A program made the translations under genes and the position numbers. Positions 1 through 64,000 of a stretch of DNA of 64,000 nucleotides are shown in pieces. The notes under the pieces are model-generated. The model ran no database searches and had not been told where the DNA came from. It saw only the letters and a program-made list of their open reading frames with translations. Within the stretch, counting starts at the first letter, position 1. Each line of letters begins with the position of its first letter. The stretch is from Agarivorans sp. TSD2052 (lineage in GTDB: Bacteria > Pseudomonadota > Gammaproteobacteria > Enterobacterales > Celerinatantimonadaceae): positions 4,367,501 to 4,431,500 of the forward strand of contig NZ_CP096670.1 of the NCBI RefSeq assembly GCF_023238625.1, written 5' to 3'.

Positions 1-479
1 GCTAGCGCTTCTGCTTTGCTAACCGTTCTATTCGCTATAATCAACTCATTGGGTTGTGCGAGTAATAAGGGATGTAACACTCCGCGCGCTGCGCCACCAG
101 CCCCCAGTAACAAAATGCGTAAACCTTTAAGCTCGCCAAAATTGGCCACCAGATCAGCGACTAAACCCGCACCATCAGTATTGTCTCCCAAAATCACACC
201 ATCATCGGTCAGTTTTAAGGTATTCACCGCACCCGCGAGTAAGGCCCGCTCGGTGTGTTGCTCGGCAGCCTGATAAGCCTGCTCTTTAAATGGCGCAGTA
301 ATGTTACAGCCTTTCCCGCCCTCGCGCCAAAACTGTGAGAGGGCCTCGGCAAAACCATTGTCTGCTGGCTCAATTGCGGTATAGGTCAATTTCTGTTGAG
401 TTTGACGGGCAAAAAGGGTGTGAATAAAAGGCGATTTTGATTGGCTAATTGGGTTGCCAAATACTGCGTATAAATCCAT
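1..479 (-). CDS. aroE: Shikimate dehydrogenase AroE, C-terminal part cut by window edge
   Basis: Reduces 3-dehydroshikimate to shikimate with NADPH in the cytoplasm, step four of aromatic amino acid synthesis. About 159 residues are visible from an ATG at 479. The N-terminal substrate-binding motif NPISQSKSP, the catalytic-lysine region NITAPFK, NTDGAG, and the glycine-rich cofactor loop GAGGAARG are all present, in the family order. The frame runs off the left edge without a stop, so the rest lies outside the window. It follows maoP and its terminator on the same strand. The ribosome-binding site is weak. Confidence 0.95.
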
Positions 480-546
480 TAGGTGCACTACTTAAAACAA
501 AAACAATAACGCACCTTAACAAGGCTTTAAGCAAAAGCCAAAGTAC

Positions 547-573
547 AAAAAATAAAAAGCAGCCTGCGCTGCT
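547..573 (-). terminator. Intrinsic terminator of maoP
   Basis: On the minus strand a six-pair stem (AGCAGC / GCTGCT, loop GCAG) is followed by an interrupted U run, six bases after the maoP stop. It separates maoP from aroE. Confidence 0.7.
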
Positions 574-578
574 AATTA

Positions 579-959
579 TTAATCATCGTCATCCAGTTCT
601 GGTGCATCATCGTCTAAATCGCTAGTGTCATCATCGTCACTATCAACTACTTTTGCAGCTAGCTTAGGCGGATTACTCACCAAACCATGAAAGGCCTTAC
701 GACCGGTAAGCTTTTTGTATTTTAGCCAAAGCTTTTGCTCGGCAGTTTCTGGCTCGGCGTCACCGCGGCACACCGACACAAATTCAGACTCAATCTCATC
801 GATTGGCTGACGCAAGGCTTCGTCGAGCTCTTTAAAAGCGCTGCCACAACGCTCAAGTAACTCGGCTTCTTTTATCGTAAAGGCACCACTGCGAGAAAAG
901 CCGCGGCGAAAGTTTTTATCATCGAAAAATCGACGTGTTGCTGAAAACGATCCATTCAT
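579..959 (-). CDS. maoP: MaoP (YifE, DUF413), Ori macrodomain organiser
   Basis: 126 residues closely matching E. coli MaoP/YifE: an RRFFDDKNFRRGFSRSGAFT-type start, then FTIKEAELLERCG, a Cys-Arg-Gly motif (VCRGD) and a basic KYKKLTGRKAF segment. In E. coli MaoP acts with one chromosomal site, maoS, beside its own gene to constrain DNA around oriC. The C-terminal 25 residues here are almost purely Asp/Glu/Ser, longer and more acidic than the E. coli tail. Neighbours are hemF upstream and aroE downstream, with separate terminators. Identification is by recognised similarity; the chromosomal function in this species is inferred. Confidence 0.9.
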   Translation of the reverse strand: MNGSFSATRRFFDDKNFRRGFSRSGAFTIKEAELLERCGSAFKELDEALRQPIDEIESEFVSVCRGDAEPETAEQKLWLKYKKLTGRKAFHGLVSNPPKLAAKVVDSDDDDTSDLDDDAPELDDDD

Positions 960-993
960 AGCGCAAGACTCAACGATTAAAAATCATTAATAT

Positions 994-1034
994 TATTTGT
1001 TAGGTATTCGCTACCAATGAGTAGCCAACAAATA
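994..1034. promoter_or_regulatory. Imperfect inverted repeat in the maoP upstream region
   Basis: TATTTGTT (994-1001) and AACAAATA (1027-1034) are exact inverted arms. Between them lies a nested pair, GGTA and TACC (1003-1015). The element sits 35-75 bases before the maoP start, where E. coli carries maoS. Whether this is a maoS equivalent, a promoter operator or chance is not decidable by eye. Confidence 0.35.
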
Positions 1035-1093
1035 AAATATTTAATCCATAGCTGGGATTGTTGCAAGAAAATAAGTCATTTTTTTTACAGCCG

Positions 1094-2633
<1,540 letters not shown>

Positions 2634-2634
<1 letters not shown>

Positions 2635-3422
2635 TATTTTTGCACTTTAACTAAACTATGGATCAATACAAACTGTAGAGCGGCACACACCACCACTGAG
2701 GGCCCTGCAGGCGTATCTTGATACCAAGATAAACACAAGCCTAGCACCACCGATATAGCACCAAACACAATAGCAAATATAGCCATTTGCTCAGGTGACC
2801 GGCTTAAGCGTCGCGCCGTAGCCGCAGGAATTAATAACAGAGAGCTAATAATTAGCGCACCGACTATTTTCATCGCAATAGCAATCACCACCGCCAGCAA
2901 TAGCAATAACAAGGCCCGCATAACAGCAACGTTCACTCCTTCAACTTCGGCGATTTGTTCATGTACCGTTGCCGATAGCAGTTTGTTCCACTGGCTCAGT
3001 AAAATAGCCAGTACGACTGCACCACCGCCCCAAATCCATAACAAGTCTTGTTGAGTTACCGCTAATAAATCACCAAATAAGTAGGCCATCAGATCGATAC
3101 GAACATTATCCATTAACGCCACAACCACCAAACCGAGAGACAAGGCTGAATGCGCCATAATGCCTAACAAAGTATCACTCGCTAATTGCTTATAACGCTG
3201 TAGCGACAACAAGATAATCGCCAACATCACACCGCTAAACACCACCGCGATTATCGGGTTGATTTGTAGCCACAAACCTAAGGCAACCCCCAGTAAAGAT
3301 GCGTGCGCTAAGGTATCACCAAAATAGGCTAAGCGCCGCCACACCATGAAAGAACCCAGCGGGCCGGCTAATACAGCGATACCTAAGCCCGCCAATAAGG
3401 CATTGATTAAAAAGTCATCCAT
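2634..3422 (-). CDS. znuB: Zinc ABC transporter permease ZnuB
   Basis: Inner-membrane permease of the high-affinity zinc importer ZnuABC. 262 residues with about eight hydrophobic segments. The ABC-3 family N-terminal stretch ([27 protein letters not shown]) and the conserved [19 protein letters not shown] block near the C-terminus are present. It starts four bases after znuC and ends overlapping the tsaC start. Expression should follow zinc status through the promoter in front of znuC. Confidence 0.96.
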
Positions 3423-3425
3423 GAT

Positions 3426-4178
3426 TTAGTTAATCTCTTGAGTGCTTGGCTGATTATGATGATGCTCATGGTCATCACATACGTGATGATGGGTATAAAC
3501 GGCTAACTGCTGACGTTCATTTTGAGCAAACAAACGCGCGAATTCAGGATGCTGAGCAACACTCTCTGGTTCGCCATGGCAGCATACATGGTGATTTAAA
3601 CAAATCACATGGTCCGTGCCCGCCATCACTAAGTGAAGGTCATGAGAAACTAACAATACTCCACAATTAATCTGTTGCGCGATATCGGCAATTAACTGAT
3701 AAAGCTCAATCTGTCCTGAGATATCAACACCTTGTACCGGCTCATCTAGTACCAGCAACTGCGGTTCACCTAATAAGGCTCTTGCTAATAATACTCGCTG
3801 CATTTCGCCACCCGATAAACGCACCATTTGCCTTGTCAGTAAGCTATCAATACTTAATTGACGAATCACTTTAGCTAAACCTTGCTTAGATGAGCGACGC
3901 GCTAATTTTAAGAAACGCTCAACCGTCAAAGGAAAGGATTCATCTAAACTGATTTTTTGCGGTACATAGCCAATACGTAACTTTGAGGCCTTGGTGATGT
4001 TACCTGAATCTGCCGAAATCAAACCTAGGATCACTTTAATTAAGGTGCTTTTACCCGCGCCATTGGGGCCAATCAAGGTGGTAATTTGACCTCGATTTAG
4101 CTCTAGCGAAACATGGTCTAATACCAAGCGCTGATCGAAGCTAACGCAGATGTTGCTTAATGACAGTAAGGTGCTCAA
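3426..4178 (-). CDS. znuC: Zinc ABC transporter ATPase ZnuC
   Basis: ATP-hydrolysing subunit of ZnuABC. 250 residues: Walker A GPNGAGKS (37-44), Q-loop YVPQK, signature LSGGEMQRV (121-129), Walker B LLVLDEP (141-147) and switch His in VLLVSHD. The start is TTG at 4178, with AGGA eight bases upstream. The last 25 residues are rich in histidine (THHHVCDDHEHHH), an extension typical of ZnuC that may bind zinc. It is divergent from znuA across 119 bases. Confidence 0.96.
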   Translation of the reverse strand: MSTLLSLSNICVSFDQRLVLDHVSLELNRGQITTLIGPNGAGKSTLIKVILGLISADSGNITKASKLRIGYVPQKISLDESFPLTVERFLKLARRSSKQGLAKVIRQLSIDSLLTRQMVRLSGGEMQRVLLARALLGEPQLLVLDEPVQGVDISGQIELYQLIADIAQQINCGVLLVSHDLHLVMAGTDHVICLNHHVCCHGEPESVAQHPEFARLFAQNERQQLAVYTHHHVCDDHEHHHNQPSTQEIN

Positions 4179-4251
4179 TCTCAGCTTCCTATTGAAAAAT
4201 CGTTTGTAAAAACCCAGCGAGTTTTACTTGGGGGCGCTATTCTACACTAGA

Positions 4252-4266
4252 TGTTACACTATCGTA
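4252..4266. promoter_or_regulatory. Candidate Zur operator between znuC and znuA
   Basis: TGTTACACTATCGTA matches 10 of 14 fixed positions of the dyad TGTTATA-N-TATAACA found in enterobacterial Zur boxes. It is the best candidate in the 119-base divergent gap. TACACTA also occurs twice at 12-base spacing (4243-4249, 4255-4261). Location is right; the right half-site is poor. Confidence 0.4.
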
Positions 4267-4297
4267 TTATTTAACCAAATCACCCCAAAAAGTCTTT

Positions 4298-5179
4298 ATG
4301 CGTAAACTGTTCTTTGCTTTATTGTTAATAGCCGCACCTAGTTGGGCAAGCAAGCCTAACATTTTGGTTAGCATTAAACCCCTTCAGCTAATTGTTACTA
4401 GTCTAACGGAAGGCCAATTAGAGGTGGATTATTTAATTAGTCCTAACGTATCCCCCCATGATTATGCATTGCGTCCATCTGACGTTCGACGTATTCGCCA
4501 AGCAGATCTGGTCATTTGGGTAGGGGAAGAGCTAGAACCTTTTTTAACTAAGCCACTCAGTCAAACCAATACCCTTCAACTCACCTTACTTCAATTAGAA
4601 GGCTTAAATTTGATTGAAGGTCAAGAAGGACACGACCATCATCAACATGGCGATCATCACCATGAGGTTGACCCTCACATTTGGTTAGGCCTTGCTGAAA
4701 CTCGCGTTATCGCCGCTGCCATTAGTCAGCAGTTGATGGCCTTGCAGCCACAATCAAAAAAACTATTAGAGCAGCAATTAGCTCGATTTAACCAACGCTT
4801 GGACAGCTTAGAACAAGAGATAATGGAGCAGTTGGCGCCAGTGAAGCAACAAGGATACTTTGTCTTTCACGATGGCTATAGCTACTTTGAACGCCAATTT
4901 GGTTTGAATCGTTTAGGTGAGTTTACCATCAACCCGCAACGCCGCCCTGGGGCAAAAACACTGCAAAGTATTCGCCAACAACTAGAACAAGGTTCGGCTC
5001 GCTGTATTTTTGCTGAACCGCAATTTGATGGTGCCTTACTAGAAAACATAAGTAAGGATAGTGGCGCCCAAATTAGCCTACTAGACCCTTTGGGTATTAG
5101 TGTCGAACAAGATGCGCAAGGTTATTTTGCGCTACTAAGACAACTGGCTAATACCTACCATGAGTGTTTGAGCGACTAA
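4298..5179 (+). CDS. znuA: Periplasmic zinc-binding protein ZnuA
   Basis: Captures Zn2+ in the periplasm and delivers it to ZnuBC. 293 residues with a clear signal peptide (MRKLFFALLLIAAPSWAS). Cluster A-I binding-protein features are present: zinc-ligand histidines in SPHDYALRPSD, VDPHIWL and FVFHDGYSYF. A His/Asp-rich flexible loop (near 111-122, HDHHQHGDHHH) is diagnostic of zinc rather than manganese specificity. No strong ribosome-binding site precedes the ATG. It is transcribed away from znuCB. Confidence 0.96.
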   Translation: MRKLFFALLLIAAPSWASKPNILVSIKPLQLIVTSLTEGQLEVDYLISPNVSPHDYALRPSDVRRIRQADLVIWVGEELEPFLTKPLSQTNTLQLTLLQLEGLNLIEGQEGHDHHQHGDHHHEVDPHIWLGLAETRVIAAAISQQLMALQPQSKKLLEQQLARFNQRLDSLEQEIMEQLAPVKQQGYFVFHDGYSYFERQFGLNRLGEFTINPQRRPGAKTLQSIRQQLEQGSARCIFAEPQFDGALLENISKDSGAQISLLDPLGISVEQDAQGYFALLRQLANTYHECLSD

Positions 5180-5184
5180 CAACA

Positions 5185-5205
5185 AGCGGAGCCTAAGCTC
5201 CGCTT
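5185..5205. terminator. Hairpin between convergent znuA and hemN
   Basis: Nine-pair stem AAGCGGAGC / GCTCCGCTT with loop CTAA, between the znuA stop and the hemN stop. The U tract is short on both sides (TTTGTT on +, TTGTTG on -), so it may act weakly in both directions. Confidence 0.5.
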
Positions 5206-5207
5206 TG

Positions 5208-6581
5208 TTAAATCACTCTTGAGAACTGCTGCCGCCGTGCTTGAGTGCGGAAGTACACATCAAAACACATACAAATATTGCGGATCAGCAATCGCCCCTT
5301 ATTCGTCACAGTAATCACTGCTGTGTTGATGGTGACGAGGCCATCTTCGACAAAAGGCTGTAGCAACTGTAAGTCTTCAGCAAAATAGTCGTGGAAGTTA
5401 AGGGTAAACTGCTGCTCTATATCGCTAAATTGCAGCTGGAAGTTACATATTAATTTTTTGATTAATTCACGACGAATCAGGTCGTCTTGATTTAAGGCTA
5501 TGCCTTTCCACTGGGCGTGACCTTGCTGGTCAATTTGTGCGTAATAGGTTTTTAAGTCTTTCTGATTTTGGCTGTAAGCATCACCCAGCATAGAAATCGA
5601 CGACACGCCTAAACCCAGCAGATCGGCTTCACCTTGGGTGGTATAACCTTGAAAGTTACGGTGCAACTCGCCTTTGTTTTGCGCGATGGCTAATTCGTCA
5701 TTTGGCTTGGCAAAATGGTCCATACCTATAAACTGATAACCGTGGGTTGTGAGAAACTCAATACTGTCACGCAAAATACCTAAGCGCTCATCACTGCTTG
5801 GCATGGCAGATTCATCAATTTTACGCTGCGCAGCAAAACGACTAGGTAAGTGCGCATAGTTAAATACCGAGAGGCGATCTGGGTCTAGATCGATCACACG
5901 AGTTAATGTTTTGCTAAAGCTGTTGCGACTTTGATGGGGTAAGCCATAGATTAAATCAATGTTGACCGAGTTAAAGCCCACAGCTTTGGCCCGTTCAACC
6001 AAGGCAAAAATAAAGTCTTCGTCTTGCTCACGATTTACCGCTTGTTGCACTTGCTTATTAAAGTCTTGCACCCCTAGACTTAAACGATTAAAGCCTAACT
6101 CAGCCAGTAAATCGATAGTCGATAGCGCTATCTCGCGAGGGTCAACTTCAATACTGATTTCAGCATCTTCAGTAAAGCTAAACTGCTTAAACAGCTGGCC
6201 AGTAAGACGCTTTAGTTGTTCGGGTTCTAGATAGGTTGGGGTACCACCACCCCAATGCATTTGACTCACTTTACGCTGCTTAAAGCGCGGTGCTTGCAAC
6301 AAGATTTCTTGCTCTAAGTAATCCAGATAAATATCGGCCTTATGTTGATGACGAGTAATCACCTTATTGCAGCCGCAGTAATAACAAAGCTTATGACAAA
6401 ACGGGATATGCAGATACAGTGATAAGTCCCGTTCAGGGAATTTTTCACTTGCCACCTTAAATTGGGCTTCACCAAACTCTTCGCTAAACTCTAGCGCGGT
6501 TGGGTACGAAGTATAACGCGGCCCTGAGTAGTTGTACTTCTCGATCAGTTGTTGATCCCAATCTACACCAAGTAGTGACAT
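5208..6581 (-). CDS. hemN: Oxygen-independent coproporphyrinogen III dehydrogenase HemN
   Basis: Radical-SAM enzyme that oxidatively decarboxylates coproporphyrinogen III without O2. 457 residues. The 4Fe-4S motif CHKLCYYCGC carries Cys62, Cys66, Cys69 and Cys71, and HWGGGTPTYL plus the IEVDPREI segment follow, with a HemN C-terminal domain. AGGAG lies nine bases before the ATG. It is last in a leftward operon with the methyltransferase, yihI and the DUF2489 gene. Regulation by oxygen is usual for hemN, but I find no convincing FNR site in front of the operon. Confidence 0.97.
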   Translation of the reverse strand: MSLLGVDWDQQLIEKYNYSGPRYTSYPTALEFSEEFGEAQFKVASEKFPERDLSLYLHIPFCHKLCYYCGCNKVITRHQHKADIYLDYLEQEILLQAPRFKQRKVSQMHWGGGTPTYLEPEQLKRLTGQLFKQFSFTEDAEISIEVDPREIALSTIDLLAELGFNRLSLGVQDFNKQVQQAVNREQDEDFIFALVERAKAVGFNSVNIDLIYGLPHQSRNSFSKTLTRVIDLDPDRLSVFNYAHLPSRFAAQRKIDESAMPSSDERLGILRDSIEFLTTHGYQFIGMDHFAKPNDELAIAQNKGELHRNFQGYTTQGEADLLGLGVSSISMLGDAYSQNQKDLKTYYAQIDQQGHAQWKGIALNQDDLIRRELIKKLICNFQLQFSDIEQQFTLNFHDYFAEDLQLLQPFVEDGLVTINTAVITVTNKGRLLIRNICMCFDVYFRTQARRQQFSRVI

Positions 6582-6593
6582 GTGAGTGTTCTC

Positions 6594-7040
6594 CTAAAGC
6601 GTATCTAGATTCAGTTGGGCGATAACAGCGGCTTCTTGCAAGATTTGCTCGGCCAAGGCTTTCTCTTCAGCTTCACGTTCGAGATCTTGACGCATCCGCT
6701 GTTGCAAAGGCAGCGTATTGCGCGCCTCATGAGTGGGCAATTCTTTAACCGCATTATATAACTGAAACACCGACGGAAATCGCTGCGCCCAATCAATCAC
6801 AGCAGGCGTTTGCAGGGCAATTAACAAATTACAGAGACGGATCACACCTTCTGATAAGCCACAGCGGTCCTCTTGCATCGCTTTCGCAATATAGCGAATA
6901 TCGGTAAGTAAGTGTTGGTTACGCTTTTCAACAGCCTGTTTAATGACCTTACGTTGTCCAAGCAAACGCCCCACTAATACTGCAGCGTAAATAGCTAAAA
7001 CCGAAATAATAGCTAGCCCTGCCAATACCCACCAAAACAT
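6594..7040 (-). CDS. DUF2489 membrane-anchored protein, function unknown
   Basis: 148 residues: an N-terminal transmembrane helix (residues 3-28), then a charged, mainly helical cytoplasmic region with CNLLIALQTPAVIDWAQRFPSVFQLY. It resembles DUF2489 proteins encoded beside yihI and hemN in related genomes; no function is established. It starts six bases after yihI and ends 12 bases before hemN, so it is almost certainly co-transcribed with both. Confidence 0.75.
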   Translation of the reverse strand: MFWWVLAGLAIISVLAIYAAVLVGRLLGQRKVIKQAVEKRNQHLLTDIRYIAKAMQEDRCGLSEGVIRLCNLLIALQTPAVIDWAQRFPSVFQLYNAVKELPTHEARNTLPLQQRMRQDLEREAEEKALAEQILQEAAVIAQLNLDTL

Positions 7041-7045
7041 ACGAC

Positions 7046-7567
7046 TTAATCCTTATATTGATCTAGAGAAGAGCTGTTGAGTGAACGCCATAACTGTTCG
7101 TCTTCATCTAATGCGTCAACTTCTTCAGCTTCTTCTGATAAACCTAGCTCAGCCAACAACTCTGCATGTCGGGCAAGTTGTTGATCAACCCACTGCTGCT
7201 CTTGCTTACTGATTTCAGCGCCCTCATCTAATAGGTCAATCAGGTTTTCCAAACGAGTGTTGGCCTCTAACAACGCTAACTCTTTCTCAGGAGTAAGTGG
7301 CTGCTTGGCTTTTACCGGTTTAATGTCTTTCTTAACTGCTGGTTTAGCCACACCCAAAACAACCGGTGTTTTACTGCCTAAACGCGGATCTTGCTTCTGT
7401 TTAGCGCCAGCCTGATTGGTGACCAGTTCAGCTTCTTGCTGACGGCTACCAGAGCTATTACCTTTACCTTTGGTTACACGATCGGGAACGGCAATACGCT
7501 TTGCTTTAAAATCTGGATCTTTACGTACCCCAATCAAACCACCTTTACGATTCTTTTTTCTAGCCAT
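7046..7567 (-). CDS. yihI: YihI, GTPase-activating protein for Der
   Basis: In E. coli YihI stimulates GTP hydrolysis by Der (EngA) and so modulates late 50S assembly. 173 residues from the ATG at 7567, which has GAGGTGAAGG upstream; a GTG five codons earlier is less likely. The N-terminus is the typical basic tract (MARKKNRKGG), the middle is low-complexity and lysine-rich, and the C-terminal half holds the helical ELALLEANTRLENLIDLLDEG block and an acidic tail. It starts one base after the methyltransferase stop. Confidence 0.9.
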   Translation of the reverse strand: MARKKNRKGGLIGVRKDPDFKAKRIAVPDRVTKGKGNSSGSRQQEAELVTNQAGAKQKQDPRLGSKTPVVLGVAKPAVKKDIKPVKAKQPLTPEKELALLEANTRLENLIDLLDEGAEISKQEQQWVDQQLARHAELLAELGLSEEAEEVDALDEDEQLWRSLNSSSLDQYKD

Positions 7568-7568
7568 G

Positions 7569-8210
7569 TTAATTACCTTCACCTCTATGGAATAGCGCCA
7601 CGTCGGGACCCACTATGTCCAATCTAATCTGATAACGATCGGCTAACCAATGCAATGTTTTATCGCTATAAAACACCACATGAGTCGGATCGTTTTTATA
7701 ATGCCAATGGGGAAATACATCAATTCCCCAATGGCGCTTAGTCATTACGGCTAGCAAACCAGGCCTCTGCAACAAGTCCATTAAGCACTGCCAAGCTTTG
7801 GCCGGGTAGTTAAAATGCTCAACGACTTCAGTACAAGTTATAAACCGATAGGTCTGCTGTAAACGCTGCTCATCTGGGTAGTATATTGGATCATAGTTCA
7901 GTAACTGATGTCCTGCTTGTGCTAACAAATGGCTTAACGCGGGCCCAGGACCACAACCAAAATCTAAACCAATAGCTGGCTGTTTCAAGGCAGCAATCAC
8001 AGGCTCACTCACTCGTCGCAAAAAGTTTAAATATGCTTGATCTTGCGGGTCGTTATTATGCAAGTTGTAATGGGCGTGTTCAGCAGCAGCACTTAGCACA
8101 TCATTCGGATCAACAAATATCAAATCACATACTGCACAATGCCAATACTGACGCGCTTTGTTACGATAAAAATCGTTGGGTGATGGGGTACTACAGAGTA
8201 GACATTTCAC
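7569..8210 (-). CDS. Class I SAM-dependent methyltransferase with N-terminal zinc-finger-like motif
   Basis: 213 residues. Two Cys pairs at the N-terminus (CLLC and CAVC, 18 residues between the pairs) suggest a small zinc ribbon. A Rossmann SAM-binding site follows (GLDFGCGPGPALSHLL), then the post-motif CTEVVEHF, typical of Methyltransf_12-like proteins. The substrate is unknown. It is first in the operon with yihI, the DUF2489 gene and hemN, with translation of yihI effectively coupled to it. Confidence 0.8.
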   Translation of the reverse strand: MKCLLCSTPSPNDFYRNKARQYWHCAVCDLIFVDPNDVLSAAAEHAHYNLHNNDPQDQAYLNFLRRVSEPVIAALKQPAIGLDFGCGPGPALSHLLAQAGHQLLNYDPIYYPDEQRLQQTYRFITCTEVVEHFNYPAKAWQCLMDLLQRPGLLAVMTKRHWGIDVFPHWHYKNDPTHVVFYSDKTLHWLADRYQIRLDIVGPDVALFHRGEGN

Positions 8211-8289
8211 CGATCAACACCTTGCCGTATTTTTAGGGGCGCAAGTGTAACACTTAGAGCATCGATGGCGAATAATAAATCAAGCAGAT

Positions 8290-8311
8290 ATGGGCAGCCT
8301 GAGCTGCCCAT
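8290..8311. terminator. Hairpin downstream of cytochrome c4
   Basis: Nine-pair stem ATGGGCAGC / GCTGCCCAT with loop CTGA, eight bases beyond the cytochrome c4 stop. The following bases are only moderately U-rich on either strand, so termination strength is uncertain. Confidence 0.5.
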
Positions 8312-8318
8312 TTATGTC

Positions 8319-8936
8319 TTAGTGCAATCCACCAAGATATTGCGACAAGATTTCAATGTCTTTATCGCTTAGCTTACTCGCAACATCTTGCATCATGCCA
8401 TTCATATCGTTATTTCGTTCGCCACTGCGGAACATTTCTAGTTGCGACTTAATATAACCAGCATACTGCGAAGAGATACGCGGGAACTTAGCCAAACTTT
8501 GGCCTACACCTCGTGGCCCGTGACAAGCAGTACAAGCCGCGATGCCGCGTTCTAAATCGCCACCCATGTATAACTTCTGACCAGCTTCCACGTATTCTGG
8601 CGCAGTGGTATTTGGGCTCATAGCTTGCGCTGAGAAGTAAGCCGCTAAATCTTCCATGTCTTGTTCAGATAATGGCATTGCCATACCACCCATCACGGCG
8701 TTATTTCGGCCTTCAGTTCCACCGCTAGTCATAGCGGCTTTAAATTCTTGCAACTGTTTAACGAGGTATCCGGCGTGCTGGCCTTCTAATTTCGGATAGC
8801 CTGCAGCTTCACCTTGCTCGTTGTGACAAGCTTTACACGTTGCCGCTTTCTGCTCCCCAGCTGCTGCATCTCCCTTTGCCCATACTGGACTGGCTAAACC
8901 CGCCATTAACATTAAAACTACGGTAAGTTTTTTCAT
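8319..8936 (-). CDS. Diheme cytochrome c4
   Basis: Periplasmic electron carrier, in this family usually linking the bc1 complex to cbb3-type terminal oxidases. 205 residues from the ATG at 8936, which begins a standard signal peptide ([20 protein letters not shown]). Two haem sites CKACH (34-38) and CTACH (135-139) lie in duplicated class I cytochrome halves, each with a downstream Met (MAMP, MNGMM). A longer frame starts 33 bases upstream but would bury the signal peptide. It is divergent from engB, as in many gammaproteobacteria. Confidence 0.95.
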
Positions 8937-9080
8937 GACATTCCATTTATTAGTATTATTCCAAACCACACACTGGTGCCCCGTGATACACTTAGCGAGT
9001 CCAGTAACGGCATTATTTTACACAATTTTGCCAAAAACGTAATGTATTACCCTAATTTCCTTGTGGAGCTCAACATCACC

Positions 9081-9722
9081 ATGGCGCAATATCATTTTCA
9101 AAACACCCACTTTATTACCAGTGCGCCCGATATTACGGCCATGCCGGAGGATAGCGGGATTGAAATAGCTTTTGCAGGACGCTCAAATGCTGGTAAATCT
9201 AGCGCATTAAATACTTTAACTCGCCAAAAAAGTTTAGCACGAACCAGTAAAACACCTGGACGAACCCAACTAATTAACGTTTTTGAGATAAGTGAAGGCT
9301 TTCGTTTAATCGATTTACCCGGCTACGGTTTTGCCCAAGTTCCCGAAGAGGTTAAAAAGAAGTGGCAAAAGTCACTCTCTGAATACCTACAAGATCGCCA
9401 AAGCTTAAAAGGCATTGTGGTGTTGATGGACATTCGTCATCCATTCAAAGACACCGACCGCGGCTTAATTGAATGGGCAGTAGATTGTAATTTGCCAGTA
9501 CTGGCATTACTCACTAAGTCCGACAAACTTAAGCAGGGCGCACGTAAAGCCGCTATTTTAAAAGGCCGCGAAACAGCCTCCGAGTTTGGCGGCAATGTCC
9601 GTGTAGAAGGTTTCTCATCGTTAAAACGAACTGGCTTAGACTTACTACAAAATGCGCTAGTGGCTTGGTTTGACCAACATCAGCAAGATAGTGACCCAAG
9701 CGAGACATCTGCCGAAGAATGA
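9081..9722 (+). CDS. engB: Ribosome biogenesis GTPase EngB (YihA/YsxC)
   Basis: Essential TRAFAC-class GTPase for 50S subunit assembly. 213 residues from ATG 9081. G1 is GRSNAGKSS, the G2 threonine lies in TPGRTQ, G3 is DLPGYG and G4 is TKSDK. Homologues begin at about this Met; the frame extends 35 codons upstream, but that region overlaps the cytochrome c4 promoter. Synteny engB-spf-polA matches E. coli except for the inserted glycosidase gene. Confidence 0.96.
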
Positions 9723-9723
9723 C

Positions 9724-9744
9724 AATGACAGGCTTGTCGTTTTT
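9724..9744 (+). terminator. Intrinsic terminator of engB
   Basis: AATGACA / TGTCGTT stem (one T-G pair, loop GGCT) running directly into TTTTT at 9740-9744, just after the engB stop. Confidence 0.65.
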
Positions 9745-9843
9745 CTGCAGGCCTTAACTTTCCCCTAAGCAAGCAATACTCCATTTAGTTACAACCACTG
9801 CTTTCGCTCATTTTCATCTGCATGCCGCCTCTTCATCCGCTTT

Positions 9844-9883
9844 TCACAGCTGTGAGCTGTGCGCTAGCTCATAAATTTATGAG
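9844..9883. promoter_or_regulatory. Two perfect palindromes upstream of the GH43 gene
   Basis: TCACAGCTGTGA (9844-9855) and CTCATAAATTTATGAG (9868-9883) are both perfect dyads, centred 26 bases apart and about 110 bases before the glycosidase ATG. This geometry suggests paired operator sites for a dimeric regulator. No regulator gene adjoins, so the protein that binds is unknown. Confidence 0.45.
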
Positions 9884-9987
9884 AAACATCGTCTAGTGAT
9901 AAATTTTGCAATTGAGCTACAGAAGAACGTAAAGGTTATGCCAAGCCAGACCATTATACTGAGCGCAAAACTAAATGAGGAAACAAC

Positions 9988-11058
9988 ATGAGCGTGAATG
10001 ACACGACCAAAGCCAATGCTCTAGAGCCTAGTGAACTCAGTGATGCAGAAGCCGTAACCGCAGCAGACAAAGCACGAGCCGATCAATTAAAGCCAATTAG
10101 CGGCGCGCTAGTCACCCACATGTACACCGCCGATCCTTCTGCACACGTATTTAATGGCAAAATTTATGTTTATCCTTCGCACGATGTTGATAATGGCCAA
10201 CCCTTAAATGATAACGGTGACCATTTCGATATGCGTGATTATCACGTATTTTCTCTAGACCGTCCGTTTGGGGTTGTCACAGACCATGGCAATGCGCTAG
10301 ACGTTAAAGACGTTGCTTGGGCTGAGAAACAAATGTGGGCGCCAGATGCTGCAGAAAAAGATGGCAAATACTATTTGTACTTCCCAGCACGCAACTACGA
10401 CGGTATTTTCCAAATTGGAGTGGCGGTGGGCGACCAACCTGAAGGGCCATTCACACCACGAGATAAAGCGATTGAAGGCAGCTTCAGCATTGACCCTGCG
10501 GTATTTAAAGACGACGACGGCAGCCACTATATGTACTTTGGTGGGTTATGGGGTGGTCAGTTACAAAATTGGCGCAATGGTGAATTTGGTGAAGATCAAT
10601 TCCCTGCCGATGATCAACCTGCGCTTAAACCACTAGTAGCAAAACTGACTGACGACATGTTGGAGTTTTCTGAGACGGTTAAAGAAATCGACATTGTTGA
10701 CGAAAATGGCGAGCTACTGCTTGCTGGCGATAACGAGCGCCGTTACTTCGAAGGGCCTTGGATGCACAAACACAATGGCCGCTATTACTTCTCTTACTCT
10801 ACAGGTGATACCCATAAAATTGCCTACGCAAGCAGTGATTCACCTTATGGGCCATTCCGCTATGAAGGGGTCATACTTGAGCCGGTATTAGGTTGGACCA
10901 CCCACCACTCAATTGTTAAGTATCAAGATAAGTGGTTCTTGTTCTACCATGACAGTACCCTTTCTGCTGGTCAAACGCACTTACGCAGCATCAAAATGGC
11001 TGAGTTGAACATTGATGATAATGGCAAAATTGAAGTGATTGAGCCTTACTACACATAG
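9988..11058 (+). CDS. Intracellular glycoside hydrolase family 43 (arabinofuranosidase/xylosidase-like)
   Basis: 356 residues, single five-bladed beta-propeller catalytic domain, no signal peptide. The three GH43 carboxylates are readable: base Asp49 (ADPSAHVF), pKa-modulating Asp169 (SIDPAVF) and acid Glu255 (FEGPWM). The closest architecture is cytoplasmic arabinofuranosidase/beta-xylosidase acting on imported oligosaccharides from hemicellulose or algal glycans; the exact substrate cannot be read. GAGGAAAC precedes the ATG. No transporter or other glycan gene adjoins. It sits alone between engB and Spot 42, where E. coli has no gene, and may be an acquired single-gene insertion. Confidence 0.88.
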   Translation: MSVNDTTKANALEPSELSDAEAVTAADKARADQLKPISGALVTHMYTADPSAHVFNGKIYVYPSHDVDNGQPLNDNGDHFDMRDYHVFSLDRPFGVVTDHGNALDVKDVAWAEKQMWAPDAAEKDGKYYLYFPARNYDGIFQIGVAVGDQPEGPFTPRDKAIEGSFSIDPAVFKDDDGSHYMYFGGLWGGQLQNWRNGEFGEDQFPADDQPALKPLVAKLTDDMLEFSETVKEIDIVDENGELLLAGDNERRYFEGPWMHKHNGRYYFSYSTGDTHKIAYASSDSPYGPFRYEGVILEPVLGWTTHHSIVKYQDKWFLFYHDSTLSAGQTHLRSIKMAELNIDDNGKIEVIEPYYT

Positions 11059-11079
11059 GCCAACATTTTTAGCCAGTAG

Positions 11080-11103
11080 AACGCCACAACCGTGGCGTTT
11101 TTT
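11080..11103 (+). terminator. Intrinsic terminator of the GH43 gene
   Basis: Eight-pair stem AACGCCAC / GTGGCGTT, loop AACC, followed by six T residues through 11103, about 20 bases after the stop. Confidence 0.85.
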
Positions 11104-11167
11104 GTGTCTGTAATAAATGTTCCGCTCAGCGCATAGTGACCAATCTACTGCACACCGAAATCCAGAC

Positions 11168-11197
11168 AAAAAAAAGCCTCATCGTCCGATGAGGCTT
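11168..11197 (-). terminator. Orphan leftward intrinsic terminator
   Basis: On the minus strand the ten-pair stem AAGCCTCATC / GATGAGGCTT (loop GGAC) runs into at least six U residues. No minus-strand coding gene lies upstream; the nearest leftward transcript is Spot 42, 320 bases away with its own terminator. It either backs up Spot 42 or ends an unrecognised small transcript. Confidence 0.7.
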
Positions 11198-11516
11198 ATA
11201 AGAAATGAAATTCTTAAAACTGAAAGCACTATTCCAATTGCTTTAATTATGACTCGCAGAAAATGAATTAGTTCACAAAGTTTTTCAAAAAAATGCGTTT
11301 TTATTTCATGAGCTTTTCAAAATGTGTTTATTCCGCAGGCTTAACCTAGCAAAACAGACTTGCAAAGCTTCAATTTCAGAGGGAAAGCACTCAATAAAAT
11401 GTAATTTAACAACTCAAAAAGAGAAATAAAGCAACAAAATGAGAGAGAAATAACGAAGAACGAATAAAAATCACAAGCCCACAAGATCAACTGGGCGTAT
11501 CCACTTAATTTTAAAC
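11198..11516. other. AT-rich gene-free stretch between two leftward terminators
   Basis: No credible coding frame with a ribosome-binding site is visible. A weak dyad GCCCA / TGGGC (11477-11495, loop 9) is the only local structure. Because a strong minus-strand terminator closes the left end, an unannotated small RNA is possible; I see no clear promoter for one. Confidence 0.3.
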
Positions 11517-11619
11517 AAAAAAACGCCCCGACAGATGACTGTCGAGGCGGCAAAATAGCCTGTTTCAACTACGTGAAATAAAGGTCTGAAAGATAGAACA
11601 TCTTACCTCTGTACCCTAC
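11517..11619 (-). ncRNA. spf: Spot 42 small RNA
   Basis: Hfq-dependent regulatory RNA of carbon metabolism, repressed by cAMP-CRP in E. coli. The first 40 bases are identical to the E. coli RNA as I recall it (5' GTAGGGTACAGAGGTAAG, then the TTCTATCTTTCAGACC block), and CACGTA follows. It ends in an 11-pair stem (CGCCTCGACAG / CTGTCGGGGCG, loop TCAT) plus a seven-U tail. Length is about 103 versus 109 in E. coli. Its position downstream of polA on the same strand matches E. coli. The central part differs, so targets may differ. Confidence 0.96.
11569..11601 (-). CDS. SpfP-like micropeptide frame inside Spot 42 (10 aa)
   Basis: The ATG in Spot 42 that starts the 15-residue SpfP protein in E. 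coli is conserved with its AGAGGTAAG ribosome-binding site. Here it encodes MFYLSDLYFT and then a stop: the first seven residues match E. coli SpfP, after which one missing T shifts the frame. In E. coli SpfP affects CRP activity. Whether this shortened peptide is made or active is unknown. Confidence 0.45.
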   Translation of the reverse strand: MFYLSDLYFT

Positions 11620-11626
11620 AACGGTT

Positions 11627-11632
11627 ACTCTA
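11627..11632 (-). promoter_or_regulatory. Probable -10 box of Spot 42
   Basis: TAGAGT on the minus strand at -13 to -8 relative to the conserved Spot 42 5' G at 11619. The -35 is poor, and I cannot place a convincing CRP site. Confidence 0.5.
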
Positions 11633-11757
11633 GAGTATCACTGCTGAAAAATAAAGCACTTTTTGTAAGGGAATTTCATTTTTTAGGGCTAGACGAGTTT
11701 TTAAATTACGCGAAAAGGTTTTCAAAATTACCATGACTAGACTCGAATTTTTGGCAC

Positions 11758-11785
11758 AAAAAAAGAAGGCCTAAGCCTCCCTTTT
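11758..11785 (-). terminator. Intrinsic terminator of polA
   Basis: On the minus strand an AGGC / GCCT hairpin with TTAG loop, extended by weaker pairs, runs into TTCTTTTTTT, about 20 bases after the polA stop and before the Spot 42 promoter. Confidence 0.6.
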
Positions 11786-11802
11786 GCCAACACCGCGATA
11801 AC

Positions 11803-14574
11803 TTAGTGGGCTTCATCCCAATTGTTACCAACACCAGACTCAGCAACTAAAGGTAAATCTAAACTTACCGCTTGCTCCATCAGTTGAGTCAGTTTAGGCA
11901 CTATACGTTCTATTTCACTTTCCAATACTTCAAACACTAATTCATCGTGCACTTGCATTAACATGTTGCAATGCTCGCTGGGTTGGGTGTCTAACCAAGC
12001 AGCCACCGCAATCATCGCCTTTTTAATAATATCGGCGGCGGTGCCTTGCATCGGTGCATTCACCGCTGCACGCTCGGCAGCTTTCTTACGCATACCATTA
12101 CGTGAATTAATCTCAGGTAAATACAAACGACGGCCAAACACCGTTTCAACATAGCCGTGTTCTTGGCAGAAATCTCGTGTACTGTCCATGTAGTCTTGAA
12201 CAGCAGGGTAACGCTCAAAATATCGATTCATATAGTGTTGGGCGTCAGCACGGCCAATACCTAATTGCTTCGCCAAACCAAAGGCACTCATGCCATAAAT
12301 CAACCCAAAGTTAATTGCTTTAGCACTACGGCGCTCATCACTGCTAACTGCCTCAAGTTCTTTGCCAAATACTTCCGCGGCAGTGGCTTTGTGAACATCT
12401 TCCCCCGCGGCAAAGGCTTTCAGTAAACCAGGATCCTGCGAAAGGTGCGCCATAATACGCAATTCAATTTGCGAGTAATCAATCGCCACCAATTTATAGC
12501 CATCGGCAGGGACAAAAGCCTGCCGAACTTTGCGCCCTTCTTCATGACGAATAGGGATATTTTGTAAGTTAGGATCAGTAGACGAAAAACGCCCCGTAGC
12601 CGTTACCGCTTGATGATAAGAGGTATGTACTCGACCAGTACTTGGCTCCACCATTTTAGGCAATTTATCGGTATACGTAGACTTAAGCTTAGATAAACTA
12701 CGGTATTCTAAAATCACTTTAGGCAGTGCGTAATCTAAGGCTAATTCTTGTAATACTTCTTCCGCCGTTGAAGGGGCACCTTTTGGCGTTTTCTTAACGA
12801 CTGGCAGTTCCATTTTCTCAAATAAAATAGTTTGTAACTGCTTAGGCGAGCCCAAATTAAATGGTTCGCCAGCCAACTCGTGCGCTTGCTTCTCTAAGCC
12901 ATCAATGCGTTCGCCTAAAGACAAACTATGCGCAGCTAAACGAGAGCTGTCGATGCGTACACCTTGGCGCTCGGTTTGCGATAATATACTGACAAGCGGC
13001 AACTCAACATCTTCAAACAAGCTTTTCAGCTTAGGTTGCTGCTCTAATTTTGACCATAGGGTTTGATGCAAGCGTAAAGTAACGTCAGCATCTTCTGCCG
13101 CATAAGGCGCGGCGACTTCAAGTTCAATTTGGTTAAAGGTGAGTTGCTTAGCCCCCTTACCCGCGATGTCTTCAAATTTAATGGTTTTATGCTGGAGGTA
13201 TTGTAATGACAGTGAATCCATATCATGACGAGTCAAGGTGCTGTTAAGCACGTAAGACTCTAACATGGTGTCGTACTTGATGCCTTTCAGGGCAATATCA
13301 TAACGCGCTAAGACGCTAGCATCGTATTTTAAGTTTTGACCGACTTTGGCTTTGTTAGGATCTTCCAACATCGGCTTCAGTTTCTCGAGTACCCAATCGC
13401 GGTCAAGTTGCTCAGGGGCATTAAGGTAGTCATGGGCAACCGGTAAATAAGCAGCTTTACCCGCTTCTACTGCAAACGATAAACCGACTAACTCAGCCTG
13501 CATATAGTTTAGCGAGGTGGTTTCGGTATCAATGGCAATCAGTTCTGCGCCCTCTAATTGCTTAAACCACTGTTCAAAATGTTGCTCAGTTAAGATGGTT
13601 TCGTATTCACCTTTCAGTTCAACGACAACCGCTTCAGCGGCATCACTCGTCTGCTCCAGTTCACCACCTGTTGGCAATGCTGAGCTAGATTGATTGCTCA
13701 AAGCCTCACTTAACCAGCGTTTAAATTCTAATTGACCAAACAGCTTAATTAAGGCGTCTTTATCCTCAGGGCTGCGCTGCATGTCATCCATGCTAAAGCC
13801 AACATCGACATCACATTTGATGGTTGCCAATAGGTAAGACAAGCGGGCATCTTCGCCATGTTCGCGAAGTTTTTTCGGCATGGTTTTAGAACCGCGAAAG
13901 CCCAAGGGGGCAACCGCATCAGGATCGGCAAGCAGCGCATCAACACCGCCAATACCTTGTAACATAGCCAAGGCTGTTTTTTCGCCCACACCGGGTAAAC
14001 CAGGAATGTTATCTACCTTGTCACCCATCAATGCTAAGTAATCAATAATTAGCTCTGGCGGTACGCCAAACTTGTCAATTACACCCGCACGATCCATCAC
14101 CGTATCGGTCATGGTATTGATCAAAGTGATGTTCTCATCCACCAACTGAGCCATATCTTTATCGCCAGTACTGATCACCACCGCTTTGTTTTCAGCGGAA
14201 GCTTGTTTGGCTAAGGTGCCAATCACATCATCAGCTTCTACGCCTGGCGTTGCCACCAAGGGCAGTCCCATGGCTTTAATAACCGCATGTAAAGGCTCGA
14301 TTTGACTGCGCAAATCATCAGGCATTGAAGGACGATTAGCCTTGTACTCTTTATAGATGTCATCTCGAAAGGTTTTCCCCTTGGCGTCAAACACCACCAC
14401 TATGTGCTCTGGCTTAAATTGCTTAAGCAAACTGCGTAGCATGTTAATTACGCCATAAACGGCACCGGTAGCCTCACCTTTTGAGTTAGTCAAATGTGGC
14501 GGAGAATAGTACGCGCGGTACAGATAAGATGAGCCATCAACTAATACCAAAGGCTGCTCGGGGAGGGTTGCCAT
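11803..14574 (-). CDS. polA: DNA polymerase I PolA
   Basis: Removes RNA primers and fills gaps in replication and repair. 923 residues from the ATG at 14574; 21 further in-frame codons upstream are not family-like. The N-terminal 5' nuclease has [15 protein letters not shown] and [12 protein letters not shown]. The 3'-5' exonuclease motif I ([12 protein letters not shown]) is intact, so proofreading is likely. Polymerase motifs A ([11 protein letters not shown]), B ([15 protein letters not shown]) and C ([10 protein letters not shown]) are complete. Spot 42 follows on the same strand. A DnaA box lies 94 bases upstream. Confidence 0.98.
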
Positions 14575-14961
14575 AACCGTGATCCATAGTTCTGATTTTG
14601 ATTGCGCTCGATGATGCCACAGCCACTCTAAATGCACCAGAGCTAAGCGATTTAGCTATCGATAAATTGTGGATAAGTCTGTTGACAAACAGCGGTGATT
14701 CTCTCGCGAAATATTCACAAGCTTATTAAAAATGCATTAACATTATTTATTTCAACAACTTACAGAAAAAGAAAGGCAACAAGTAGGGGCAGCAAACACT
14801 TTCCTTATTGTGGAAAACATCATTCCATGACATTGCTTTTCGGGCCTAGCTGAACAATTAACAAACAACCCAAGCTAGGCAGGTGGAATAATATAGAAGA
14901 TTATACTGGGGGAAACCTTGGAATAGATCACATTTTAATCAGCCTAAAAATTTAATTTCGT
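14575..14961. other. polA leader and upstream region
   Basis: About 390 bases without a credible gene. It holds a minus-strand TATAAT (14900-14905) that could start a polA transcript, a long-spaced inverted repeat GCCTAGCT (14844-14851) / AGCTAGGC (14873-14880), and two DnaA-box-like sequences. A polA message from that promoter would have a leader of roughly 320 bases. Confidence 0.5.
14668..14676 (-). promoter_or_regulatory. Perfect DnaA box upstream of polA
   Basis: TTATCCACA on the minus strand, an exact strong DnaA box. A one-mismatch box (TTTTCCACA, minus strand) lies at 14809-14817. Two boxes without AT-rich repeats or GATC clustering do not make an origin, but they could let DnaA influence polA. 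Confidence 0.55.
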
Positions 14962-15270
14962 TTAACTAAAACTGGCATGTTTTAGTGCTGCCAGTAATGA
15001 TGGGTAACTGGCCTGAAAATGTTCACTATTGGCGCATTCAAACCAAGTACTTTCGCTTAAGCCATCGAAACGCCACCACCATAATTGTGGGCCAAGATAA
15101 AACCCTAAGACTTGCCAATCGGCGCCTTGTTCAGTCACTGAGATTGGCCAAGATTGCTGCTCAACAAACTGTTTAGCTTGAGCTAAAAAATGCGCCTCAC
15201 TAAACACTAGATTAAGTTTAATAACCGCATGTTCTTCAAGAATGTCTACGCGACCACTTAACTGCTGCAT
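14962..15270 (-). CDS. Short hypothetical protein overlapping selO
   Basis: 102 residues from the ATG at 15270 (GGA six to seven bases upstream); a GTG at 15285 is an alternative start. No signal peptide or membrane helix. The sequence is rich in Trp and aromatics (GFYLGPQLWWWRFDGLSESTWFEC), with an alpha/beta look. It may belong to a short DUF3630-type family, but I am not sure. It overlaps the 3' end of selO by 13 bases, implying coupled translation. Confidence 0.6.
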   Translation of the reverse strand: MQQLSGRVDILEEHAVIKLNLVFSEAHFLAQAKQFVEQQSWPISVTEQGADWQVLGFYLGPQLWWWRFDGLSESTWFECANSEHFQASYPSLLAALKHASFS

Positions 15271-16679
15271 GATATTTCCAAACACTTGCCCCAGCTAGGC
15301 GGCGTTTCGGCAAAACGTTGCATATCTGCTTGCTGACTAAAAGGCTGGCTAAGCACCTTATGTAGCAATTGTAGATTCGCATAATCGCCGCCTTCAGCTT
15401 GCTCAATCGCGTGTTGCGCTAAATAGTTACGTAATACGTATAAAGGTACGTGCTGCTGAATATGTTCGATACGTTGTTGCTGGCTCAGCTTGCTATGCTG
15501 ACAACGCGCAGTATAAAGCGTTAACCAAGTTTGCCATGGCTCAGCTAAGCGCTGCGGTAATTCTTCTAAGGGCTGCGCTAGGGCGCGTAAGCTTTGATGA
15601 TAGTCGGCTTTTTGCTCGGCCAAGAGTTTAAGCAATTGCGCTAATAGTGCTTCGTCTCCATCCTGCCAAACCTGCAATCCCAATTTATTTAGCATCAAGC
15701 TTTGGTAATGTTGATTAATCTTCTGTTGATACCGCACCCACAGCGGTTCTGTTTGATGGCTTGGTATGTAATCAGACAAAGCCTGCGCTAAACGCTGTAA
15801 GTTCCACAACCCTATTCCCGGCTGCTGATTAAAGGCATAACGACCATAGTGATCGCTGTGATTACAAATATGTAACGGGTCGTAATCATCAAGGAATCCA
15901 TAGGGGCCGTAATCCATGGTGAGCCCTAGTATCGACATATTGTCAGTATTCATGACGCCATGACAAAAGCCTTCAGCTTGCCACTGGGCAATCATCAAGG
16001 CGGTGCTATCTACGACTTGTTCCAGCATTGCTAATACGGGGTTTGATTGTTCAAGACAATCGCTAAAGTAATGCTCCAAGCAAAAATCAACTAAGCGCTT
16101 TAAGGGCTTAGTTTGCTGCTGGTGATAAAGGTATTCAAAATGACCAAAGCGAATATGGCTGGGTGCCATACGCACCAACATCGCTTCTTTTTCAAAACGC
16201 TCTCGTTGCACTAGGCCAGAACCCACCGTTAAACTCAAGGCTCGCGTAGTAGCAATCCCTAAAGCCGCCATGGCTTCGCTAGCCAAAAATTCACGTATGC
16301 TAGAGCGTAATACCGCTTTACCATCACCTTGTCGTGAAAAAGGGGTTAATCCAGAACCTTTTAATTGCAGCTCCCAGTAATCACCTTGCGGCGTTTTCAC
16401 TTCACCGAGCAATAAGGCTCGGCCATCACCAAGCTGCGGTGAATAACCACCAAACTGATGCCCTGCATATACCGTAGAAGCAGGTTGCATACCATCAATC
16501 AATAGCTTACCAGCGCTTAAACCCAAGGCCTGCGGGCCTGCCATAAAATCGCTGTCTAAGCCAATTAACTGAGCCGCATCGTGACTAACAATGGCCATTT
16601 CAGGATCTTTTAGTGGCGTAGGTTGCTGCTGATGGCATAGCTCCGGTAATTCAGTGGCAAAACGATTCACAAATTCCAT
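15258..16679 (-). CDS. selO: Protein adenylyltransferase SelO (YdiU)
   Basis: Pseudokinase-fold enzyme that transfers AMP to protein Ser/Thr/Tyr; E. coli SelO is linked to redox and glutaredoxin control. 473 residues from the ATG at 16679 with AAGGG seven bases upstream; 26 upstream in-frame codons overlap recQ and are rejected. Family blocks: YAGHQFGGYSPQLGDGRALLLGE, LKGSGLTPFSRQGDGKAVLRSS and HGVMNTDNMSILGLTMDYGPYGFLDDYDP. The eukaryotic selenocysteine is absent; the C-terminus reads SCSS after a CLEIS stretch. It lies 31 bases after recQ. Confidence 0.95.
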   Translation of the reverse strand: MEFVNRFATELPELCHQQQPTPLKDPEMAIVSHDAAQLIGLDSDFMAGPQALGLSAGKLLIDGMQPASTVYAGHQFGGYSPQLGDGRALLLGEVKTPQGDYWELQLKGSGLTPFSRQGDGKAVLRSSIREFLASEAMAALGIATTRALSLTVGSGLVQRERFEKEAMLVRMAPSHIRFGHFEYLYHQQQTKPLKRLVDFCLEHYFSDCLEQSNPVLAMLEQVVDSTALMIAQWQAEGFCHGVMNTDNMSILGLTMDYGPYGFLDDYDPLHICNHSDHYGRYAFNQQPGIGLWNLQRLAQALSDYIPSHQTEPLWVRYQQKINQHYQSLMLNKLGLQVWQDGDEALLAQLLKLLAEQKADYHQSLRALAQPLEELPQRLAEPWQTWLTLYTARCQHSKLSQQQRIEHIQQHVPLYVLRNYLAQHAIEQAEGGDYANLQLLHKVLSQPFSQQADMQRFAETPPSWGKCLEISCSS

Positions 16680-16710
16680 GTGTGACCCTTGATTAGCAAA
16701 TGATAAGTAC

Positions 16711-18498
16711 TTAGCTTGCCTGATATTGATCGATAAGGCCCAAGAATTGATACCCATATCGTTCTAATTTCTTTAAACCCACACCACTAATGGCCAACAT
16801 TTCATGTTGCGTTTGCGGTTGTTGCTGTGCCATTTCAATCAATGTCGCATCGTTAAAGACCACAAATGGAGGTACCGATTCTTCATCAGCCAAGCGCTTT
16901 CTTAAATTACGTAGCAAAGCAAACAAACGTTTATCATAAACCCCATAACTGGCGGTTTTTTTGCTTTGCTTGGTGGTATTTAGGCGCGGTACCGCCAACG
17001 ATAATGGTTGCTCACCCTTGAGAAACGGTCGTGCGGCTTCGGTAAGTTGGAGCACAGAGCTACGAGCAATGTTTTGCTGTAACAAGCCCAAATGGATCAA
17101 TTGACGTAAAATGCTCATCCAATGCTCATGACTGGCACTTTTTCCGATCCCATGCGTAGACAGTTTGTCATGACCTTGTTCAAGTATGCGCTGTCCCATA
17201 CTGCCACGTAATACTTCGATAACGTAACCAATACCAAAGCGCTGACCTAAGCGATAAACGCAAGATAGTGCCTTTTGTGCATCTTGCAGACCATCATATT
17301 GCTTAGGAGGGTCTAAACAAACATCACAGTTACCACAAGGTTTAGCGAGATACTCACCGAAATAATTCAACAATACTTGGCGACGACAGGTTTGTGCCTC
17401 AGCAAAGGCCACAATGGCATTAAACTTATGGCTTTCCACTCGCCGCTGTTGCTCGTTTTCATTTTCTTCAATCATCCGCCGCACCCAATTCGCATCGGCA
17501 GGATCATACAAAAATACCGCTTCGGCTTCGGTGCCATCTCGCCCTGCGCGACCGGTTTCTTGGTAATAAGCTTCAATATTTCGTGGAATATCGTAGTGAA
17601 ATACATAGCGCACATTGGGTTTATCAATGCCCATTCCAAAGGCGACTGTGGCAACCACCACTTCTATTTCATCCCGCTGAAACTGTTCCTGAACCAACTG
17701 GCGTTGTGCTATTGGCAAGCCCGCATGATAGGCAGCACTGCGCAAACCTTCGGCACTCAGTTTCATCGCCAACTCTTCGACGCGTTTACGGCTACTGCAA
17801 TACACAATACCGCTGTCTTCTCGGCGTCGTTTTACATAATCACTAAGCTGCTGCCAAGGGCGATATTTTTCTTGTAAGGTATAACGAATATTAGGGCGAT
17901 CAAAACTAGATATATGGGTGAAGGCTTCACCCAGCCCCAATCGCTGAACAATATCTAAGCGTGTTGTATCATCGGCGGTCGCAGTTAAAGCGACCAAGGG
18001 TATGTTAGGAAAATTCTGTTTGAGGCAACCCAGCGCATTATATTCAGGCCTAAAATCATGACCCCATTGCGAAATACAATGCGCCTCATCAATGGCAAAC
18101 ATAGCCAAAGGCAATGCTTGCAAGCGTTGTATAAAGTCACCATTAATCAATCGCTCGGGCGAAATATACAGTAATTTCAGCTCACCCTGCTGGAGGCTTC
18201 GGTAAACTTGGTATTGCTGATCACGCGCTAAGCTAGAGTTTAAGTAGGCTGCATTCACACCATTATGCTGCAAACTGTCTACTTGATCTTTCATCAACGA
18301 AATGAGTGGTGAAATGACCACTGTTAAACCTGACTTAACTAAAGCAGGAATTTGGTAACACAAGGATTTTCCACCGCCCGTAGGCATAATGGCAAGGCAA
18401 TCTTGGTCTGCCAACAAACGCTGAATAACCGCCGCTTGCCCGCTTCTAAATTCGGCAAAACCAAAAACATCTTGTAGAACTTGCTGGGCGCGCTGCAT
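16711..18498 (-). CDS. recQ: ATP-dependent DNA helicase RecQ
   Basis: 3'-5' helicase of RecF-pathway recombination. 595 residues. Motif I MPTGGGKSLCYQ, DEAH in IDEAHCISQWGHDFRPEY, motif VI QETGRAGRDG, four zinc-binding cysteines (CRRQ ... CGNCDVC), a winged-helix RQC domain and a C-terminal HRDC domain (LFALLRNLRKRLADEE). The start has a weak ribosome-binding site, but alignment with E. coli RecQ supports it. It is divergent from yigI, as in enterobacteria. Confidence 0.97.
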   Translation of the reverse strand: MQRAQQVLQDVFGFAEFRSGQAAVIQRLLADQDCLAIMPTGGGKSLCYQIPALVKSGLTVVISPLISLMKDQVDSLQHNGVNAAYLNSSLARDQQYQVYRSLQQGELKLLYISPERLINGDFIQRLQALPLAMFAIDEAHCISQWGHDFRPEYNALGCLKQNFPNIPLVALTATADDTTRLDIVQRLGLGEAFTHISSFDRPNIRYTLQEKYRPWQQLSDYVKRRREDSGIVYCSSRKRVEELAMKLSAEGLRSAAYHAGLPIAQRQLVQEQFQRDEIEVVVATVAFGMGIDKPNVRYVFHYDIPRNIEAYYQETGRAGRDGTEAEAVFLYDPADANWVRRMIEENENEQQRRVESHKFNAIVAFAEAQTCRRQVLLNYFGEYLAKPCGNCDVCLDPPKQYDGLQDAQKALSCVYRLGQRFGIGYVIEVLRGSMGQRILEQGHDKLSTHGIGKSASHEHWMSILRQLIHLGLLQQNIARSSVLQLTEAARPFLKGEQPLSLAVPRLNTTKQSKKTASYGVYDKRLFALLRNLRKRLADEESVPPFVVFNDATLIEMAQQQPQTQHEMLAISGVGLKKLERYGYQFLGLIDQYQAS

Positions 18499-18634
18499 TC
18501 GGGGTGAAATCCAAAACTGTGTTGTTGGCTAATCGGTCGGCTATTGTAATCAAGCGCCACGGTCTTGTCTTGGTTTGCCTTTATTCTTTTCTCGCTATAT
18601 TGTATTTAAACAGGCGTTTAACTTTTAAGGATTA

Positions 18635-19102
18635 ATGATGACCACCCTACGACAACAAAAATGGCGTAAAGCCATCGCCGACACCTTCATCAATCAAATG
18701 CCTTTTAATCAATTACTTGGTATTGAATTGGTAGAATACAGTGCTACCGGAGTCACCTTAAAACTCGCCATGGACCCCAAATTAATCGGTAACCCCATTC
18801 ACGGCATCTTACATGGCGGAGTCACTGCCACTATTTTGGATGTAGCCGGAGGAATGACCGCGGCCGCAGCGGCAGTGCAACGTTTAGAAAACCTATCCAG
18901 TAAAGAATTGTCAGTACGGATGAGCAAAACCGGTACCATAGATCTGCGCATTGATTACTTACGTCCGGGAGTAGGAGAGCTATTTTATGCCTCTGCAGAA
19001 GTGATCCGTTCAGGCAATAAAGTGACCGTAACTCGCATGGAGCTACATAACCAAGAGGGTACCCATATTGCTTTTGGTACCGGTACTTACTTAGTTGGCT
19101 AG
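18635..19102 (+). CDS. yigI: Hotdog-fold acyl-CoA thioesterase YigI
   Basis: 155 residues, the same length as E. coli YigI and strongly similar: MPFN..LGIELVEY, ILHGGVTATILDVAGG (the active-site region with the HGG of the PaaI-like group), MGTIDLRIDYLRPG-like block and SGNKVTVTRMELHN. YigI hydrolyses medium- and long-chain acyl-CoA. Two adjacent ATG codons (18635, 18638) share the AAGG site. Confidence 0.9.
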   Translation: MMTTLRQQKWRKAIADTFINQMPFNQLLGIELVEYSATGVTLKLAMDPKLIGNPIHGILHGGVTATILDVAGGMTAAAAAVQRLENLSSKELSVRMSKTGTIDLRIDYLRPGVGELFYASAEVIRSGNKVTVTRMELHNQEGTHIAFGTGTYLVG

Positions 19103-19224
19103 TCCAGTTCGCTTGCCACTGGGTAACTATTTTCTCATTTTCCTTAAGTAAATATTGATATCTCACTGTCAGTTATGACTATACTAAGGACATTAACTCT
19201 TCTGTTAAATAGGCTATCAGGCTA

Positions 19225-19821
19225 ATGAGCGCTCCGACTATTTCGCCCAGTGTAATCAGTTTACTACAAGCTATTCTGCAAACCGTACGAGAACACGCCC
19301 ACAGCTTAAGCATAGAAGATATCGATCAATGGTTAGAGCACGAGCTTGAAGGGTACGGTGATTTTGCTCACTTCCCTGATTATCGAATCGTAGAATGTAA
19401 ACAGTTCGGCATTTTTAAGAAACCGGGCCAAGAGTTGCAGCATTTTGAGCAAATCCACGATGATTGTCTAAATGAACGAGACCGTTGCCAACTCCGTTAT
19501 TTGCACCTTCAGTTATCGTTAAGCGACTGCTTAAGCACAGAGGAAGAAATTCAACGCGCTTGGCCTACTCGACTTTTAGCCAGCTATGCCGAGGATATTA
19601 TTCCCGGCTACCAGTGTGTACGTGCTTGGCAAAGTTTCCATGCTCCACTAAATGAACGCTTAATTAGTGGTGTGCTCGGCCATTTAATTCACTTGTTACT
19701 GTTATCTGATAACCCCAAAGGTGCGGTACTCATCGCAGAGGTGGCTGAGCAGTGTAAGCAAAACCCCCAACTAGATTTGCTATGGGCTAAACTTTACAAA
19801 GATGCCACCTCAACCGCATAA
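19225..19821 (+). CDS. Hypothetical protein, cytoplasmic, unrecognised
   Basis: 198 residues, no signal peptide or membrane helix, predicted mostly helical. A possible hotspot is EGYGDFAHFPDYRIVECKQFGIFKKPGQ in the N-terminal third; the C-terminal part looks like amphipathic repeats. The upstream ribosome-binding site is weak. It sits alone between yigI and rarD on the same strand, with gaps of more than 100 bases each side. I do not recognise the family. Confidence 0.6.
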   Translation: MSAPTISPSVISLLQAILQTVREHAHSLSIEDIDQWLEHELEGYGDFAHFPDYRIVECKQFGIFKKPGQELQHFEQIHDDCLNERDRCQLRYLHLQLSLSDCLSTEEEIQRAWPTRLLASYAEDIIPGYQCVRAWQSFHAPLNERLISGVLGHLIHLLLLSDNPKGAVLIAEVAEQCKQNPQLDLLWAKLYKDATSTA

Positions 19822-19924
19822 ACAGCTTGAGGTAATCATCCTAGAAACCGCGCAATTGAATATATGGCTGCATATCCATTCACCTGATACACTACACTGA
19901 CTTTCTCGCCAAACTCCCAACTTA

Positions 19925-20824
19925 ATGCCTAATCAAACCACTAAGCACGGTGTAATCTTTGCCCTTGCCGCCTATGTTATGTGGGGCTTTGCTCCCGTAT
20001 ATTTTAAAAGCCTGACTCAAGTACCTGCCTATGAAATTTTAGCGCATCGCGTCATTTGGTCTTGTGTATTTGTGGCAGCCTTGCTCGGTTTAGGTAAGCA
20101 ATGGGGGGCGGTAAGTGCGGTTATCAAACAACCCAGGCAATTAGCGACGCTAGCACTAACCTCAGTGTTAATAGGCTTAAATTGGTTGATTTTCATTTGG
20201 GCGGTCAATAATGACCGCATGTTGGACGCTAGTTTGGGTTACTACATCAACCCCTTATTTAATGTTGTATTAGGCATGCTGTTTTTGGGGGAGCGCTTTC
20301 GTCGCGCTCAATGGGTTGCGATTGGTTTAGCCCTCAGCGGCGTGTTAATTCAGGTTATAAGCTATGGCTCTCTGCCGTGGATTGCGATCAGTTTAGCGGT
20401 GAGTTTTGGCTTTTATGGTTTACTACGCAAAAAAGTCAACCTAGGAGCCTTGCCAGGATTATTTGTGGAAACCCTATGGTTATTTCCGCTAGCGCTGGCT
20501 TATCTGGGGTTATTTGCCGATTCAGCTACCAGCCATTTACTCGGCAATACTAGCAGTTTAAATATACTGTTATTAAGTGCAGGCATCGTCACGACACTGC
20601 CCTTACTGTGTTTTGCTGCGGCCGCTACGCGCTTACGCCTGTCTACTATTGGTTTCTTTCAATACATTGGCCCCTCGCTGATGTTCATTTTAGCCACCAG
20701 TGTATATGGCGAAGAGCTAGAGCCCATGAAGCTACTCACCTTCGCTTTTATTTGGCTAGGTTTAAGCGTATTTACCTGGGATGCCTTACGTAACCAACGC
20801 AGACAAAAAAAAGCAGCCAAATAA
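19925..20824 (+). CDS. rarD: EamA-family permease RarD
   Basis: 299 residues, ten hydrophobic segments in two EamA halves. RarD signatures are readable: AAYVMWGFAPVYFKSL at the start, HRVIWSCVFV, WAVNNDRMLDASLGYYINPL and QYIGPSLMF. Substrate unknown (RarD was named from a chloramphenicol-resistance report in Pseudomonas). Convergent with uvrD; the intervening hairpin serves as terminator. Confidence 0.92.
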   Translation: MPNQTTKHGVIFALAAYVMWGFAPVYFKSLTQVPAYEILAHRVIWSCVFVAALLGLGKQWGAVSAVIKQPRQLATLALTSVLIGLNWLIFIWAVNNDRMLDASLGYYINPLFNVVLGMLFLGERFRRAQWVAIGLALSGVLIQVISYGSLPWIAISLAVSFGFYGLLRKKVNLGALPGLFVETLWLFPLALAYLGLFADSATSHLLGNTSSLNILLLSAGIVTTLPLLCFAAAATRLRLSTIGFFQYIGPSLMFILATSVYGEELEPMKLLTFAFIWLGLSVFTWDALRNQRRQKKAAK

Positions 20825-20832
20825 TGGCTGCT
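20805..20832 (-). terminator. Intrinsic terminator of uvrD
   Basis: Minus strand stem AGCAGCCA / TGGCTGCT (loop TTATT) followed by eight U residues (A run 20805-20812). It overlaps the rarD stop and lies 14 bases beyond the uvrD stop. Confidence 0.8.
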
Positions 20833-20845
20833 TAGACTTTACCCA

Positions 20846-23020
20846 TTAGATTTTTTCGAGTCGGGCGTAAGCGAGTACCAGCCATTTCGCGCCCGCTTCT
20901 TCAAACTGCACTTGCACCCGACTTTGTTGCCCAGAGCCTTCATAATTCAACACGATACCCGCACCAAATTTAGGGTGGGCAACTCGCTGCCCTAAACTAA
21001 AACCACTATCATCAAAGGCAGCTTGTTGTATTTGGTGAGAAAAGCGTCCTTGTTGCACTGGTCGGCTAACAGCGGTATTCAAGCGGATTTCATCCAAGCA
21101 TTCACTGGGTAGCTCACGCAAGAAGCGTGAAGGCGGATGAAAAACCTCTTTTCCCCACAAACGACGGCTCTCAGCATGGCATAAATATAATTTTTGCATG
21201 GCTCGGGTCATGCCCACGTAACACAGTCGGCGCTCTTCTTCGAGTCGTCCAGACTCTTCCGCCGACTGCTGGCTTGGGAACATGCCTTCTTCGACGCCCA
21301 CTAAAAACACAACTGGGAACTCTAAGCCCTTGGCACTATGCAAGGTCATGAGCTGCACCGCCGCTTCATCAGCTTCAGCTTGATTGTCACCCGCTTCTAA
21401 GGCCGCATGTGATAAAAAAGCCACCAAAGGCGAAAGATCTTGGTCTTCTTCCATTTGCGTGAATTGCTGGGTGGCGGTGACCAGTTCATCTAAGTTTTCT
21501 ACTCGAGCTTGCGCTTTTTCGCCCTTTTCAGCTTGATACATCGCTAGTAGACCAGAGCCCTTAACTACGTAGTCAGTTTGCTCGCCTAGGGCCATTTCTT
21601 GAGTTTGTAACTTAAGCTGTTGTAGCAACTGTACAAATTGACTCACTGCATTGGCCGCACGCCCCGACAGGGCATTTTGTTGCAAACAATAGTCTACCGC
21701 TTGCCACAGGCTTAACTGCTGCTCACGGGCAGCTTGACGCAGCAACTCAATGGTTCGCTGCCCAATCCCACGGGTAGGGGTATTGACCACACGTTCAAAC
21801 GAGGCGTCATCGTGAGGATTACTGATTAAACGTAAATAGGCCAAGGCGTCTTTGATTTCTTGGCGCTCGAAGAAGCGTAAGCCACCATAGATGCGATAAG
21901 CCAAACGCTCTTGCATTAGCGCTTCTTCCAATACCCGCGACTGAGCATTGTTACGATACAAAATGGCACAGTCAGCGAGGCTAGCGCCATGCTCTTCAAC
22001 ACGCTGTTGAATACGCGCCACCACAAAGCGGGCTTCGTCGATATCATTAAAAGCGGTGTAAATAGAAATCAACTCTCCATCTTTATCATCGGTCCAGAGA
22101 CTTTTACCCATACGACCTTGGTTGTTTTCGATAAGCTGATTGGAGGCTTTTAGAATATTGGCGCTGCTTCGATAATTTTGCTCAAGACGAATAGTATTCA
22201 CCTTTGGTACATCTCGTTCGAAGCTTTGAATATTTTCAATTTTAGCACCACGCCAGCCGTAAATAGACTGGTCGTCATCGCCTACGATAGTGATGTTATT
22301 GTGGTCGGTAACCAACATTCGTAGCCAAGCATATTGAATGGTGTTGGTATCTTGAAATTCGTCCACCAGAATATGGCGAAAACGCTGTTGGTAGTGGTGC
22401 AAGATATGCGGCTGTTTTAGCCACAATTCGTGGGCGCGTAACAACAATTCAGCAAAATCGACCAAACCAGAGCGATCACATGCTTGCTGATACGCTTGAT
22501 AAATTTCTAACTGCTGACGCTCAATGGGATTGTTACTGTAGTCTACATGTTCAGCCCGTTGGCCCTCATCTTTACGCGCATTGATATACCATTGAACTTG
22601 CTTGGCGGGCCATTGTTTCTCATCTAGATTCATCGCCTTGATTAAGCGACGCAATAGGCGATATTGATCGTCAGAATCGATGATTTGAAAGTCATCGGGC
22701 AGGCCTGCATCACGAGAGTGGGCACGTAATAGGCGATGCGCCAGCGAGTGAAAGGTCCCCATCCACATACCTTGAAAGCGATTGCCGACTAATTTCTCAA
22801 CCCGTGAACGCATTTCTGCTGCCGCTTTGTTGGTAAAGGTGACCGACAAAATTGATAGTGGAGAAACATTTTCCACCTGCATTAGCCATGCAATGCGATG
22901 CACCAAGACACGCGTTTTACCGCTACCAGCGCCCGCGAGTAATAACATGTTGCTAGGTGCAGCGGCGACGGCTTCGCGCTGCTTATCATTGAGGCCGTCT
23001 AACAGCTCAGAAATATCCAT
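20846..23020 (-). CDS. uvrD: DNA helicase II UvrD
   Basis: SF1 3'-5' helicase for nucleotide-excision and mismatch repair. 724 residues. Walker A AGAGSGKTRVL, Ia TFTNKAA, DEFQDTN motif II, GDDDQSIYGWRGA motif III, QNYRS motif IV, TLHSAKGLEFPVVFLVG motif V and VGMTRAM motif VI. The C-terminal Tudor-like segment (GQRVAHPKFGAGIVLNYEG) binds RNA polymerase in E. coli. An SOS box covers the promoter. Confidence 0.98.
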   Translation of the reverse strand: MDISELLDGLNDKQREAVAAAPSNMLLLAGAGSGKTRVLVHRIAWLMQVENVSPLSILSVTFTNKAAAEMRSRVEKLVGNRFQGMWMGTFHSLAHRLLRAHSRDAGLPDDFQIIDSDDQYRLLRRLIKAMNLDEKQWPAKQVQWYINARKDEGQRAEHVDYSNNPIERQQLEIYQAYQQACDRSGLVDFAELLLRAHELWLKQPHILHHYQQRFRHILVDEFQDTNTIQYAWLRMLVTDHNNITIVGDDDQSIYGWRGAKIENIQSFERDVPKVNTIRLEQNYRSSANILKASNQLIENNQGRMGKSLWTDDKDGELISIYTAFNDIDEARFVVARIQQRVEEHGASLADCAILYRNNAQSRVLEEALMQERLAYRIYGGLRFFERQEIKDALAYLRLISNPHDDASFERVVNTPTRGIGQRTIELLRQAAREQQLSLWQAVDYCLQQNALSGRAANAVSQFVQLLQQLKLQTQEMALGEQTDYVVKGSGLLAMYQAEKGEKAQARVENLDELVTATQQFTQMEEDQDLSPLVAFLSHAALEAGDNQAEADEAAVQLMTLHSAKGLEFPVVFLVGVEEGMFPSQQSAEESGRLEEERRLCYVGMTRAMQKLYLCHAESRRLWGKEVFHPPSRFLRELPSECLDEIRLNTAVSRPVQQGRFSHQIQQAAFDDSGFSLGQRVAHPKFGAGIVLNYEGSGQQSRVQVQFEEAGAKWLVLAYARLEKI

Positions 23021-23046
23021 GGTGCTCTCTTGAGGGGTAAAAACAC

Positions 23047-23062
23047 CTGTATATTATAACAG
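23047..23062. promoter_or_regulatory. LexA (SOS) box controlling uvrD
   Basis: CTGTATATTATAACAG fits the CTGT-N8-ACAG LexA consensus exactly. It contains a minus-strand TATAAT (-10), 27-42 bases before the uvrD ATG, so LexA binding would block RNA polymerase. It overlaps the last codons of yigB. Confidence 0.88.
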
Positions 23063-23761
23063 GTATTGAAGTTGTGCCAGTTGGCTTATCTCGATATCGG
23101 GTAAAGCGGTCAGTTTTCTTGGTTGTTGGCTATTTTGATTAAGCCAAATAGAGCGGTAACCCGCCTTAGTGGCCCCCGCAACATCGGTAATGCAGTGATC
23201 GCCAACGTGAGCAATTTGCTGCGGTGCCAACTGTAACTGTTGACTGGCATAGTGGTACATATCAGCCGCTGGCTTGGCGCTAAACTTGCCACCAGCCTTT
23301 AGCTCTAGCTCGAACAATCCACCTAAGCCAATTTGGAGAATATCAACATTACCATTGGTGATCGCGACGAGACGATAGCGGCTGGCGAGCTGTTGCAGTA
23401 ACGCCAAACTGGTTGGCGGCACCACAAAGTCACTACGTACCGCTAAGAACTGCTGAAATATTTGCTCGGCTAAGTGACTCGCCGCTACTTGCTCCAGGCC
23501 GTGCTCAACAAAGGCCAAGCGCAACCAAGCTATACGGCAGGCGCTCACATCACCTTTCAATTCTGGATTATTCTTAATAATACGGCGTTTATACTGCTGC
23601 CACTGACTCGTGGTCAAATGTGCAGTGGCATGCACTTCAGATTTAAGATAATCCATTAACCACTGTTCGGCGCGGTGAATATGCGGCCAGTTATCGTATA
23701 AAGTATCATCTAAGTCGAAAGACAGCGCCTTTACAGGTGACCAACTTCGGTAAAAAATCAT
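23054..23761 (-). CDS. yigB: HAD phosphatase YigB
   Basis: 235 residues matching E. coli YigB, which dephosphorylates 5-amino-6-(5-phospho-D-ribitylamino)uracil in riboflavin synthesis and also flavin mononucleotide. HAD motif I SFDLDDTLYDN, motif II VAITNGN, motif III SAKPAADMY and motif IV HVGDHCITDVAGA. It starts 12 bases after xerC and continues the dapF-DUF484-xerC-yigB-uvrD order shared with E. coli. Confidence 0.93.
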   Translation of the reverse strand: MIFYRSWSPVKALSFDLDDTLYDNWPHIHRAEQWLMDYLKSEVHATAHLTTSQWQQYKRRIIKNNPELKGDVSACRIAWLRLAFVEHGLEQVAASHLAEQIFQQFLAVRSDFVVPPTSLALLQQLASRYRLVAITNGNVDILQIGLGGLFELELKAGGKFSAKPAADMYHYASQQLQLAPQQIAHVGDHCITDVAGATKAGYRSIWLNQNSQQPRKLTALPDIEISQLAQLQYLL

Positions 23762-23773
23762 CTGCTTACTCGC

Positions 23774-24667
23774 TTAAGGTTTACGTTTAGCACGTGGGTG
23801 AGCCGCATCATAAGTACTCGCCAAGTGGGCAAAATCTAGATGGGTATAAACTTGGGTAGTGGATAAGTTAGCGTGCCCCAATAACTCTTGAACCACACGT
23901 AAGTCACCACTACTTTCTAATAAATGCGTCGCAAAAGAATGGCGCAACTTATGAGGATGAAGGGTGCTGCTTAGTTGCATTTGCTGCGCCCAGTGTTGCA
24001 AACGCTTTTGCACAGTGCGGTGGCTAATTCGCTGTTGGCGAACACTAACAAACACCGCCGGCTCCGCTTCGTCCATGACCAATAAGCGCCGCTGCTTAAG
24101 CCAGTGTTTTAGTGCTTGTTCCGCTTTAGAGCCAAAAGGCACCAAACGCTGCTTGTTACCTTTACCGGTGACCAACAACTGCTGTTGTTCAAAATCGATA
24201 TCCGAAACATTTAAACTCACTAGCTCAGCCAGTCGAATACCGCTGGCGTACAATAATTCCATCATAGCTAAATCACGGCAACTGACTAAATCACTGCTAT
24301 CTAAAGACAATAACTGCTCAATAGAATCAATGTCTAAGTTCTTGGGTAATGGCTTGCTTTGCTTGGGAGCAGAGATACCAATCACCGGATTGAGCGGGAC
24401 TATTTGTTGACGCAGTAAATAGTTAAAAAAGCTTCGCAAGGCCGACAATTTATTAGCCATAGAGCGGGGCGATAAGCCGGCTGTTTTTAGTTTAACTAAC
24501 ACGCCACGCAAGATCTGAGAATCAACCGATTGCCATGACTGGCAACCCAGTTGATTTAACAGTTTTTGATGTTGTAGCAAGCTACGTTGGTAGGAGCTAA
24601 TGGTGGCGGGGCTATAGCGACGCTCAACCTCTAGGTAGTGGAGAAAAGCGTCAATATCATCCTGCAT
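23774..24667 (-). CDS. xerC: Tyrosine recombinase XerC
   Basis: Resolves chromosome dimers at dif together with XerD. 297 residues: N-terminal SAM-like domain (YLEVERRYSPATISSYQRSL), catalytic Arg in ASGIRLAELVSL, Lys in TGKGNKQRLVPFG, HKLRHSFATHLL box and Tyr in QVYTHLDF. Housekeeping context (DUF484 immediately upstream) distinguishes it from a phage integrase. Confidence 0.96.
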   Translation of the reverse strand: MQDDIDAFLHYLEVERRYSPATISSYQRSLLQHQKLLNQLGCQSWQSVDSQILRGVLVKLKTAGLSPRSMANKLSALRSFFNYLLRQQIVPLNPVIGISAPKQSKPLPKNLDIDSIEQLLSLDSSDLVSCRDLAMMELLYASGIRLAELVSLNVSDIDFEQQQLLVTGKGNKQRLVPFGSKAEQALKHWLKQRRLLVMDEAEPAVFVSVRQQRISHRTVQKRLQHWAQQMQLSSTLHPHKLRHSFATHLLESSGDLRVVQELLGHANLSTTQVYTHLDFAHLASTYDAAHPRAKRKP

Positions 24668-24674
24668 ATAACGC

Positions 24675-25379
24675 TTATGGCTCTTGTTTCAATGGCACTA
24701 AACGTATCAATAAGCTGGCGATTACCTGGCAGAGTTGGGTAAGTAATAAACTATCCATACCAGCCACGTAGTGGTCTGCATCGCGGCTCGCCGCAATGAA
24801 AAAGCCTAACTCAGCATTGTGGCCTAACGGCATCATTGCCACTGAGGCTATATCGTCAGTGTGCTCAAACAATAGCTCCAATTCTCCTTTAGTCATACGA
24901 CCAAAATAGTGAGGCTGATGACTTAAACGAGTTACCCGTACTCGCTCGATTTGCTCATGCTCTAAACCATATTCATCAGTTAAATCACCCGACGCAAACA
25001 AGCTTTTACTCAAGCGTAAAGACACTCTTTCTACACCTAAGTCATCCACAAGCGCACGGCTTAAACGATGCTGTAATTCGGCAAAAGAATCACAGGCCAT
25101 TAAATCCGGTAATAAATCTACATATACGTTGTAAATGCGTTCATTAAGACTAGCGACGGCCATTAAGTCGGTGATTTCTTGTTCGAGGTTGAGCACTTTG
25201 TCGCGCAACCGCTGTACTTGTAACTCGACTAAAGACACCGCCCCTTTCTCTTTATGTGGCAAACGCAATTGCTTTACTAAGCTGGGGTGACGCATAAAGA
25301 AATCAGGATTATCTAATAAGAACTCCACCACCAAGGTTTCGTCAATTAGCAAGGGTTGAGACAGATCGAACTCACTCAT
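24675..25379 (-). CDS. DUF484 (YigA) protein
   Basis: 234 residues with a GAF-like fold. The N-terminus contains the family block [22 protein letters not shown], and [12 protein letters not shown] follows as a probable coiled coil. It overlaps dapF by four bases (ATGA) and precedes xerC by seven. Function unknown; conservation beside xerC is the only clue. Confidence 0.9.
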
Positions 25380-26206
25380 AAATGCACCTGACCATCAAAC
25401 ACCATGACTGCAGGGCCAGTCATTTTCACTGGTTTACCTTCTCCCTGCCATTGAATGCGTAAGCGTCCACCGGGTAAATCAACATTCACATTTTCAGCTA
25501 ATTTACCTTGCTGACGCCCAACAACAACCGCCGCACACGCCCCCGTACCACAAGCAAGCGTTTCACCAACACCACGCTCATAAACACGTAGTTTAATGTT
25601 GTTCTCGTCGATAATTTGGCTGAAACCTACATTCACTTTTTGCGGAAATCGCTCATGTTTCTCTAAGCTTTTTCCTAGCGTGTCTAAAGGCGCTTGAGTG
25701 ATGTCATCGACATCGATAACACAATGTGGATTGCCCATAGAGACCACACCGGCAAAAACGGTTTGCTCTTCACCCCTTAAGATGTAGGTTTTTTCTGCTT
25801 TTTTAGCGCGAAAAGGGATTTTACTTGGTTCAAACTCTGGCACCCCCATATTCACGGTGATCTGGCCATCACTCTCGACATGCAAGACGATTTTCCCCGA
25901 CTTGGTACTCACCCCAATACTGCGTTTATTAGTAAGGCCTTTACTCACCACAAAGCGGGCAAAACAACGGGCGCCATTACCACACTGCTCAACTTCACTG
26001 CCATCGGCATTAAAAATTCGATAGTGAAAATCTAAATCTGGATCATAGGGTGGCTCAACCACTAAAAACTGGTCAAAGCCAATACCAAAATTACGATCTG
26101 CCAGACGGCTAATCACTTCTTGGTTAAAAAACACATTTTGGGTGACATTGTCGATAACCACAAAGTCATTACCCAAGCCGTGCATTTTAGTAAAGTTTAC
26201 TAACAT
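25376..26206 (-). CDS. dapF: Diaminopimelate epimerase DapF
   Basis: Interconverts LL- and meso-diaminopimelate for lysine and peptidoglycan. 276 residues with both catalytic cysteines: [10 protein letters not shown] and [10 protein letters not shown]. The start [15 protein letters not shown] is canonical. AAAGGA of its ribosome-binding site is formed by the last codons of lysA, five bases upstream. Confidence 0.98.
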
Positions 26207-26211
26207 TATTT

Positions 26212-27465
26212 TTATCCTTTAGGCAACAGCGTTTCGCCGGCCCAAAGAGACTCGAGGACTTCACGCTCACGCACAATATGCGCGCTATCACCGTCAACCA
26301 TCACTTCGGCTGCTCGACAACGAGAGTTATAATTTGAGCTCATGGTAAAGCCATACGCGCCAGATGAGCGCACTGCGATATAGTCGCCCGCTTCAATGGC
26401 TAATTCGCGGTCTTTACCTAAGAAATCGCCAGTCTCACAAATAGGCCCCACCACATCATAGCTAGTCGCGATAAGTTCAGGACGCTTAATCACTGGCACA
26501 ATACGTTGCCAAGCGCTATATAAAGACGGACGCAACAAATCGTTCATCGCAGCATCAACAATGGCAAAATTTTTACTGTCTGACATTTTTAAGAATTCAA
26601 CTTTAGACACTAAAATACCCGCATTGGCCATAATGGCACGGCCAGGTTCAAACAGTAGCTTTAATTTTCGGTCACCTAAGCGTTCAGCTAGAGCGCTAGC
26701 ATAATCTGCAGGCTCGGGTGGGGTTTCATCGTCGTAATTAACGCCTAAGCCCCCACCGACATCAAGGTGCTCAATCACAATGCCCTGCTCGGCAAGCTGG
26801 TCGATTAAAGCCAGTAATTTATCGATAGCTTCGACAAAGGGCGATATTTCGGTTAGCTGCGAGCCAATATGGCAATCTAGACCTACGACATTCAACGACG
26901 GTAAATCCGCGGCATAAGCATAGGCGGCGGCAGCTTTTTCAATCGCGATACCAAATTTGTTTTCTTTTAATCCGGTAGAGATATAAGGGTGTGTGCCAGC
27001 ATCAATATCTGGGTTAATACGTAATGAAATAGGCGCTACTTTGCCTAAACCTTGAGCCACTTTACTGATTCGATCTAGCTCAGGCTCAGATTCTACGTTA
27101 AAACAGTAGATACCGTGATTGAGCGCATCGGTAATTTCTTGCTCGGTTTTACCCACACCTGAAAAGACCACTTTAGCAGGATCACCCCCCGCCTTTATGA
27201 CTCTTGCCAGTTCACCACCAGATACAATATCAAAGCCAGAGCCCATTCGCGCCATCACATTAAGTACCGCTAAGTTTGAATTAGCCTTTACTGCGTAACA
27301 GATCATGTGTGGACGTTTACCCGCCGCTTTGTCAAAGGCTTGCCAATGACGCTCAATCGTGGCGCGTGAATATACGTACAAAGGTGTACCGTAAGTGCTG
27401 GCTAAGTCAGCTACCGAGCATTGTTCTGCGTTTAATTGCTCGTTTTGATAACTAAAGAAATCCAA
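26212..27465 (-). CDS. lysA: Diaminopimelate decarboxylase LysA
   Basis: PLP enzyme making lysine from meso-diaminopimelate. 417 residues from TTG at 27465, with AAGGAC six bases upstream; this gives the normal N-terminus ([14 protein letters not shown]). The frame stays open for 43 codons further but runs through lptM in another frame and is rejected. The PLP lysine lies in [28 protein letters not shown] and the [11 protein letters not shown] motif are present. Co-transcribed with lptM and dapF. Confidence 0.96.
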
Positions 27466-27493
27466 TGATCTGTCCTTTTTTGTGTTGCAGTGC

Positions 27494-27631
27494 TTACTCT
27501 GTAGGTTCTGCTTGTGCGGGGGCCGCCGGGGTATTTTCCGGTGTCGCTTGCGGGTGAGTAAGAGGTCCTTTTTGACCGCAAGCACTAAGCCCAATACTCA
27601 GCAAAATAACAGCTATTGCCTGTTTGTTCAT
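27494..27631 (-). CDS. lptM: LptM (YifL) lipoprotein, LPS translocon maturation factor
   Basis: 45 residues. Signal peptide MNKQAIAVILLSIGLSAC with lipobox LSAC, then the hallmark GQKGPL, then a Pro/Ala/Glu-rich tail. In E. coli LptM binds LptDE and promotes correct LptD disulphide formation at the outer membrane. It lies 28 bases before lysA on the same strand, the usual neighbour. Too short for standard length cut-offs, so easily missed. Confidence 0.92.
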   Translation of the reverse strand: MNKQAIAVILLSIGLSACGQKGPLTHPQATPENTPAAPAQAEPTE

Positions 27632-27711
27632 GATAAAGCCATGATTCTTTTTTGAATGCCCTCTATAATCCGCATTCGAAGCAAGAAAAGCAATAGGACA
27701 GGATGATTGTG

Positions 27712-28029
27712 ATGAATGATAGTCAATATCACCAACTGGTGGATAATGCCTTTGAAAAGATCGAAACGACCACGGATAGCGATGACTTCGATATTGAATG
27801 TGATGTTAATGGTGGCGTGCTTACCTTAGAGTTTGAAAATCGTTCTAAAATGGTAATCAACAAACAAGAGCCATTACATCAGCTTTGGTTGGCGACTAAA
27901 TTTGGTGGCTTCCATTTTGAGTGGCATGAAGATCAAGGCTTGTGGATTTGTAATAGGAGCGGCGTAGAGTTTTGGTCATTCTTAACAGAATCGATTACTA
28001 AGCAGAGTGGCGAACAGCTGTCTTTCTAA
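27712..28029 (+). CDS. cyaY: Frataxin-like protein CyaY
   Basis: Iron-binding regulator of iron-sulphur cluster assembly with IscS. 105 residues from the ATG at 27712; an ATG nine bases earlier is possible. The acidic first helix (ETTTDSDDFDIECD) and the beta-sheet VNGGVLTLEF, INKQEPLHQLWLATKFGGFHFEW follow the E. coli protein closely. Divergent from lptM and convergent with cyaA, the conserved arrangement. Confidence 0.96.
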   Translation: MNDSQYHQLVDNAFEKIETTTDSDDFDIECDVNGGVLTLEFENRSKMVINKQEPLHQLWLATKFGGFHFEWHEDQGLWICNRSGVEFWSFLTESITKQSGEQLSF

Positions 28030-28060
28030 GCATGCGACCCAGTAGCAGCACAATTAATTG

Positions 28061-30535
28061 TTAGCTGCTACGATATGACTTAACTTGCCACTGCCCTTCG
28101 ACAACAACAATGTCGTAGAACTGAGGCAAGTTAAAGTTTATCACCTCATTACGAGTACCATATTGCTCTCGAGAAGAGGTGTAAAACCGATTAATTCCTT
28201 GCACTAATTCTTCTTTACTCCCTTCAAAATCTTGATACATCTCAATACGGTTGTGTTCATCAACAATATAGATGTTAAAACCAGTATTAAGATTTTCAAA
28301 GAAGTACTGTACCAATCCTTCGCTAGCATGCGCTTCTACAACGTTAGGTACTTTTTTGGTGTTTCCCGCGTTTAACTGCAAAGGCATACGTTGTAGTTTG
28401 TTATTAGAAAGCTGACGATAAAACTCTACGCCATTTTCTAATTTTTTAACCGATACGCCACGGTCTTCAATGAACAAGCCGTATTTGTCTCTACCTAATA
28501 CAATGGTTTTTACAATGCGTTTATCCAAGGGTTGTAAGCGACTCTGAATACTCTCAACTAACAAGGTTTTAAAGTTACTACATATCTGTTCACGCAAGTT
28601 TTCACTGTAGCAAAATACGTCAATGTGCTCGGGAACATTGGCATCACGGTGCATCTTGCCCAATACGGTCGTTAAGGCATCAACCACCGCACTATCGCCC
28701 TTAAAATGTAGGGTTCTAATCTCATTCCAAGTATTGCGGTAGACCAGATCAACTGAGCCCACTAAACAATCAGAGTCTCGACCAAAACTAAATACGTCAG
28801 TAGCAGTAGCATCAAACTCGATCACTTTACCCGCCCATTTAGCGGTAGGATCTTTCTCTAAATTGATGAATACCCCTAAATGGCGTATTTCACAAGGACG
28901 CGTTAAGGCCGTATTACTGGCCGCATCAACATTGACTGGAAAAGCTCGGCGTAAGTCTTCAGCAAACTGTTTTAGCGTCTCAAGATTCAAATCACCTTGG
29001 TGTTTATGCAAACTTAACTGGGTTTGGTCGGTTTTAAGTTGATTAAAGTAGCTCCAGGCCATCAATTTAGAAATATAGCTGGCGTGCTCAAGTGGAGCTT
29101 GTCCGACAATCGATAAACCAGTAAGAGGCTGTTTATATAAGTACCAACCTTCAGCGCAGCTTCGCCCCTTGGGAACATGAATAAAGCTGAGATTTTCCTC
29201 TGATAAATCGGGAGAAATTTGCGGATTAATCAGGGTCACTTTGCCCGGCAAGCTTTCAAAGGCCGCATACAACTTACGTGACAATATGCCGATATCTTCA
29301 GGGTTAATTGACTCACTAATATCGTTACGGCGGGCAAAGCGAATCAAGTTTCGGTAACTTAGCATGAGTGCGTCGAGTAATTCACTGTGCGCTTGGCGAA
29401 CATCTTGTACTTTCCAAGCACGGCGCAGATTAAGGTGCTCAATTTTATGTTGTGGCCAATCCCATTGCTTAACGAGCTTAGCCATGAAGCGCTGTTGCCA
29501 AGTTAACGAGCGCACGTCAACTAAATCACTCGGTAAGGGACTACATTCGCAGTTTTTCAGATAGAAACAGCGCCTAACCAAATCCAAGCGGGCGCTATCT
29601 TTAATTGATTCAAGATACTTGGTTACCTTATCCAACATCAGATAGTAAGCATCATGTTCTAGTGCAAAGGTTTGGTCTTGCTGCATGAGGCGTTTGGCTT
29701 CTACCGCCAATAAACTTGGCCTTGGGTAATCCGCCGAATACGCTTCCATTAGCAATGTTTTTAATACCGCTTTATAGGGCGAGTCGATACCCTTGTAAAG
29801 TTGCCATAAGCCAGAGCCAAAATACTCTTCTGCCGGAATGGTATCTAAGCCACCTAAATCTAACCACTCTTGATGATTAAATACACCTAACTCGAACTGA
29901 TCAGCCACAAAACTCTCATAGCTCTGCTCCAAATTAGTGGGAACGGCAAACCAGACCAACTGTTTACCGGCAAGCGGTAACGCGGTGCGATAAAATTCAT
30001 CCAGCAATAACAGGTGTTGAGCACTGCCACAATTGTCTTTAGACAGCTCGCTGATAGAACCGGTCTTAAATTGGTTTTCTTCAACCATGAAGAAATTAAG
30101 CTCAACCCCTTGGTGGGCGGCCCAAGAAGAAATCTGTGCGCACTTTTCAGTGAGTAAGGCGACGCGTTCCACTGCTAAGTCGGCATTGTGACAAACCCAA
30201 ATATCCAAATCGCTTGATTCAGTTTGCCCCACCGTGGCGGTACTCCCCATAGAGTACAGGCCTAAAATTTCACACTGATTAGGTTGTTCAGGGCTACATA
30301 AGAAGTGTTGCTGTAAATAAATGGCGTGCCGAGCACTAGGCTCAAATTGACAAACACCACTAGGTACTTGCCCTTCAATAAACCCAGGTACGCAAGGATG
30401 CGAATAATGCAGCATCAACGGCAACAGCTCAAATACCTGCTGAACAGCGGCAGGCATGGTCTGCAATGCGAGTTGCTTACGGTGCTGATTTGATCGCGTC
30501 ACCTTCTCTAATAGAGAGGCAATTGTTTCTTGCAA
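28061..30535 (-). CDS. cyaA: Class I adenylate cyclase CyaA
   Basis: Makes cAMP for CRP signalling. 824 residues; the N-terminal nucleotidyltransferase carries GSTATVGQTESSDLDIWV, and the C-terminal half is the regulatory domain. The start codon is TTG at 30535, with AGG ten bases upstream: weak initiation, as in E. coli where cyaA also begins with UUG. The first 40 residues align with the E. coli start, so it is not an annotation artefact. A CRP site lies 60-75 bases upstream. Confidence 0.97.
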   Translation of the reverse strand: MQETIASLLEKVTRSNQHRKQLALQTMPAAVQQVFELLPLMLHYSHPCVPGFIEGQVPSGVCQFEPSARHAIYLQQHFLCSPEQPNQCEILGLYSMGSTATVGQTESSDLDIWVCHNADLAVERVALLTEKCAQISSWAAHQGVELNFFMVEENQFKTGSISELSKDNCGSAQHLLLLDEFYRTALPLAGKQLVWFAVPTNLEQSYESFVADQFELGVFNHQEWLDLGGLDTIPAEEYFGSGLWQLYKGIDSPYKAVLKTLLMEAYSADYPRPSLLAVEAKRLMQQDQTFALEHDAYYLMLDKVTKYLESIKDSARLDLVRRCFYLKNCECSPLPSDLVDVRSLTWQQRFMAKLVKQWDWPQHKIEHLNLRRAWKVQDVRQAHSELLDALMLSYRNLIRFARRNDISESINPEDIGILSRKLYAAFESLPGKVTLINPQISPDLSEENLSFIHVPKGRSCAEGWYLYKQPLTGLSIVGQAPLEHASYISKLMAWSYFNQLKTDQTQLSLHKHQGDLNLETLKQFAEDLRRAFPVNVDAASNTALTRPCEIRHLGVFINLEKDPTAKWAGKVIEFDATATDVFSFGRDSDCLVGSVDLVYRNTWNEIRTLHFKGDSAVVDALTTVLGKMHRDANVPEHIDVFCYSENLREQICSNFKTLLVESIQSRLQPLDKRIVKTIVLGRDKYGLFIEDRGVSVKKLENGVEFYRQLSNNKLQRMPLQLNAGNTKKVPNVVEAHASEGLVQYFFENLNTGFNIYIVDEHNRIEMYQDFEGSKEELVQGINRFYTSSREQYGTRNEVINFNLPQFYDIVVVEGQWQVKSYRSS

Positions 30536-30594
30536 AGTTTTTATTACCTGTGGCTTAGTGGGTTAATATTGACTGAATTTCAGTGATAACAAAA

Positions 30595-30610
30595 TGTGAT
30601 CATCTTAACA
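30595..30610. promoter_or_regulatory. CRP site in the cyaA-hemC divergent region
   Basis: TGTGATCATCTTAACA differs at one position from TGTGA-N6-TCACA. A TATAAT for hemC (30616-30621, + strand) and an overlapping minus-strand TATACT for cyaA (30614-30619) lie beside it. The site is downstream of the cyaA -10, consistent with feedback repression of cyaA as in E. coli. Confidence 0.7.
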
Positions 30611-30636
30611 GTTAGTATAATACCGGTAAATACAAA

Positions 30637-30653
30637 CGCACAATTTTTGTGCG
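30637..30653. repeat. Seven-pair palindrome in the cyaA-hemC gap
   Basis: CGCACAA-TTT-TTGTGCG, a perfect inverted repeat with three-base spacer, 20-40 bases downstream of the hemC -10. It could be a 5' leader hairpin or an operator. Confidence 0.45.
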
Positions 30654-30787
30654 TATATTTAGACTAGTACTAATTGTTGTAACTCAAAGAGATAGTCTTT
30701 ACTCAACCATCCCTGTTAGTAATGCTTGCTTGGGCTAAAAACTATCCAGTGGTACTATTTGTTACCCAAATCAAGAGGTTTATTCCA

Positions 30788-31711
30788 GTGAAGAAAGTGA
30801 GAATCGCAACTCGCAAGAGCCCTTTAGCTATGTGGCAAGCCCACTTTGTTAAATCAGAGTTAGAACGTCACCACCCCAGTTTAACCGTTGAACTTTTAGC
30901 GATGAGTACTCGAGGCGACAAGATTCTAGATACTCCCTTAGCCAAAATTGGTGGTAAAGGACTATTCATTAAGGAGTTAGAGGTGGCCATGCTGGATGGC
31001 TTGGCCGACATTGCGGTGCACTCGATGAAAGATGTACCGATGGAATTTCCGCAAGGTTTGGGCTTGCATTGTATTTGCCAACGAGAAGATCCTCGTGATG
31101 CCTTCGTCAGCAATCACTACGCCACCTTAGATGCATTACCACAAGGGGCGATTGTTGGAACCTCTAGCCTACGTCGTCAATGCCAACTCAAAGCGCAGCG
31201 CCCAGACCTAACCATTAAAGACTTGCGTGGCAATGTGAATACTCGCCTAGCAAAATTAGATGCCGGGGAGTTTGATGCCATCATTCTGGCCAGTGCCGGA
31301 CTGATTCGCTTAGAAATGGCCGAACGGATCAGCGCGTATATCGAGCCCGAGCAAATTTTACCTGCCGGCGGACAAGGCGCTGTAGGTATCGAATGTCGCA
31401 GTGACGATAGCGAATTACTCGCTTTGCTTGCCCCGCTAAATCACCTAGCTACTGCAATGAGAGTGAGTGCTGAACGAGCAATGAACCGTCGTTTAGAGGG
31501 GGGATGTCAGGTGCCTATTGGTTGTTACGCCGAGCTAGAAGGTGAGCAATTATTTGTTCGCGGTTTGGTCGGGGCGATAGATGGCTCTCAAATCATTGAA
31601 AAGCAGCTTCGAGGGGCCTGTAAAGACGCCGAGCAGATCGGTTTAGCCTTAGCTGAAGAACTATTAGAAGCCGGTGCCGCGCCCATCTTACAGGCGGTCT
31701 ACCAAAAATAA
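30788..31711 (+). CDS. hemC: Porphobilinogen deaminase HemC
   Basis: Polymerises four porphobilinogens to hydroxymethylbilane. 307 residues from GTG at 30788, with AAGAGG nine bases upstream; an ATG 22 codons earlier is in frame but not family-like. [38 protein letters not shown] and the dipyrromethane-attachment Cys in GGCQVPIG are present. First gene of hemC-hemD-hemX-hemY. Confidence 0.97.
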
Positions 31712-31720
31712 GGATGCCTA

Positions 31721-32488
31721 GTGCAAGTACTTGTTACTCGACCTAAGCCGCACAACCAACAATGTGTCAAAACGCTTCAAGCTTTTGGCTACTCGGCTGT
31801 TGCGGCTCCTATGGTAGATATTAAAGCCAGCCAACAACTGGCTCAATTAAACACGATACTTGCAGCTGACAGTACTGTCGACTTAGTCATTGCGGTCAGC
31901 CAATATGCGGTTGAGTCCTGCCAACAGTTTGTCCAACAACAGCGACTAAATTGGCCAAGCTCATTACAATATTTAGCGGTTGGAAAAGCCACCGCTGAAT
32001 GTTGGCAACAATATGGCGTTAAGGCCTTAGTTCCTGCACGACAAGATAGTGAAGGTATGTTGCAACTGATTGACCAACAATTGCAGGGGGTGACTCGAGC
32101 CACTATCTTACGTGGACAACAAGGTCGCGAATGGCTAGCGCAAAAACTACAAGCCAAAGGCATAGAGGTGAGCTATGTTACTTGTTACCAAAGAAATTTA
32201 ATTAGTTACTCAGAGCAACAACTTGAACATTGGCGCTCACAGATCAACACTATAATTGCTACTAGTGGTGAAATTTTGAAACACCTTACTACCCTTACTA
32301 GTACACCAATGCAACGAGCTTGGCTTAAAGGCGTTACTTTATTGGTGCCAAGTCAGCGTTTGCTTGAATACGCGAAGAGTTTGGGTTTTGTGCACATTGT
32401 ATTGTGCGAAGGCGCATCAGATATGGCTTTTATTAACGCATTAGCGCAGATATCGTCATCGGCAAGGAATAAAAATGACCAAAGATAA
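31721..32488 (+). CDS. hemD: Uroporphyrinogen-III synthase HemD
   Basis: Cyclises hydroxymethylbilane to uroporphyrinogen III. 255 residues, GTG start with AAGGA seven bases upstream. HemD sequences are divergent; VLVTRPKPHN at the start, the ILRGQQGREWLAQKL segment and IIATSGEIL support the call, as does position between hemC and hemX. Overlaps hemX by 14 bases. Confidence 0.93.
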   Translation: MQVLVTRPKPHNQQCVKTLQAFGYSAVAAPMVDIKASQQLAQLNTILAADSTVDLVIAVSQYAVESCQQFVQQQRLNWPSSLQYLAVGKATAECWQQYGVKALVPARQDSEGMLQLIDQQLQGVTRATILRGQQGREWLAQKLQAKGIEVSYVTCYQRNLISYSEQQLEHWRSQINTIIATSGEILKHLTTLTSTPMQRAWLKGVTLLVPSQRLLEYAKSLGFVHIVLCEGASDMAFINALAQISSSARNKNDQR

Positions 32489-33635
32489 ACAATCAGATAG
32501 CCAAACCAAGGCTACTCCCTCTAATGATTCAACGGCCACTAATACCCATGCCGCAGCGCCTGAGCTAGCGTCCCCTGCAACATCGAACGACTCAGGAGAC
32601 AAAACAGCTAAACTACTGGCGATTATTGCGATTATTCTTAGTATTGCAATGGCCATAGGCTTATATTGGCATGGCCATCAGTTCCGCGAGCACTCAGAGA
32701 CCCAAATTCAGCTAATGAAAACCAGCCTAGCGGCCAAAGAGCAAAATTTAATTAGTGGTGTGAGTTCAAATAAAAGCCAGCTCAGTAATATCGATGACAA
32801 ACTGGCAGAGCAGCAACAAGCCTACGTTGCTTTGCAAGCTCAGTTAGCATTAACCGAGCAAAACCGCAAAACCATTGAGCGCCAATTAGCACTGCTGAAT
32901 ATTAAAGATGCTAATCATTGGCGACTCAATGAAGCCAACTACTTACTAAAGTTAGCCGCACACAAGTTATGGCTAGAACAGGATCCCGCCACAGCCATCG
33001 CTCTGTTGTTAGAAGCCGATAGCAGTATTAACAACGCCGATGACCCTCATCTGTTGCCGCTTCGTCGTGCCATAAATAACGATATTCAATTGCTAAAAGC
33101 GATACCTTTGGTCGATAAAGATGGTATTGCCTTTCAGTTAGAGAGCATTTTGCATCAAGCCGAAAACCTCCAGCTAGCAGAAATTGAACTGCCAGAAGCC
33201 GTACAACAGCAGAATAATGAACTCAGTGCCGACAGTGCCGATTGGCAGGAAAATTTAAGTAAAAGCTGGCGCAAGTTTAGTGAAAACTTCATTACCGTGC
33301 GTCGCCGTGACGGCCAAGTTGAAGCCTTAATAGAACCTCAGCATGCTTGGTACTTAAAAGAGAACCTAAAGCTACAACTACAACAAGCCGAACAAGCGCT
33401 ATTTCGTTCCCACGGGGAGCTCTTCAAAGCTAAGCTGCAACGCGCTGAACTTTGGGTGACGGATTTTTTCATTCAAAACAGTCAAGCTCAAGCGATGATT
33501 GCAGATTTGCAGCAACTGCAGCAACTGAACATTGTCGATAAGTTACCGGAACAACTCTCTAGCTTAAGCGCAGCCGAGCAAGCCATTAAAGATCGCCAAC
33601 AACGGCTATTACCTTCTTTAGGGGAGGGCGAGTAA
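32475..33635 (+). CDS. hemX: HemX, membrane-anchored operon protein
   Basis: 386 residues: low-complexity Ser/Thr/Ala/Asp-rich N-terminus, one transmembrane helix near 53-72 (LLAIIAIILSIAMAIGLYW), then a long Gln/Leu/Glu-rich coiled coil and the HemX core (HWRLNEANYLLKLAAHKLWLEQD, LRRAINNDIQLL, FITVRRRD). Historically listed as a uroporphyrinogen methyltransferase, but the sequence has no methyltransferase motif. Role with HemY unknown. Confidence 0.93.
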   Translation: MTKDKQSDSQTKATPSNDSTATNTHAAAPELASPATSNDSGDKTAKLLAIIAIILSIAMAIGLYWHGHQFREHSETQIQLMKTSLAAKEQNLISGVSSNKSQLSNIDDKLAEQQQAYVALQAQLALTEQNRKTIERQLALLNIKDANHWRLNEANYLLKLAAHKLWLEQDPATAIALLLEADSSINNADDPHLLPLRRAINNDIQLLKAIPLVDKDGIAFQLESILHQAENLQLAEIELPEAVQQQNNELSADSADWQENLSKSWRKFSENFITVRRRDGQVEALIEPQHAWYLKENLKLQLQQAEQALFRSHGELFKAKLQRAELWVTDFFIQNSQAQAMIADLQQLQQLNIVDKLPEQLSSLSAAEQAIKDRQQRLLPSLGEGE

Positions 33636-34804
33636 TGTTTAAAATACTTATCCTGCTAGTGTGCATTGCCATTGGCTTATCCCTCGGCCCGCAACTCGCG
33701 GGAAATAAAGGATACGTACTGATTGCCTTTGACAATTACACCATCGAAATGTCGGTAACCAGTGCTATTTTCCTCAGTTTTATCTGTTTCTGTGTGTTGC
33801 TACTTAGTTTATGGTTGGCTCGATGGTTATGGCTAAGTGTCTCTCGCAGCGGCAACTGGTGGGGCCAACGACGCAAACAAAAAGCCATTAGTAACACCCA
33901 ACAAGGCATGCTGGCGATGATGAGAGGTGATTATCAAAACGCAGAAAAATTAGTCAGTAAAGGGGCCAGTTTTAGTGATGCTCCTGCATTAAACTATTTA
34001 GCCGCCGCCGAGGCAGCTCAGGAGCAAGGCCAAGATAAGAAGCGCGACCAATATTTGGAGCAAGCCAATAAAACATCAAACAATGAGTCGGCAGTACTGA
34101 TTACGCAAGCTCGCCTGCAAATCAAGCAGCAAAACTTCCAAGCTGCGCTGAACAGTATCGAGCAATTACCACATGAAAGTATCAAGCAAGCGCCAGTAAA
34201 ACGTATGCTGTTACAAATATTGCCCCAATTATCGCTTTGGCAACGCTATATTGACTTGTTACCGCTTGCCGCCAAGGCAGAATTGATTGACGCGGCCCAC
34301 TATCACAGCGAGCTATCAACCAGCTATCAAGCATTATTCTTGCAGCTGGCTAATAGCAGGGGCTCAGAGGCCGTCGCTGAGCACTGGAATACCATGCCAC
34401 GCAAGCAGAAAAAATCGATGACCATTGCGGCTGCCGCATGCCAAGCCTTAATTACCTCTGGTGATAACACAGCTGCGTATCAATTACTCGGTGATTTACT
34501 GAATAAACACGCCGATAAAGAACTACTAGCAGTGGCTGCAGAATTACATTTAGCTGATCCTCATCCGCTACAACAGCAACTCAGCGGCTTGCTTCGTAAA
34601 CACCCTAATAATACAGCGCTATTAAACCTTATTGCTCAGTTACATATGCAACAACAACAATGGCAAGAAGCGAAAAAATACTATGAAGAGAGTATGCAAA
34701 TAGCAGCCACTAGCGAGTGTTATAAAGGCTTAGCTGAAACCTGTCGCCAATTAGACGATCCTGAACAGGCAATTCATTACTACCGCCAAGCGTTGGCCAT
34801 TTAG
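33635..34804 (+). CDS. hemY: HemY, TPR membrane protein of the hem operon
   Basis: 389 residues with two N-terminal membrane helices separated by GYVLIAFDNYTIEMS, the HemY_N domain, then a TPR-rich region ending in a clear repeat (YKGLAETCRQLDDPEQAIHYYRQAL). Start overlaps the hemX stop (TAATG). This HemY is unrelated to the Bacillus protoporphyrinogen oxidase of the same name. Role in haem export or assembly is unproven. Confidence 0.94.
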   Translation: MFKILILLVCIAIGLSLGPQLAGNKGYVLIAFDNYTIEMSVTSAIFLSFICFCVLLLSLWLARWLWLSVSRSGNWWGQRRKQKAISNTQQGMLAMMRGDYQNAEKLVSKGASFSDAPALNYLAAAEAAQEQGQDKKRDQYLEQANKTSNNESAVLITQARLQIKQQNFQAALNSIEQLPHESIKQAPVKRMLLQILPQLSLWQRYIDLLPLAAKAELIDAAHYHSELSTSYQALFLQLANSRGSEAVAEHWNTMPRKQKKSMTIAAAACQALITSGDNTAAYQLLGDLLNKHADKELLAVAAELHLADPHPLQQQLSGLLRKHPNNTALLNLIAQLHMQQQQWQEAKKYYEESMQIAATSECYKGLAETCRQLDDPEQAIHYYRQALAI

Positions 34805-34851
34805 CAAGGGCTTAGCGAGACGACGTAAAGGTGTGGCAAAGATAAAAAAGC

Positions 34852-34879
34852 AAAATGGCGAGCTAAGCTCGCCATTTTT
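34852..34879. terminator. Bidirectional terminator between hemY and fre
   Basis: AAAATGGCGAGC / GCTCGCCATTTT stem with loop TAA, T run on + and A run on the left giving U run on -. It closes the hemCDXY operon and could also stop leftward fre transcription. Confidence 0.85.
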
Positions 34880-34983
34880 ATACCCGCGAAGGTGCAGTAA
34901 TGAGTGATTCAAATTACAACATTCACAGCACTATTCGCCTCTATTTTCGCCCTTACAATACTGAGCGAATAAGTGGCAAAGTA

Positions 34984-35679
34984 TTAGATGAACTCGTAAG
35001 CATCACCATGTAATTGGTCTAAGGGTAAACCTTGCTGAGTAAAAGCAGTACGCGCTACATCGGCCATCTCAAAACGACCAGCAATATAAACCTCTAAGCC
35101 ACTCATATCGGCAAAGTCTTCTAATACCGCTTCATGTACTAAACCTTTTTTCCCTGTCCACTGTGGCATAGCTTGTTCAAGCACAGGAACAAAAGTGACT
35201 TGATCAAGTTCAGCCCATTGATAGGCAAGTTCGTGTAAGTACAGGCCGCCTAAATTACGGCCACCCCAATACAAATAGATCTCGCGATCTTGTTCGCTAT
35301 CCACAATATGTTCAACGATAGACTTAGCGTAAGAAAAGCCGGTTCCACCAACCATAATTAGGATCGGCCGTTGGCTTGATTCATCAAAACCCGCATGACC
35401 AAAAGGCATTTCCACCTCAATTTCACCGCTAATTTTTAACTTGTCGATGACTTGGCGGGCATAAGGGTTGCCTTCAGGGGCGCCAATATGTAATTCGTAA
35501 ACCCCCGCCTGCTCTGGCGAACTGGCCAGAGAAAATGGTCGTTTATCATCTTCAGCCATTACTATCTGTAGATACTGGCCCGCCACAAATCCTTGTGGCT
35601 CAGATGGCTCTAATTCTACATTAAAAATGTCATCCAAGATCGGCGAGACCGATGCAACCTTGCAACTAATGCGCTTCAT
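34984..35679 (-). CDS. fre: NAD(P)H-flavin reductase Fre
   Basis: Reduces free riboflavin, FMN and FAD with NAD(P)H. 231 residues; flavin-binding RPFSLASSP, NAD-binding MVGGTGFSYAKSIVEH and C-terminal EVYIAGRFEMADVARTAF. It lacks its own iron-sulphur domain, but a separate 2Fe-2S ferredoxin gene ends four bases upstream and its AAGGGTG stop context supplies the ribosome-binding site. The ubiD-fre linkage is as in E. coli and Vibrio. Confidence 0.95.
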   Translation of the reverse strand: MKRISCKVASVSPILDDIFNVELEPSEPQGFVAGQYLQIVMAEDDKRPFSLASSPEQAGVYELHIGAPEGNPYARQVIDKLKISGEIEVEMPFGHAGFDESSQRPILIMVGGTGFSYAKSIVEHIVDSEQDREIYLYWGGRNLGGLYLHELAYQWAELDQVTFVPVLEQAMPQWTGKKGLVHEAVLEDFADMSGLEVYIAGRFEMADVARTAFTQQGLPLDQLHGDAYEFI

Positions 35680-35683
35680 ACTT

Positions 35684-35956
35684 TCACCCTTCTAAACTGA
35701 TATAGAGATCTGTTTCTGCACTCGCTAAGCAGCCCGCAAACCATCCTTGGGTTTGCTCGGCTTCGCTTAGCATTGGCGCCATTCCATGGTAACTCACTGT
35801 GCCTGATATACATCGGGCTAAGCAGCTTAAGCAAGCACCTTGACCACATCTATATGGCCATTTTACTCCCTGCCTTGTCGCTGCATTTAGGAGTGTTTCT
35901 TGCGGTTCAACCCAGAAAACGGTTTGCCCCATTTCGACTTTATAGCTCTTTGCCAC
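35684..35956 (-). CDS. Plant-type 2Fe-2S ferredoxin between ubiD and fre
   Basis: 90 residues from GTG at 35956, which overlaps the ubiD TAG stop (TAGTG). Cluster cysteines are in RCGQGACLSCLARC and a distal FAGCLAS, giving C-x4-C-x2-C-x(~30)-C. The domain matches the ferredoxin part of phenol-hydroxylase or AscD-type reductases, whose FAD/NAD part resembles Fre. So Fre and this protein could together be a split electron-transfer chain. Electron acceptor unknown. Confidence 0.9.
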   Translation of the reverse strand: MAKSYKVEMGQTVFWVEPQETLLNAATRQGVKWPYRCGQGACLSCLARCISGTVSYHGMAPMLSEAEQTQGWFAGCLASAETDLYISLEG

Positions 35957-37422
35957 TAGTCTATGCCTAATTGCTGCCAAATACTATCCACTCTCTGCTT
36001 CACTTCTGGAGCCATTTCAATCACTTCCCCCCACTCTCGATTAGTTTCACCGGGCCATTTATTGGTCGCATCGAGACCCATTTTTGAACCCAAGCCAGAC
36101 ACCGGCGAGGCAAAATCTAAATAATCAATGGGAGTATGGTCTATTAACGTAGTATCTCGGCTAGGATCCATACGTGTGGTGATAGCCCATATTACATCCT
36201 GCCAAGAACGCGCGTTGATATCATCATCACAAACAATAACAAACTTGGTATACATAAACTGGCGTAGATATGACCAAACCCCAAGCATTACCCGCTTAGC
36301 ATGACCAGGGTATTGTTTCTTAATCGTTATCACCGCCATCCGATAAGAACACCCTTCGGGTGGCAAATAAAAATCAACAATTTCTGGAAACTGCTTTTGT
36401 AGAATTGGAACAAATACTTCATTTAAGGCAACGCCTAATACAGCGGGCTCGTCGGGCGGCCGCCCCGTATAAGTACTATGGTAAATAGGGTCTTTTCGCA
36501 TCGTCATATGGGTAATCGTAAACACCGGAAATTCGTCTACTTCGTTATAATAGCCGGTGTGATCACCGTAAGGGCCCTCGGGCGCATTTTCATTCGGCTC
36601 CAAATATCCCTCAAGCACTATTTCAGCACTCGCTGGTACTTCCAAATCATTACTAATACACTGCACGGTTTCGGTTCTTCCGCCCCGTAATAAGCCGGCA
36701 AAGGCGTATTCTGATAAGGTATCAGGGACCGGAGTTACCGCCCCCAAAATAGTGGCAGGATCAGCGCCCAAAGCAACCGCTACAGGGTAGGGTTTACCAG
36801 GGTTAAGTTCTTGAAACTCTCGAAAATCAATAGCTCCACCACGGTGTGACAACCAACGCATGATAAGTTTGTTTTTAGCCAACTTTTGCTGTCGATAGAT
36901 ACCCAAGTTTTGGCGTTTCTTATAGGGGCCCCGAGTAATAGTCAGCCCCCAGGTAACCAGTGGTGCAACGTCTCCAGGCCAGCAGTGTTGAATAGGCAAT
37001 TTGTCTAAATCAACCTCCTCGCCACTCCATACAATTTCCTGGCATGGCGCCGAACGCAGCTTTTTAGTGGGCATATTAAGAACTTGTTTGAATATAGGCA
37101 GTTTTTCCCACAGTTCTTTCAAACCTTTTGGTGGCTCAGGCTCTTTTAGGTAAGACAGCCAAGTACCCACCTCGCGCAAGGCTGATACAGAGTCTTGCCC
37201 CATCCCTAAAGCCACGCGTTCTGGAGTGCCAAAAAGATTGCCCAACACCGGCATGCTGTGACCTTTAACATTTTCGAACAATAAAGCAGGGCCACCCGCT
37301 TTTAAAGTTCGATCGCATATTTCGGTCATTTCTAACTCGGTAGACACTTCAACGGTAATACGTTTTAGCTCTCCGCGCTTCTCCAGCAAGCCAATAAAGT
37401 CTCTTAAATCTTTATATTTCAT
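35956..37422 (-). CDS. ubiD: 4-hydroxy-3-polyprenylbenzoate decarboxylase UbiD
   Basis: Decarboxylates the polyprenyl-hydroxybenzoate intermediate in ubiquinone synthesis using prenylated FMN from UbiX. 488 residues. Start [22 protein letters not shown]; catalytic-loop block [19 protein letters not shown]; tail [18 protein letters not shown]. It heads the ubiD-ferredoxin-fre operon. Confidence 0.97.
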
Positions 37423-37452
37423 TACATTAACCCAAGGTCGATTGGTCTTTCT

Positions 37453-37469
37453 TTCACCGCTGCGGTGAA
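37453..37469. promoter_or_regulatory. Palindrome upstream of ubiD
   Basis: TTCACCG-CTG-CGGTGAA, perfect seven-base arms, 31-47 bases before the ubiD ATG. Operator or leader hairpin; no regulator assigned. Confidence 0.35.
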
Positions 37470-37597
37470 GTCATTAATAGCTTTTAAACAAGACGAAAAT
37501 GAAAAATATGCTTATTCTACATCAATATAGAACAACGCTGCAGACTAACCAAGGGTTCACTAAGCCTAATGAATAGCGCCTATGCGGTGCCTTTAGA

Positions 37598-38500
37598 TTA
37601 CCGAGATTGCATCTCAATCATCACAATTGCAGCCAACTCTTTATGCTCAGAATCACGGAATTGCTCCAAAATAAACTGAGCAGCGGGCGGGTAAACTCTG
37701 CCTAAGCGGGCAATCGCGCTATACGCAAAATAGAGTAATTCTGGATTATCCGCTGCATCCATGAGTATCTCAAAGGCCAGTTCAGGCGGCATTTGTAAAC
37801 GCACCCACTCTAGCAACGAGACACTGTATTGATCCATAGGTAAGCGCAATACTTCGGCAATAGCTTCAGGCGTAGCGATACCCAAGGCTAACGCCACCAC
37901 CACACTGTTATCAGGGAAAAATAACTTCCCTGGCATTGCTTTCTTCACATAGTGTAACTGTTCAGAATTCAATTGCGAAAAGGCTCTCTTTAGATCAAGC
38001 TGCTGCGCTAAAATAAGGGGGTTATTCCGCCTGAACACCAAAGACCACTGGAAATCATCACGCAGTAATTCGGTTAAATACAGTTGAGAGCGTTCCGCTG
38101 AAACTTGATTGAGAATTAAGCTTCTGGCTAAGGCCGGATAATCATAACTAGGTCGAATCACTTCGTAACCATCGATCACCGCAGCTTCTCTTACCAATGG
38201 CCGCTCTGAAGCTAACTCCAATAACCAATTTTTTAAAGTTTGGTCTGGAATATGCTGATTTAAATGCAAGTAGCGCAAGCTTTCAAACAGCAAGGCTTCA
38301 CGGTGTTCAGCTCTTAAATTGGGAAGTAAGTCGATGACCCAGGCGGGTTGGTTTTGCATTAAAGCATCAACACTGCGCCGTAAAATCATGTTTGGCACTT
38401 GCTGATCGATAGCGTCGGCAGGCAGATTGGGACCTTGCTGCTCAGAATGAGCAAACAAGCTTAAGTTTAAACCTAAAACGAGTAGAAGATATTTCATCAT
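37598..38500 (-). CDS. Exported hypothetical protein downstream of rho
   Basis: 300 residues (or 299 from the second Met) with a signal peptide ending near HSEQQ. The mature part is helix-rich with repeated 25-35 residue units (for example ALLFESLRYLHLN, PELLYFAYSAIARLG, KELAAIVMIEMQ), suggesting HEAT-like repeats. No catalytic motif seen. It follows rho, but the rho terminator (38509-38534) lies between, so it probably has its own promoter or depends on read-through. Family not recognised. Confidence 0.7.
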   Translation of the reverse strand: MMKYLLLVLGLNLSLFAHSEQQGPNLPADAIDQQVPNMILRRSVDALMQNQPAWVIDLLPNLRAEHREALLFESLRYLHLNQHIPDQTLKNWLLELASERPLVREAAVIDGYEVIRPSYDYPALARSLILNQVSAERSQLYLTELLRDDFQWSLVFRRNNPLILAQQLDLKRAFSQLNSEQLHYVKKAMPGKLFFPDNSVVVALALGIATPEAIAEVLRLPMDQYSVSLLEWVRLQMPPELAFEILMDAADNPELLYFAYSAIARLGRVYPPAAQFILEQFRDSEHKELAAIVMIEMQSR

Positions 38501-38508
38501 CAGAAATA

Positions 38509-38534
38509 AAACTGGCCGTATTAACGGCCAGTTT
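38509..38534 (-). terminator. Intrinsic terminator of rho
   Basis: Eleven-pair stem AAACTGGCCGT / ACGGCCAGTTT, loop TAAT on the minus strand, followed by TTTTATTT. Starts five bases after the rho stop. Confidence 0.8.
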
Positions 38535-38538
38535 AAAA

Positions 38539-39804
38539 TTATTTCTTCTGCGCTTTCATCGCATCAAAAAAATCATCATTGGTCTTACTCATAGAGAGTT
38601 TATCAATTAGGAATTCCATCGCGCTGGTTTCATCCATTGGATGAACAATCTTCCGCAATATCCACATTTTCTGCAGTTCATCGGCACTAGTAAGCAACTC
38701 TTCGCGACGAGTACCAGAGCGATTAATGTCGATAGCTGGGTAAACACGTTTTTCTGCAATCTTACGGCTCAAGTGCAGTTCCATGTTACCGGTACCTTTA
38801 AACTCTTCGTAGATAACTTCGTCCATTTTTGAACCGGTATCTACCAACGCGGTAGCAATAATGGTTAAACTACCACCTTCTTCTACGTTACGGGCCGCAC
38901 CAAAGAAACGCTTTGGACGGTGTAAAGCGTTAGCGTCTACACCACCGGTTAATACCTTGCCTGAAGAAGGAATAACGGTGTTGTAAGCGCGCGCCAAACG
39001 AGTAATAGAATCAAGTAAGATGATAACGTCTTTCTTGTGTTCAACTAGACGTTTAGCTTTTTCAATTACCATTTCTGCCACTTGAACGTGACGGCTAGCG
39101 GGCTCATCAAAGGTCGAAGCAATCACTTCGCCGCGAACCAAACGCTGCATTTCAGTCACTTCTTCAGGGCGCTCATCGATCAGCAATACAATAAGCTCAC
39201 ACTCTGGGTGATTAAATGCCACGTTTTGCGCAATGTTTTGTAGCAACATGGTTTTACCCGCTTTTGGCGGAGCAACAATCAAACCACGTTGGCCTTTACC
39301 AATCGGAGAGGCTAAATCTAAAACACGAGCGGTAATATCTTCGGTAGAACCATTACCACGCTCCATACGCATACGCTTGGTTGCATGCAGTGGAGTGAGG
39401 TTTTCAAATAAGATTTTATTACGCGAGTTTTCTGGTTTGTCGTGGTTAACTTGACCGATTTTTAATAAAGCAAAGTAACGCTCGCCTTCTTTAGGTGGGC
39501 GAATTTTACCTTCTACCGTATCACCGGTACGTAAGTTAAATCGACGGATTTGGCTAGGCGAAACATAAATATCATCAGGACCAGCTAAGTAAGAACAGTC
39601 GGCGCTACGTAAGAAGCCAAAACCATCCTGCAAAATTTCCAGTACACCATGACCAAAAATCGCTTCGCCGCTTTTCGCGTGAGCTTTTAAGATCGAAAAG
39701 ATAATATCTTGCTTGCGCAAACGTGCCAGATTTTCTAAGCCCATTGATTCACCTAGGGTAATCAATTCATGGACCGGGGTATTTTTTAGCTCAGTTAAAT
39801 TCAT
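38539..39804 (-). CDS. rho: Transcription termination factor Rho
   Basis: Hexameric RNA-dependent ATPase. 421 residues, close to the 419 of E. coli. N-terminal RNA-binding domain ([39 protein letters not shown]), Walker [10 protein letters not shown], Walker [18 protein letters not shown]-loop [35 protein letters not shown] and R-loop. About 200 bases of leader separate it from trxA, in line with leader-based autoregulation. Confidence 0.99.
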
Positions 39805-39969
39805 AATGATGGGGTTTCAGTTTTTATCGAAAAAGGCTGACGGCAGCTTGAGTGAGATAAAATAGAGATGCTTACTCGACTGTCTAATCGGCCAAGGGAT
39901 AGCCTATAAAAAAACGGGCGTAGGAAAATTCGAAAATAAAATTAGCACTATTGTGGAGAAAGATCCAGC

Positions 39970-39997
39970 AAAAGCAGGCAACGAATGTCGACCTGCT
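39970..39997 (-). terminator. Terminator-like hairpin after trxA
   Basis: Minus strand AGCAGG-T-CGAC-ATTC-GTTG-CCTGCT followed by TTT, ten bases after the trxA stop. Short U tract, so some read-through to rho is likely. Confidence 0.55.
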
Positions 39998-40007
39998 CAC
40001 ATAGTTG

Positions 40008-40334
40008 TTACAGGTTTTCGTCCAAAAACGCGGTCAACTGCGCTTTAGACAAGGCGCCAACCTTGGTCGCCGCTACTTTGCCATCTTTAAATAACAACAA
40101 AGTTGGGATGCCTCGAATACCGAATTTTGGCGGTGTGCCCGCATTTTGGTCAATATTCAATTTGCCCACTGTGACTTTACCGGCATATTCGTCAGCAACT
40201 TCATCTAGGATCGGTGCAATCATTTTACACGGTCCACACCACTCAGCCCAGAAGTCAACCAGTACAGGTGTGCTTGCATTTAGTACGTCTGCCTCGAAAC
40301 TGTCGTCGCTCAGCTGAACCAATTTGTCGCTCAT
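40008..40334 (-). CDS. trxA: Thioredoxin 1 TrxA
   Basis: Small cytoplasmic dithiol reductase. 108 residues, active site WCGPCK, cis-proline in GIPTLLLF. Divergent from rhlB and followed by rho, the E. coli order rhlB-trxA-rho. Confidence 0.98.
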
Positions 40335-40528
40335 GTCTTACTCCAAATATTTTCTGCTATCTATATAGATAATTTACCTGACTATTTGAAATCATCCGAC
40401 CAATGAATGCAAGCCCAAGCTCATTCCAAGGGAATCTAAGCTAGCTTCAATTAACATAAGTAATTGAAGCAAGCATTAAAAGTAAATCTGGTACTGGTAG
40501 TGCAACTTAGCTGTGATATGCTTACGCA

Positions 40529-41821
40529 ATGAGCAAAGCACATTTAACTGAACTACGATTCGCCGAATTAGGACTGCAAGATAAGGTATTAGAAGCCTTA
40601 GAGCAGCACGGCTATCACAATTGCACCCCGATCCAAGCGCAAAGCCTTCCCATCTTAACCACAGGTAAAGATATTGCAGGCCAAGCCCAGACCGGTACGG
40701 GGAAAACATTAGCCTTTTTAGTTGCCACGTTTAATCACCTGCTAATCACAGAAGTGCCCGAAACGCGCCAACAAAACCAACCAAGAGCGTTAATTCTCGC
40801 CCCGACTCGCGAACTGGCGATTCAAATTCATAACGATGCCCGCCTGCTAGCTAAAGCTACCGGCTTAAAGCTGGGTTTAGTTTATGGGGGAGAAGGTTAC
40901 GCTAGCCAACGCGCCACTTTAGATGAAGGTGTTGATATTCTAATCGGAACAACCGGCAGAATGATTGACTACTTTAAGCAGGGCGCATTCAGCCTAAACA
41001 GTGTGCAAGCGCTGGTATTGGATGAAGCTGATCGAATGTTCGATTTAGGCTTTATTAAAGATATCCGCTATTTAATGCGTCGCATGCCAGAACCAAAACT
41101 ACGTTTGAACATGCTGTTTTCCGCGACCTTATCTTTCAAAGTTAAAGAGCTCGCGTTTGAACACATGAACGAGCCTGAACATGTCATTGTTGAACCAGAA
41201 CAAATGACGGGTGTTCGCATTAAAGAAGAACTTTTTTATCCTTCTAACGAAGATAAAATGGCCTTATTGCAAACCTTGGTTGAAGAAGATTGGCCAGAAC
41301 GCGCCATCATTTTCGCTAATACCAAACATCGCTGTGAAGATATTTGGGGCCACTTAAGTGCCGACAAACATCGTGTAGGCCTTCTCACTGGTGATATTCC
41401 TCAGCGTAAACGCGTACAAATTCTAGAGCAATTTACAGAAGGTAAGTTAGATATTCTAGTCGCTACTGACGTAGCCGCTCGCGGCTTGCATATTCCTTCG
41501 GTAACGCATGTATTTAATTACGATTTACCCGACGATGCTGAAGATTATGTACACCGTATTGGTCGTACTGGACGCGCAGGCCTAAGCGGTCATGCCATTA
41601 GTCTTGCTTGTGAAGAGTATGTATTTAATTTGCCAGCCATTGAAGAATACATCAAACATACGGTGCCCGTTAGTCAATACGATAGTGAAGCATTGATCAG
41701 TGACTTACCCCGTGCCCAACGTATTCATAGAGCTAAAAATATGAATAACCGTAATGGCAGCAAAGGGCATAGTCGCAGTAATAGTAAACATTCGCATCAA
41801 CGCCGCCCTAGGCAGCATTAA
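40529..41821 (+). CDS. rhlB: DEAD-box RNA helicase RhlB
   Basis: RNA degradosome helicase in E. coli. 430 residues: Q motif [10 protein letters not shown], Walker [34 protein letters not shown]. Tail is basic and low in complexity ([20 protein letters not shown]), as expected for RNA contact. Followed by gppA as in E. coli. Confidence 0.96.
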
Positions 41822-41840
41822 ATAGACGCAAAGGATCTCC

Positions 41841-43328
41841 GTGTCAAAAGCTTCGCCCCTATATGCAGCCATTGATTTAGGTTCCAACAGCTTCCACATG
41901 TTAATCGTGCGGGAGCTGAGTGGCAGTGTGCAAACTATCGCTAAAGTGAAACGCAAAGTTCGCTTAGCGGCTGGTTTAGATGCGGACGATAAATTGGACC
42001 AAGCCGCGATGGTTCGCGGCTGGCAATGTCTCAGCTTATTTGCTGAACAGCTCCAAGACATTCCAGACGCCCAAATAAAAATAGTGGCTACAGCAACCCT
42101 GCGCCGAGCAACTAACGCCGAAGAGTTTTTGCTACAAGCAGAAAAAATCCTCAATCACAAAATCCATATCATTAGCGGTGAGACTGAAGCCAAAATTATT
42201 TATCGAGGGGTCGCGCATACCAGTAGTGGCAGCGGAAAACGTCTAGTGATAGATATTGGCGGCGCCAGCACCGAGCTCGTCGTAGGCGAACAAAGCGAAA
42301 CCTTATTGCTAAATAGCTTAGATATGGGCTGCGTCACTTGGTTAAAGCGCTTTTTTCAAGATCAGCTCAGCGAGGCAAACTTTGTACAAGCCATTGCCGC
42401 AGCCAAGCAAGTGATAGATCCTGTGCTAAGTGATTATCGGCGCCTTGGCTGGCAATCTAGCTTAGGTGCGTCAGGCACCATTCAAGCACTACTAGAAATA
42501 GTGACCGCACAAGGCCTCGATGAACGCATCACTTACCCCAAGCTAAAAGCGATTCAGCAACAAGTCATCGATTGTGGCAGCGTGGAAAAACTCGAGATTC
42601 AGGGCTTGGGCGATGAGCGAAAACCAGTATTCGCTTCTGGTTTAGCCATTATTTTAGCTTTATTTGAAAGCTTGCAGATAGAAAGCTTAACATTAGCCGG
42701 AGGCGCTTTACGCGAAGGCTTGGTTTACAGCTTATTGAGCCAAAAAGAAACCAGTAGCGTTCGAGCTCGTACCGCTGAAAGCTTCGTAAAGCGTCACCGC
42801 ATAGATAATGAACATGCAGAGCGAGTGGCCCATTGCGCCCTCAATATGGCCCAACAAACTAGCCCAAGTTTAAGTAATCGCGGTTTAAGTTTGCTGAAGT
42901 GGGCAGCGATGTTCCATGAAGTGGGTTTGAACATCGAGTTTAAAAAAGCACCTCAACATGCAGCTTATATTATTGACCATTCTGATTTACCAGGCTTTAC
43001 CAGCGCTCAAAAACACTTTATATCAAGCTTATTATTGAATCAGCGTGGTGAGTGGCAAACCGGGCTTTTAGCTCAACAAAATGCCTTGGAAAACGCCGAA
43101 GCCATCGTATTAGCCAGATTACTGCGCATCGCTATCATTGTATGTATGCGACGAACTCAAGGTAGCGTACCTAAAATCACTTTGCTACAAACACAAGATA
43201 ACTGGCAACTTTGCTTCCCGCCGACTTGGAACCAGCAACATCCGTTACGTGCAGCCGAATTGCAACACGAAGCAAAAGTTCAAACAGAAGCGGGCTACCC
43301 GTTGGGTATTATTGAAGCCTTATGTTAA
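41841..43328 (+). CDS. gppA: Guanosine-5'-triphosphate,3'-diphosphate pyrophosphatase GppA
   Basis: Converts pppGpp to ppGpp and hydrolyses polyphosphate. 495 residues, GTG start with AAGGA upstream. Actin-like ATPase-fold motifs AAIDLGSNSFHMLI, GETEAKIIYRGV and VIDIGGASTELVVG; C-terminal HD-like domain (LLKWAAMFHEVGL). Follows rhlB by 19 bases. Confidence 0.95.
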   Translation: MSKASPLYAAIDLGSNSFHMLIVRELSGSVQTIAKVKRKVRLAAGLDADDKLDQAAMVRGWQCLSLFAEQLQDIPDAQIKIVATATLRRATNAEEFLLQAEKILNHKIHIISGETEAKIIYRGVAHTSSGSGKRLVIDIGGASTELVVGEQSETLLLNSLDMGCVTWLKRFFQDQLSEANFVQAIAAAKQVIDPVLSDYRRLGWQSSLGASGTIQALLEIVTAQGLDERITYPKLKAIQQQVIDCGSVEKLEIQGLGDERKPVFASGLAIILALFESLQIESLTLAGGALREGLVYSLLSQKETSSVRARTAESFVKRHRIDNEHAERVAHCALNMAQQTSPSLSNRGLSLLKWAAMFHEVGLNIEFKKAPQHAAYIIDHSDLPGFTSAQKHFISSLLLNQRGEWQTGLLAQQNALENAEAIVLARLLRIAIIVCMRRTQGSVPKITLLQTQDNWQLCFPPTWNQQHPLRAAELQHEAKVQTEAGYPLGIIEALC

Positions 43329-43333
43329 ACCCG

Positions 43334-44125
43334 CTACTTCGGTGTAGCTAAAGGTATCACCACCCGCTTACGATAATTCAGCAAATCAAAATCTTCTCGC
43401 CAAAATTCTTCAATCATTTTGTCCATTAAGCCACTATCAACCGCTTTTTCTAATGCTTGTTCTAATATGGGGGCTAATGTAGGGTCTTTACTACTCACAT
43501 AAAACTGAAAATCTCGCTGATAATTTAACAACAAGTAGGGCTCAATCGCTAAGTAAGGATGCTGCAGAGACTCATTAATGATTTCAGTAAAGCCACGTGA
43601 AAAATAATCAATGCCACGCTTTTTATTCGCCACCATTTTGTATAAACGGCGCCACTCGCCGTCAACTTCGACTGTTGCTAACTGGTTGTGCTGCCACACC
43701 GCAACATCGAACCAATTTTTACCAAAGCCGCCGGTTTTATCTAGCGCTTTAAAATCATCTAAGTTAGACACAAAGCGATAGCTATCTACATCCGACTTCG
43801 GCACGAGTAACAGACGATGGCCAATTAGGCCGTTGGTCAAACCAATTTTAATTGGGGTGAAGGCTGGATCTTGATTTCGCTCCTCGGTGGCCAACAGCCA
43901 CACCAAGCTCAATTGTCCATTGCGCAACATTGATTCCGCTCTCTTTTGCGGCAAATTAGACGACAAGATAATCTGCGGCTGATGACCCGCGTCCAATAGC
44001 GCTTGCTCTAGCAGCTCGTGGTAATAAATGTGTGAGTCATCGGAGTAAACCGGTAAATGCAATTCAACCGTTGCTGCGTATAAGGACTGAGAGACCAAGA
44101 ATAGTAAGCCAACAATACATCGCAT
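43334..44125 (-). CDS. Periplasmic solute-binding-like protein (type 2 fold)
   Basis: 263 residues with signal peptide MRCIVGLLFLVSQSLYA. The layout fits a type 2 periplasmic binding protein: LHLPVYSDDSHIYYHELLEQALLDAGHQ, then RFVSNLDDFKALDKTGGFGKNW, and DPTLAPILEQALEKAVDSGLMDKMIEEFW at the C-terminus. No permease or ATPase adjoins. Possibly an orphan sensor or receptor domain; ligand unknown. Confidence 0.75.
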   Translation of the reverse strand: MRCIVGLLFLVSQSLYAATVELHLPVYSDDSHIYYHELLEQALLDAGHQPQIILSSNLPQKRAESMLRNGQLSLVWLLATEERNQDPAFTPIKIGLTNGLIGHRLLLVPKSDVDSYRFVSNLDDFKALDKTGGFGKNWFDVAVWQHNQLATVEVDGEWRRLYKMVANKKRGIDYFSRGFTEIINESLQHPYLAIEPYLLLNYQRDFQFYVSSKDPTLAPILEQALEKAVDSGLMDKMIEEFWREDFDLLNYRKRVVIPLATPK

Positions 44126-44260
44126 AATGCCTCCTGCATAAATAAGATTACTAGCTCCAGCTAGTACTCCACGCTTATTTAAAGATAGCCTATTTAGATG
44201 ACATAAAAAGATCAGCCAAACACAAATTTTGCTGAAAATAGAGATAATGGCCTTTTAACT

Positions 44261-44296
44261 TATAATTTGGTCACTTTTAAGTTCAAGCGTTGCGCT
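44261..44296 (+). promoter_or_regulatory. purE promoter with PurR-like operator
   Basis: TATAAT at 44261-44266, then GTTCAAGCGTTGCGCT (44281-44296), whose CAAGCGTT core matches 7 of 8 bases of the PurR core CAAACGTT. The flanks do not match, so the operator is tentative. About 110 bases of leader follow before purE. The remaining 44126-44260 shows nothing clear. Confidence 0.35.
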
Positions 44297-44407
44297 AATA
44301 TTGACCTTAGCAGGCGAGGCTGGCACACTGCGCCCGCGAGCAGTCAACATTTCGGTTACTGCCATAAAACGTGTTACCACTGTGCTATTTAAGTCGAGGA
44401 GAATACA

Positions 44408-44905
44408 ATGCCACAACCACAAGTTGCCATCATCATGGGGTCAAAAAGCGATTGGCCAACCATGGAAAACGCCGCCGAAGTATTAGAACAATTAGGCGTA
44501 GAATTTGAGGTTGAAGTAGTTAGCGCTCACCGCACTCCCGACAAACTTATGGAATTCTCGGCCAACGCGGCTGACCGTGGTATCAAAGTGATTATTGGTG
44601 GTGCAGGCGGTGCAGCCCATTTACCAGGCATGGTTGCGTCGAAAACCCGTTTACCGGTATTAGGTGTTCCGGTTCAAAGCAAAGCCTTAAATGGCATGGA
44701 CAGCTTACTGTCAATTGCCCAGATGCCTAAAGGCGTAGCAGTTGGCACCTTAGCCATTGGCACTGCGGGTGCTTATAATGCTGGCTTGTTTGCCGCGCAA
44801 ATCTTGGCAACAACTAACCCACAACTAGCAGAGCGTATTGAAGCATTCCGCAGTGCGCAAACTGAATCGGTGTTAGCCCACCCAGATCCACGTGTAGCCG
44901 AGTAA
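44408..44905 (+). CDS. purE: N5-carboxyaminoimidazole ribonucleotide mutase PurE
   Basis: Class I PurE, shifting the carboxylate of N5-CAIR to CAIR in purine synthesis. 165 residues. Motifs [31 protein letters not shown] and [18 protein letters not shown] are intact. GAGGAG precedes the ATG. Followed by purK, its partner enzyme. Confidence 0.98.
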
Positions 44906-44919
44906 GTTAGGTGAGTACA

Positions 44920-45996
44920 ATGAACAAAATTTGGATCTTAGGTGCAGGTCAATTAGGCGCCATGCTTAAACATGCCGCTCAACCACTGAATATCGAGGTT
45001 CGTCCAGTGGAAACTGACGAAACCGACACCTTTGCTATCGCCAGCAACGACATCATTACGGTTGAGCGTGAGCACTGGCCCGTTACAGCAGCCACCGAGC
45101 AACTCACTCAGCACCCAAGTTTTCTCAATGGGCCTGCACTGGCGCAGTTAGCCGACCGTGCCAGTCAAAAGAAGCTCCTTGACTCTTTAGGTTTAGCCAC
45201 CGCGCCGTGGGTTGATGTGAAACAAAAACACAGCGCCGAGCAACTGTTTGCCGAGCTCGGCGAGCGGGTATTGTTAAAACAGCGCTCTGGCGGCTACGAC
45301 GGAAAAGGCCAACATTGGCTTAAGCAACAAGGTAGTGCCGAGCAACGCGCGATACCGCAAGAATGGTTAGACCATTGTATTGCCGAGCAAGCGATTAACT
45401 TTGACGAAGAAGTTTCGTTAATTGGCATGCGCCATGCTAATGGTGATACTGCTTTTTACCCTCTGGCTATTAATCAGCACCATGAAGGTATTTTGCTCGC
45501 TACCGTGTCACCTGTTGCTAGCAAAACGCCGCTGCAAGGCCAAGCAGAAACGATGCTTGGCAAGCTAATGGACGCGCTCGACTATGTCGGGGTGATGACC
45601 ATGGAGTGCTTCCAGGTAGGTGATAAGCTATTAATAAACGAAATCGCGCCACGCGTTCACAATAGCGGACATTGGACTCAAGCGGGATCTAGCTTAAGTC
45701 AGTTTGAAGCGCATATTCGCGCCGTAGCAGACTTGCCCTTGGTTCAGCCCCTAGTGAAAACCCAAAGTGTAATGCTCAATCTGATTGGTGTTGAATATAA
45801 TCAGCAATGGTTAAGCGTGCCGGGTATCGAAGTTTTTTGGTATGGCAAAGAGGTTCGCCCTGGTCGAAAAGTCGGTCATATCAACATTAGTATTGCCGAC
45901 CGCCAGCAATTACTCACCAGCCTAGCGCAATTAGAACCGCTAATGACGCCTGTATATGCTGACGCGATAGCATGGCTAATTAATCACTTAGATTAA
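44920..45996 (+). CDS. purK: N5-carboxyaminoimidazole ribonucleotide synthase PurK
   Basis: ATP-grasp enzyme forming N5-CAIR from AIR, bicarbonate and ATP. 358 residues from the ATG at 44920; a GTG at 44911 is in frame but the TTAGGTG site favours the ATG. IWILGAGQLGAML, KQRSGGYDGKGQ, AEQAINFDEEVSLIG and NEIAPRVHNSGHWT are conserved. 14 bases after purE. Confidence 0.97.
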   Translation: MNKIWILGAGQLGAMLKHAAQPLNIEVRPVETDETDTFAIASNDIITVEREHWPVTAATEQLTQHPSFLNGPALAQLADRASQKKLLDSLGLATAPWVDVKQKHSAEQLFAELGERVLLKQRSGGYDGKGQHWLKQQGSAEQRAIPQEWLDHCIAEQAINFDEEVSLIGMRHANGDTAFYPLAINQHHEGILLATVSPVASKTPLQGQAETMLGKLMDALDYVGVMTMECFQVGDKLLINEIAPRVHNSGHWTQAGSSLSQFEAHIRAVADLPLVQPLVKTQSVMLNLIGVEYNQQWLSVPGIEVFWYGKEVRPGRKVGHINISIADRQQLLTSLAQLEPLMTPVYADAIAWLINHLD

Positions 45997-46001
45997 GCAT
46001 T

Positions 46002-46029
46002 TGGCGGTGTAATTAGCGTTACACCGCCA
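46002..46029 (+). terminator. Strong hairpin after purK
   Basis: Eleven-pair stem TGGCGGTGTAA / TTACACCGCCA, loop TTAGCG, six bases after the purK stop. No U tract follows, so it may protect the mRNA 3' end or act with Rho. Confidence 0.5.
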
Positions 46030-46141
46030 TTGACTGAGGCCACTAAGCAGCAATAGTCGGCAGTTTAAGCGGTTTCACATTTGTTTCACTTGATGTCTTA
46101 TACACTAAGCATCTATTAAGTCGTAACTGTAAGGATCACGG

Positions 46142-47221
46142 TTGCTCAATAACATTCTCAACATTGGTACCCGTAAAGGACAGCGCCACGCCGTTCGCAT
46201 GACCAATCTTTTCATTGTTATTGGCCTGCCTTTGTTGATCCTCAACGTTTTCGTACAAGCGCTCGAATTCAACATTACAGCCACTGAATTTTGGCTGATT
46301 AACGGCATAGTCATACTCGCTTACTGCGCCACTCTTTTGCTGAATTGGCTAAATCAAAATGAATTAGCACGCGCCTGGATGATCACGGTATTTGTTCTGG
46401 ATATTACCCTCGCCTCAACCCGCTGGTTTGGCATTGAATCTCTTATATTCTTCCATCTGGTAATATTGTATCCGGTTGCCTTCTTACTTTGGCAAAACAA
46501 ACCGTCCATTCGCAATGCTTTACTCGCCTTGATTAGCGTGGCCTTTTTTGCGGTATTTTACTGGCCAAGTGAGCCTATGTATCCCAGTAACATCGAGCAA
46601 AGGCATAGCTCAATGGCTTTGGTGTTTATCAATTGCGCCATTTTACTGAGTCTGGTTGCAAAACTGTTTTCTGTCGATACACAACGGGCACACAACCATC
46701 TGGCAAAACAAGCACGAATTGACCCTTTGACTAACATTTTGAATCGCCGAGAGCTAGAACGACAACTTGAGCAAGCATGTAGTTCTGTAGCGAGCATGGC
46801 CGTAATGTTGTTTGATATTGACAAGTTCAAAGCCATTAACGACCAACATGGCCACCATGCAGGCGACGAGGCACTAAAACACGTAGTGGCCACTATTCAA
46901 GAGGTGTTGCCCGAAGAGCTGATGTTCGCCCGCTTTGGGGGAGATGAGTTCTGTATTTTGTGGCCTAATTGCAAGCGGCCACAAGCACAGTATTTAGCGT
47001 TACAACTGGTTCAGCATGTCGCGAGTAAACCCTGGCAGCATCAGCAGCACCGGCACCGGCAGCGAATGACCATCAGTATGGGGCTCGCCTTTGACACACA
47101 GAGCCAACACCTTTCAAAATTGCTCATTGAGGCTGACCACGCCATGTACGCAGCCAAAGGTAAAGGGCGTAATACTTTTGTGGCAGCTTGGATTAAGCCT
47201 AAACACTCTGTACCCGCCTAG
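46142..47221 (+). CDS. Membrane diguanylate cyclase (GGDEF)
   Basis: 359 residues from TTG at 46142 (AAGGA upstream). About five to six transmembrane helices in the first 180 residues, then a GGDEF domain: DPLTNILNRRELERQL, FDIDKFKAINDQHGHHAGDEAL, active site FARFGGDEFCI. The active-site sequence predicts c-di-GMP synthesis. The position where the inhibitory RxxD I-site should be (five residues before GGDEF) reads PEEL, so feedback inhibition is probably absent. The membrane sensor does not match a named domain I recognise. Confidence 0.9.
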   Translation: MLNNILNIGTRKGQRHAVRMTNLFIVIGLPLLILNVFVQALEFNITATEFWLINGIVILAYCATLLLNWLNQNELARAWMITVFVLDITLASTRWFGIESLIFFHLVILYPVAFLLWQNKPSIRNALLALISVAFFAVFYWPSEPMYPSNIEQRHSSMALVFINCAILLSLVAKLFSVDTQRAHNHLAKQARIDPLTNILNRRELERQLEQACSSVASMAVMLFDIDKFKAINDQHGHHAGDEALKHVVATIQEVLPEELMFARFGGDEFCILWPNCKRPQAQYLALQLVQHVASKPWQHQQHRHRQRMTISMGLAFDTQSQHLSKLLIEADHAMYAAKGKGRNTFVAAWIKPKHSVPA

Positions 47222-47265
47222 TGCCCTGCCAATGCTCTTTCTATATTTGCGATTAGGCCGCCACT

Positions 47266-48165
47266 TTGAACTATGAATGGTTAGCTCTATTAGCCGCAGC
47301 ATTGTGGGCTTTTACTAGCTTAATTTCGGTGACACCAAGCCGCCAATTAGGCGCGTTCGCCTATAGTCGTTGGCGCATGGGACTGGTGAGCATCATGTTG
47401 CTTAGCGCGGCAGTTTTCAATAATCAGTGGCAAATGATTAGCATCGAGCAAGCTGGTTTATTCGCGCTGTCAGGCTTTGTGGGGGTATTTGTTGGCGATA
47501 CCGCGTTATTCGCCTGCATGAATCGACTAGGGCCACGCCGCGCCAGTTTGTTATTTGCCTGCCATGCCGCTTTTTCGGCTTTTTTAGGCGTATGGTTATT
47601 TAACGAAGCGTTGTTTGGCTGGTCGCTACTCGGCGCAGCGTGTTTATTTTTGAGCGTAGTGCTGGCAGTCAGTTTTGGTCGCAAATCAGAGCAACACAGC
47701 TGGGAGACCATATCAGGCACGGTGAGTATTGCTGTCGCTCTAGGTTTAACCGCTGCGCTTTGTCAAAGCATCGGCACGGTCATGCTCAAACCCATGATGA
47801 GCAATCCTGAACTGGCACAAATTGACCCCGTTGCAGGCTCCGCTCTGCGTATGACCAGTGCGTTTGCTGCCCACTGGCTATTATGGCTCAGCGGTCACAA
47901 AATGGCGCGAGCGCAGGCCCCGCTAAGCAGGCCCTTGTTTTTAATGATAGCGAGCAATGGCTTTCTAGCGATGGCTGTCGGTATGACCTTAATGCTCTAT
48001 GCTTTGCGCTATGGCGACTTATCTGTGGTAGCGCTATTGTCTTCTACCTCTCCGGTATTGGTGCTGCCGTTGCTTTGGATAGTGACTAAACAAGCCCCCA
48101 CGCGTTCAGCATGGCTAAGTGCTAGCTTATGCCTTTTAGGGAGTGCCTTGCTAATATTTGCTTAG
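47266..48165 (+). CDS. EamA-family (DMT) transporter
   Basis: 299 residues, ten predicted transmembrane helices in two EamA halves (AALWAFTSLISV; GFVGVFVGDTALFACMNRLGPRRASLL; SVVALLSSTSPVLVLPLLWI). Start TTG at 47266 with a weak ribosome-binding site. Substrate unknown. It lies 44 bases after the diguanylate cyclase and could be co-transcribed. Ends overlapping the next, opposite gene by four bases. Confidence 0.85.
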   Translation: MNYEWLALLAAALWAFTSLISVTPSRQLGAFAYSRWRMGLVSIMLLSAAVFNNQWQMISIEQAGLFALSGFVGVFVGDTALFACMNRLGPRRASLLFACHAAFSAFLGVWLFNEALFGWSLLGAACLFLSVVLAVSFGRKSEQHSWETISGTVSIAVALGLTAALCQSIGTVMLKPMMSNPELAQIDPVAGSALRMTSAFAAHWLLWLSGHKMARAQAPLSRPLFLMIASNGFLAMAVGMTLMLYALRYGDLSVVALLSSTSPVLVLPLLWIVTKQAPTRSAWLSASLCLLGSALLIFA

Positions 48166-49463
48166 TCTTTTGGCGATTTAAAGGCCGCTAAATGAGCAAT
48201 TCGCTGGTCAATAAAAAACACTTTTTGCTGGTATAGCTCCGAACTGGTGGAGCCGTATACTTGGCTAAACTGTTGTTCACTGATGCCTTCGGTAAGATCG
48301 TCAATTCGAGGGAAAAAAGCCTCCTCTGAATGAGCATGACGCATGACCGACAAAAACTGCTGGGCTTTATCGGCATTTCTCGCCGTTTCGGCGAACATAA
48401 TGCCAGTGCGGTCTGCCGCTAGATCTGCAAAACTAAAACCACTGCCACCCTCAAGCGAGTCAAATAGCTCTTTAAACTCACCAATGGAAGCACTAAAACC
48501 TCGCTCTGCGGCTAAGCTCAAACCTGCTGAATATACAAAATGCAGCAATAGGTCTCTTCGCCCTGCAAGGGTTACGTTAGTGGGTGCAGCTTCTAAAATT
48601 ATAGGCTGATCAAAGCGCTGCACCATCAGTTGCTGGAACGCCCCTTGACTAAAAAAAATGGCCATCGCCCACACTAAAGCTTGCTGCTCAGCGAGCACTT
48701 CACCTTGTTTCCCGCGGATTGCCGCATCAAAACTTAAAGGATACAAATAATCATAGAGGGAGATAGCTTGCCGCTGACCATATTGCCGCTTTAGCGTTGA
48801 AAGTTTTTGGTAATACACATCAACCGGTAAGTGATGACTGCTAGGGTTTTGCCACTGACTGATGTTTTTGTAGACACTCGCTACCCGTAAACCCAAATTG
48901 GCCATGGGTTGTAAAGTGACATCCAATTGCTGAGGGTTGACTTTAACACTAACAACACTGGCTAGTAGTTCTGCCACTTTTAGCTCAGGAAACAGGTGGG
49001 CTAATGCACCAGTAGCCAAAGACTGTGCAAAACTCCCCGGCAGCCGTAAACCGCCCAGCTGCCAGTCGCCTAAGCGCAACCCGTCTGCTGAAGACAATAC
49101 CGTTATTTGGCTATTAATATAAGCACTGAAGACAGAATTAGGCAGGGCTAAACTGGCGCTAATCAGTAACTGTTGTGACTGGTATTCCGCTTCGGCATTG
49201 AGCCCCTTAAGCGCAGTAGAGGCCAAAGCTAATAAGCCCTGCATTTGCTGCTGGTTTAACTGTACCTCAATCACTTGTTGAGCACTGCGGTAGTGTGCAA
49301 GATTGGTTTTTAGCCACTGTTTAGATTCAGCAACCTGCCCAGCACTAACCGAAGCAGGGGCGTATACAGTGGCTTGTTTAGATAACGTTAACGCCAATAG
49401 CAACAATATACCCAGCAACAAAACCAGCGCTAAACCCAACAACGCAGCTAACAGTTTTCTCAT
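48162..49463 (-). CDS. Membrane-anchored hypothetical protein
   Basis: 433 residues from the ATG at 49463. One N-terminal transmembrane helix (RKLLAALLGLALVLLLGILLLLAL after Met) places the rest in the periplasm. The exported part has beta-rich stretches (VIEVQLNQQQMQGLLALAS, ADGLRLGDWQLGGLRLPGSF) and a C-terminal region with HFVYSAGLSLAAERGFSASIGEFKELFDS, which has a faint peptidase-like look but no certain catalytic motif. Family not recognised. Divergent from nothing close; convergent with the EamA gene. Confidence 0.65.
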   Translation of the reverse strand: MRKLLAALLGLALVLLLGILLLLALTLSKQATVYAPASVSAGQVAESKQWLKTNLAHYRSAQQVIEVQLNQQQMQGLLALASTALKGLNAEAEYQSQQLLISASLALPNSVFSAYINSQITVLSSADGLRLGDWQLGGLRLPGSFAQSLATGALAHLFPELKVAELLASVVSVKVNPQQLDVTLQPMANLGLRVASVYKNISQWQNPSSHHLPVDVYYQKLSTLKRQYGQRQAISLYDYLYPLSFDAAIRGKQGEVLAEQQALVWAMAIFFSQGAFQQLMVQRFDQPIILEAAPTNVTLAGRRDLLLHFVYSAGLSLAAERGFSASIGEFKELFDSLEGGSGFSFADLAADRTGIMFAETARNADKAQQFLSVMRHAHSEEAFFPRIDDLTEGISEQQFSQVYGSTSSELYQQKVFFIDQRIAHLAAFKSPKD

Positions 49464-49516
49464 AATGGCAAAGCCAAATCCCAAGCAGTGTTAATAGTGA
49501 TCAATGAGGACGTTAA

Positions 49517-50831
<1,315 letters not shown>

Positions 50832-51845
50832 ATGGCCACAATTAAAGACGTAGCTGCCGCCGCTGGCGTGTCTGTTGCCACGGTATCACGAGTGGTAAAT
50901 AATGGCCCAAAAGTAAGTGCTAAAAACCGCGACTTAGTAAAAAAAGTAATGTTAGAACTCGGTTACCGGCCTAACGCTAATGCGCGCGCTTTGGTGACTC
51001 AAACCAATCCTACTTTAGGTTTAGTATTTAGTGAACTCACCGACCCATTTTTTGCCACCCTAGCAGGCGGAGTAGAAAAGGTTACCCGCAACAACAATAT
51101 CCAATTGCTCATTAGTAACGGTTTAGTGAGTGCCGAAACAGAAAAACGAGCTATCGAAACCTTATTAGAACAGCGTTGCCAAGCCTTGGTGGTACACTCT
51201 AAAGCCTTGAGTAATCAGGCGTTAATTGACTATGCCGAAGCAGTGCCCGCAATGGTATTGATCAACCGCTATATTCCCGAAATTGCCCATCGCTGTGTAT
51301 GGTTAGACAACCAGGCTGGCGGTGAAGCAGCAGCGCGTCATTTATTATCCTTGGGCCATAGCAACATCGCATGTATAACCAGTAACTACGATATTGAAGA
51401 CCCCCGCTTACGCTTGCAAGGGGTTAAAAATGCCCTCAGTGAGCATGGCGCGCCCTTGGCAGAGCACGCTATCGCTTCGTCTGAACCCAATGAAATTGGC
51501 GGTGAGATAGCAGCCCAAAACCTCCTAGCTAGAGGCTTAGATTTTACCGCACTGATCGTTTATAACGATTCCATGGCATCTGGGGCAATCACTGTGTTAT
51601 GTGATAATGGTTACCGAGTTCCAGAAGATATTTCAGTCATCGGCTTTGACGACGTATTGTTATCACGCTACTTGCGCCCCAAGTTAACAACAATGCGTTA
51701 TCCAATAGAGATGATGGCCATGAAAGCGGCTGAAATGTCCTTGGCTTTAGCCAGCGGAGGCAGCGTCGCCCCGCTACACAAATATGTGCCCACCCTAGTT
51801 AAACGTGATTCGGTGGTGGCGCAGACCAAAACCGTTAGCGTTTAA
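50832..51845 (+). CDS. galR: LacI-family repressor, GalR-like
   Basis: 337 residues, strongly similar to E. coli GalR/GalS throughout: MATIKDVAAAAGVSVATVSRVVNN (helix-turn-helix and hinge), YRPNANARAL, DPFFATL, RCQALVVHSK, MVLINRYIPE, YNDSMASGA, SVIGFDDVLLSRYLRPKLTTMRYPI. Such close identity suggests galactose or a related sugar as inducer. No gal gene is adjacent; GH43 and Spot 42 elsewhere in the window are the only carbohydrate-linked features. Confidence 0.8.
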   Translation: MATIKDVAAAAGVSVATVSRVVNNGPKVSAKNRDLVKKVMLELGYRPNANARALVTQTNPTLGLVFSELTDPFFATLAGGVEKVTRNNNIQLLISNGLVSAETEKRAIETLLEQRCQALVVHSKALSNQALIDYAEAVPAMVLINRYIPEIAHRCVWLDNQAGGEAAARHLLSLGHSNIACITSNYDIEDPRLRLQGVKNALSEHGAPLAEHAIASSEPNEIGGEIAAQNLLARGLDFTALIVYNDSMASGAITVLCDNGYRVPEDISVIGFDDVLLSRYLRPKLTTMRYPIEMMAMKAAEMSLALASGGSVAPLHKYVPTLVKRDSVVAQTKTVSV

Positions 51846-51885
51846 ACCAAACAGGGCCCCCCAGCCACAAGGCCCAGCCAAGTGG

Positions 51886-53163
51886 CTAAATCCCCAACTT
51901 ATCTCGCAAATTGTAATACACCGCCCCTAATGCGGTGAACGGCACTTGCAAATGACGCCCTCCTGGAAAGCGATAGTGGTTTAACGAGGCAAATACATCA
52001 AAACGTTGAGATTGCTCGCTGATGACTTCAGCCAATAATTTACCCGCTAAATGGGTGCAAGTAAGACCATGCCCACTGTAACCTTGTAAGTAATATATGT
52101 TGCTGTCTAAGCGACCAAACTGCGGCATGCGCGAATAGGTCAATAAAAAATTACCGGTCCAAGCGTAATCAATGCTGACTTGCTTTAGCTGAGGAAACAA
52201 GGCTTCAAATTTGGGGCGAATTTGTCGCTCAATAGAGGCTAATGGCTTCGCCCCATAGACTACGCCACCACCAAAAAGCAGTCGCTTATCAGCCGTTATA
52301 CGGTAGTAGTCGAGCAAATAGTTACAGTCTTCCACACAATAATTTTGCGGCAATAGCTGTTGGCATAGCTGATCACTCAAAGGCTCTGTCGCTACCACTT
52401 GAGTGCCACAGCGTATCGCCTTGTCACTCAGCTTAGGTTCTAACTCACCCAAATAGGCATTTCCAGCAAACAGTAAATAGTTAGCGGTAACACTGCCATG
52501 TTCAGTGGTGACTTTAGCAGGCTCGCCACTTTGATAATCAATCACCGCCGATTGTTCGTAGATTTCACCGCCTAATGCCAATATGGCCTCAGCTTCACCT
52601 AAGGCTAAATTAAGCGAGTGAATATGGCCGCCTTTCATATCTAATAAACCGCCATGATAAGCGCTGGTGCCTACTACTTTTTCTAGCTGAGCTTTATCTA
52701 ACAATTCCAGCTGATGATTGCCAAAGCGTTCCCAGTTAGCTTTTTGCTCGGCTAAACCGGCTAATTGCTTAGCATTGAACGCAGCGAACACTCCGCCTTG
52801 TTGGTAGTCACAATCAATGTTGTAGTCGGCAATTCGTGAGCGAATGATTTCGCCGCCTTCAAAAATCATTTCATTTAACGCTTGCGCAGTATCTTTGTCA
52901 TAACGCTGCTCGATGACATCCACGTCGCGGCTGTAGCTATTTACGATTTGCCCACCATTACGTCCAGTCGCACCAAAGCCAACTTTGACACTTTCAAGCA
53001 CCACCACATGAAAGCCTTTCTCAGCTAAATGTAAGGCTGAAGATAGTCCGCTAAAACCACCACCAACAATACATATATCACAGCGTAGATCTGCCTGTAG
53101 TTGCGGAAATTGACGGCTGTTATTTGCCGTTGCCGCATAATAAGAATCGGTGTGTTGTTGCAT
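51886..53163 (-). CDS. puuB: FAD-dependent oxidase, PuuB-like (gamma-glutamylputrescine oxidase)
   Basis: 425 residues of the DAO family: FAD-binding ICIVGGGFSGLSSALHLAE, GFGATGRNGGQIVNSYSRD, and the C-terminal YLQGYSGHGLTCTHLAGKLLAE. The set of blocks matches E. coli PuuB, which oxidises gamma-glutamylputrescine in putrescine use. Encoded 27 bases after puuD, supporting the assignment. puuA, puuC, puuE and puuR are not in the window. Related oxidases act on other amines, so substrate is likely rather than certain. Confidence 0.85.
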   Translation of the reverse strand: MQQHTDSYYAATANNSRQFPQLQADLRCDICIVGGGFSGLSSALHLAEKGFHVVVLESVKVGFGATGRNGGQIVNSYSRDVDVIEQRYDKDTAQALNEMIFEGGEIIRSRIADYNIDCDYQQGGVFAAFNAKQLAGLAEQKANWERFGNHQLELLDKAQLEKVVGTSAYHGGLLDMKGGHIHSLNLALGEAEAILALGGEIYEQSAVIDYQSGEPAKVTTEHGSVTANYLLFAGNAYLGELEPKLSDKAIRCGTQVVATEPLSDQLCQQLLPQNYCVEDCNYLLDYYRITADKRLLFGGGVVYGAKPLASIERQIRPKFEALFPQLKQVSIDYAWTGNFLLTYSRMPQFGRLDSNIYYLQGYSGHGLTCTHLAGKLLAEVISEQSQRFDVFASLNHYRFPGGRHLQVPFTALGAVYYNLRDKLGI

Positions 53164-53190
53164 AGCCCCCCCCTAAAGTAATGGTGTCGC

Positions 53191-53934
53191 TTATGGCTGA
53201 TGCTGTTGAGCTGCTTGAACAAAATGCCCAAAAATAGCTTGCGAGATAAGATTGCTTTTAGCTTGCCACTCGGGGTGCCACTGCACCGCATAAAAAAATG
53301 GATGTTCGGCCAATCGATAGGCTTCAACCAAGCCATCTTCAGCTTGAGCTTCTATAATTAAGCCGTCAGCTAAACGCTTCACGCCTTGATTATGTAGAGA
53401 GTTAACGTCGGCAGTATGACTATTTAGCCATTTTGCCAGCCAACTATCTGTGGCTAGCTTGAGGCGATGCTGATCAGCGTATTTTTGATTAAAATCTTCG
53501 GTATCGGGTTCGCGATGCTCAATGCTGCCTTCTAGCTGATAAACCTTATGGTGTAAGCTGCCACCTAAGGCAACGTTCATCTCTTGAAAACCGCGGCAAA
53601 TACCCAGCACTGGCAGAGCGTGCTGTTTAGAATATTCAACAATAGCAAAAGCCAGACTATCTCTGCCGGCGTCTAATTGTGGTTCCAAATGGCTAGCCCC
53701 ATATAAGCTAGGGTGCACGTTAGAATGACTACCAGTTAACAATACTCCGTCAAGCTGTGCGAGCACTCGGCCTAAGGTATCTCCACTTAGCTGATGAGTT
53801 AGTATTACTGGGCTAGCGCCATATTCGCTTAAGGCATTTAAGTAAAACTCATTGACACTTTGAACCTGATAAGCACCCTGTGGCTTATGACAAGTAATCA
53901 CACCGATTAACGGTTGTTTAGCGCTAGTTTCCAT
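53191..53934 (-). CDS. puuD: Gamma-glutamyl-gamma-aminobutyrate hydrolase PuuD
   Basis: Class I glutamine amidotransferase-fold hydrolase freeing GABA. 247 residues from the ATG at 53934 (AGAGGA upstream); five codons of upstream frame are rejected. Nucleophile elbow GICRGFQEMNVALGG, LTGSHSNVHP near the N-terminus, SLHNQGV, and the His-x-Glu pair in QWHPEW. First gene of puuD-puuB. Confidence 0.92.
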   Translation of the reverse strand: METSAKQPLIGVITCHKPQGAYQVQSVNEFYLNALSEYGASPVILTHQLSGDTLGRVLAQLDGVLLTGSHSNVHPSLYGASHLEPQLDAGRDSLAFAIVEYSKQHALPVLGICRGFQEMNVALGGSLHHKVYQLEGSIEHREPDTEDFNQKYADQHRLKLATDSWLAKWLNSHTADVNSLHNQGVKRLADGLIIEAQAEDGLVEAYRLAEHPFFYAVQWHPEWQAKSNLISQAIFGHFVQAAQQHQP

Positions 53935-54260
53935 TAACGTCCTCTTCACCCTTGATCCTAAACAGATTAAAACTAAGGTGGCATAGAAAAAGCCAAATGT
54001 AAAATATAATTAACACCCAGTAATAAAGTGATAATTAGTTGCACCTTCGAACCACCAGCAAACGGGCAGATAATCGACGCGCGCAAATGTCAGTATCAGT
54101 GGACCACTCTTCGCTAAGGCTTTTACTAAACAGTTAAAGTAAATCGCTATGAATAGACTAAGCGCCATTAGTGCTAATCTGGTAAATCAATGGCGGCTCC
54201 GCTCGATAATAGGTAAAATCAGCTCGTAATACATTAGGAGTATGGGGCACACCCTCAATC
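53935..54260. other. Divergent region puuD / DUF2914 gene
   Basis: 326 bases. It contains the PuuR-like box at 54001-54015 and an AGGAG ribosome-binding site for the DUF2914 gene that is rather far from its ATG. No gene seen in the remainder. Confidence 0.5.
54001..54015 (+). promoter_or_regulatory. PuuR-like operator upstream of puuD-puuB
   Basis: AAAATATAATTAACA matches the E. coli PuuR recognition sequence AAAATATAATGAACA, as I recall it, at 14 of 15 bases. It lies 67-81 bases before the puuD ATG. AT-rich matches arise by chance, but location and asymmetry fit. Confidence 0.6.
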
Positions 54261-55340
54261 ATGGCAGAACAAGTACGCATTAAGATCCAAGTCAACTCAG
54301 TAGCTACGCCACAACAACCGTCAGTAAATAAAGTACTCGCACCTAAAGCCCCCTTTGATTTAGGTAAGATTTTTGCCGCTCTCAGCATACTCATCCTGTT
54401 AGTTGGCGTACTTATTTATCGCTTTTGGCCTGCAGAAAGCCCAAGCTCAAGGCTAATTGCAGCGCCTATCGCAGTAGCGATTGATGACTCTAGCTCAAGC
54501 GCCCCCCTTGAAACAACGGCAATAAGTTTGCCCGTTCCGGAGCAAACACACCCGCAACCAAACAATATAGAGAAGGCTGCAAGCAAGGCAGTACTAGACT
54601 CACAAGCTTTAAATCAAGCGACTGCACAGGCTAGCTCAGACACTCCAGCGTTAGCTCAGACAAACCCTAATCAAACCGCCTCTGAGACAACCACGTTAAG
54701 TCAAGCAAGCGCAACGCAAGCCGCCTATGAGACAACCACGTTAAGTCAAGCAAGCGCAACGCAAGCCGCCTATGAGACAACCACGTTAAGTCAGGCAAGC
54801 GCAACACAAGCTGCCTCTGAGACAGCCACGTTAAGTCAAGCAAGCGCAACGCAAGCCGCCTCTGATACAACCAGGTTAAGTCAAGCAAGCGCCATTCAAG
54901 TTGTCTCTGACGAGCAACGTTCAAGCGAGGTAAACACCTCTGAACAACTATTGATTACACAGGAAAGCGAGAGATTAATAACTGAACCCACATTGGCTAA
55001 GCAAGCACCAAGGTGGATTAATCAACAATTACCGCGGGCGCAGCTTACCAGTGGCATTAGCCGACGCGAGCCACTCGATACACTCACGCGTATTACGCTT
55101 AGCGAGCAAAATGTTGCCTATCTCTTTTTAGAGCTACGCGGTATGCAGGGGCAGCAAGTGCAGGTGCATTGGTATCAAGGTCAACAATTACGTGCCAGTG
55201 TAGATTTAGCGATTGGCGGGCAACGCTGGCGTACTAATTCGAGTAAACAGTTTGATATGAGTAGTCGTGGCAATTGGCGTGTCAGCGTCGTCAATCAGCA
55301 GCAAAAGCTCATTTTTGAGCAAGAATTTACCGTGGATTAA
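54261..55340 (+). CDS. DUF2914 membrane protein with tandem linker repeats
   Basis: 359 residues: cytoplasmic N-terminus, transmembrane helix near 36-54 (IFAALSILILLVGVLIYRFW), a Ser/Thr/Ala/Gln-rich linker, and a C-terminal DUF2914 domain (VHWYQGQQ, RWRTNSSKQFDMS, GNWRVSVVNQQ). The linker holds five copies of a 15-residue unit. DUF2914 function is unknown; the fold and position suggest an envelope-binding module held away from the inner membrane. Confidence 0.85.
   Translation: MAEQVRIKIQVNSVATPQQPSVNKVLAPKAPFDLGKIFAALSILILLVGVLIYRFWPAESPSSRLIAAPIAVAIDDSSSSAPLETTAISLPVPEQTHPQPNNIEKAASKAVLDSQALNQATAQASSDTPALAQTNPNQTASETTTLSQASATQAAYETTTLSQASATQAAYETTTLSQASATQAASETATLSQASATQAASDTTRLSQASAIQVVSDEQRSSEVNTSEQLLITQESERLITEPTLAKQAPRWINQQLPRAQLTSGISRREPLDTLTRITLSEQNVAYLFLELRGMQGQQVQVHWYQGQQLRASVDLAIGGQRWRTNSSKQFDMSSRGNWRVSVVNQQQKLIFEQEFTVD
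54684..54908 (+). repeat. Five tandem 45-bp repeats in the DUF2914 gene
   Basis: Copies begin at 54684, 54729, 54774, 54819 and 54864, encoding ETTTLSQASATQAAY with changes mainly in the last two copies. The first three are nearly identical, so copy number could vary by slippage or recombination without frameshift. Confidence 0.9.
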
Positions 55341-55412
55341 GCCCCATAACTTGCAGCACCGCTAAGTCATGGTAGATTTAGTAGTAACTTTAGACCATCA
55401 AAAGGTGATTCG

Positions 55413-55658
55413 GTGGAGCTTGATTTAATTCGTAGCGCCCTTGGCTGGGGAGCGCTTATCAACGTAGCAGTGCTTTTGTATTGGTTTGCTTTTTTAACCT
55501 TAGCCCACGATTGGACGTATAAATGGCATTCTAAGTGGTTTAACCTTAGCGTAGAAAAATTTGACCGCTTTCATTACTTAGGGCTGGCACTCTATAAAAC
55601 GGCCATTATTGCCTTCTACATCGTGCCGTATATTGCCCTTACCATCGTCTTAGATTAG
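55413..55658 (+). CDS. Small membrane protein, DUF6868-like
   Basis: 81 residues from GTG at 55413, preceded by AAGGTGA. Two predicted transmembrane helices (residues 11-31 and 57-79) flank a basic/aromatic loop (HDWTYKWHSKWFNLSVEKFDRFHYLG). It resembles small marine proteins labelled DUF6868. Function unknown. Its stop overlaps that of the opposite zrg operon. Confidence 0.7.
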   Translation: MELDLIRSALGWGALINVAVLLYWFAFLTLAHDWTYKWHSKWFNLSVEKFDRFHYLGLALYKTAIIAFYIVPYIALTIVLD

Positions 55659-56137
55659 TCGGTATATAACACTATCGACTTAGGCTCAGTGATCGAATAT
55701 CCGACGGTGGCCACACCCTCAACGTCTTGAATTTGGGTATGAATGGTTCCTTCAACCCATATGGGTTCCCACAAGTCTTCTAATTGTAAACCCTGCTTAT
55801 AAGTCACATAAACAATTTGGTTAGGTGGCGGTGGCGGATAATGCAAACACGCGCCAAAGTAGGGTACCAACAAAAACTCGGTCACTAACTCCCCCTCACT
55901 GTCTAGAGGCACAATGAAACCCGGAATACGGATCGGCGTGCCGTCTAAGTCTTGATTAACGCTAACATTGAGGTTTTGCTGACCCGCTTCGTTCATCGGC
56001 GCGTTATGGTCAACCTCAGGCATACTCATTTGTCTTTCATTTTCGGGTAATAGCTGGTCCCAAACATCTACGCCATCAGCCTGAGCATTCACGCTCAACA
56101 GCACTAGGCCAACCAGGTAATAAGCAAGTTTCATCAT
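55655..56137 (-). CDS. DUF3299 periplasmic protein of the zinc (Zrg) operon
   Basis: 160 residues with a signal peptide ending near NAQA. DUF3299 core: IRIPGFIVPLDSEG, TEFLLVPYFGACLHYPPPPPNQIVYV. A protein of this family belongs to the Vibrio cholerae ZrgABCDE zinc-uptake operon, probably ZrgD. Last gene of the operon, nine bases after the permease. Confidence 0.85.
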   Translation of the reverse strand: MMKLAYYLVGLVLLSVNAQADGVDVWDQLLPENERQMSMPEVDHNAPMNEAGQQNLNVSVNQDLDGTPIRIPGFIVPLDSEGELVTEFLLVPYFGACLHYPPPPPNQIVYVTYKQGLQLEDLWEPIWVEGTIHTQIQDVEGVATVGYSITEPKSIVLYTD

Positions 56138-56146
56138 CGCTCCTAT

Positions 56147-57373
56147 TTAAATTTTTATGCTCATGCCATCGCTAAGCGAATAACGATAAGCACGCCAAGC
56201 AGGCAGTACGCCTGCAATAAAGCCAATCACCACTACCGCCAACAATAAATACCACTGCTCTAGACTTGGCCAAGTCAATATTAGGTAGAAGCCAAATTGA
56301 TTAAGTAAGATAGGCTTTGCCGCAGCCAAAATTAAATACATGCTAGCTAGGCCCATTAGGGCACCTAGTCCACTCAGCAATAGCGCTTCAATCAGTAACA
56401 AACCAAAAATATGTCTCGGTTTAGCCCCTACCGAACGCAAAATAGCCATTTCTCTGCGGCGCTCTTTTAAGCTCACCATTAAGGTGGTTAACATACTCAT
56501 TAAACCGGTAATTACCACACAAATAGACACTGCTAGCAGTGCGCTTTCAGCGATGCTTAAAATGCTCCACAATTCTTGCAAGGCTACGCCCGGCAATATC
56601 GCTAACAAAGCCTCATTCTTATACTGGTTTATTTGCCGCTGTAGACTAAAAATTTGTAACTTAGACTGAGTCCCTAACATCATGGCTGTAATGCTAGACG
56701 GCGTAAGCTGTTGCGCACTGTAGGGGTCGCTTTGAGGCGCTAAATGAATAGCTTCAATCCCCGCTAAAGTAGTGATAACCGTGCGATCAACTGGCGTACC
56801 GGTTGGTTTTAATATACCGCTGACCACAAACGGGTATTGATCATGATTAACAAAGCTAACTGCGGCAATACCATGGGCAACCACAATCTTATCACCCAGT
56901 TGATAGCCTAACTTGCGGGCCACTTCAGCCCCTAGAACCACCTCGAAAGTATCATTCAAGGCCTGCCCTTTTGCAAAGCGTAAAGGCTGTTTATTGGCAT
57001 ATTGGTAATGGTCAAAAAAGCTATTGGTTGTGCCCATGACTCGATAACCGCGATGTGAATCACCCAGCGAAATAGGAATCGACCACTTCACTGAAGACTG
57101 ACCGGCGATCTCTTGATAACTGTCCCAACTAATATTATTGGTCGCGTTACCAATGCGAAATACTGAATAGAGAAGTAGTTGAGTAGGACCACTGCGCGCC
57201 CCCACAATTAAATCGGTACCCGAGATGGTCGAGGCAAAACTCGATTTAGCTTGGGTACGCAGATTCTCTACACCAAGGAGTAAAGCAACACTTAAGGCAA
57301 TAGTAAATAAGCTTAATAAGGCGGTACCACGCCTTGCCCAAAGGCTATGTCCGGCGAGTTTAAGCAAGCTCAT
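56147..57373 (-). CDS. zrgC: ABC transporter permease, ZrgC-like
   Basis: 408 residues, MacB/FtsX-type permease: one N-terminal helix (GTALLSLFTIALSVALLLGV), a large periplasmic domain with GTDLIVGARSG, then three C-terminal helices with SLKERRREMAILRSVGAKPRHIFGLLL. Start overlaps the ATPase gene by 14 bases. The FtsX-type permease does not form a classical import channel; zinc uptake in this family may work by exchanging or extracting bound zinc. Confidence 0.87.
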   Translation of the reverse strand: MSLLKLAGHSLWARRGTALLSLFTIALSVALLLGVENLRTQAKSSFASTISGTDLIVGARSGPTQLLLYSVFRIGNATNNISWDSYQEIAGQSSVKWSIPISLGDSHRGYRVMGTTNSFFDHYQYANKQPLRFAKGQALNDTFEVVLGAEVARKLGYQLGDKIVVAHGIAAVSFVNHDQYPFVVSGILKPTGTPVDRTVITTLAGIEAIHLAPQSDPYSAQQLTPSSITAMMLGTQSKLQIFSLQRQINQYKNEALLAILPGVALQELWSILSIAESALLAVSICVVITGLMSMLTTLMVSLKERRREMAILRSVGAKPRHIFGLLLIEALLLSGLGALMGLASMYLILAAAKPILLNQFGFYLILTWPSLEQWYLLLAVVVIGFIAGVLPAWRAYRYSLSDGMSIKI

Positions 57374-58076
57374 GCTGGCCTCCTAAATTAAGCGCGGGTA
57401 AATCAACCACTTGCTCAAAACGTTCAGCTAACTCATGATCATGGCTCACCAATAATAAACTACTGTCACAGTGTTTTAGTTCAGCCATCAGCAAGTTCAT
57501 AAAGTGTTCGCGGTTAGTTTTATCTAAAGCAGAGGTGGGTTCGTCGGCAATAATAAGCGCCGGTGAGCCAATCATGGCACGCGCGGCAGCTACCCGTTGC
57601 TGCTGGCCAATGCTCAGTTGGCCTACCGGCTGCTCGAGCTGTTTGTCGGGCAATTGTAGATGCGCCAGTAAGCGCCGCGCTTCTTCAAGCACCGTGGCTG
57701 AGCGACTCAAGGCGCGCTGTTTACGTAGCCTAGAAAACTGACAAGCCAAAGCAACATTGTCTAATACGGATAAATAAGGCAACAAATTAAACTGCTGAAA
57801 TACATAACCAATATTGTCAGCGCGTAATTGGTCTCGCTTCGCAGCAGACAGGCTGGCGCAGTCCTGTCCCATAAATTCAAGCCGCCCGCGCTGTGGGCTT
57901 ATCACCCCAGCTATTAAGCTCAATAGGGTCGACTTACCACAACCGCTAGGCCCATGGATGAAGGTATGACTGGCAGCTTGAATGTTTAAATGGGGAATGT
58001 GAATGGCCGGGTGCTGTTCACCCGGCCACGCAAACACCACTTCATCTAAACGCAATAGAGAAGCAGAGTGAGTCAT
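57360..58076 (-). CDS. zrgB: ABC transporter ATPase, ZrgB-like
   Basis: 238 residues, LolD/MacB-type ATPase: Walker A GPSGCGKST, Q-loop VFQQFN, signature LSIGQQQRVAAARA, Walker B LIIADEPTSALD, H-loop LLVSHDHELA. One base separates its start from the zrgA stop, and it overlaps the permease gene. Assigned to zinc by context. Confidence 0.88.
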   Translation of the reverse strand: MTHSASLLRLDEVVFAWPGEQHPAIHIPHLNIQAASHTFIHGPSGCGKSTLLSLIAGVISPQRGRLEFMGQDCASLSAAKRDQLRADNIGYVFQQFNLLPYLSVLDNVALACQFSRLRKQRALSRSATVLEEARRLLAHLQLPDKQLEQPVGQLSIGQQQRVAAARAMIGSPALIIADEPTSALDKTNREHFMNLLMAELKHCDSSLLLVSHDHELAERFEQVVDLPALNLGGQHELA

Positions 58077-58077
58077 T

Positions 58078-58842
58078 TTATAGCTTCACCTTATTTTGAT
58101 TGGGTTTAGCGTCAAGGGCGGTTTGTCCGCTATCGCTAACCCCTTGCACATGAAATACTTGGATCCGTGGGAAGGCCTCAAACCACTGAAGCTCAAAGCC
58201 AGTTAATGTAGATAATTGATGGCAATGGAACTGATAACTCAAGCGCACATCTTGATGGCTGGAATGATCGTGGCTATCCGGTTCTGCGAGTTCATTGTGC
58301 TGCTCATGCATGGCTTCATCATCTTGATGCTTAGCATGGTCATGAGCATCATGTTCTTCCGCTTCACTATGATGGTCGTGTTTATCATGCTCATGATGTT
58401 CTTCCTCTTCATCATGATGGCCATGTTTATCATGCTCATGATGTTCTTCCGCCTCACTATGATGGTCGTGTTTATCATGCTCATGATGTTCTTCCTCTAC
58501 ATCATGATGGTCATGTTTACCATGCTCATGGTGTTCGGCTTCTAACGCCCCCCAGTCCTGAGTCACTTTTTCTAACTCACATTCGCCACCATCAAATGTA
58601 AACAGTTGCATCGCTTGCGCCACCTGCAATTGTGCATCACTCAATAATTGCTGTTGCTGCTCGTTAACTGGAGCATGCTCAAAACCCAACAAGTTATCGG
58701 CGGGTGAGTGAATGTCGATATCTAATTGTTCGCCTGAAGCGGCGAAAAATAACTCTGCAACCCCATGTTGATGGGCTGATTGCGCATATACTGCGCAGCT
58801 AAGCAGGCTTAGGCCCGCGACAAAAATAGGCTGTAACTTCAT
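58078..58842 (-). CDS. zrgA: ZrgA-family zinc-binding periplasmic protein (DUF2796)
   Basis: 254 residues with signal peptide MKLQPIFVAGLSLLSCAVYA and the DUF2796 start HQHGVAELFFAASGEQLDIDIHSPADNLLGFEH. Residues 103-162 are four 15-residue His/Asp/Glu repeats, then more His-rich sequence to about 195, giving around 40 histidines. The C-terminal DUF2796 block includes YQFHCHQLSTLTGFELQWFEAFPRIQ. Known family members bind zinc and supply the ZrgBC transporter. Confidence 0.92.
   Translation of the reverse strand: MKLQPIFVAGLSLLSCAVYAQSAHQHGVAELFFAASGEQLDIDIHSPADNLLGFEHAPVNEQQQQLLSDAQLQVAQAMQLFTFDGGECELEKVTQDWGALEAEHHEHGKHDHHDVEEEHHEHDKHDHHSEAEEHHEHDKHGHHDEEEEHHEHDKHDHHSEAEEHDAHDHAKHQDDEAMHEQHNELAEPDSHDHSSHQDVRLSYQFHCHQLSTLTGFELQWFEAFPRIQVFHVQGVSDSGQTALDAKPNQNKVKL
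58357..58536 (-). repeat. Four tandem 45-bp His-rich repeats in zrgA
   Basis: Units EHHEHGKHDHHDVEE, EHHEHDKHDHHSEAE, EHHEHDKHGHHDEEE and EHHEHDKHDHHSEAE. Copies 2 and 4 encode identical peptides, suggesting a 90-bp duplication of a two-unit block. Confidence 0.9.
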
Positions 58843-58869
58843 TGTGTATATCCATGATTAACTAAAAAA

Positions 58870-59175
58870 TTAAAGGTTTCTTACGGTTAGTTTCATGGAG
58901 GGAGGGGAGCGCGCACTCGCGGTAACCGCATCAACATTTTGATAGCGGTAGTGGGATTTAATAGCACTCACTGCACCACTGAGCAATGCGGTAATTAGTG
59001 CACTACAAGTGATTGCAGTTGCGAGTTTTTCTAAATGATAACAAAGCTGACAATGTACCTCAGAATGGGCCGGGTCTAAGCGCTCCAATTGATGTTCACC
59101 CCACGCCAAGGCAAGCGCGAACACTGATAAAATCAGTATCCATGTTAACCTGTTCTGGGAGCGGGGCGTTGTCAT
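58870..59175 (-). CDS. Small membrane protein at the head of the Zrg operon (DUF2607-like)
   Basis: 101 residues: an N-terminal hydrophobic segment (WILILSVFALALAWG), then HSEVHCQLCYHLEKL, which has His and Cys spaced for metal binding, and a second hydrophobic segment. It resembles short Vibrio DUF2607 proteins. It is 27 bases before zrgA and probably co-transcribed. I found no clear Zur box upstream. Confidence 0.65.
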   Translation of the reverse strand: MTTPRSQNRLTWILILSVFALALAWGEHQLERLDPAHSEVHCQLCYHLEKLATAITCSALITALLSGAVSAIKSHYRYQNVDAVTASARSPPSMKLTVRNL

Positions 59176-59210
59176 CTAGTTACCTATTGGTGATTCATTG
59201 AGCGCCAAAG

Positions 59211-60041
59211 CTACTCAGCTAAAGACTCTAACAATTTCACTTGGTAAGAGCCAAACTTACGGATATTTATCACACCATTGTTAAAGATTAAATACTGGCC
59301 CTTTATTCCTTGTAATTCACCTTGTACTAGAGGGTCTTTGTCTAGGTTGAAACTAGCAATTTTTGAAGGATATTGCTGAACCGGAAAGTGTAAATCTACC
59401 ACTTTCTCATCGGGCAAAGCCGTTACCGCGTCGAAACCAAAGCGCTCCGACAGCTCGGCTAAGGCCTCAGCAATTTGCGGCAACAAGCGCTCACGCTCAG
59501 CCTCTAAGTCTAGTGCGATGGCATCACCTTTTAACATTGCGCGCCAGTTGGTTTTATCAGCCACTAACTTAGCTAACTCAATCTCAACAAGGCCCGACAA
59601 CTGGCGAGTCGCCACTTTAAAAATAGGTAGCGCTTGCGTCGCACCTTGGTCTATCCATCGAGTGGGTATTTGGCTATGGCGGGTAATACCCACTTTAAGG
59701 CCTGAAGTATTAGCGAGATAAACGTAATGCGGGATCATACAGTACGTATCACCCCACTCAGGCTCCCTGCAAGTTCCTTCGGCATAGTGACAAGTTTCTG
59801 GTTTCATGATGCACATGTCGCAACTCGCCAGCTTACGCATGCAAACAAAGCAATGGCCTTGCGAGTAGCTTTTTTTAGTTTTTTTTCCGCAGCTACGGCA
59901 ATTAATACTGCCGGTAAATTCGAAGCCAAAGGACTTACCTATAAGCGGGTTCAGATGTAATTCTTGGTCGCCAATGGGCAAGTAGTATTGTACTTGCTCT
60001 GCCAATTCGGCGCGCATTTTAGAAAGGTGTCCTTGCATCAT
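59211..60041 (-). CDS. DUF2797 zinc-ribbon protein with GIY-YIG-like core
   Basis: 276 residues. Cysteines come as CRSC, CFVC, CDMC and further single Cys (ETCHYAEGTC), fitting two metal sites. A central YLANTSGLKVGITR..RWIDQGA stretch resembles the GIY-YIG nuclease fold, though the usual catalytic Glu is not obvious. The C-terminal part is DUF2797. Function unknown. Same strand as the zinc operon and 35 bases upstream of it. Confidence 0.85.
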   Translation of the reverse strand: MMQGHLSKMRAELAEQVQYYLPIGDQELHLNPLIGKSFGFEFTGSINCRSCGKKTKKSYSQGHCFVCMRKLASCDMCIMKPETCHYAEGTCREPEWGDTYCMIPHYVYLANTSGLKVGITRHSQIPTRWIDQGATQALPIFKVATRQLSGLVEIELAKLVADKTNWRAMLKGDAIALDLEAERERLLPQIAEALAELSERFGFDAVTALPDEKVVDLHFPVQQYPSKIASFNLDKDPLVQGELQGIKGQYLIFNNGVINIRKFGSYQVKLLESLAE

Positions 60042-60120
60042 TGATTACTCATGGGAAACATTAAGGCTGAGCAGTCTAAATCAAAGCAGGCAGCTATCCA
60101 AGAGAGTATCCGGTAGATAG

Positions 60121-60837
60121 TTAATATGGGTAATCCACATCGCTATCCACTTGGTCGATCATTATTTGATGTAACTCGTCACTTTCGATAAGCAATGGCA
60201 TGACTTGCTCAAACTGGCTAAGCAGCTCAGCCCCCTTATCAGTGGCAGCAAAGCAAAAGGTGGACCCGTAGCTTAAGACCGAATCAATGATGGCAATACC
60301 GCCATCAAGCTCAGGGGCCAGCGCTAACAGCGCTTCTATATCGGCCCGATAATCTAAAATCGCGTCAACCCGCCCCTTTTTCAATAACTTAATCATCTGA
60401 GTTAAATCAGAATATTCACTATACTTAGTGCCTTCGGGTAGCGAGTCGGCCCAATCATAACCAAGATGAGACACCACGCGTTTCCCCACTAAATCATCAA
60501 GTGACATATAGCTATCGTAAAATGCTTCTGACACCAGCATATCTGTTACATCGGCCTCGACGATATAACTAGAGCAATTGGCATTATCAAATTCATCTTC
60601 GGAGGCACCAAAGACCAAATCTACTTGTTGTTTTTCGAGCATAGCAATTGAGCGAGGATAGGGCATAAAATGAAAGGCATACTGGTGTTCAGGAAACACC
60701 CGCTTTAGCAAGGCGAAGTAATAACCGGTGCCATCTTTGTTGCTATAGTCTTCCCAAAAATCGGTGGCCACAGAGATATTACTAGCAACAGATGTAAAAG
60801 AATGGATAAGCAAATAAACAATGACAATTATTTTCAT
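60121..60837 (-). CDS. Periplasmic binding-protein-like (SBP_bac_3 type)
   Basis: 238 residues with signal peptide (MKIIVIVYLLIHSFTSVASN). Type 2 binding-protein features: YYFALLKRVFPEHQYAFHFMPYPRSIAMLEKQQVDLVFG, LVGKRVVSHLGYDW, KLLKKGRVDAILDY. No transporter adjoins. A pair of cysteines (Cys in NANCSSY and in STFCFAA) could form a disulphide. Ligand unknown. Confidence 0.8.
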   Translation of the reverse strand: MKIIVIVYLLIHSFTSVASNISVATDFWEDYSNKDGTGYYFALLKRVFPEHQYAFHFMPYPRSIAMLEKQQVDLVFGASEDEFDNANCSSYIVEADVTDMLVSEAFYDSYMSLDDLVGKRVVSHLGYDWADSLPEGTKYSEYSDLTQMIKLLKKGRVDAILDYRADIEALLALAPELDGGIAIIDSVLSYGSTFCFAATDKGAELLSQFEQVMPLLIESDELHQIMIDQVDSDVDYPY

Positions 60838-60898
60838 CTACCTAGTTAAATCCTTGAGTCATCTTTAGGCTAATAGTAGCAGAGTGACCTGCTTAGCG

Positions 60899-61843
60899 CT
60901 AAAGCACGCCCTCAAGGATTCCGCTCTTTTTTGCCAAAGCACTCTTGGTAACATCACCAGACACCCGATCGGCCCCTCGCAACATGGCATCAATCAGTTC
61001 ACCCGCATCAAACTTGGTCAACGCTTCATCAGCGCCCACTTGGCTGGCTCGGTCGACACTGATTTCACTCGATAATGAGGTATGCAAAATAATATAGGCT
61101 TCAGCTATACCGGGGTCACTGCGCACTTCAAAGGTGAGTTCGTAACCATCTAATCCCGGCATCTCGATATCACTAACCAACACATCAATCGGGTTACCAC
61201 TGGCAGCGGCCTGTTGCATCATTTTAAATGCGGTGGCGCCGTCACTGGCCATTTGATAATCAATTTCTATGCTGTCTAGCGCGCTAGATAACTGCTTACG
61301 CGCCGTGGCAGAATCATCAACTAATAAGATTTTAAGCTGACTCAAAATAGCTTGGTCGGGCAAACTTACCGATACCCTCACCCGGTCTTCATCATCAGGA
61401 AATACACTGGCAATCAGTTTTTCAATATCGAGTAACTGAACCAATTTATCATCAACCCGGGTCACGCCAGTGACATAAGCGTCTTTACCTAAAGAGCTAG
61501 GTGGTGGATCGATGTCACGCCAGCGACATTCGGTGATTTTCTCAATACCTCTCACCAAAAAGCCAACCGTCTGCCGACTTACGTCGGTAATAATGATCGA
61601 GCAACTTTCTCGCTCATCTTCACCAATCGGTCGATAACCTACCGCAGCAGCCATATCGATAACCGAAATGGTTTGCCCGCGTAATGACGCCGAGCCAAGT
61701 ACGAACTGGTGAGAGTGAGGCAGTGCAGTTAGCCGGGTGTAAGGTACAATTTCACGCACTTTTAAGGTGCCAATTGCAAATAACTGACTTAATGACAGTC
61801 TAAAATGCAATAAACCTTGGGTTTGACTAGTGGCGCTACTCAT
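60899..61843 (-). CDS. CheV-like chemotaxis coupling protein (CheW + receiver)
   Basis: 314 residues: an N-terminal CheW domain (FAIGTLKVREIVPYTRLTALPHSH, LRGQTISVIDMAAAVGYRP) and a C-terminal receiver domain (LKILLVDDSATARKQL, phospho-acceptor Asp in DVLVSDIEMPGLDGYEL, Thr in ILHTSLSS). CheV proteins link receptors to CheA and adapt by phosphorylation. No other chemotaxis gene is near. Confidence 0.93.
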   Translation of the reverse strand: MSSATSQTQGLLHFRLSLSQLFAIGTLKVREIVPYTRLTALPHSHQFVLGSASLRGQTISVIDMAAAVGYRPIGEDERESCSIIITDVSRQTVGFLVRGIEKITECRWRDIDPPPSSLGKDAYVTGVTRVDDKLVQLLDIEKLIASVFPDDEDRVRVSVSLPDQAILSQLKILLVDDSATARKQLSSALDSIEIDYQMASDGATAFKMMQQAAASGNPIDVLVSDIEMPGLDGYELTFEVRSDPGIAEAYIILHTSLSSEISVDRASQVGADEALTKFDAGELIDAMLRGADRVSGDVTKSALAKKSGILEGVL

Positions 61844-61870
61844 ACAGCATCCTTACTTATGTTAAAAAGG

Positions 61871-62758
61871 CTAACTAAGCACAACGTCGCTTAATTTGCT
61901 CTGCACTTGCTGGTCAGCAAGACGAAATTGTTCACATATGTTTTTTAGGGTCGGGCGATTGCAAGCCAAATGAGGCTTGGTAGCGCTAACCACTACGATA
62001 TCAATTGCCGGCAACGGCGGCATTGTTTCAGCGCACATTTCTTGCAATTCACCTTTGCTAGAACGGGCCATGGCTGCTACAGCCAAACCCTGCGCAACTA
62101 AACCATACAAACCACTATGGTTAGCACTGGTCGCCATCAAGTGATAGGCAATCTCCGCTTTATCTAAACCATCAATCGCACTGCTGTGAAATTTGCAATC
62201 GGTATCATATAAGGCTAGCGGTAATGGCCGTTGCTGGCAAACATCTTTGGTGGCGGAACTGACCCAAATACCTTGGTCGTGACGCAGTAATAAACCCTCA
62301 TCACTATCGGGGGGACGAGTAAGTATGGCTAAGTCTAGTTCCCCCAGATCAAGCTGCTCACGCAGCTGATAACTTGGTCCAGCTCGGAGTCGTAAGTACA
62401 AATTAGGTATCTGTTGCTGCAGTATCTCGGTAAATAGCGGCAAAATCGATAAACTGTAATCATCAGGACAGCCTATACGCAGCTCAACTTTAGCCTTGCT
62501 GTGTTTAAGCTCGGTCACGGCTTGATCATGTAAACTGACGATTCTACGGGCATAACTCGCCAAAGCTTGCCCTGCCGGGGTAAGTACTAGGCTACGCCCT
62601 TCTTTTTCAAACAAAGGGCTATCACTTTCTTGTTGCAGCTTTTTCATTTGCGCACTAATCGCTGATTGGGTGCGAAAAGTTTGGCTGGCGGCACGGGTAA
62701 AACTGCCACTTTCAACAAAAGCCACTAAGCTGCGTAAAGCATCAATATCCATGTTCAC
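61871..62758 (-). CDS. LysR-family transcription regulator
   Basis: 295 residues: N-terminal winged helix-turn-helix (DIDALRSLVAFVESGSFTRAAS, TQSAISAQMKKLQQ) and a substrate-binding-like effector domain. Divergent from the GST gene, so the GST gene is its likely target. The 98-base gap contains no clear T-N11-A site I can assign with confidence. Effector unknown. Confidence 0.9.
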   Translation of the reverse strand: MNMDIDALRSLVAFVESGSFTRAASQTFRTQSAISAQMKKLQQESDSPLFEKEGRSLVLTPAGQALASYARRIVSLHDQAVTELKHSKAKVELRIGCPDDYSLSILPLFTEILQQQIPNLYLRLRAGPSYQLREQLDLGELDLAILTRPPDSDEGLLLRHDQGIWVSSATKDVCQQRPLPLALYDTDCKFHSSAIDGLDKAEIAYHLMATSANHSGLYGLVAQGLAVAAMARSSKGELQEMCAETMPPLPAIDIVVVSATKPHLACNRPTLKNICEQFRLADQQVQSKLSDVVLS

Positions 62759-62856
62759 CCATTAACAAGACTGATAGTTGCCATCAAAAATAATCGTTAT
62801 TCAAAGCACAAGCAACTTGCCACACTAAATACCTATTCGTTAAGCAAGGAACAGCA

Positions 62857-63474
62857 ATGATTTTGCACGACTACTTACCTTCGGGAAATGGCTATAAAAT
62901 TCGATTATTACTCAGCCTGCTAGGGCAAGAATTTCAAGTGAAGTGCTACAACATTGTTGCAGGAGAAACACGCACCGCTGCGTTTTTGGCACTGAACCCA
63001 AATGGCAAAATCCCCGTCTTGCAGTTCGACGACGGCCGCTGCCTAGCGGAGTCTAACGCCGTATTATTTTACCTCGCGCAGAATAGCGCATATTGGCCAC
63101 AAGATAGCTGGCAACAGGCACAAGTATTAAAATGGATGAACTTTGAGCAGTACAGTCACGAGCCTAATATTGCCTCGGTACGCTTTTGGTTAGGTCACGC
63201 CGGTATGAACGACACACGCCAAGCCCAATTAGAGGACAAGATGAAGCAAGGTTATGCCGCGCTGGACGTGATGGAGCAAACGCTCAATCAGCAAGACTTT
63301 TTTGTTGGAGAGCAAATGAGCATCGCTGATATCGCTTTATACGCTTATACCCATGTAGCCGAAGAGGGTGGCTTTGAGCTAAACGCGTACCCCGCAATTA
63401 GAAAGTGGTGCCAGCGTATTAGCCAATTGGACAACTATTTGGCGATTGATGATGAATCTGTAGTGATGCATTGA
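62857..63474 (+). CDS. Glutathione S-transferase family protein
   Basis: 205 residues: thioredoxin-like N-terminal domain with the start LHDYLPSGNGYKIRLLLSLLG, cis-Pro in NGKIPVLQ and ESNAVLFYLAQ, then the all-alpha C-terminal domain with SIADIALYAYTHVAEEGG. The AAGGAA site upstream of the ATG is good. Substrate unknown. Confidence 0.9.
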   Translation: MILHDYLPSGNGYKIRLLLSLLGQEFQVKCYNIVAGETRTAAFLALNPNGKIPVLQFDDGRCLAESNAVLFYLAQNSAYWPQDSWQQAQVLKWMNFEQYSHEPNIASVRFWLGHAGMNDTRQAQLEDKMKQGYAALDVMEQTLNQQDFFVGEQMSIADIALYAYTHVAEEGGFELNAYPAIRKWCQRISQLDNYLAIDDESVVMH

Positions 63475-63487
63475 GTTTAGCTGAGCT

Positions 63488-63519
63488 AAAAAAAGGACCA
63501 AGCCGCGAACGGCTTGGTC
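63488..63519 (-). terminator. Intrinsic terminator of the MDR oxidoreductase gene
   Basis: Ten-pair stem GACCAAGCCG / CGGCTTGGTC, loop TTCG on the minus strand, then C and seven U. On the plus strand no T run follows, so it mainly serves the leftward gene. Confidence 0.85.
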
Positions 63520-63549
63520 AAACGCTTACATTTGCTCTTACAATTGCGC

Positions 63550-64000
63550 TTACAACTTCACAATTAACTTGCCTTGGTTTTCACCGCTAAACAGTAAATT
63601 AATACCATCAATTGCTGATGCTAAGCCGTCTAATACATGCACTCGGTATTGCAATTTACCGGCTTGTAGATAGCCGCCGACTTGCTGCATAAGTTGTGGC
63701 GCGCGGTCAAAGTGGTCAGGCATGGTAAAACCCTGAATTGATAAACGCTTTTTAACAACGCTGATCCAATTAGGTCCCGCTGATGGGGTTTCGTTGTTGT
63801 AATCGGCGATCATCCCACACACCACAATGCGCCCAAAAGCATTCATATTATCAACCGCGACTTGTTGAATTGCGCCGCCAGTATTCTCAAAATAAATGTC
63901 CACGCCATCTGGCGTTAACTCTGCCACTCGCGCGGCAATATCATCGGTTTTGTAATTCACAGCGCCATCAAAACCTAGTTCTTCCACCAGCCAGCGACAT
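63550..64000 (-). CDS. NADP-dependent MDR oxidoreductase, C-terminal part (5' end outside window)
   Basis: The visible 149 residues are the C-terminal part of a zinc-independent medium-chain dehydrogenase/reductase of the CurA/YncB (leukotriene B4 12-hydroxydehydrogenase) group: ELGFDGAVNYKT, GVDIYFENTGG, FGRIVVCGMIADYN, NWISVVKKRLSIQGF, GLASAIDGINLLFSGENQGKLIVKL. The reading frame continues to the right edge, so start and N-terminal domain are missing. Likely reduces enones or quinones with NADPH. Confidence 0.9.
   Translation of the reverse strand, partial: CRWLVEELGFDGAVNYKTDDIAARVAELTPDGVDIYFENTGGAIQQVAVDNMNAFGRIVVCGMIADYNNETPSAGPNWISVVKKRLSIQGFTMPDHFDRAPQLMQQVGGYLQAGKLQYRVHVLDGLASAIDGINLLFSGENQGKLIVKL

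Follow-up and report, generated by a model that had tools for sequence, protein, structure and literature searches.

In Escherichia coli, the small protein SpfP is reported to bind CRP and to block the activation of some genes (PMC11188072, PMC10339803, PMC12119635). Spot 42, the RNA that encodes it, is repressed by cAMP-CRP (PMC12119635, PMC3295665); it had earlier been concluded that Spot 42 does not serve as an mRNA (PMC10339803, PMC3295665). The spfP frame lies within the 5' portion of Spot 42, where its pairing regions are also located (PMC12119635), unlike the sgrT frame, which is reported to lie upstream of the pairing region of SgrS (PMC4021124). For an RNA that outlasts its coding frame, SgrS and SgrT, an unrelated RNA and protein, are a precedent in the literature: in the same account, the small-protein frame is missing in Yersinia and its start codon is lost in E. 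coli O157:H7, and the RNA persists (PMC4021124). VcdRP of Vibrio cholerae is likewise described as a dual-function RNA of carbon metabolism, but it is a different RNA and encodes the 29-residue VcdP. The literature searched on Spot 42 and SpfP yielded no account of a Spot 42 that has lost the frame.

The window, a stretch of 64,000 nucleotides from the genome of Agarivorans sp. TSD2052 (one contig, 4,616,181 bases), contains a single Rfam family above its cutoff, namely Spot 42 (RF00021; 11629..11517 on the minus strand, 95.9 bits against a gathering cutoff of 80 bits, E 1.1e-17, model positions 1-115). By homology, the 5' end of the RNA would be at 11619, with the Rfam model taking in 10 bases upstream of the RNA. 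The covariance-model score above the cutoff, the adjacent polA gene and the terminator of its own identify the locus as spf (Table 1). The likeness to the E. coli system comprises the RNA family, the polA neighbour, the leader, the AUG, the first seven codons, the terminator and the distance of the upstream element, the GTGCTT of which begins 40 bases ahead of GTAGGG in the window as in K-12. Judging by these letters and this spacing, the element may be a promoter or a CRP site; a promoter scan gave no match. Unlike in E. coli, a glycosyl hydrolase family 43 gene lies between spf and engB. This gene adjoins spf in all seven genomes of the window's genus; in the other genera of the family and in the searched loci of families f2 and f12 (families, genera and loci of the order are denoted here by f, g and L numbers), engB is found within the spf flank instead. 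The polA gene is listed from 14637, and the shorter start was taken for the domain search.

Table 1. Features of the spf locus and its neighbours in the window
Feature	Position	Strand	Basis
Spot 42 RNA (spf)	11619 to about 11517	minus	homology; begins GTAGGG like spf of E. coli K-12
Ten-residue AUG frame MFYLSDLYFT ending in UAG, in the position of spfP in E. coli	11569..11601	minus	translation
U-run of three, site of the one-base contraction	11580..11582	minus	letters compared with K-12
Shine-Dalgarno-like GAGG ahead of the AUG	11606..11609	minus	letters same as K-12
Intrinsic terminator (11 pairs followed by seven T)	11524..11549	minus	
Upstream element TTACAAAAAGTGCTTT	11653..11668	minus	K-12 letters and K-12 distance
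Structured 5' region with two competing predicted folds	11580..11617	minus	folding predictions
Possible weak hairpin UUUCA-CGUAGU-UGAAA over former codons 8-13	11563..11578	minus	minimum-energy fold
polA, upstream neighbour of spf	11803..14571	minus	Pfam DNA_pol_A (3.6e-163), exonuclease domains
Glycosyl hydrolase family 43 gene, between spf and engB	9988-11058	plus	Pfam 5e-31

The reference for the letter comparison was spf of E. coli K-12 (NC_000913.3, spfP annotated at 4049917-4049964). The two RNAs are identical over 40 bases, from GTAGGG through AGACCTTT, as the initial annotation had stated for the stretch that includes the ATG. K-12 reads AGACCTTTTACTTCACG and the window AGACCTTTATTTCACG; the T-run is one T shorter in the window, and a C-to-T change follows two bases past the run. 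The AUG (11601-11599) and the Shine-Dalgarno sequence in the 5' region have the same letters as in K-12, and the GAGG may be functional. The frame, however, is not open through the codons for LLxHV: because the U-run after AGACC consists of three U, where E. coli has four, it stops after codon 10 (15 codons in E. coli) and lacks LLxHVI. The earlier claim that one missing T yields this decapeptide instead of 15 residues is thus borne out by the translation.

The three-T state was found in all seven genomes of the window's genus (g1) and in both genomes of a second genus, g4, and all nine share the same 33 nt across the short frame. The change is a single base within a T-run, as a homopolymer sequencing or assembly error would produce, but such an error was rejected as virtually impossible because the contraction is common to nine genomes of two genera; the contraction is real and fixed. 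The other three genomes of the family (one of g2, two of g3) carry four U, and their frames, 13-16 residues long (13 in g3), read MFYLSNLLFHVVKRLI and MFYLSDLLFHVVE; in these three genomes the UAG at which the short frame stops already exists, though out of frame. All 12 genomes of the family retain the ATG, and the pattern that the initial annotation named as speaking against its proposal, neutral substitution after codon 7 together with ATG loss in close relatives, does not occur in this family.

For phylogenetic placement, a tree of PolA ends was built from 87 rows out of 119 loci, with f18 and f21 thinned; 20 of the 139 loci, all from f25/g38, were omitted as having no polA end in the 1500 bases upstream. 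In this tree, g1 and g4 pair as sister genera (support 93; the tool's threshold for marking is 95) and g2, on a long branch, is next to them. A single contraction explains the distribution of three U within the family. Given that g3 groups with f12 (support 84), the window's family is not one clade in the PolA tree, and the deeper branching was not relied on. Unweighted parsimony requires four changes between the frame and no-frame states, in either direction.

The best explanation of the locus is a normal spf gene that makes Spot 42, and, taken jointly with the contraction, it appears probable from the sequence that the SpfP frame has been lost and the RNA kept in an otherwise ordinary Spot 42. 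Under this scenario, the U-run after AGACC would have gone from four to three in the common ancestor of the window's genus and one sister genus, a change that the RNA would have tolerated; the AUG frame would shift after codon 7 and then run into the UAG formerly out of frame, with RNA fold and pairing presumably little affected. The ten-residue product would be without the effect of the 15-residue SpfP on CRP, and the RNA here would thus act by base pairing alone, with Hfq. The window's genome encodes Hfq and a CRP of 212 residues (L275; best match to a solved structure with E 5.4e-125), so the frame loss is not explained by a missing CRP. The other protein with PF00325 (L274) has an N-terminal cysteine cluster and resembles FNR. 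By analogy with E. coli, Hfq-dependent pairing with mRNAs of carbon metabolism and repression by cAMP-CRP are putative features of Spot 42 in this organism. Two observations count against the frame having been lost and the RNA kept: the leader, the AUG and the first seven codons are unchanged, so that the decapeptide may well be made, and the frameless relatives that lack the AUG (below) all score under the Rfam cutoff.

Whether the RNA would tolerate the contraction was assessed by folding. Two alternative folds are predicted for the 5' structured region: an Rfam-like fold, which pairs AGAGGU with ACCUUU and AAGAU with AUCUU, and a second one, which pairs AGGGU with ACCUU and AGAGGUA with UAUCUUU and is the predicted optimum for the window RNA. 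The Rfam-like hairpin takes up three Us, and the fourth is paired further out in K-12; that pair, present both in the Rfam consensus and in the K-12 fold, is lost in the three-U RNA, which counts against the contraction being silent for the RNA. The argument that the loss is silent since the hairpin uses only three Us is weakened accordingly, the more so as the optimum of the window RNA is the other fold. In a comparison of 14 loci, the predicted probability of the Rfam-like fold (AGAGGU with ACCU) was 0.08-0.09 in the three-U genomes; among RNAs with four U it was 0.25 in g3, 0.12 in g2, 0.34 in f25 and 0.06 in f20; it reached 0.73-0.83 in two loci, one each from f18 and f21, and 0.90-0.96 in f6/g9. 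Thus, a fold shift of the three-U RNA relative to g3 is predicted, and the modelled fold balance lies within the range of the four-U relatives of f1 (the window's family), f20 and f25 (0.06-0.34).

Pair counting for the Rfam-like hairpin, based on 32 of the 41 distinct segments (four f15 rows are misaligned; nine segments with replaced or interrupted stems, namely three of f12, four of f7, L024 and L030, were dropped), is mildly supportive of this fold: 95.1% of the cells are paired versus 93.4 in shuffles, with six double-change cells versus 0.8; two pairs show a double change, which 56 of 500 shuffles also attained, and seven further pair types are found, as in 303 of the 500. In several relatives without the AUG, from f2, f15 and f25/g28, a hairpin with different letters is folded in the same place. 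The possible hairpin over former codons 8-13 of the window RNA is missing from the Rfam consensus and from the K-12 minimum-energy fold, and in the stem test it did not rise above shuffles. At the same codons, about 40-60 bases into the RNA, 28 of the 29 f6/g9 loci have an inverted repeat, UCAC...GUGA, and two f6/g31 loci (L207, L211) have quite different yet paired letters, a feature likewise outside the Rfam consensus; most single loci of f6 with a middle hairpin (L018, L178-L204, L273; L207, L211) were no better than shuffles.

An order-wide search for Spot 42 (E <= 0.001) gave 164 matches in 394 genomes, 131 of them above the Rfam cutoff, and frames were read in 153 loci, the remaining 11 being weak matches; given that the search favours E. 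coli-like RNAs, losses are probably undercounted. An AUG lies within bases 12-34 in 140 of the 153 loci (displaced in one, L217). With openness through LxHV as the criterion, the frame is kept in 92 loci, every one with exactly four U, and in none of the 30 three-U loci with an AUG. It is kept in all loci of f18 (29), f21 (33), f25/g38 (21) and f10 (2), in 4 of 5 in f20 and 3 of 12 in f1, and in none of f6 (32), f7 (4), f12 (3), f2 (4), f15 (5) and f25/g28 (3). The 13 loci without the AUG (three of f12, four each of f15 and f2, two of f25/g28) are all beside polA, which is upstream of every f2, f12, f15 and f25/g28 locus. The 29 f6/g9 loci, all with the AUG, have runs of three U in 21, four in 1, five in 3 and six in 4, never fewer than three; their frames end after 4-50 residues (more than 20 in 12 of 29), and their RNAs score 84-106 bits, above the cutoff.

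Among at least 118 named loci with the exact 30-base 5' stretch, a scan biased to intact RNAs, the frame is kept in 116, one of these being cut off by the locus end, and is absent in two Bowmanella among the loci listed. The 71-base 5' part is present in 5374 of 5426 E. coli genomes, in 5367 at 99% or more. Several loci depart from the usual organization: in Bowmanella L120 and L134, the 5' hairpin almost directly abuts a terminator-like stretch, which gives the impression that the central part of the RNA has dropped out, and in f12/g15 (L021, L022, L209) a sub-cutoff Spot 42-like RNA lacks the AUG at its usual position and has its 5' hairpin enlarged by an insert. Among frame-keeping loci, L243 and L244 (f18), L228, L260, L268 and L269 (f21) and Yersinia L051 and L129 have lost the codon-16 stop, and their frames continue to 24 or 31-44 residues.

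The initial annotation had left two options, a shorter but active peptide or loss of coding with the RNA conserved. The first, in which the N-terminal seven residues would be functional and the rest dispensable, appears improbable. MFYLSDL and the leader do have K-12 letters in all nine three-U genomes, the C-terminal end varies among kept frames (13, 15, 16, 24 and 31-44 residues), with the codon-16 stop lost in 2 of 29 f18 and 4 of 33 f21 loci, and the same decapeptide, with UGA as the stop, is encoded in f6/g9 loci L184 and L188. However, the structured 5' region includes the seven codons, none of which varies at any codon position among the nine genomes, f6/g9 retains the leader and most of these codons nearly unchanged though its frames run on, and the short frame is without LxHV[IV] (codons 8-12), which is kept in the 92 frame-keeping loci (LxHV being the selection criterion). 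The second option, loss of coding with retention of the RNA, has the better support, from the score above the cutoff, the pre-existing UAG and the other lineages with scattered frames or no AUG.

Another possibility is that nothing has been lost, with the frame an accidental by-product of RNA conservation and no selected role for SpfP at any time in the window's lineage. Counts over codons 8-15 in the 92 loci that keep the frame gave 5 steps that are synonymous and 19 that are nonsynonymous (expected synonymous share 0.25), as this possibility would have it, and the four-U run is kept in all seven AUG-less loci read in f2 and f12. On the other side, codons 8-13 lean slightly towards synonymous steps (4 of 10, expected 0.26). 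The codon test comprises 11 haplotypes and has low power, with an indel inflating the steps of the L016 haplotype, and gave no clear codon-level signature of coding selection in intact frames. The U-run changed seven times over 2.49 PolA branch-length units in f6/g9 but not once over 3.83 units in f18, f10 and f21 (20 rows), where the f6/g9 rate predicts 10.8 changes (chance of none 2e-5). This constancy fits a constraint on the frame; a constraint on the RNA fits too, and no change was seen over 1.29 units in AUG-less f12 and f2 (7 rows). Furthermore, SpfP activity is reported in E. coli. That SpfP was never selected in this lineage seems possible but rather unlikely.

Conservation of the AUG and the N-terminus was rejected as proof of coding, given that f6/g9 keeps both with scattered frames. 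The sequence UUUCACGUA is present in four AUG-less f15 loci and is one U shorter in the AUG-less L206; because it and the U-run are kept without the AUG, RNA constraint covers part of the apparent peptide conservation. The survey carries the warning that conservation of this frame is by itself no proof of coding selection, parts of the frame being conserved without an AUG.

More tentatively, the U-run could act as a switch, with three Us sufficing for the RNA and the frame staying open only at four or at a number that exceeds four by a multiple of three. SpfP would then ride on an old RNA, with one-base slips converting coding to non-coding RNAs and back at little cost to the RNA, and in some lineages without the frame a second hairpin would have been formed from the former codons 8-13. 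The suggestion of the initial annotation that the locus separates the two roles of a dual-function RNA holds insofar as it offers a natural comparison; the situation is not peculiar to the window, and the codon test does not demonstrate that a function under selection was lost. SpfP and Spot 42 base pairing use shared nucleotides and are hard to separate, and relatives that are one U apart but retain CRP, Hfq and an otherwise unchanged Spot 42 would provide such a comparison for the contribution of the peptide.
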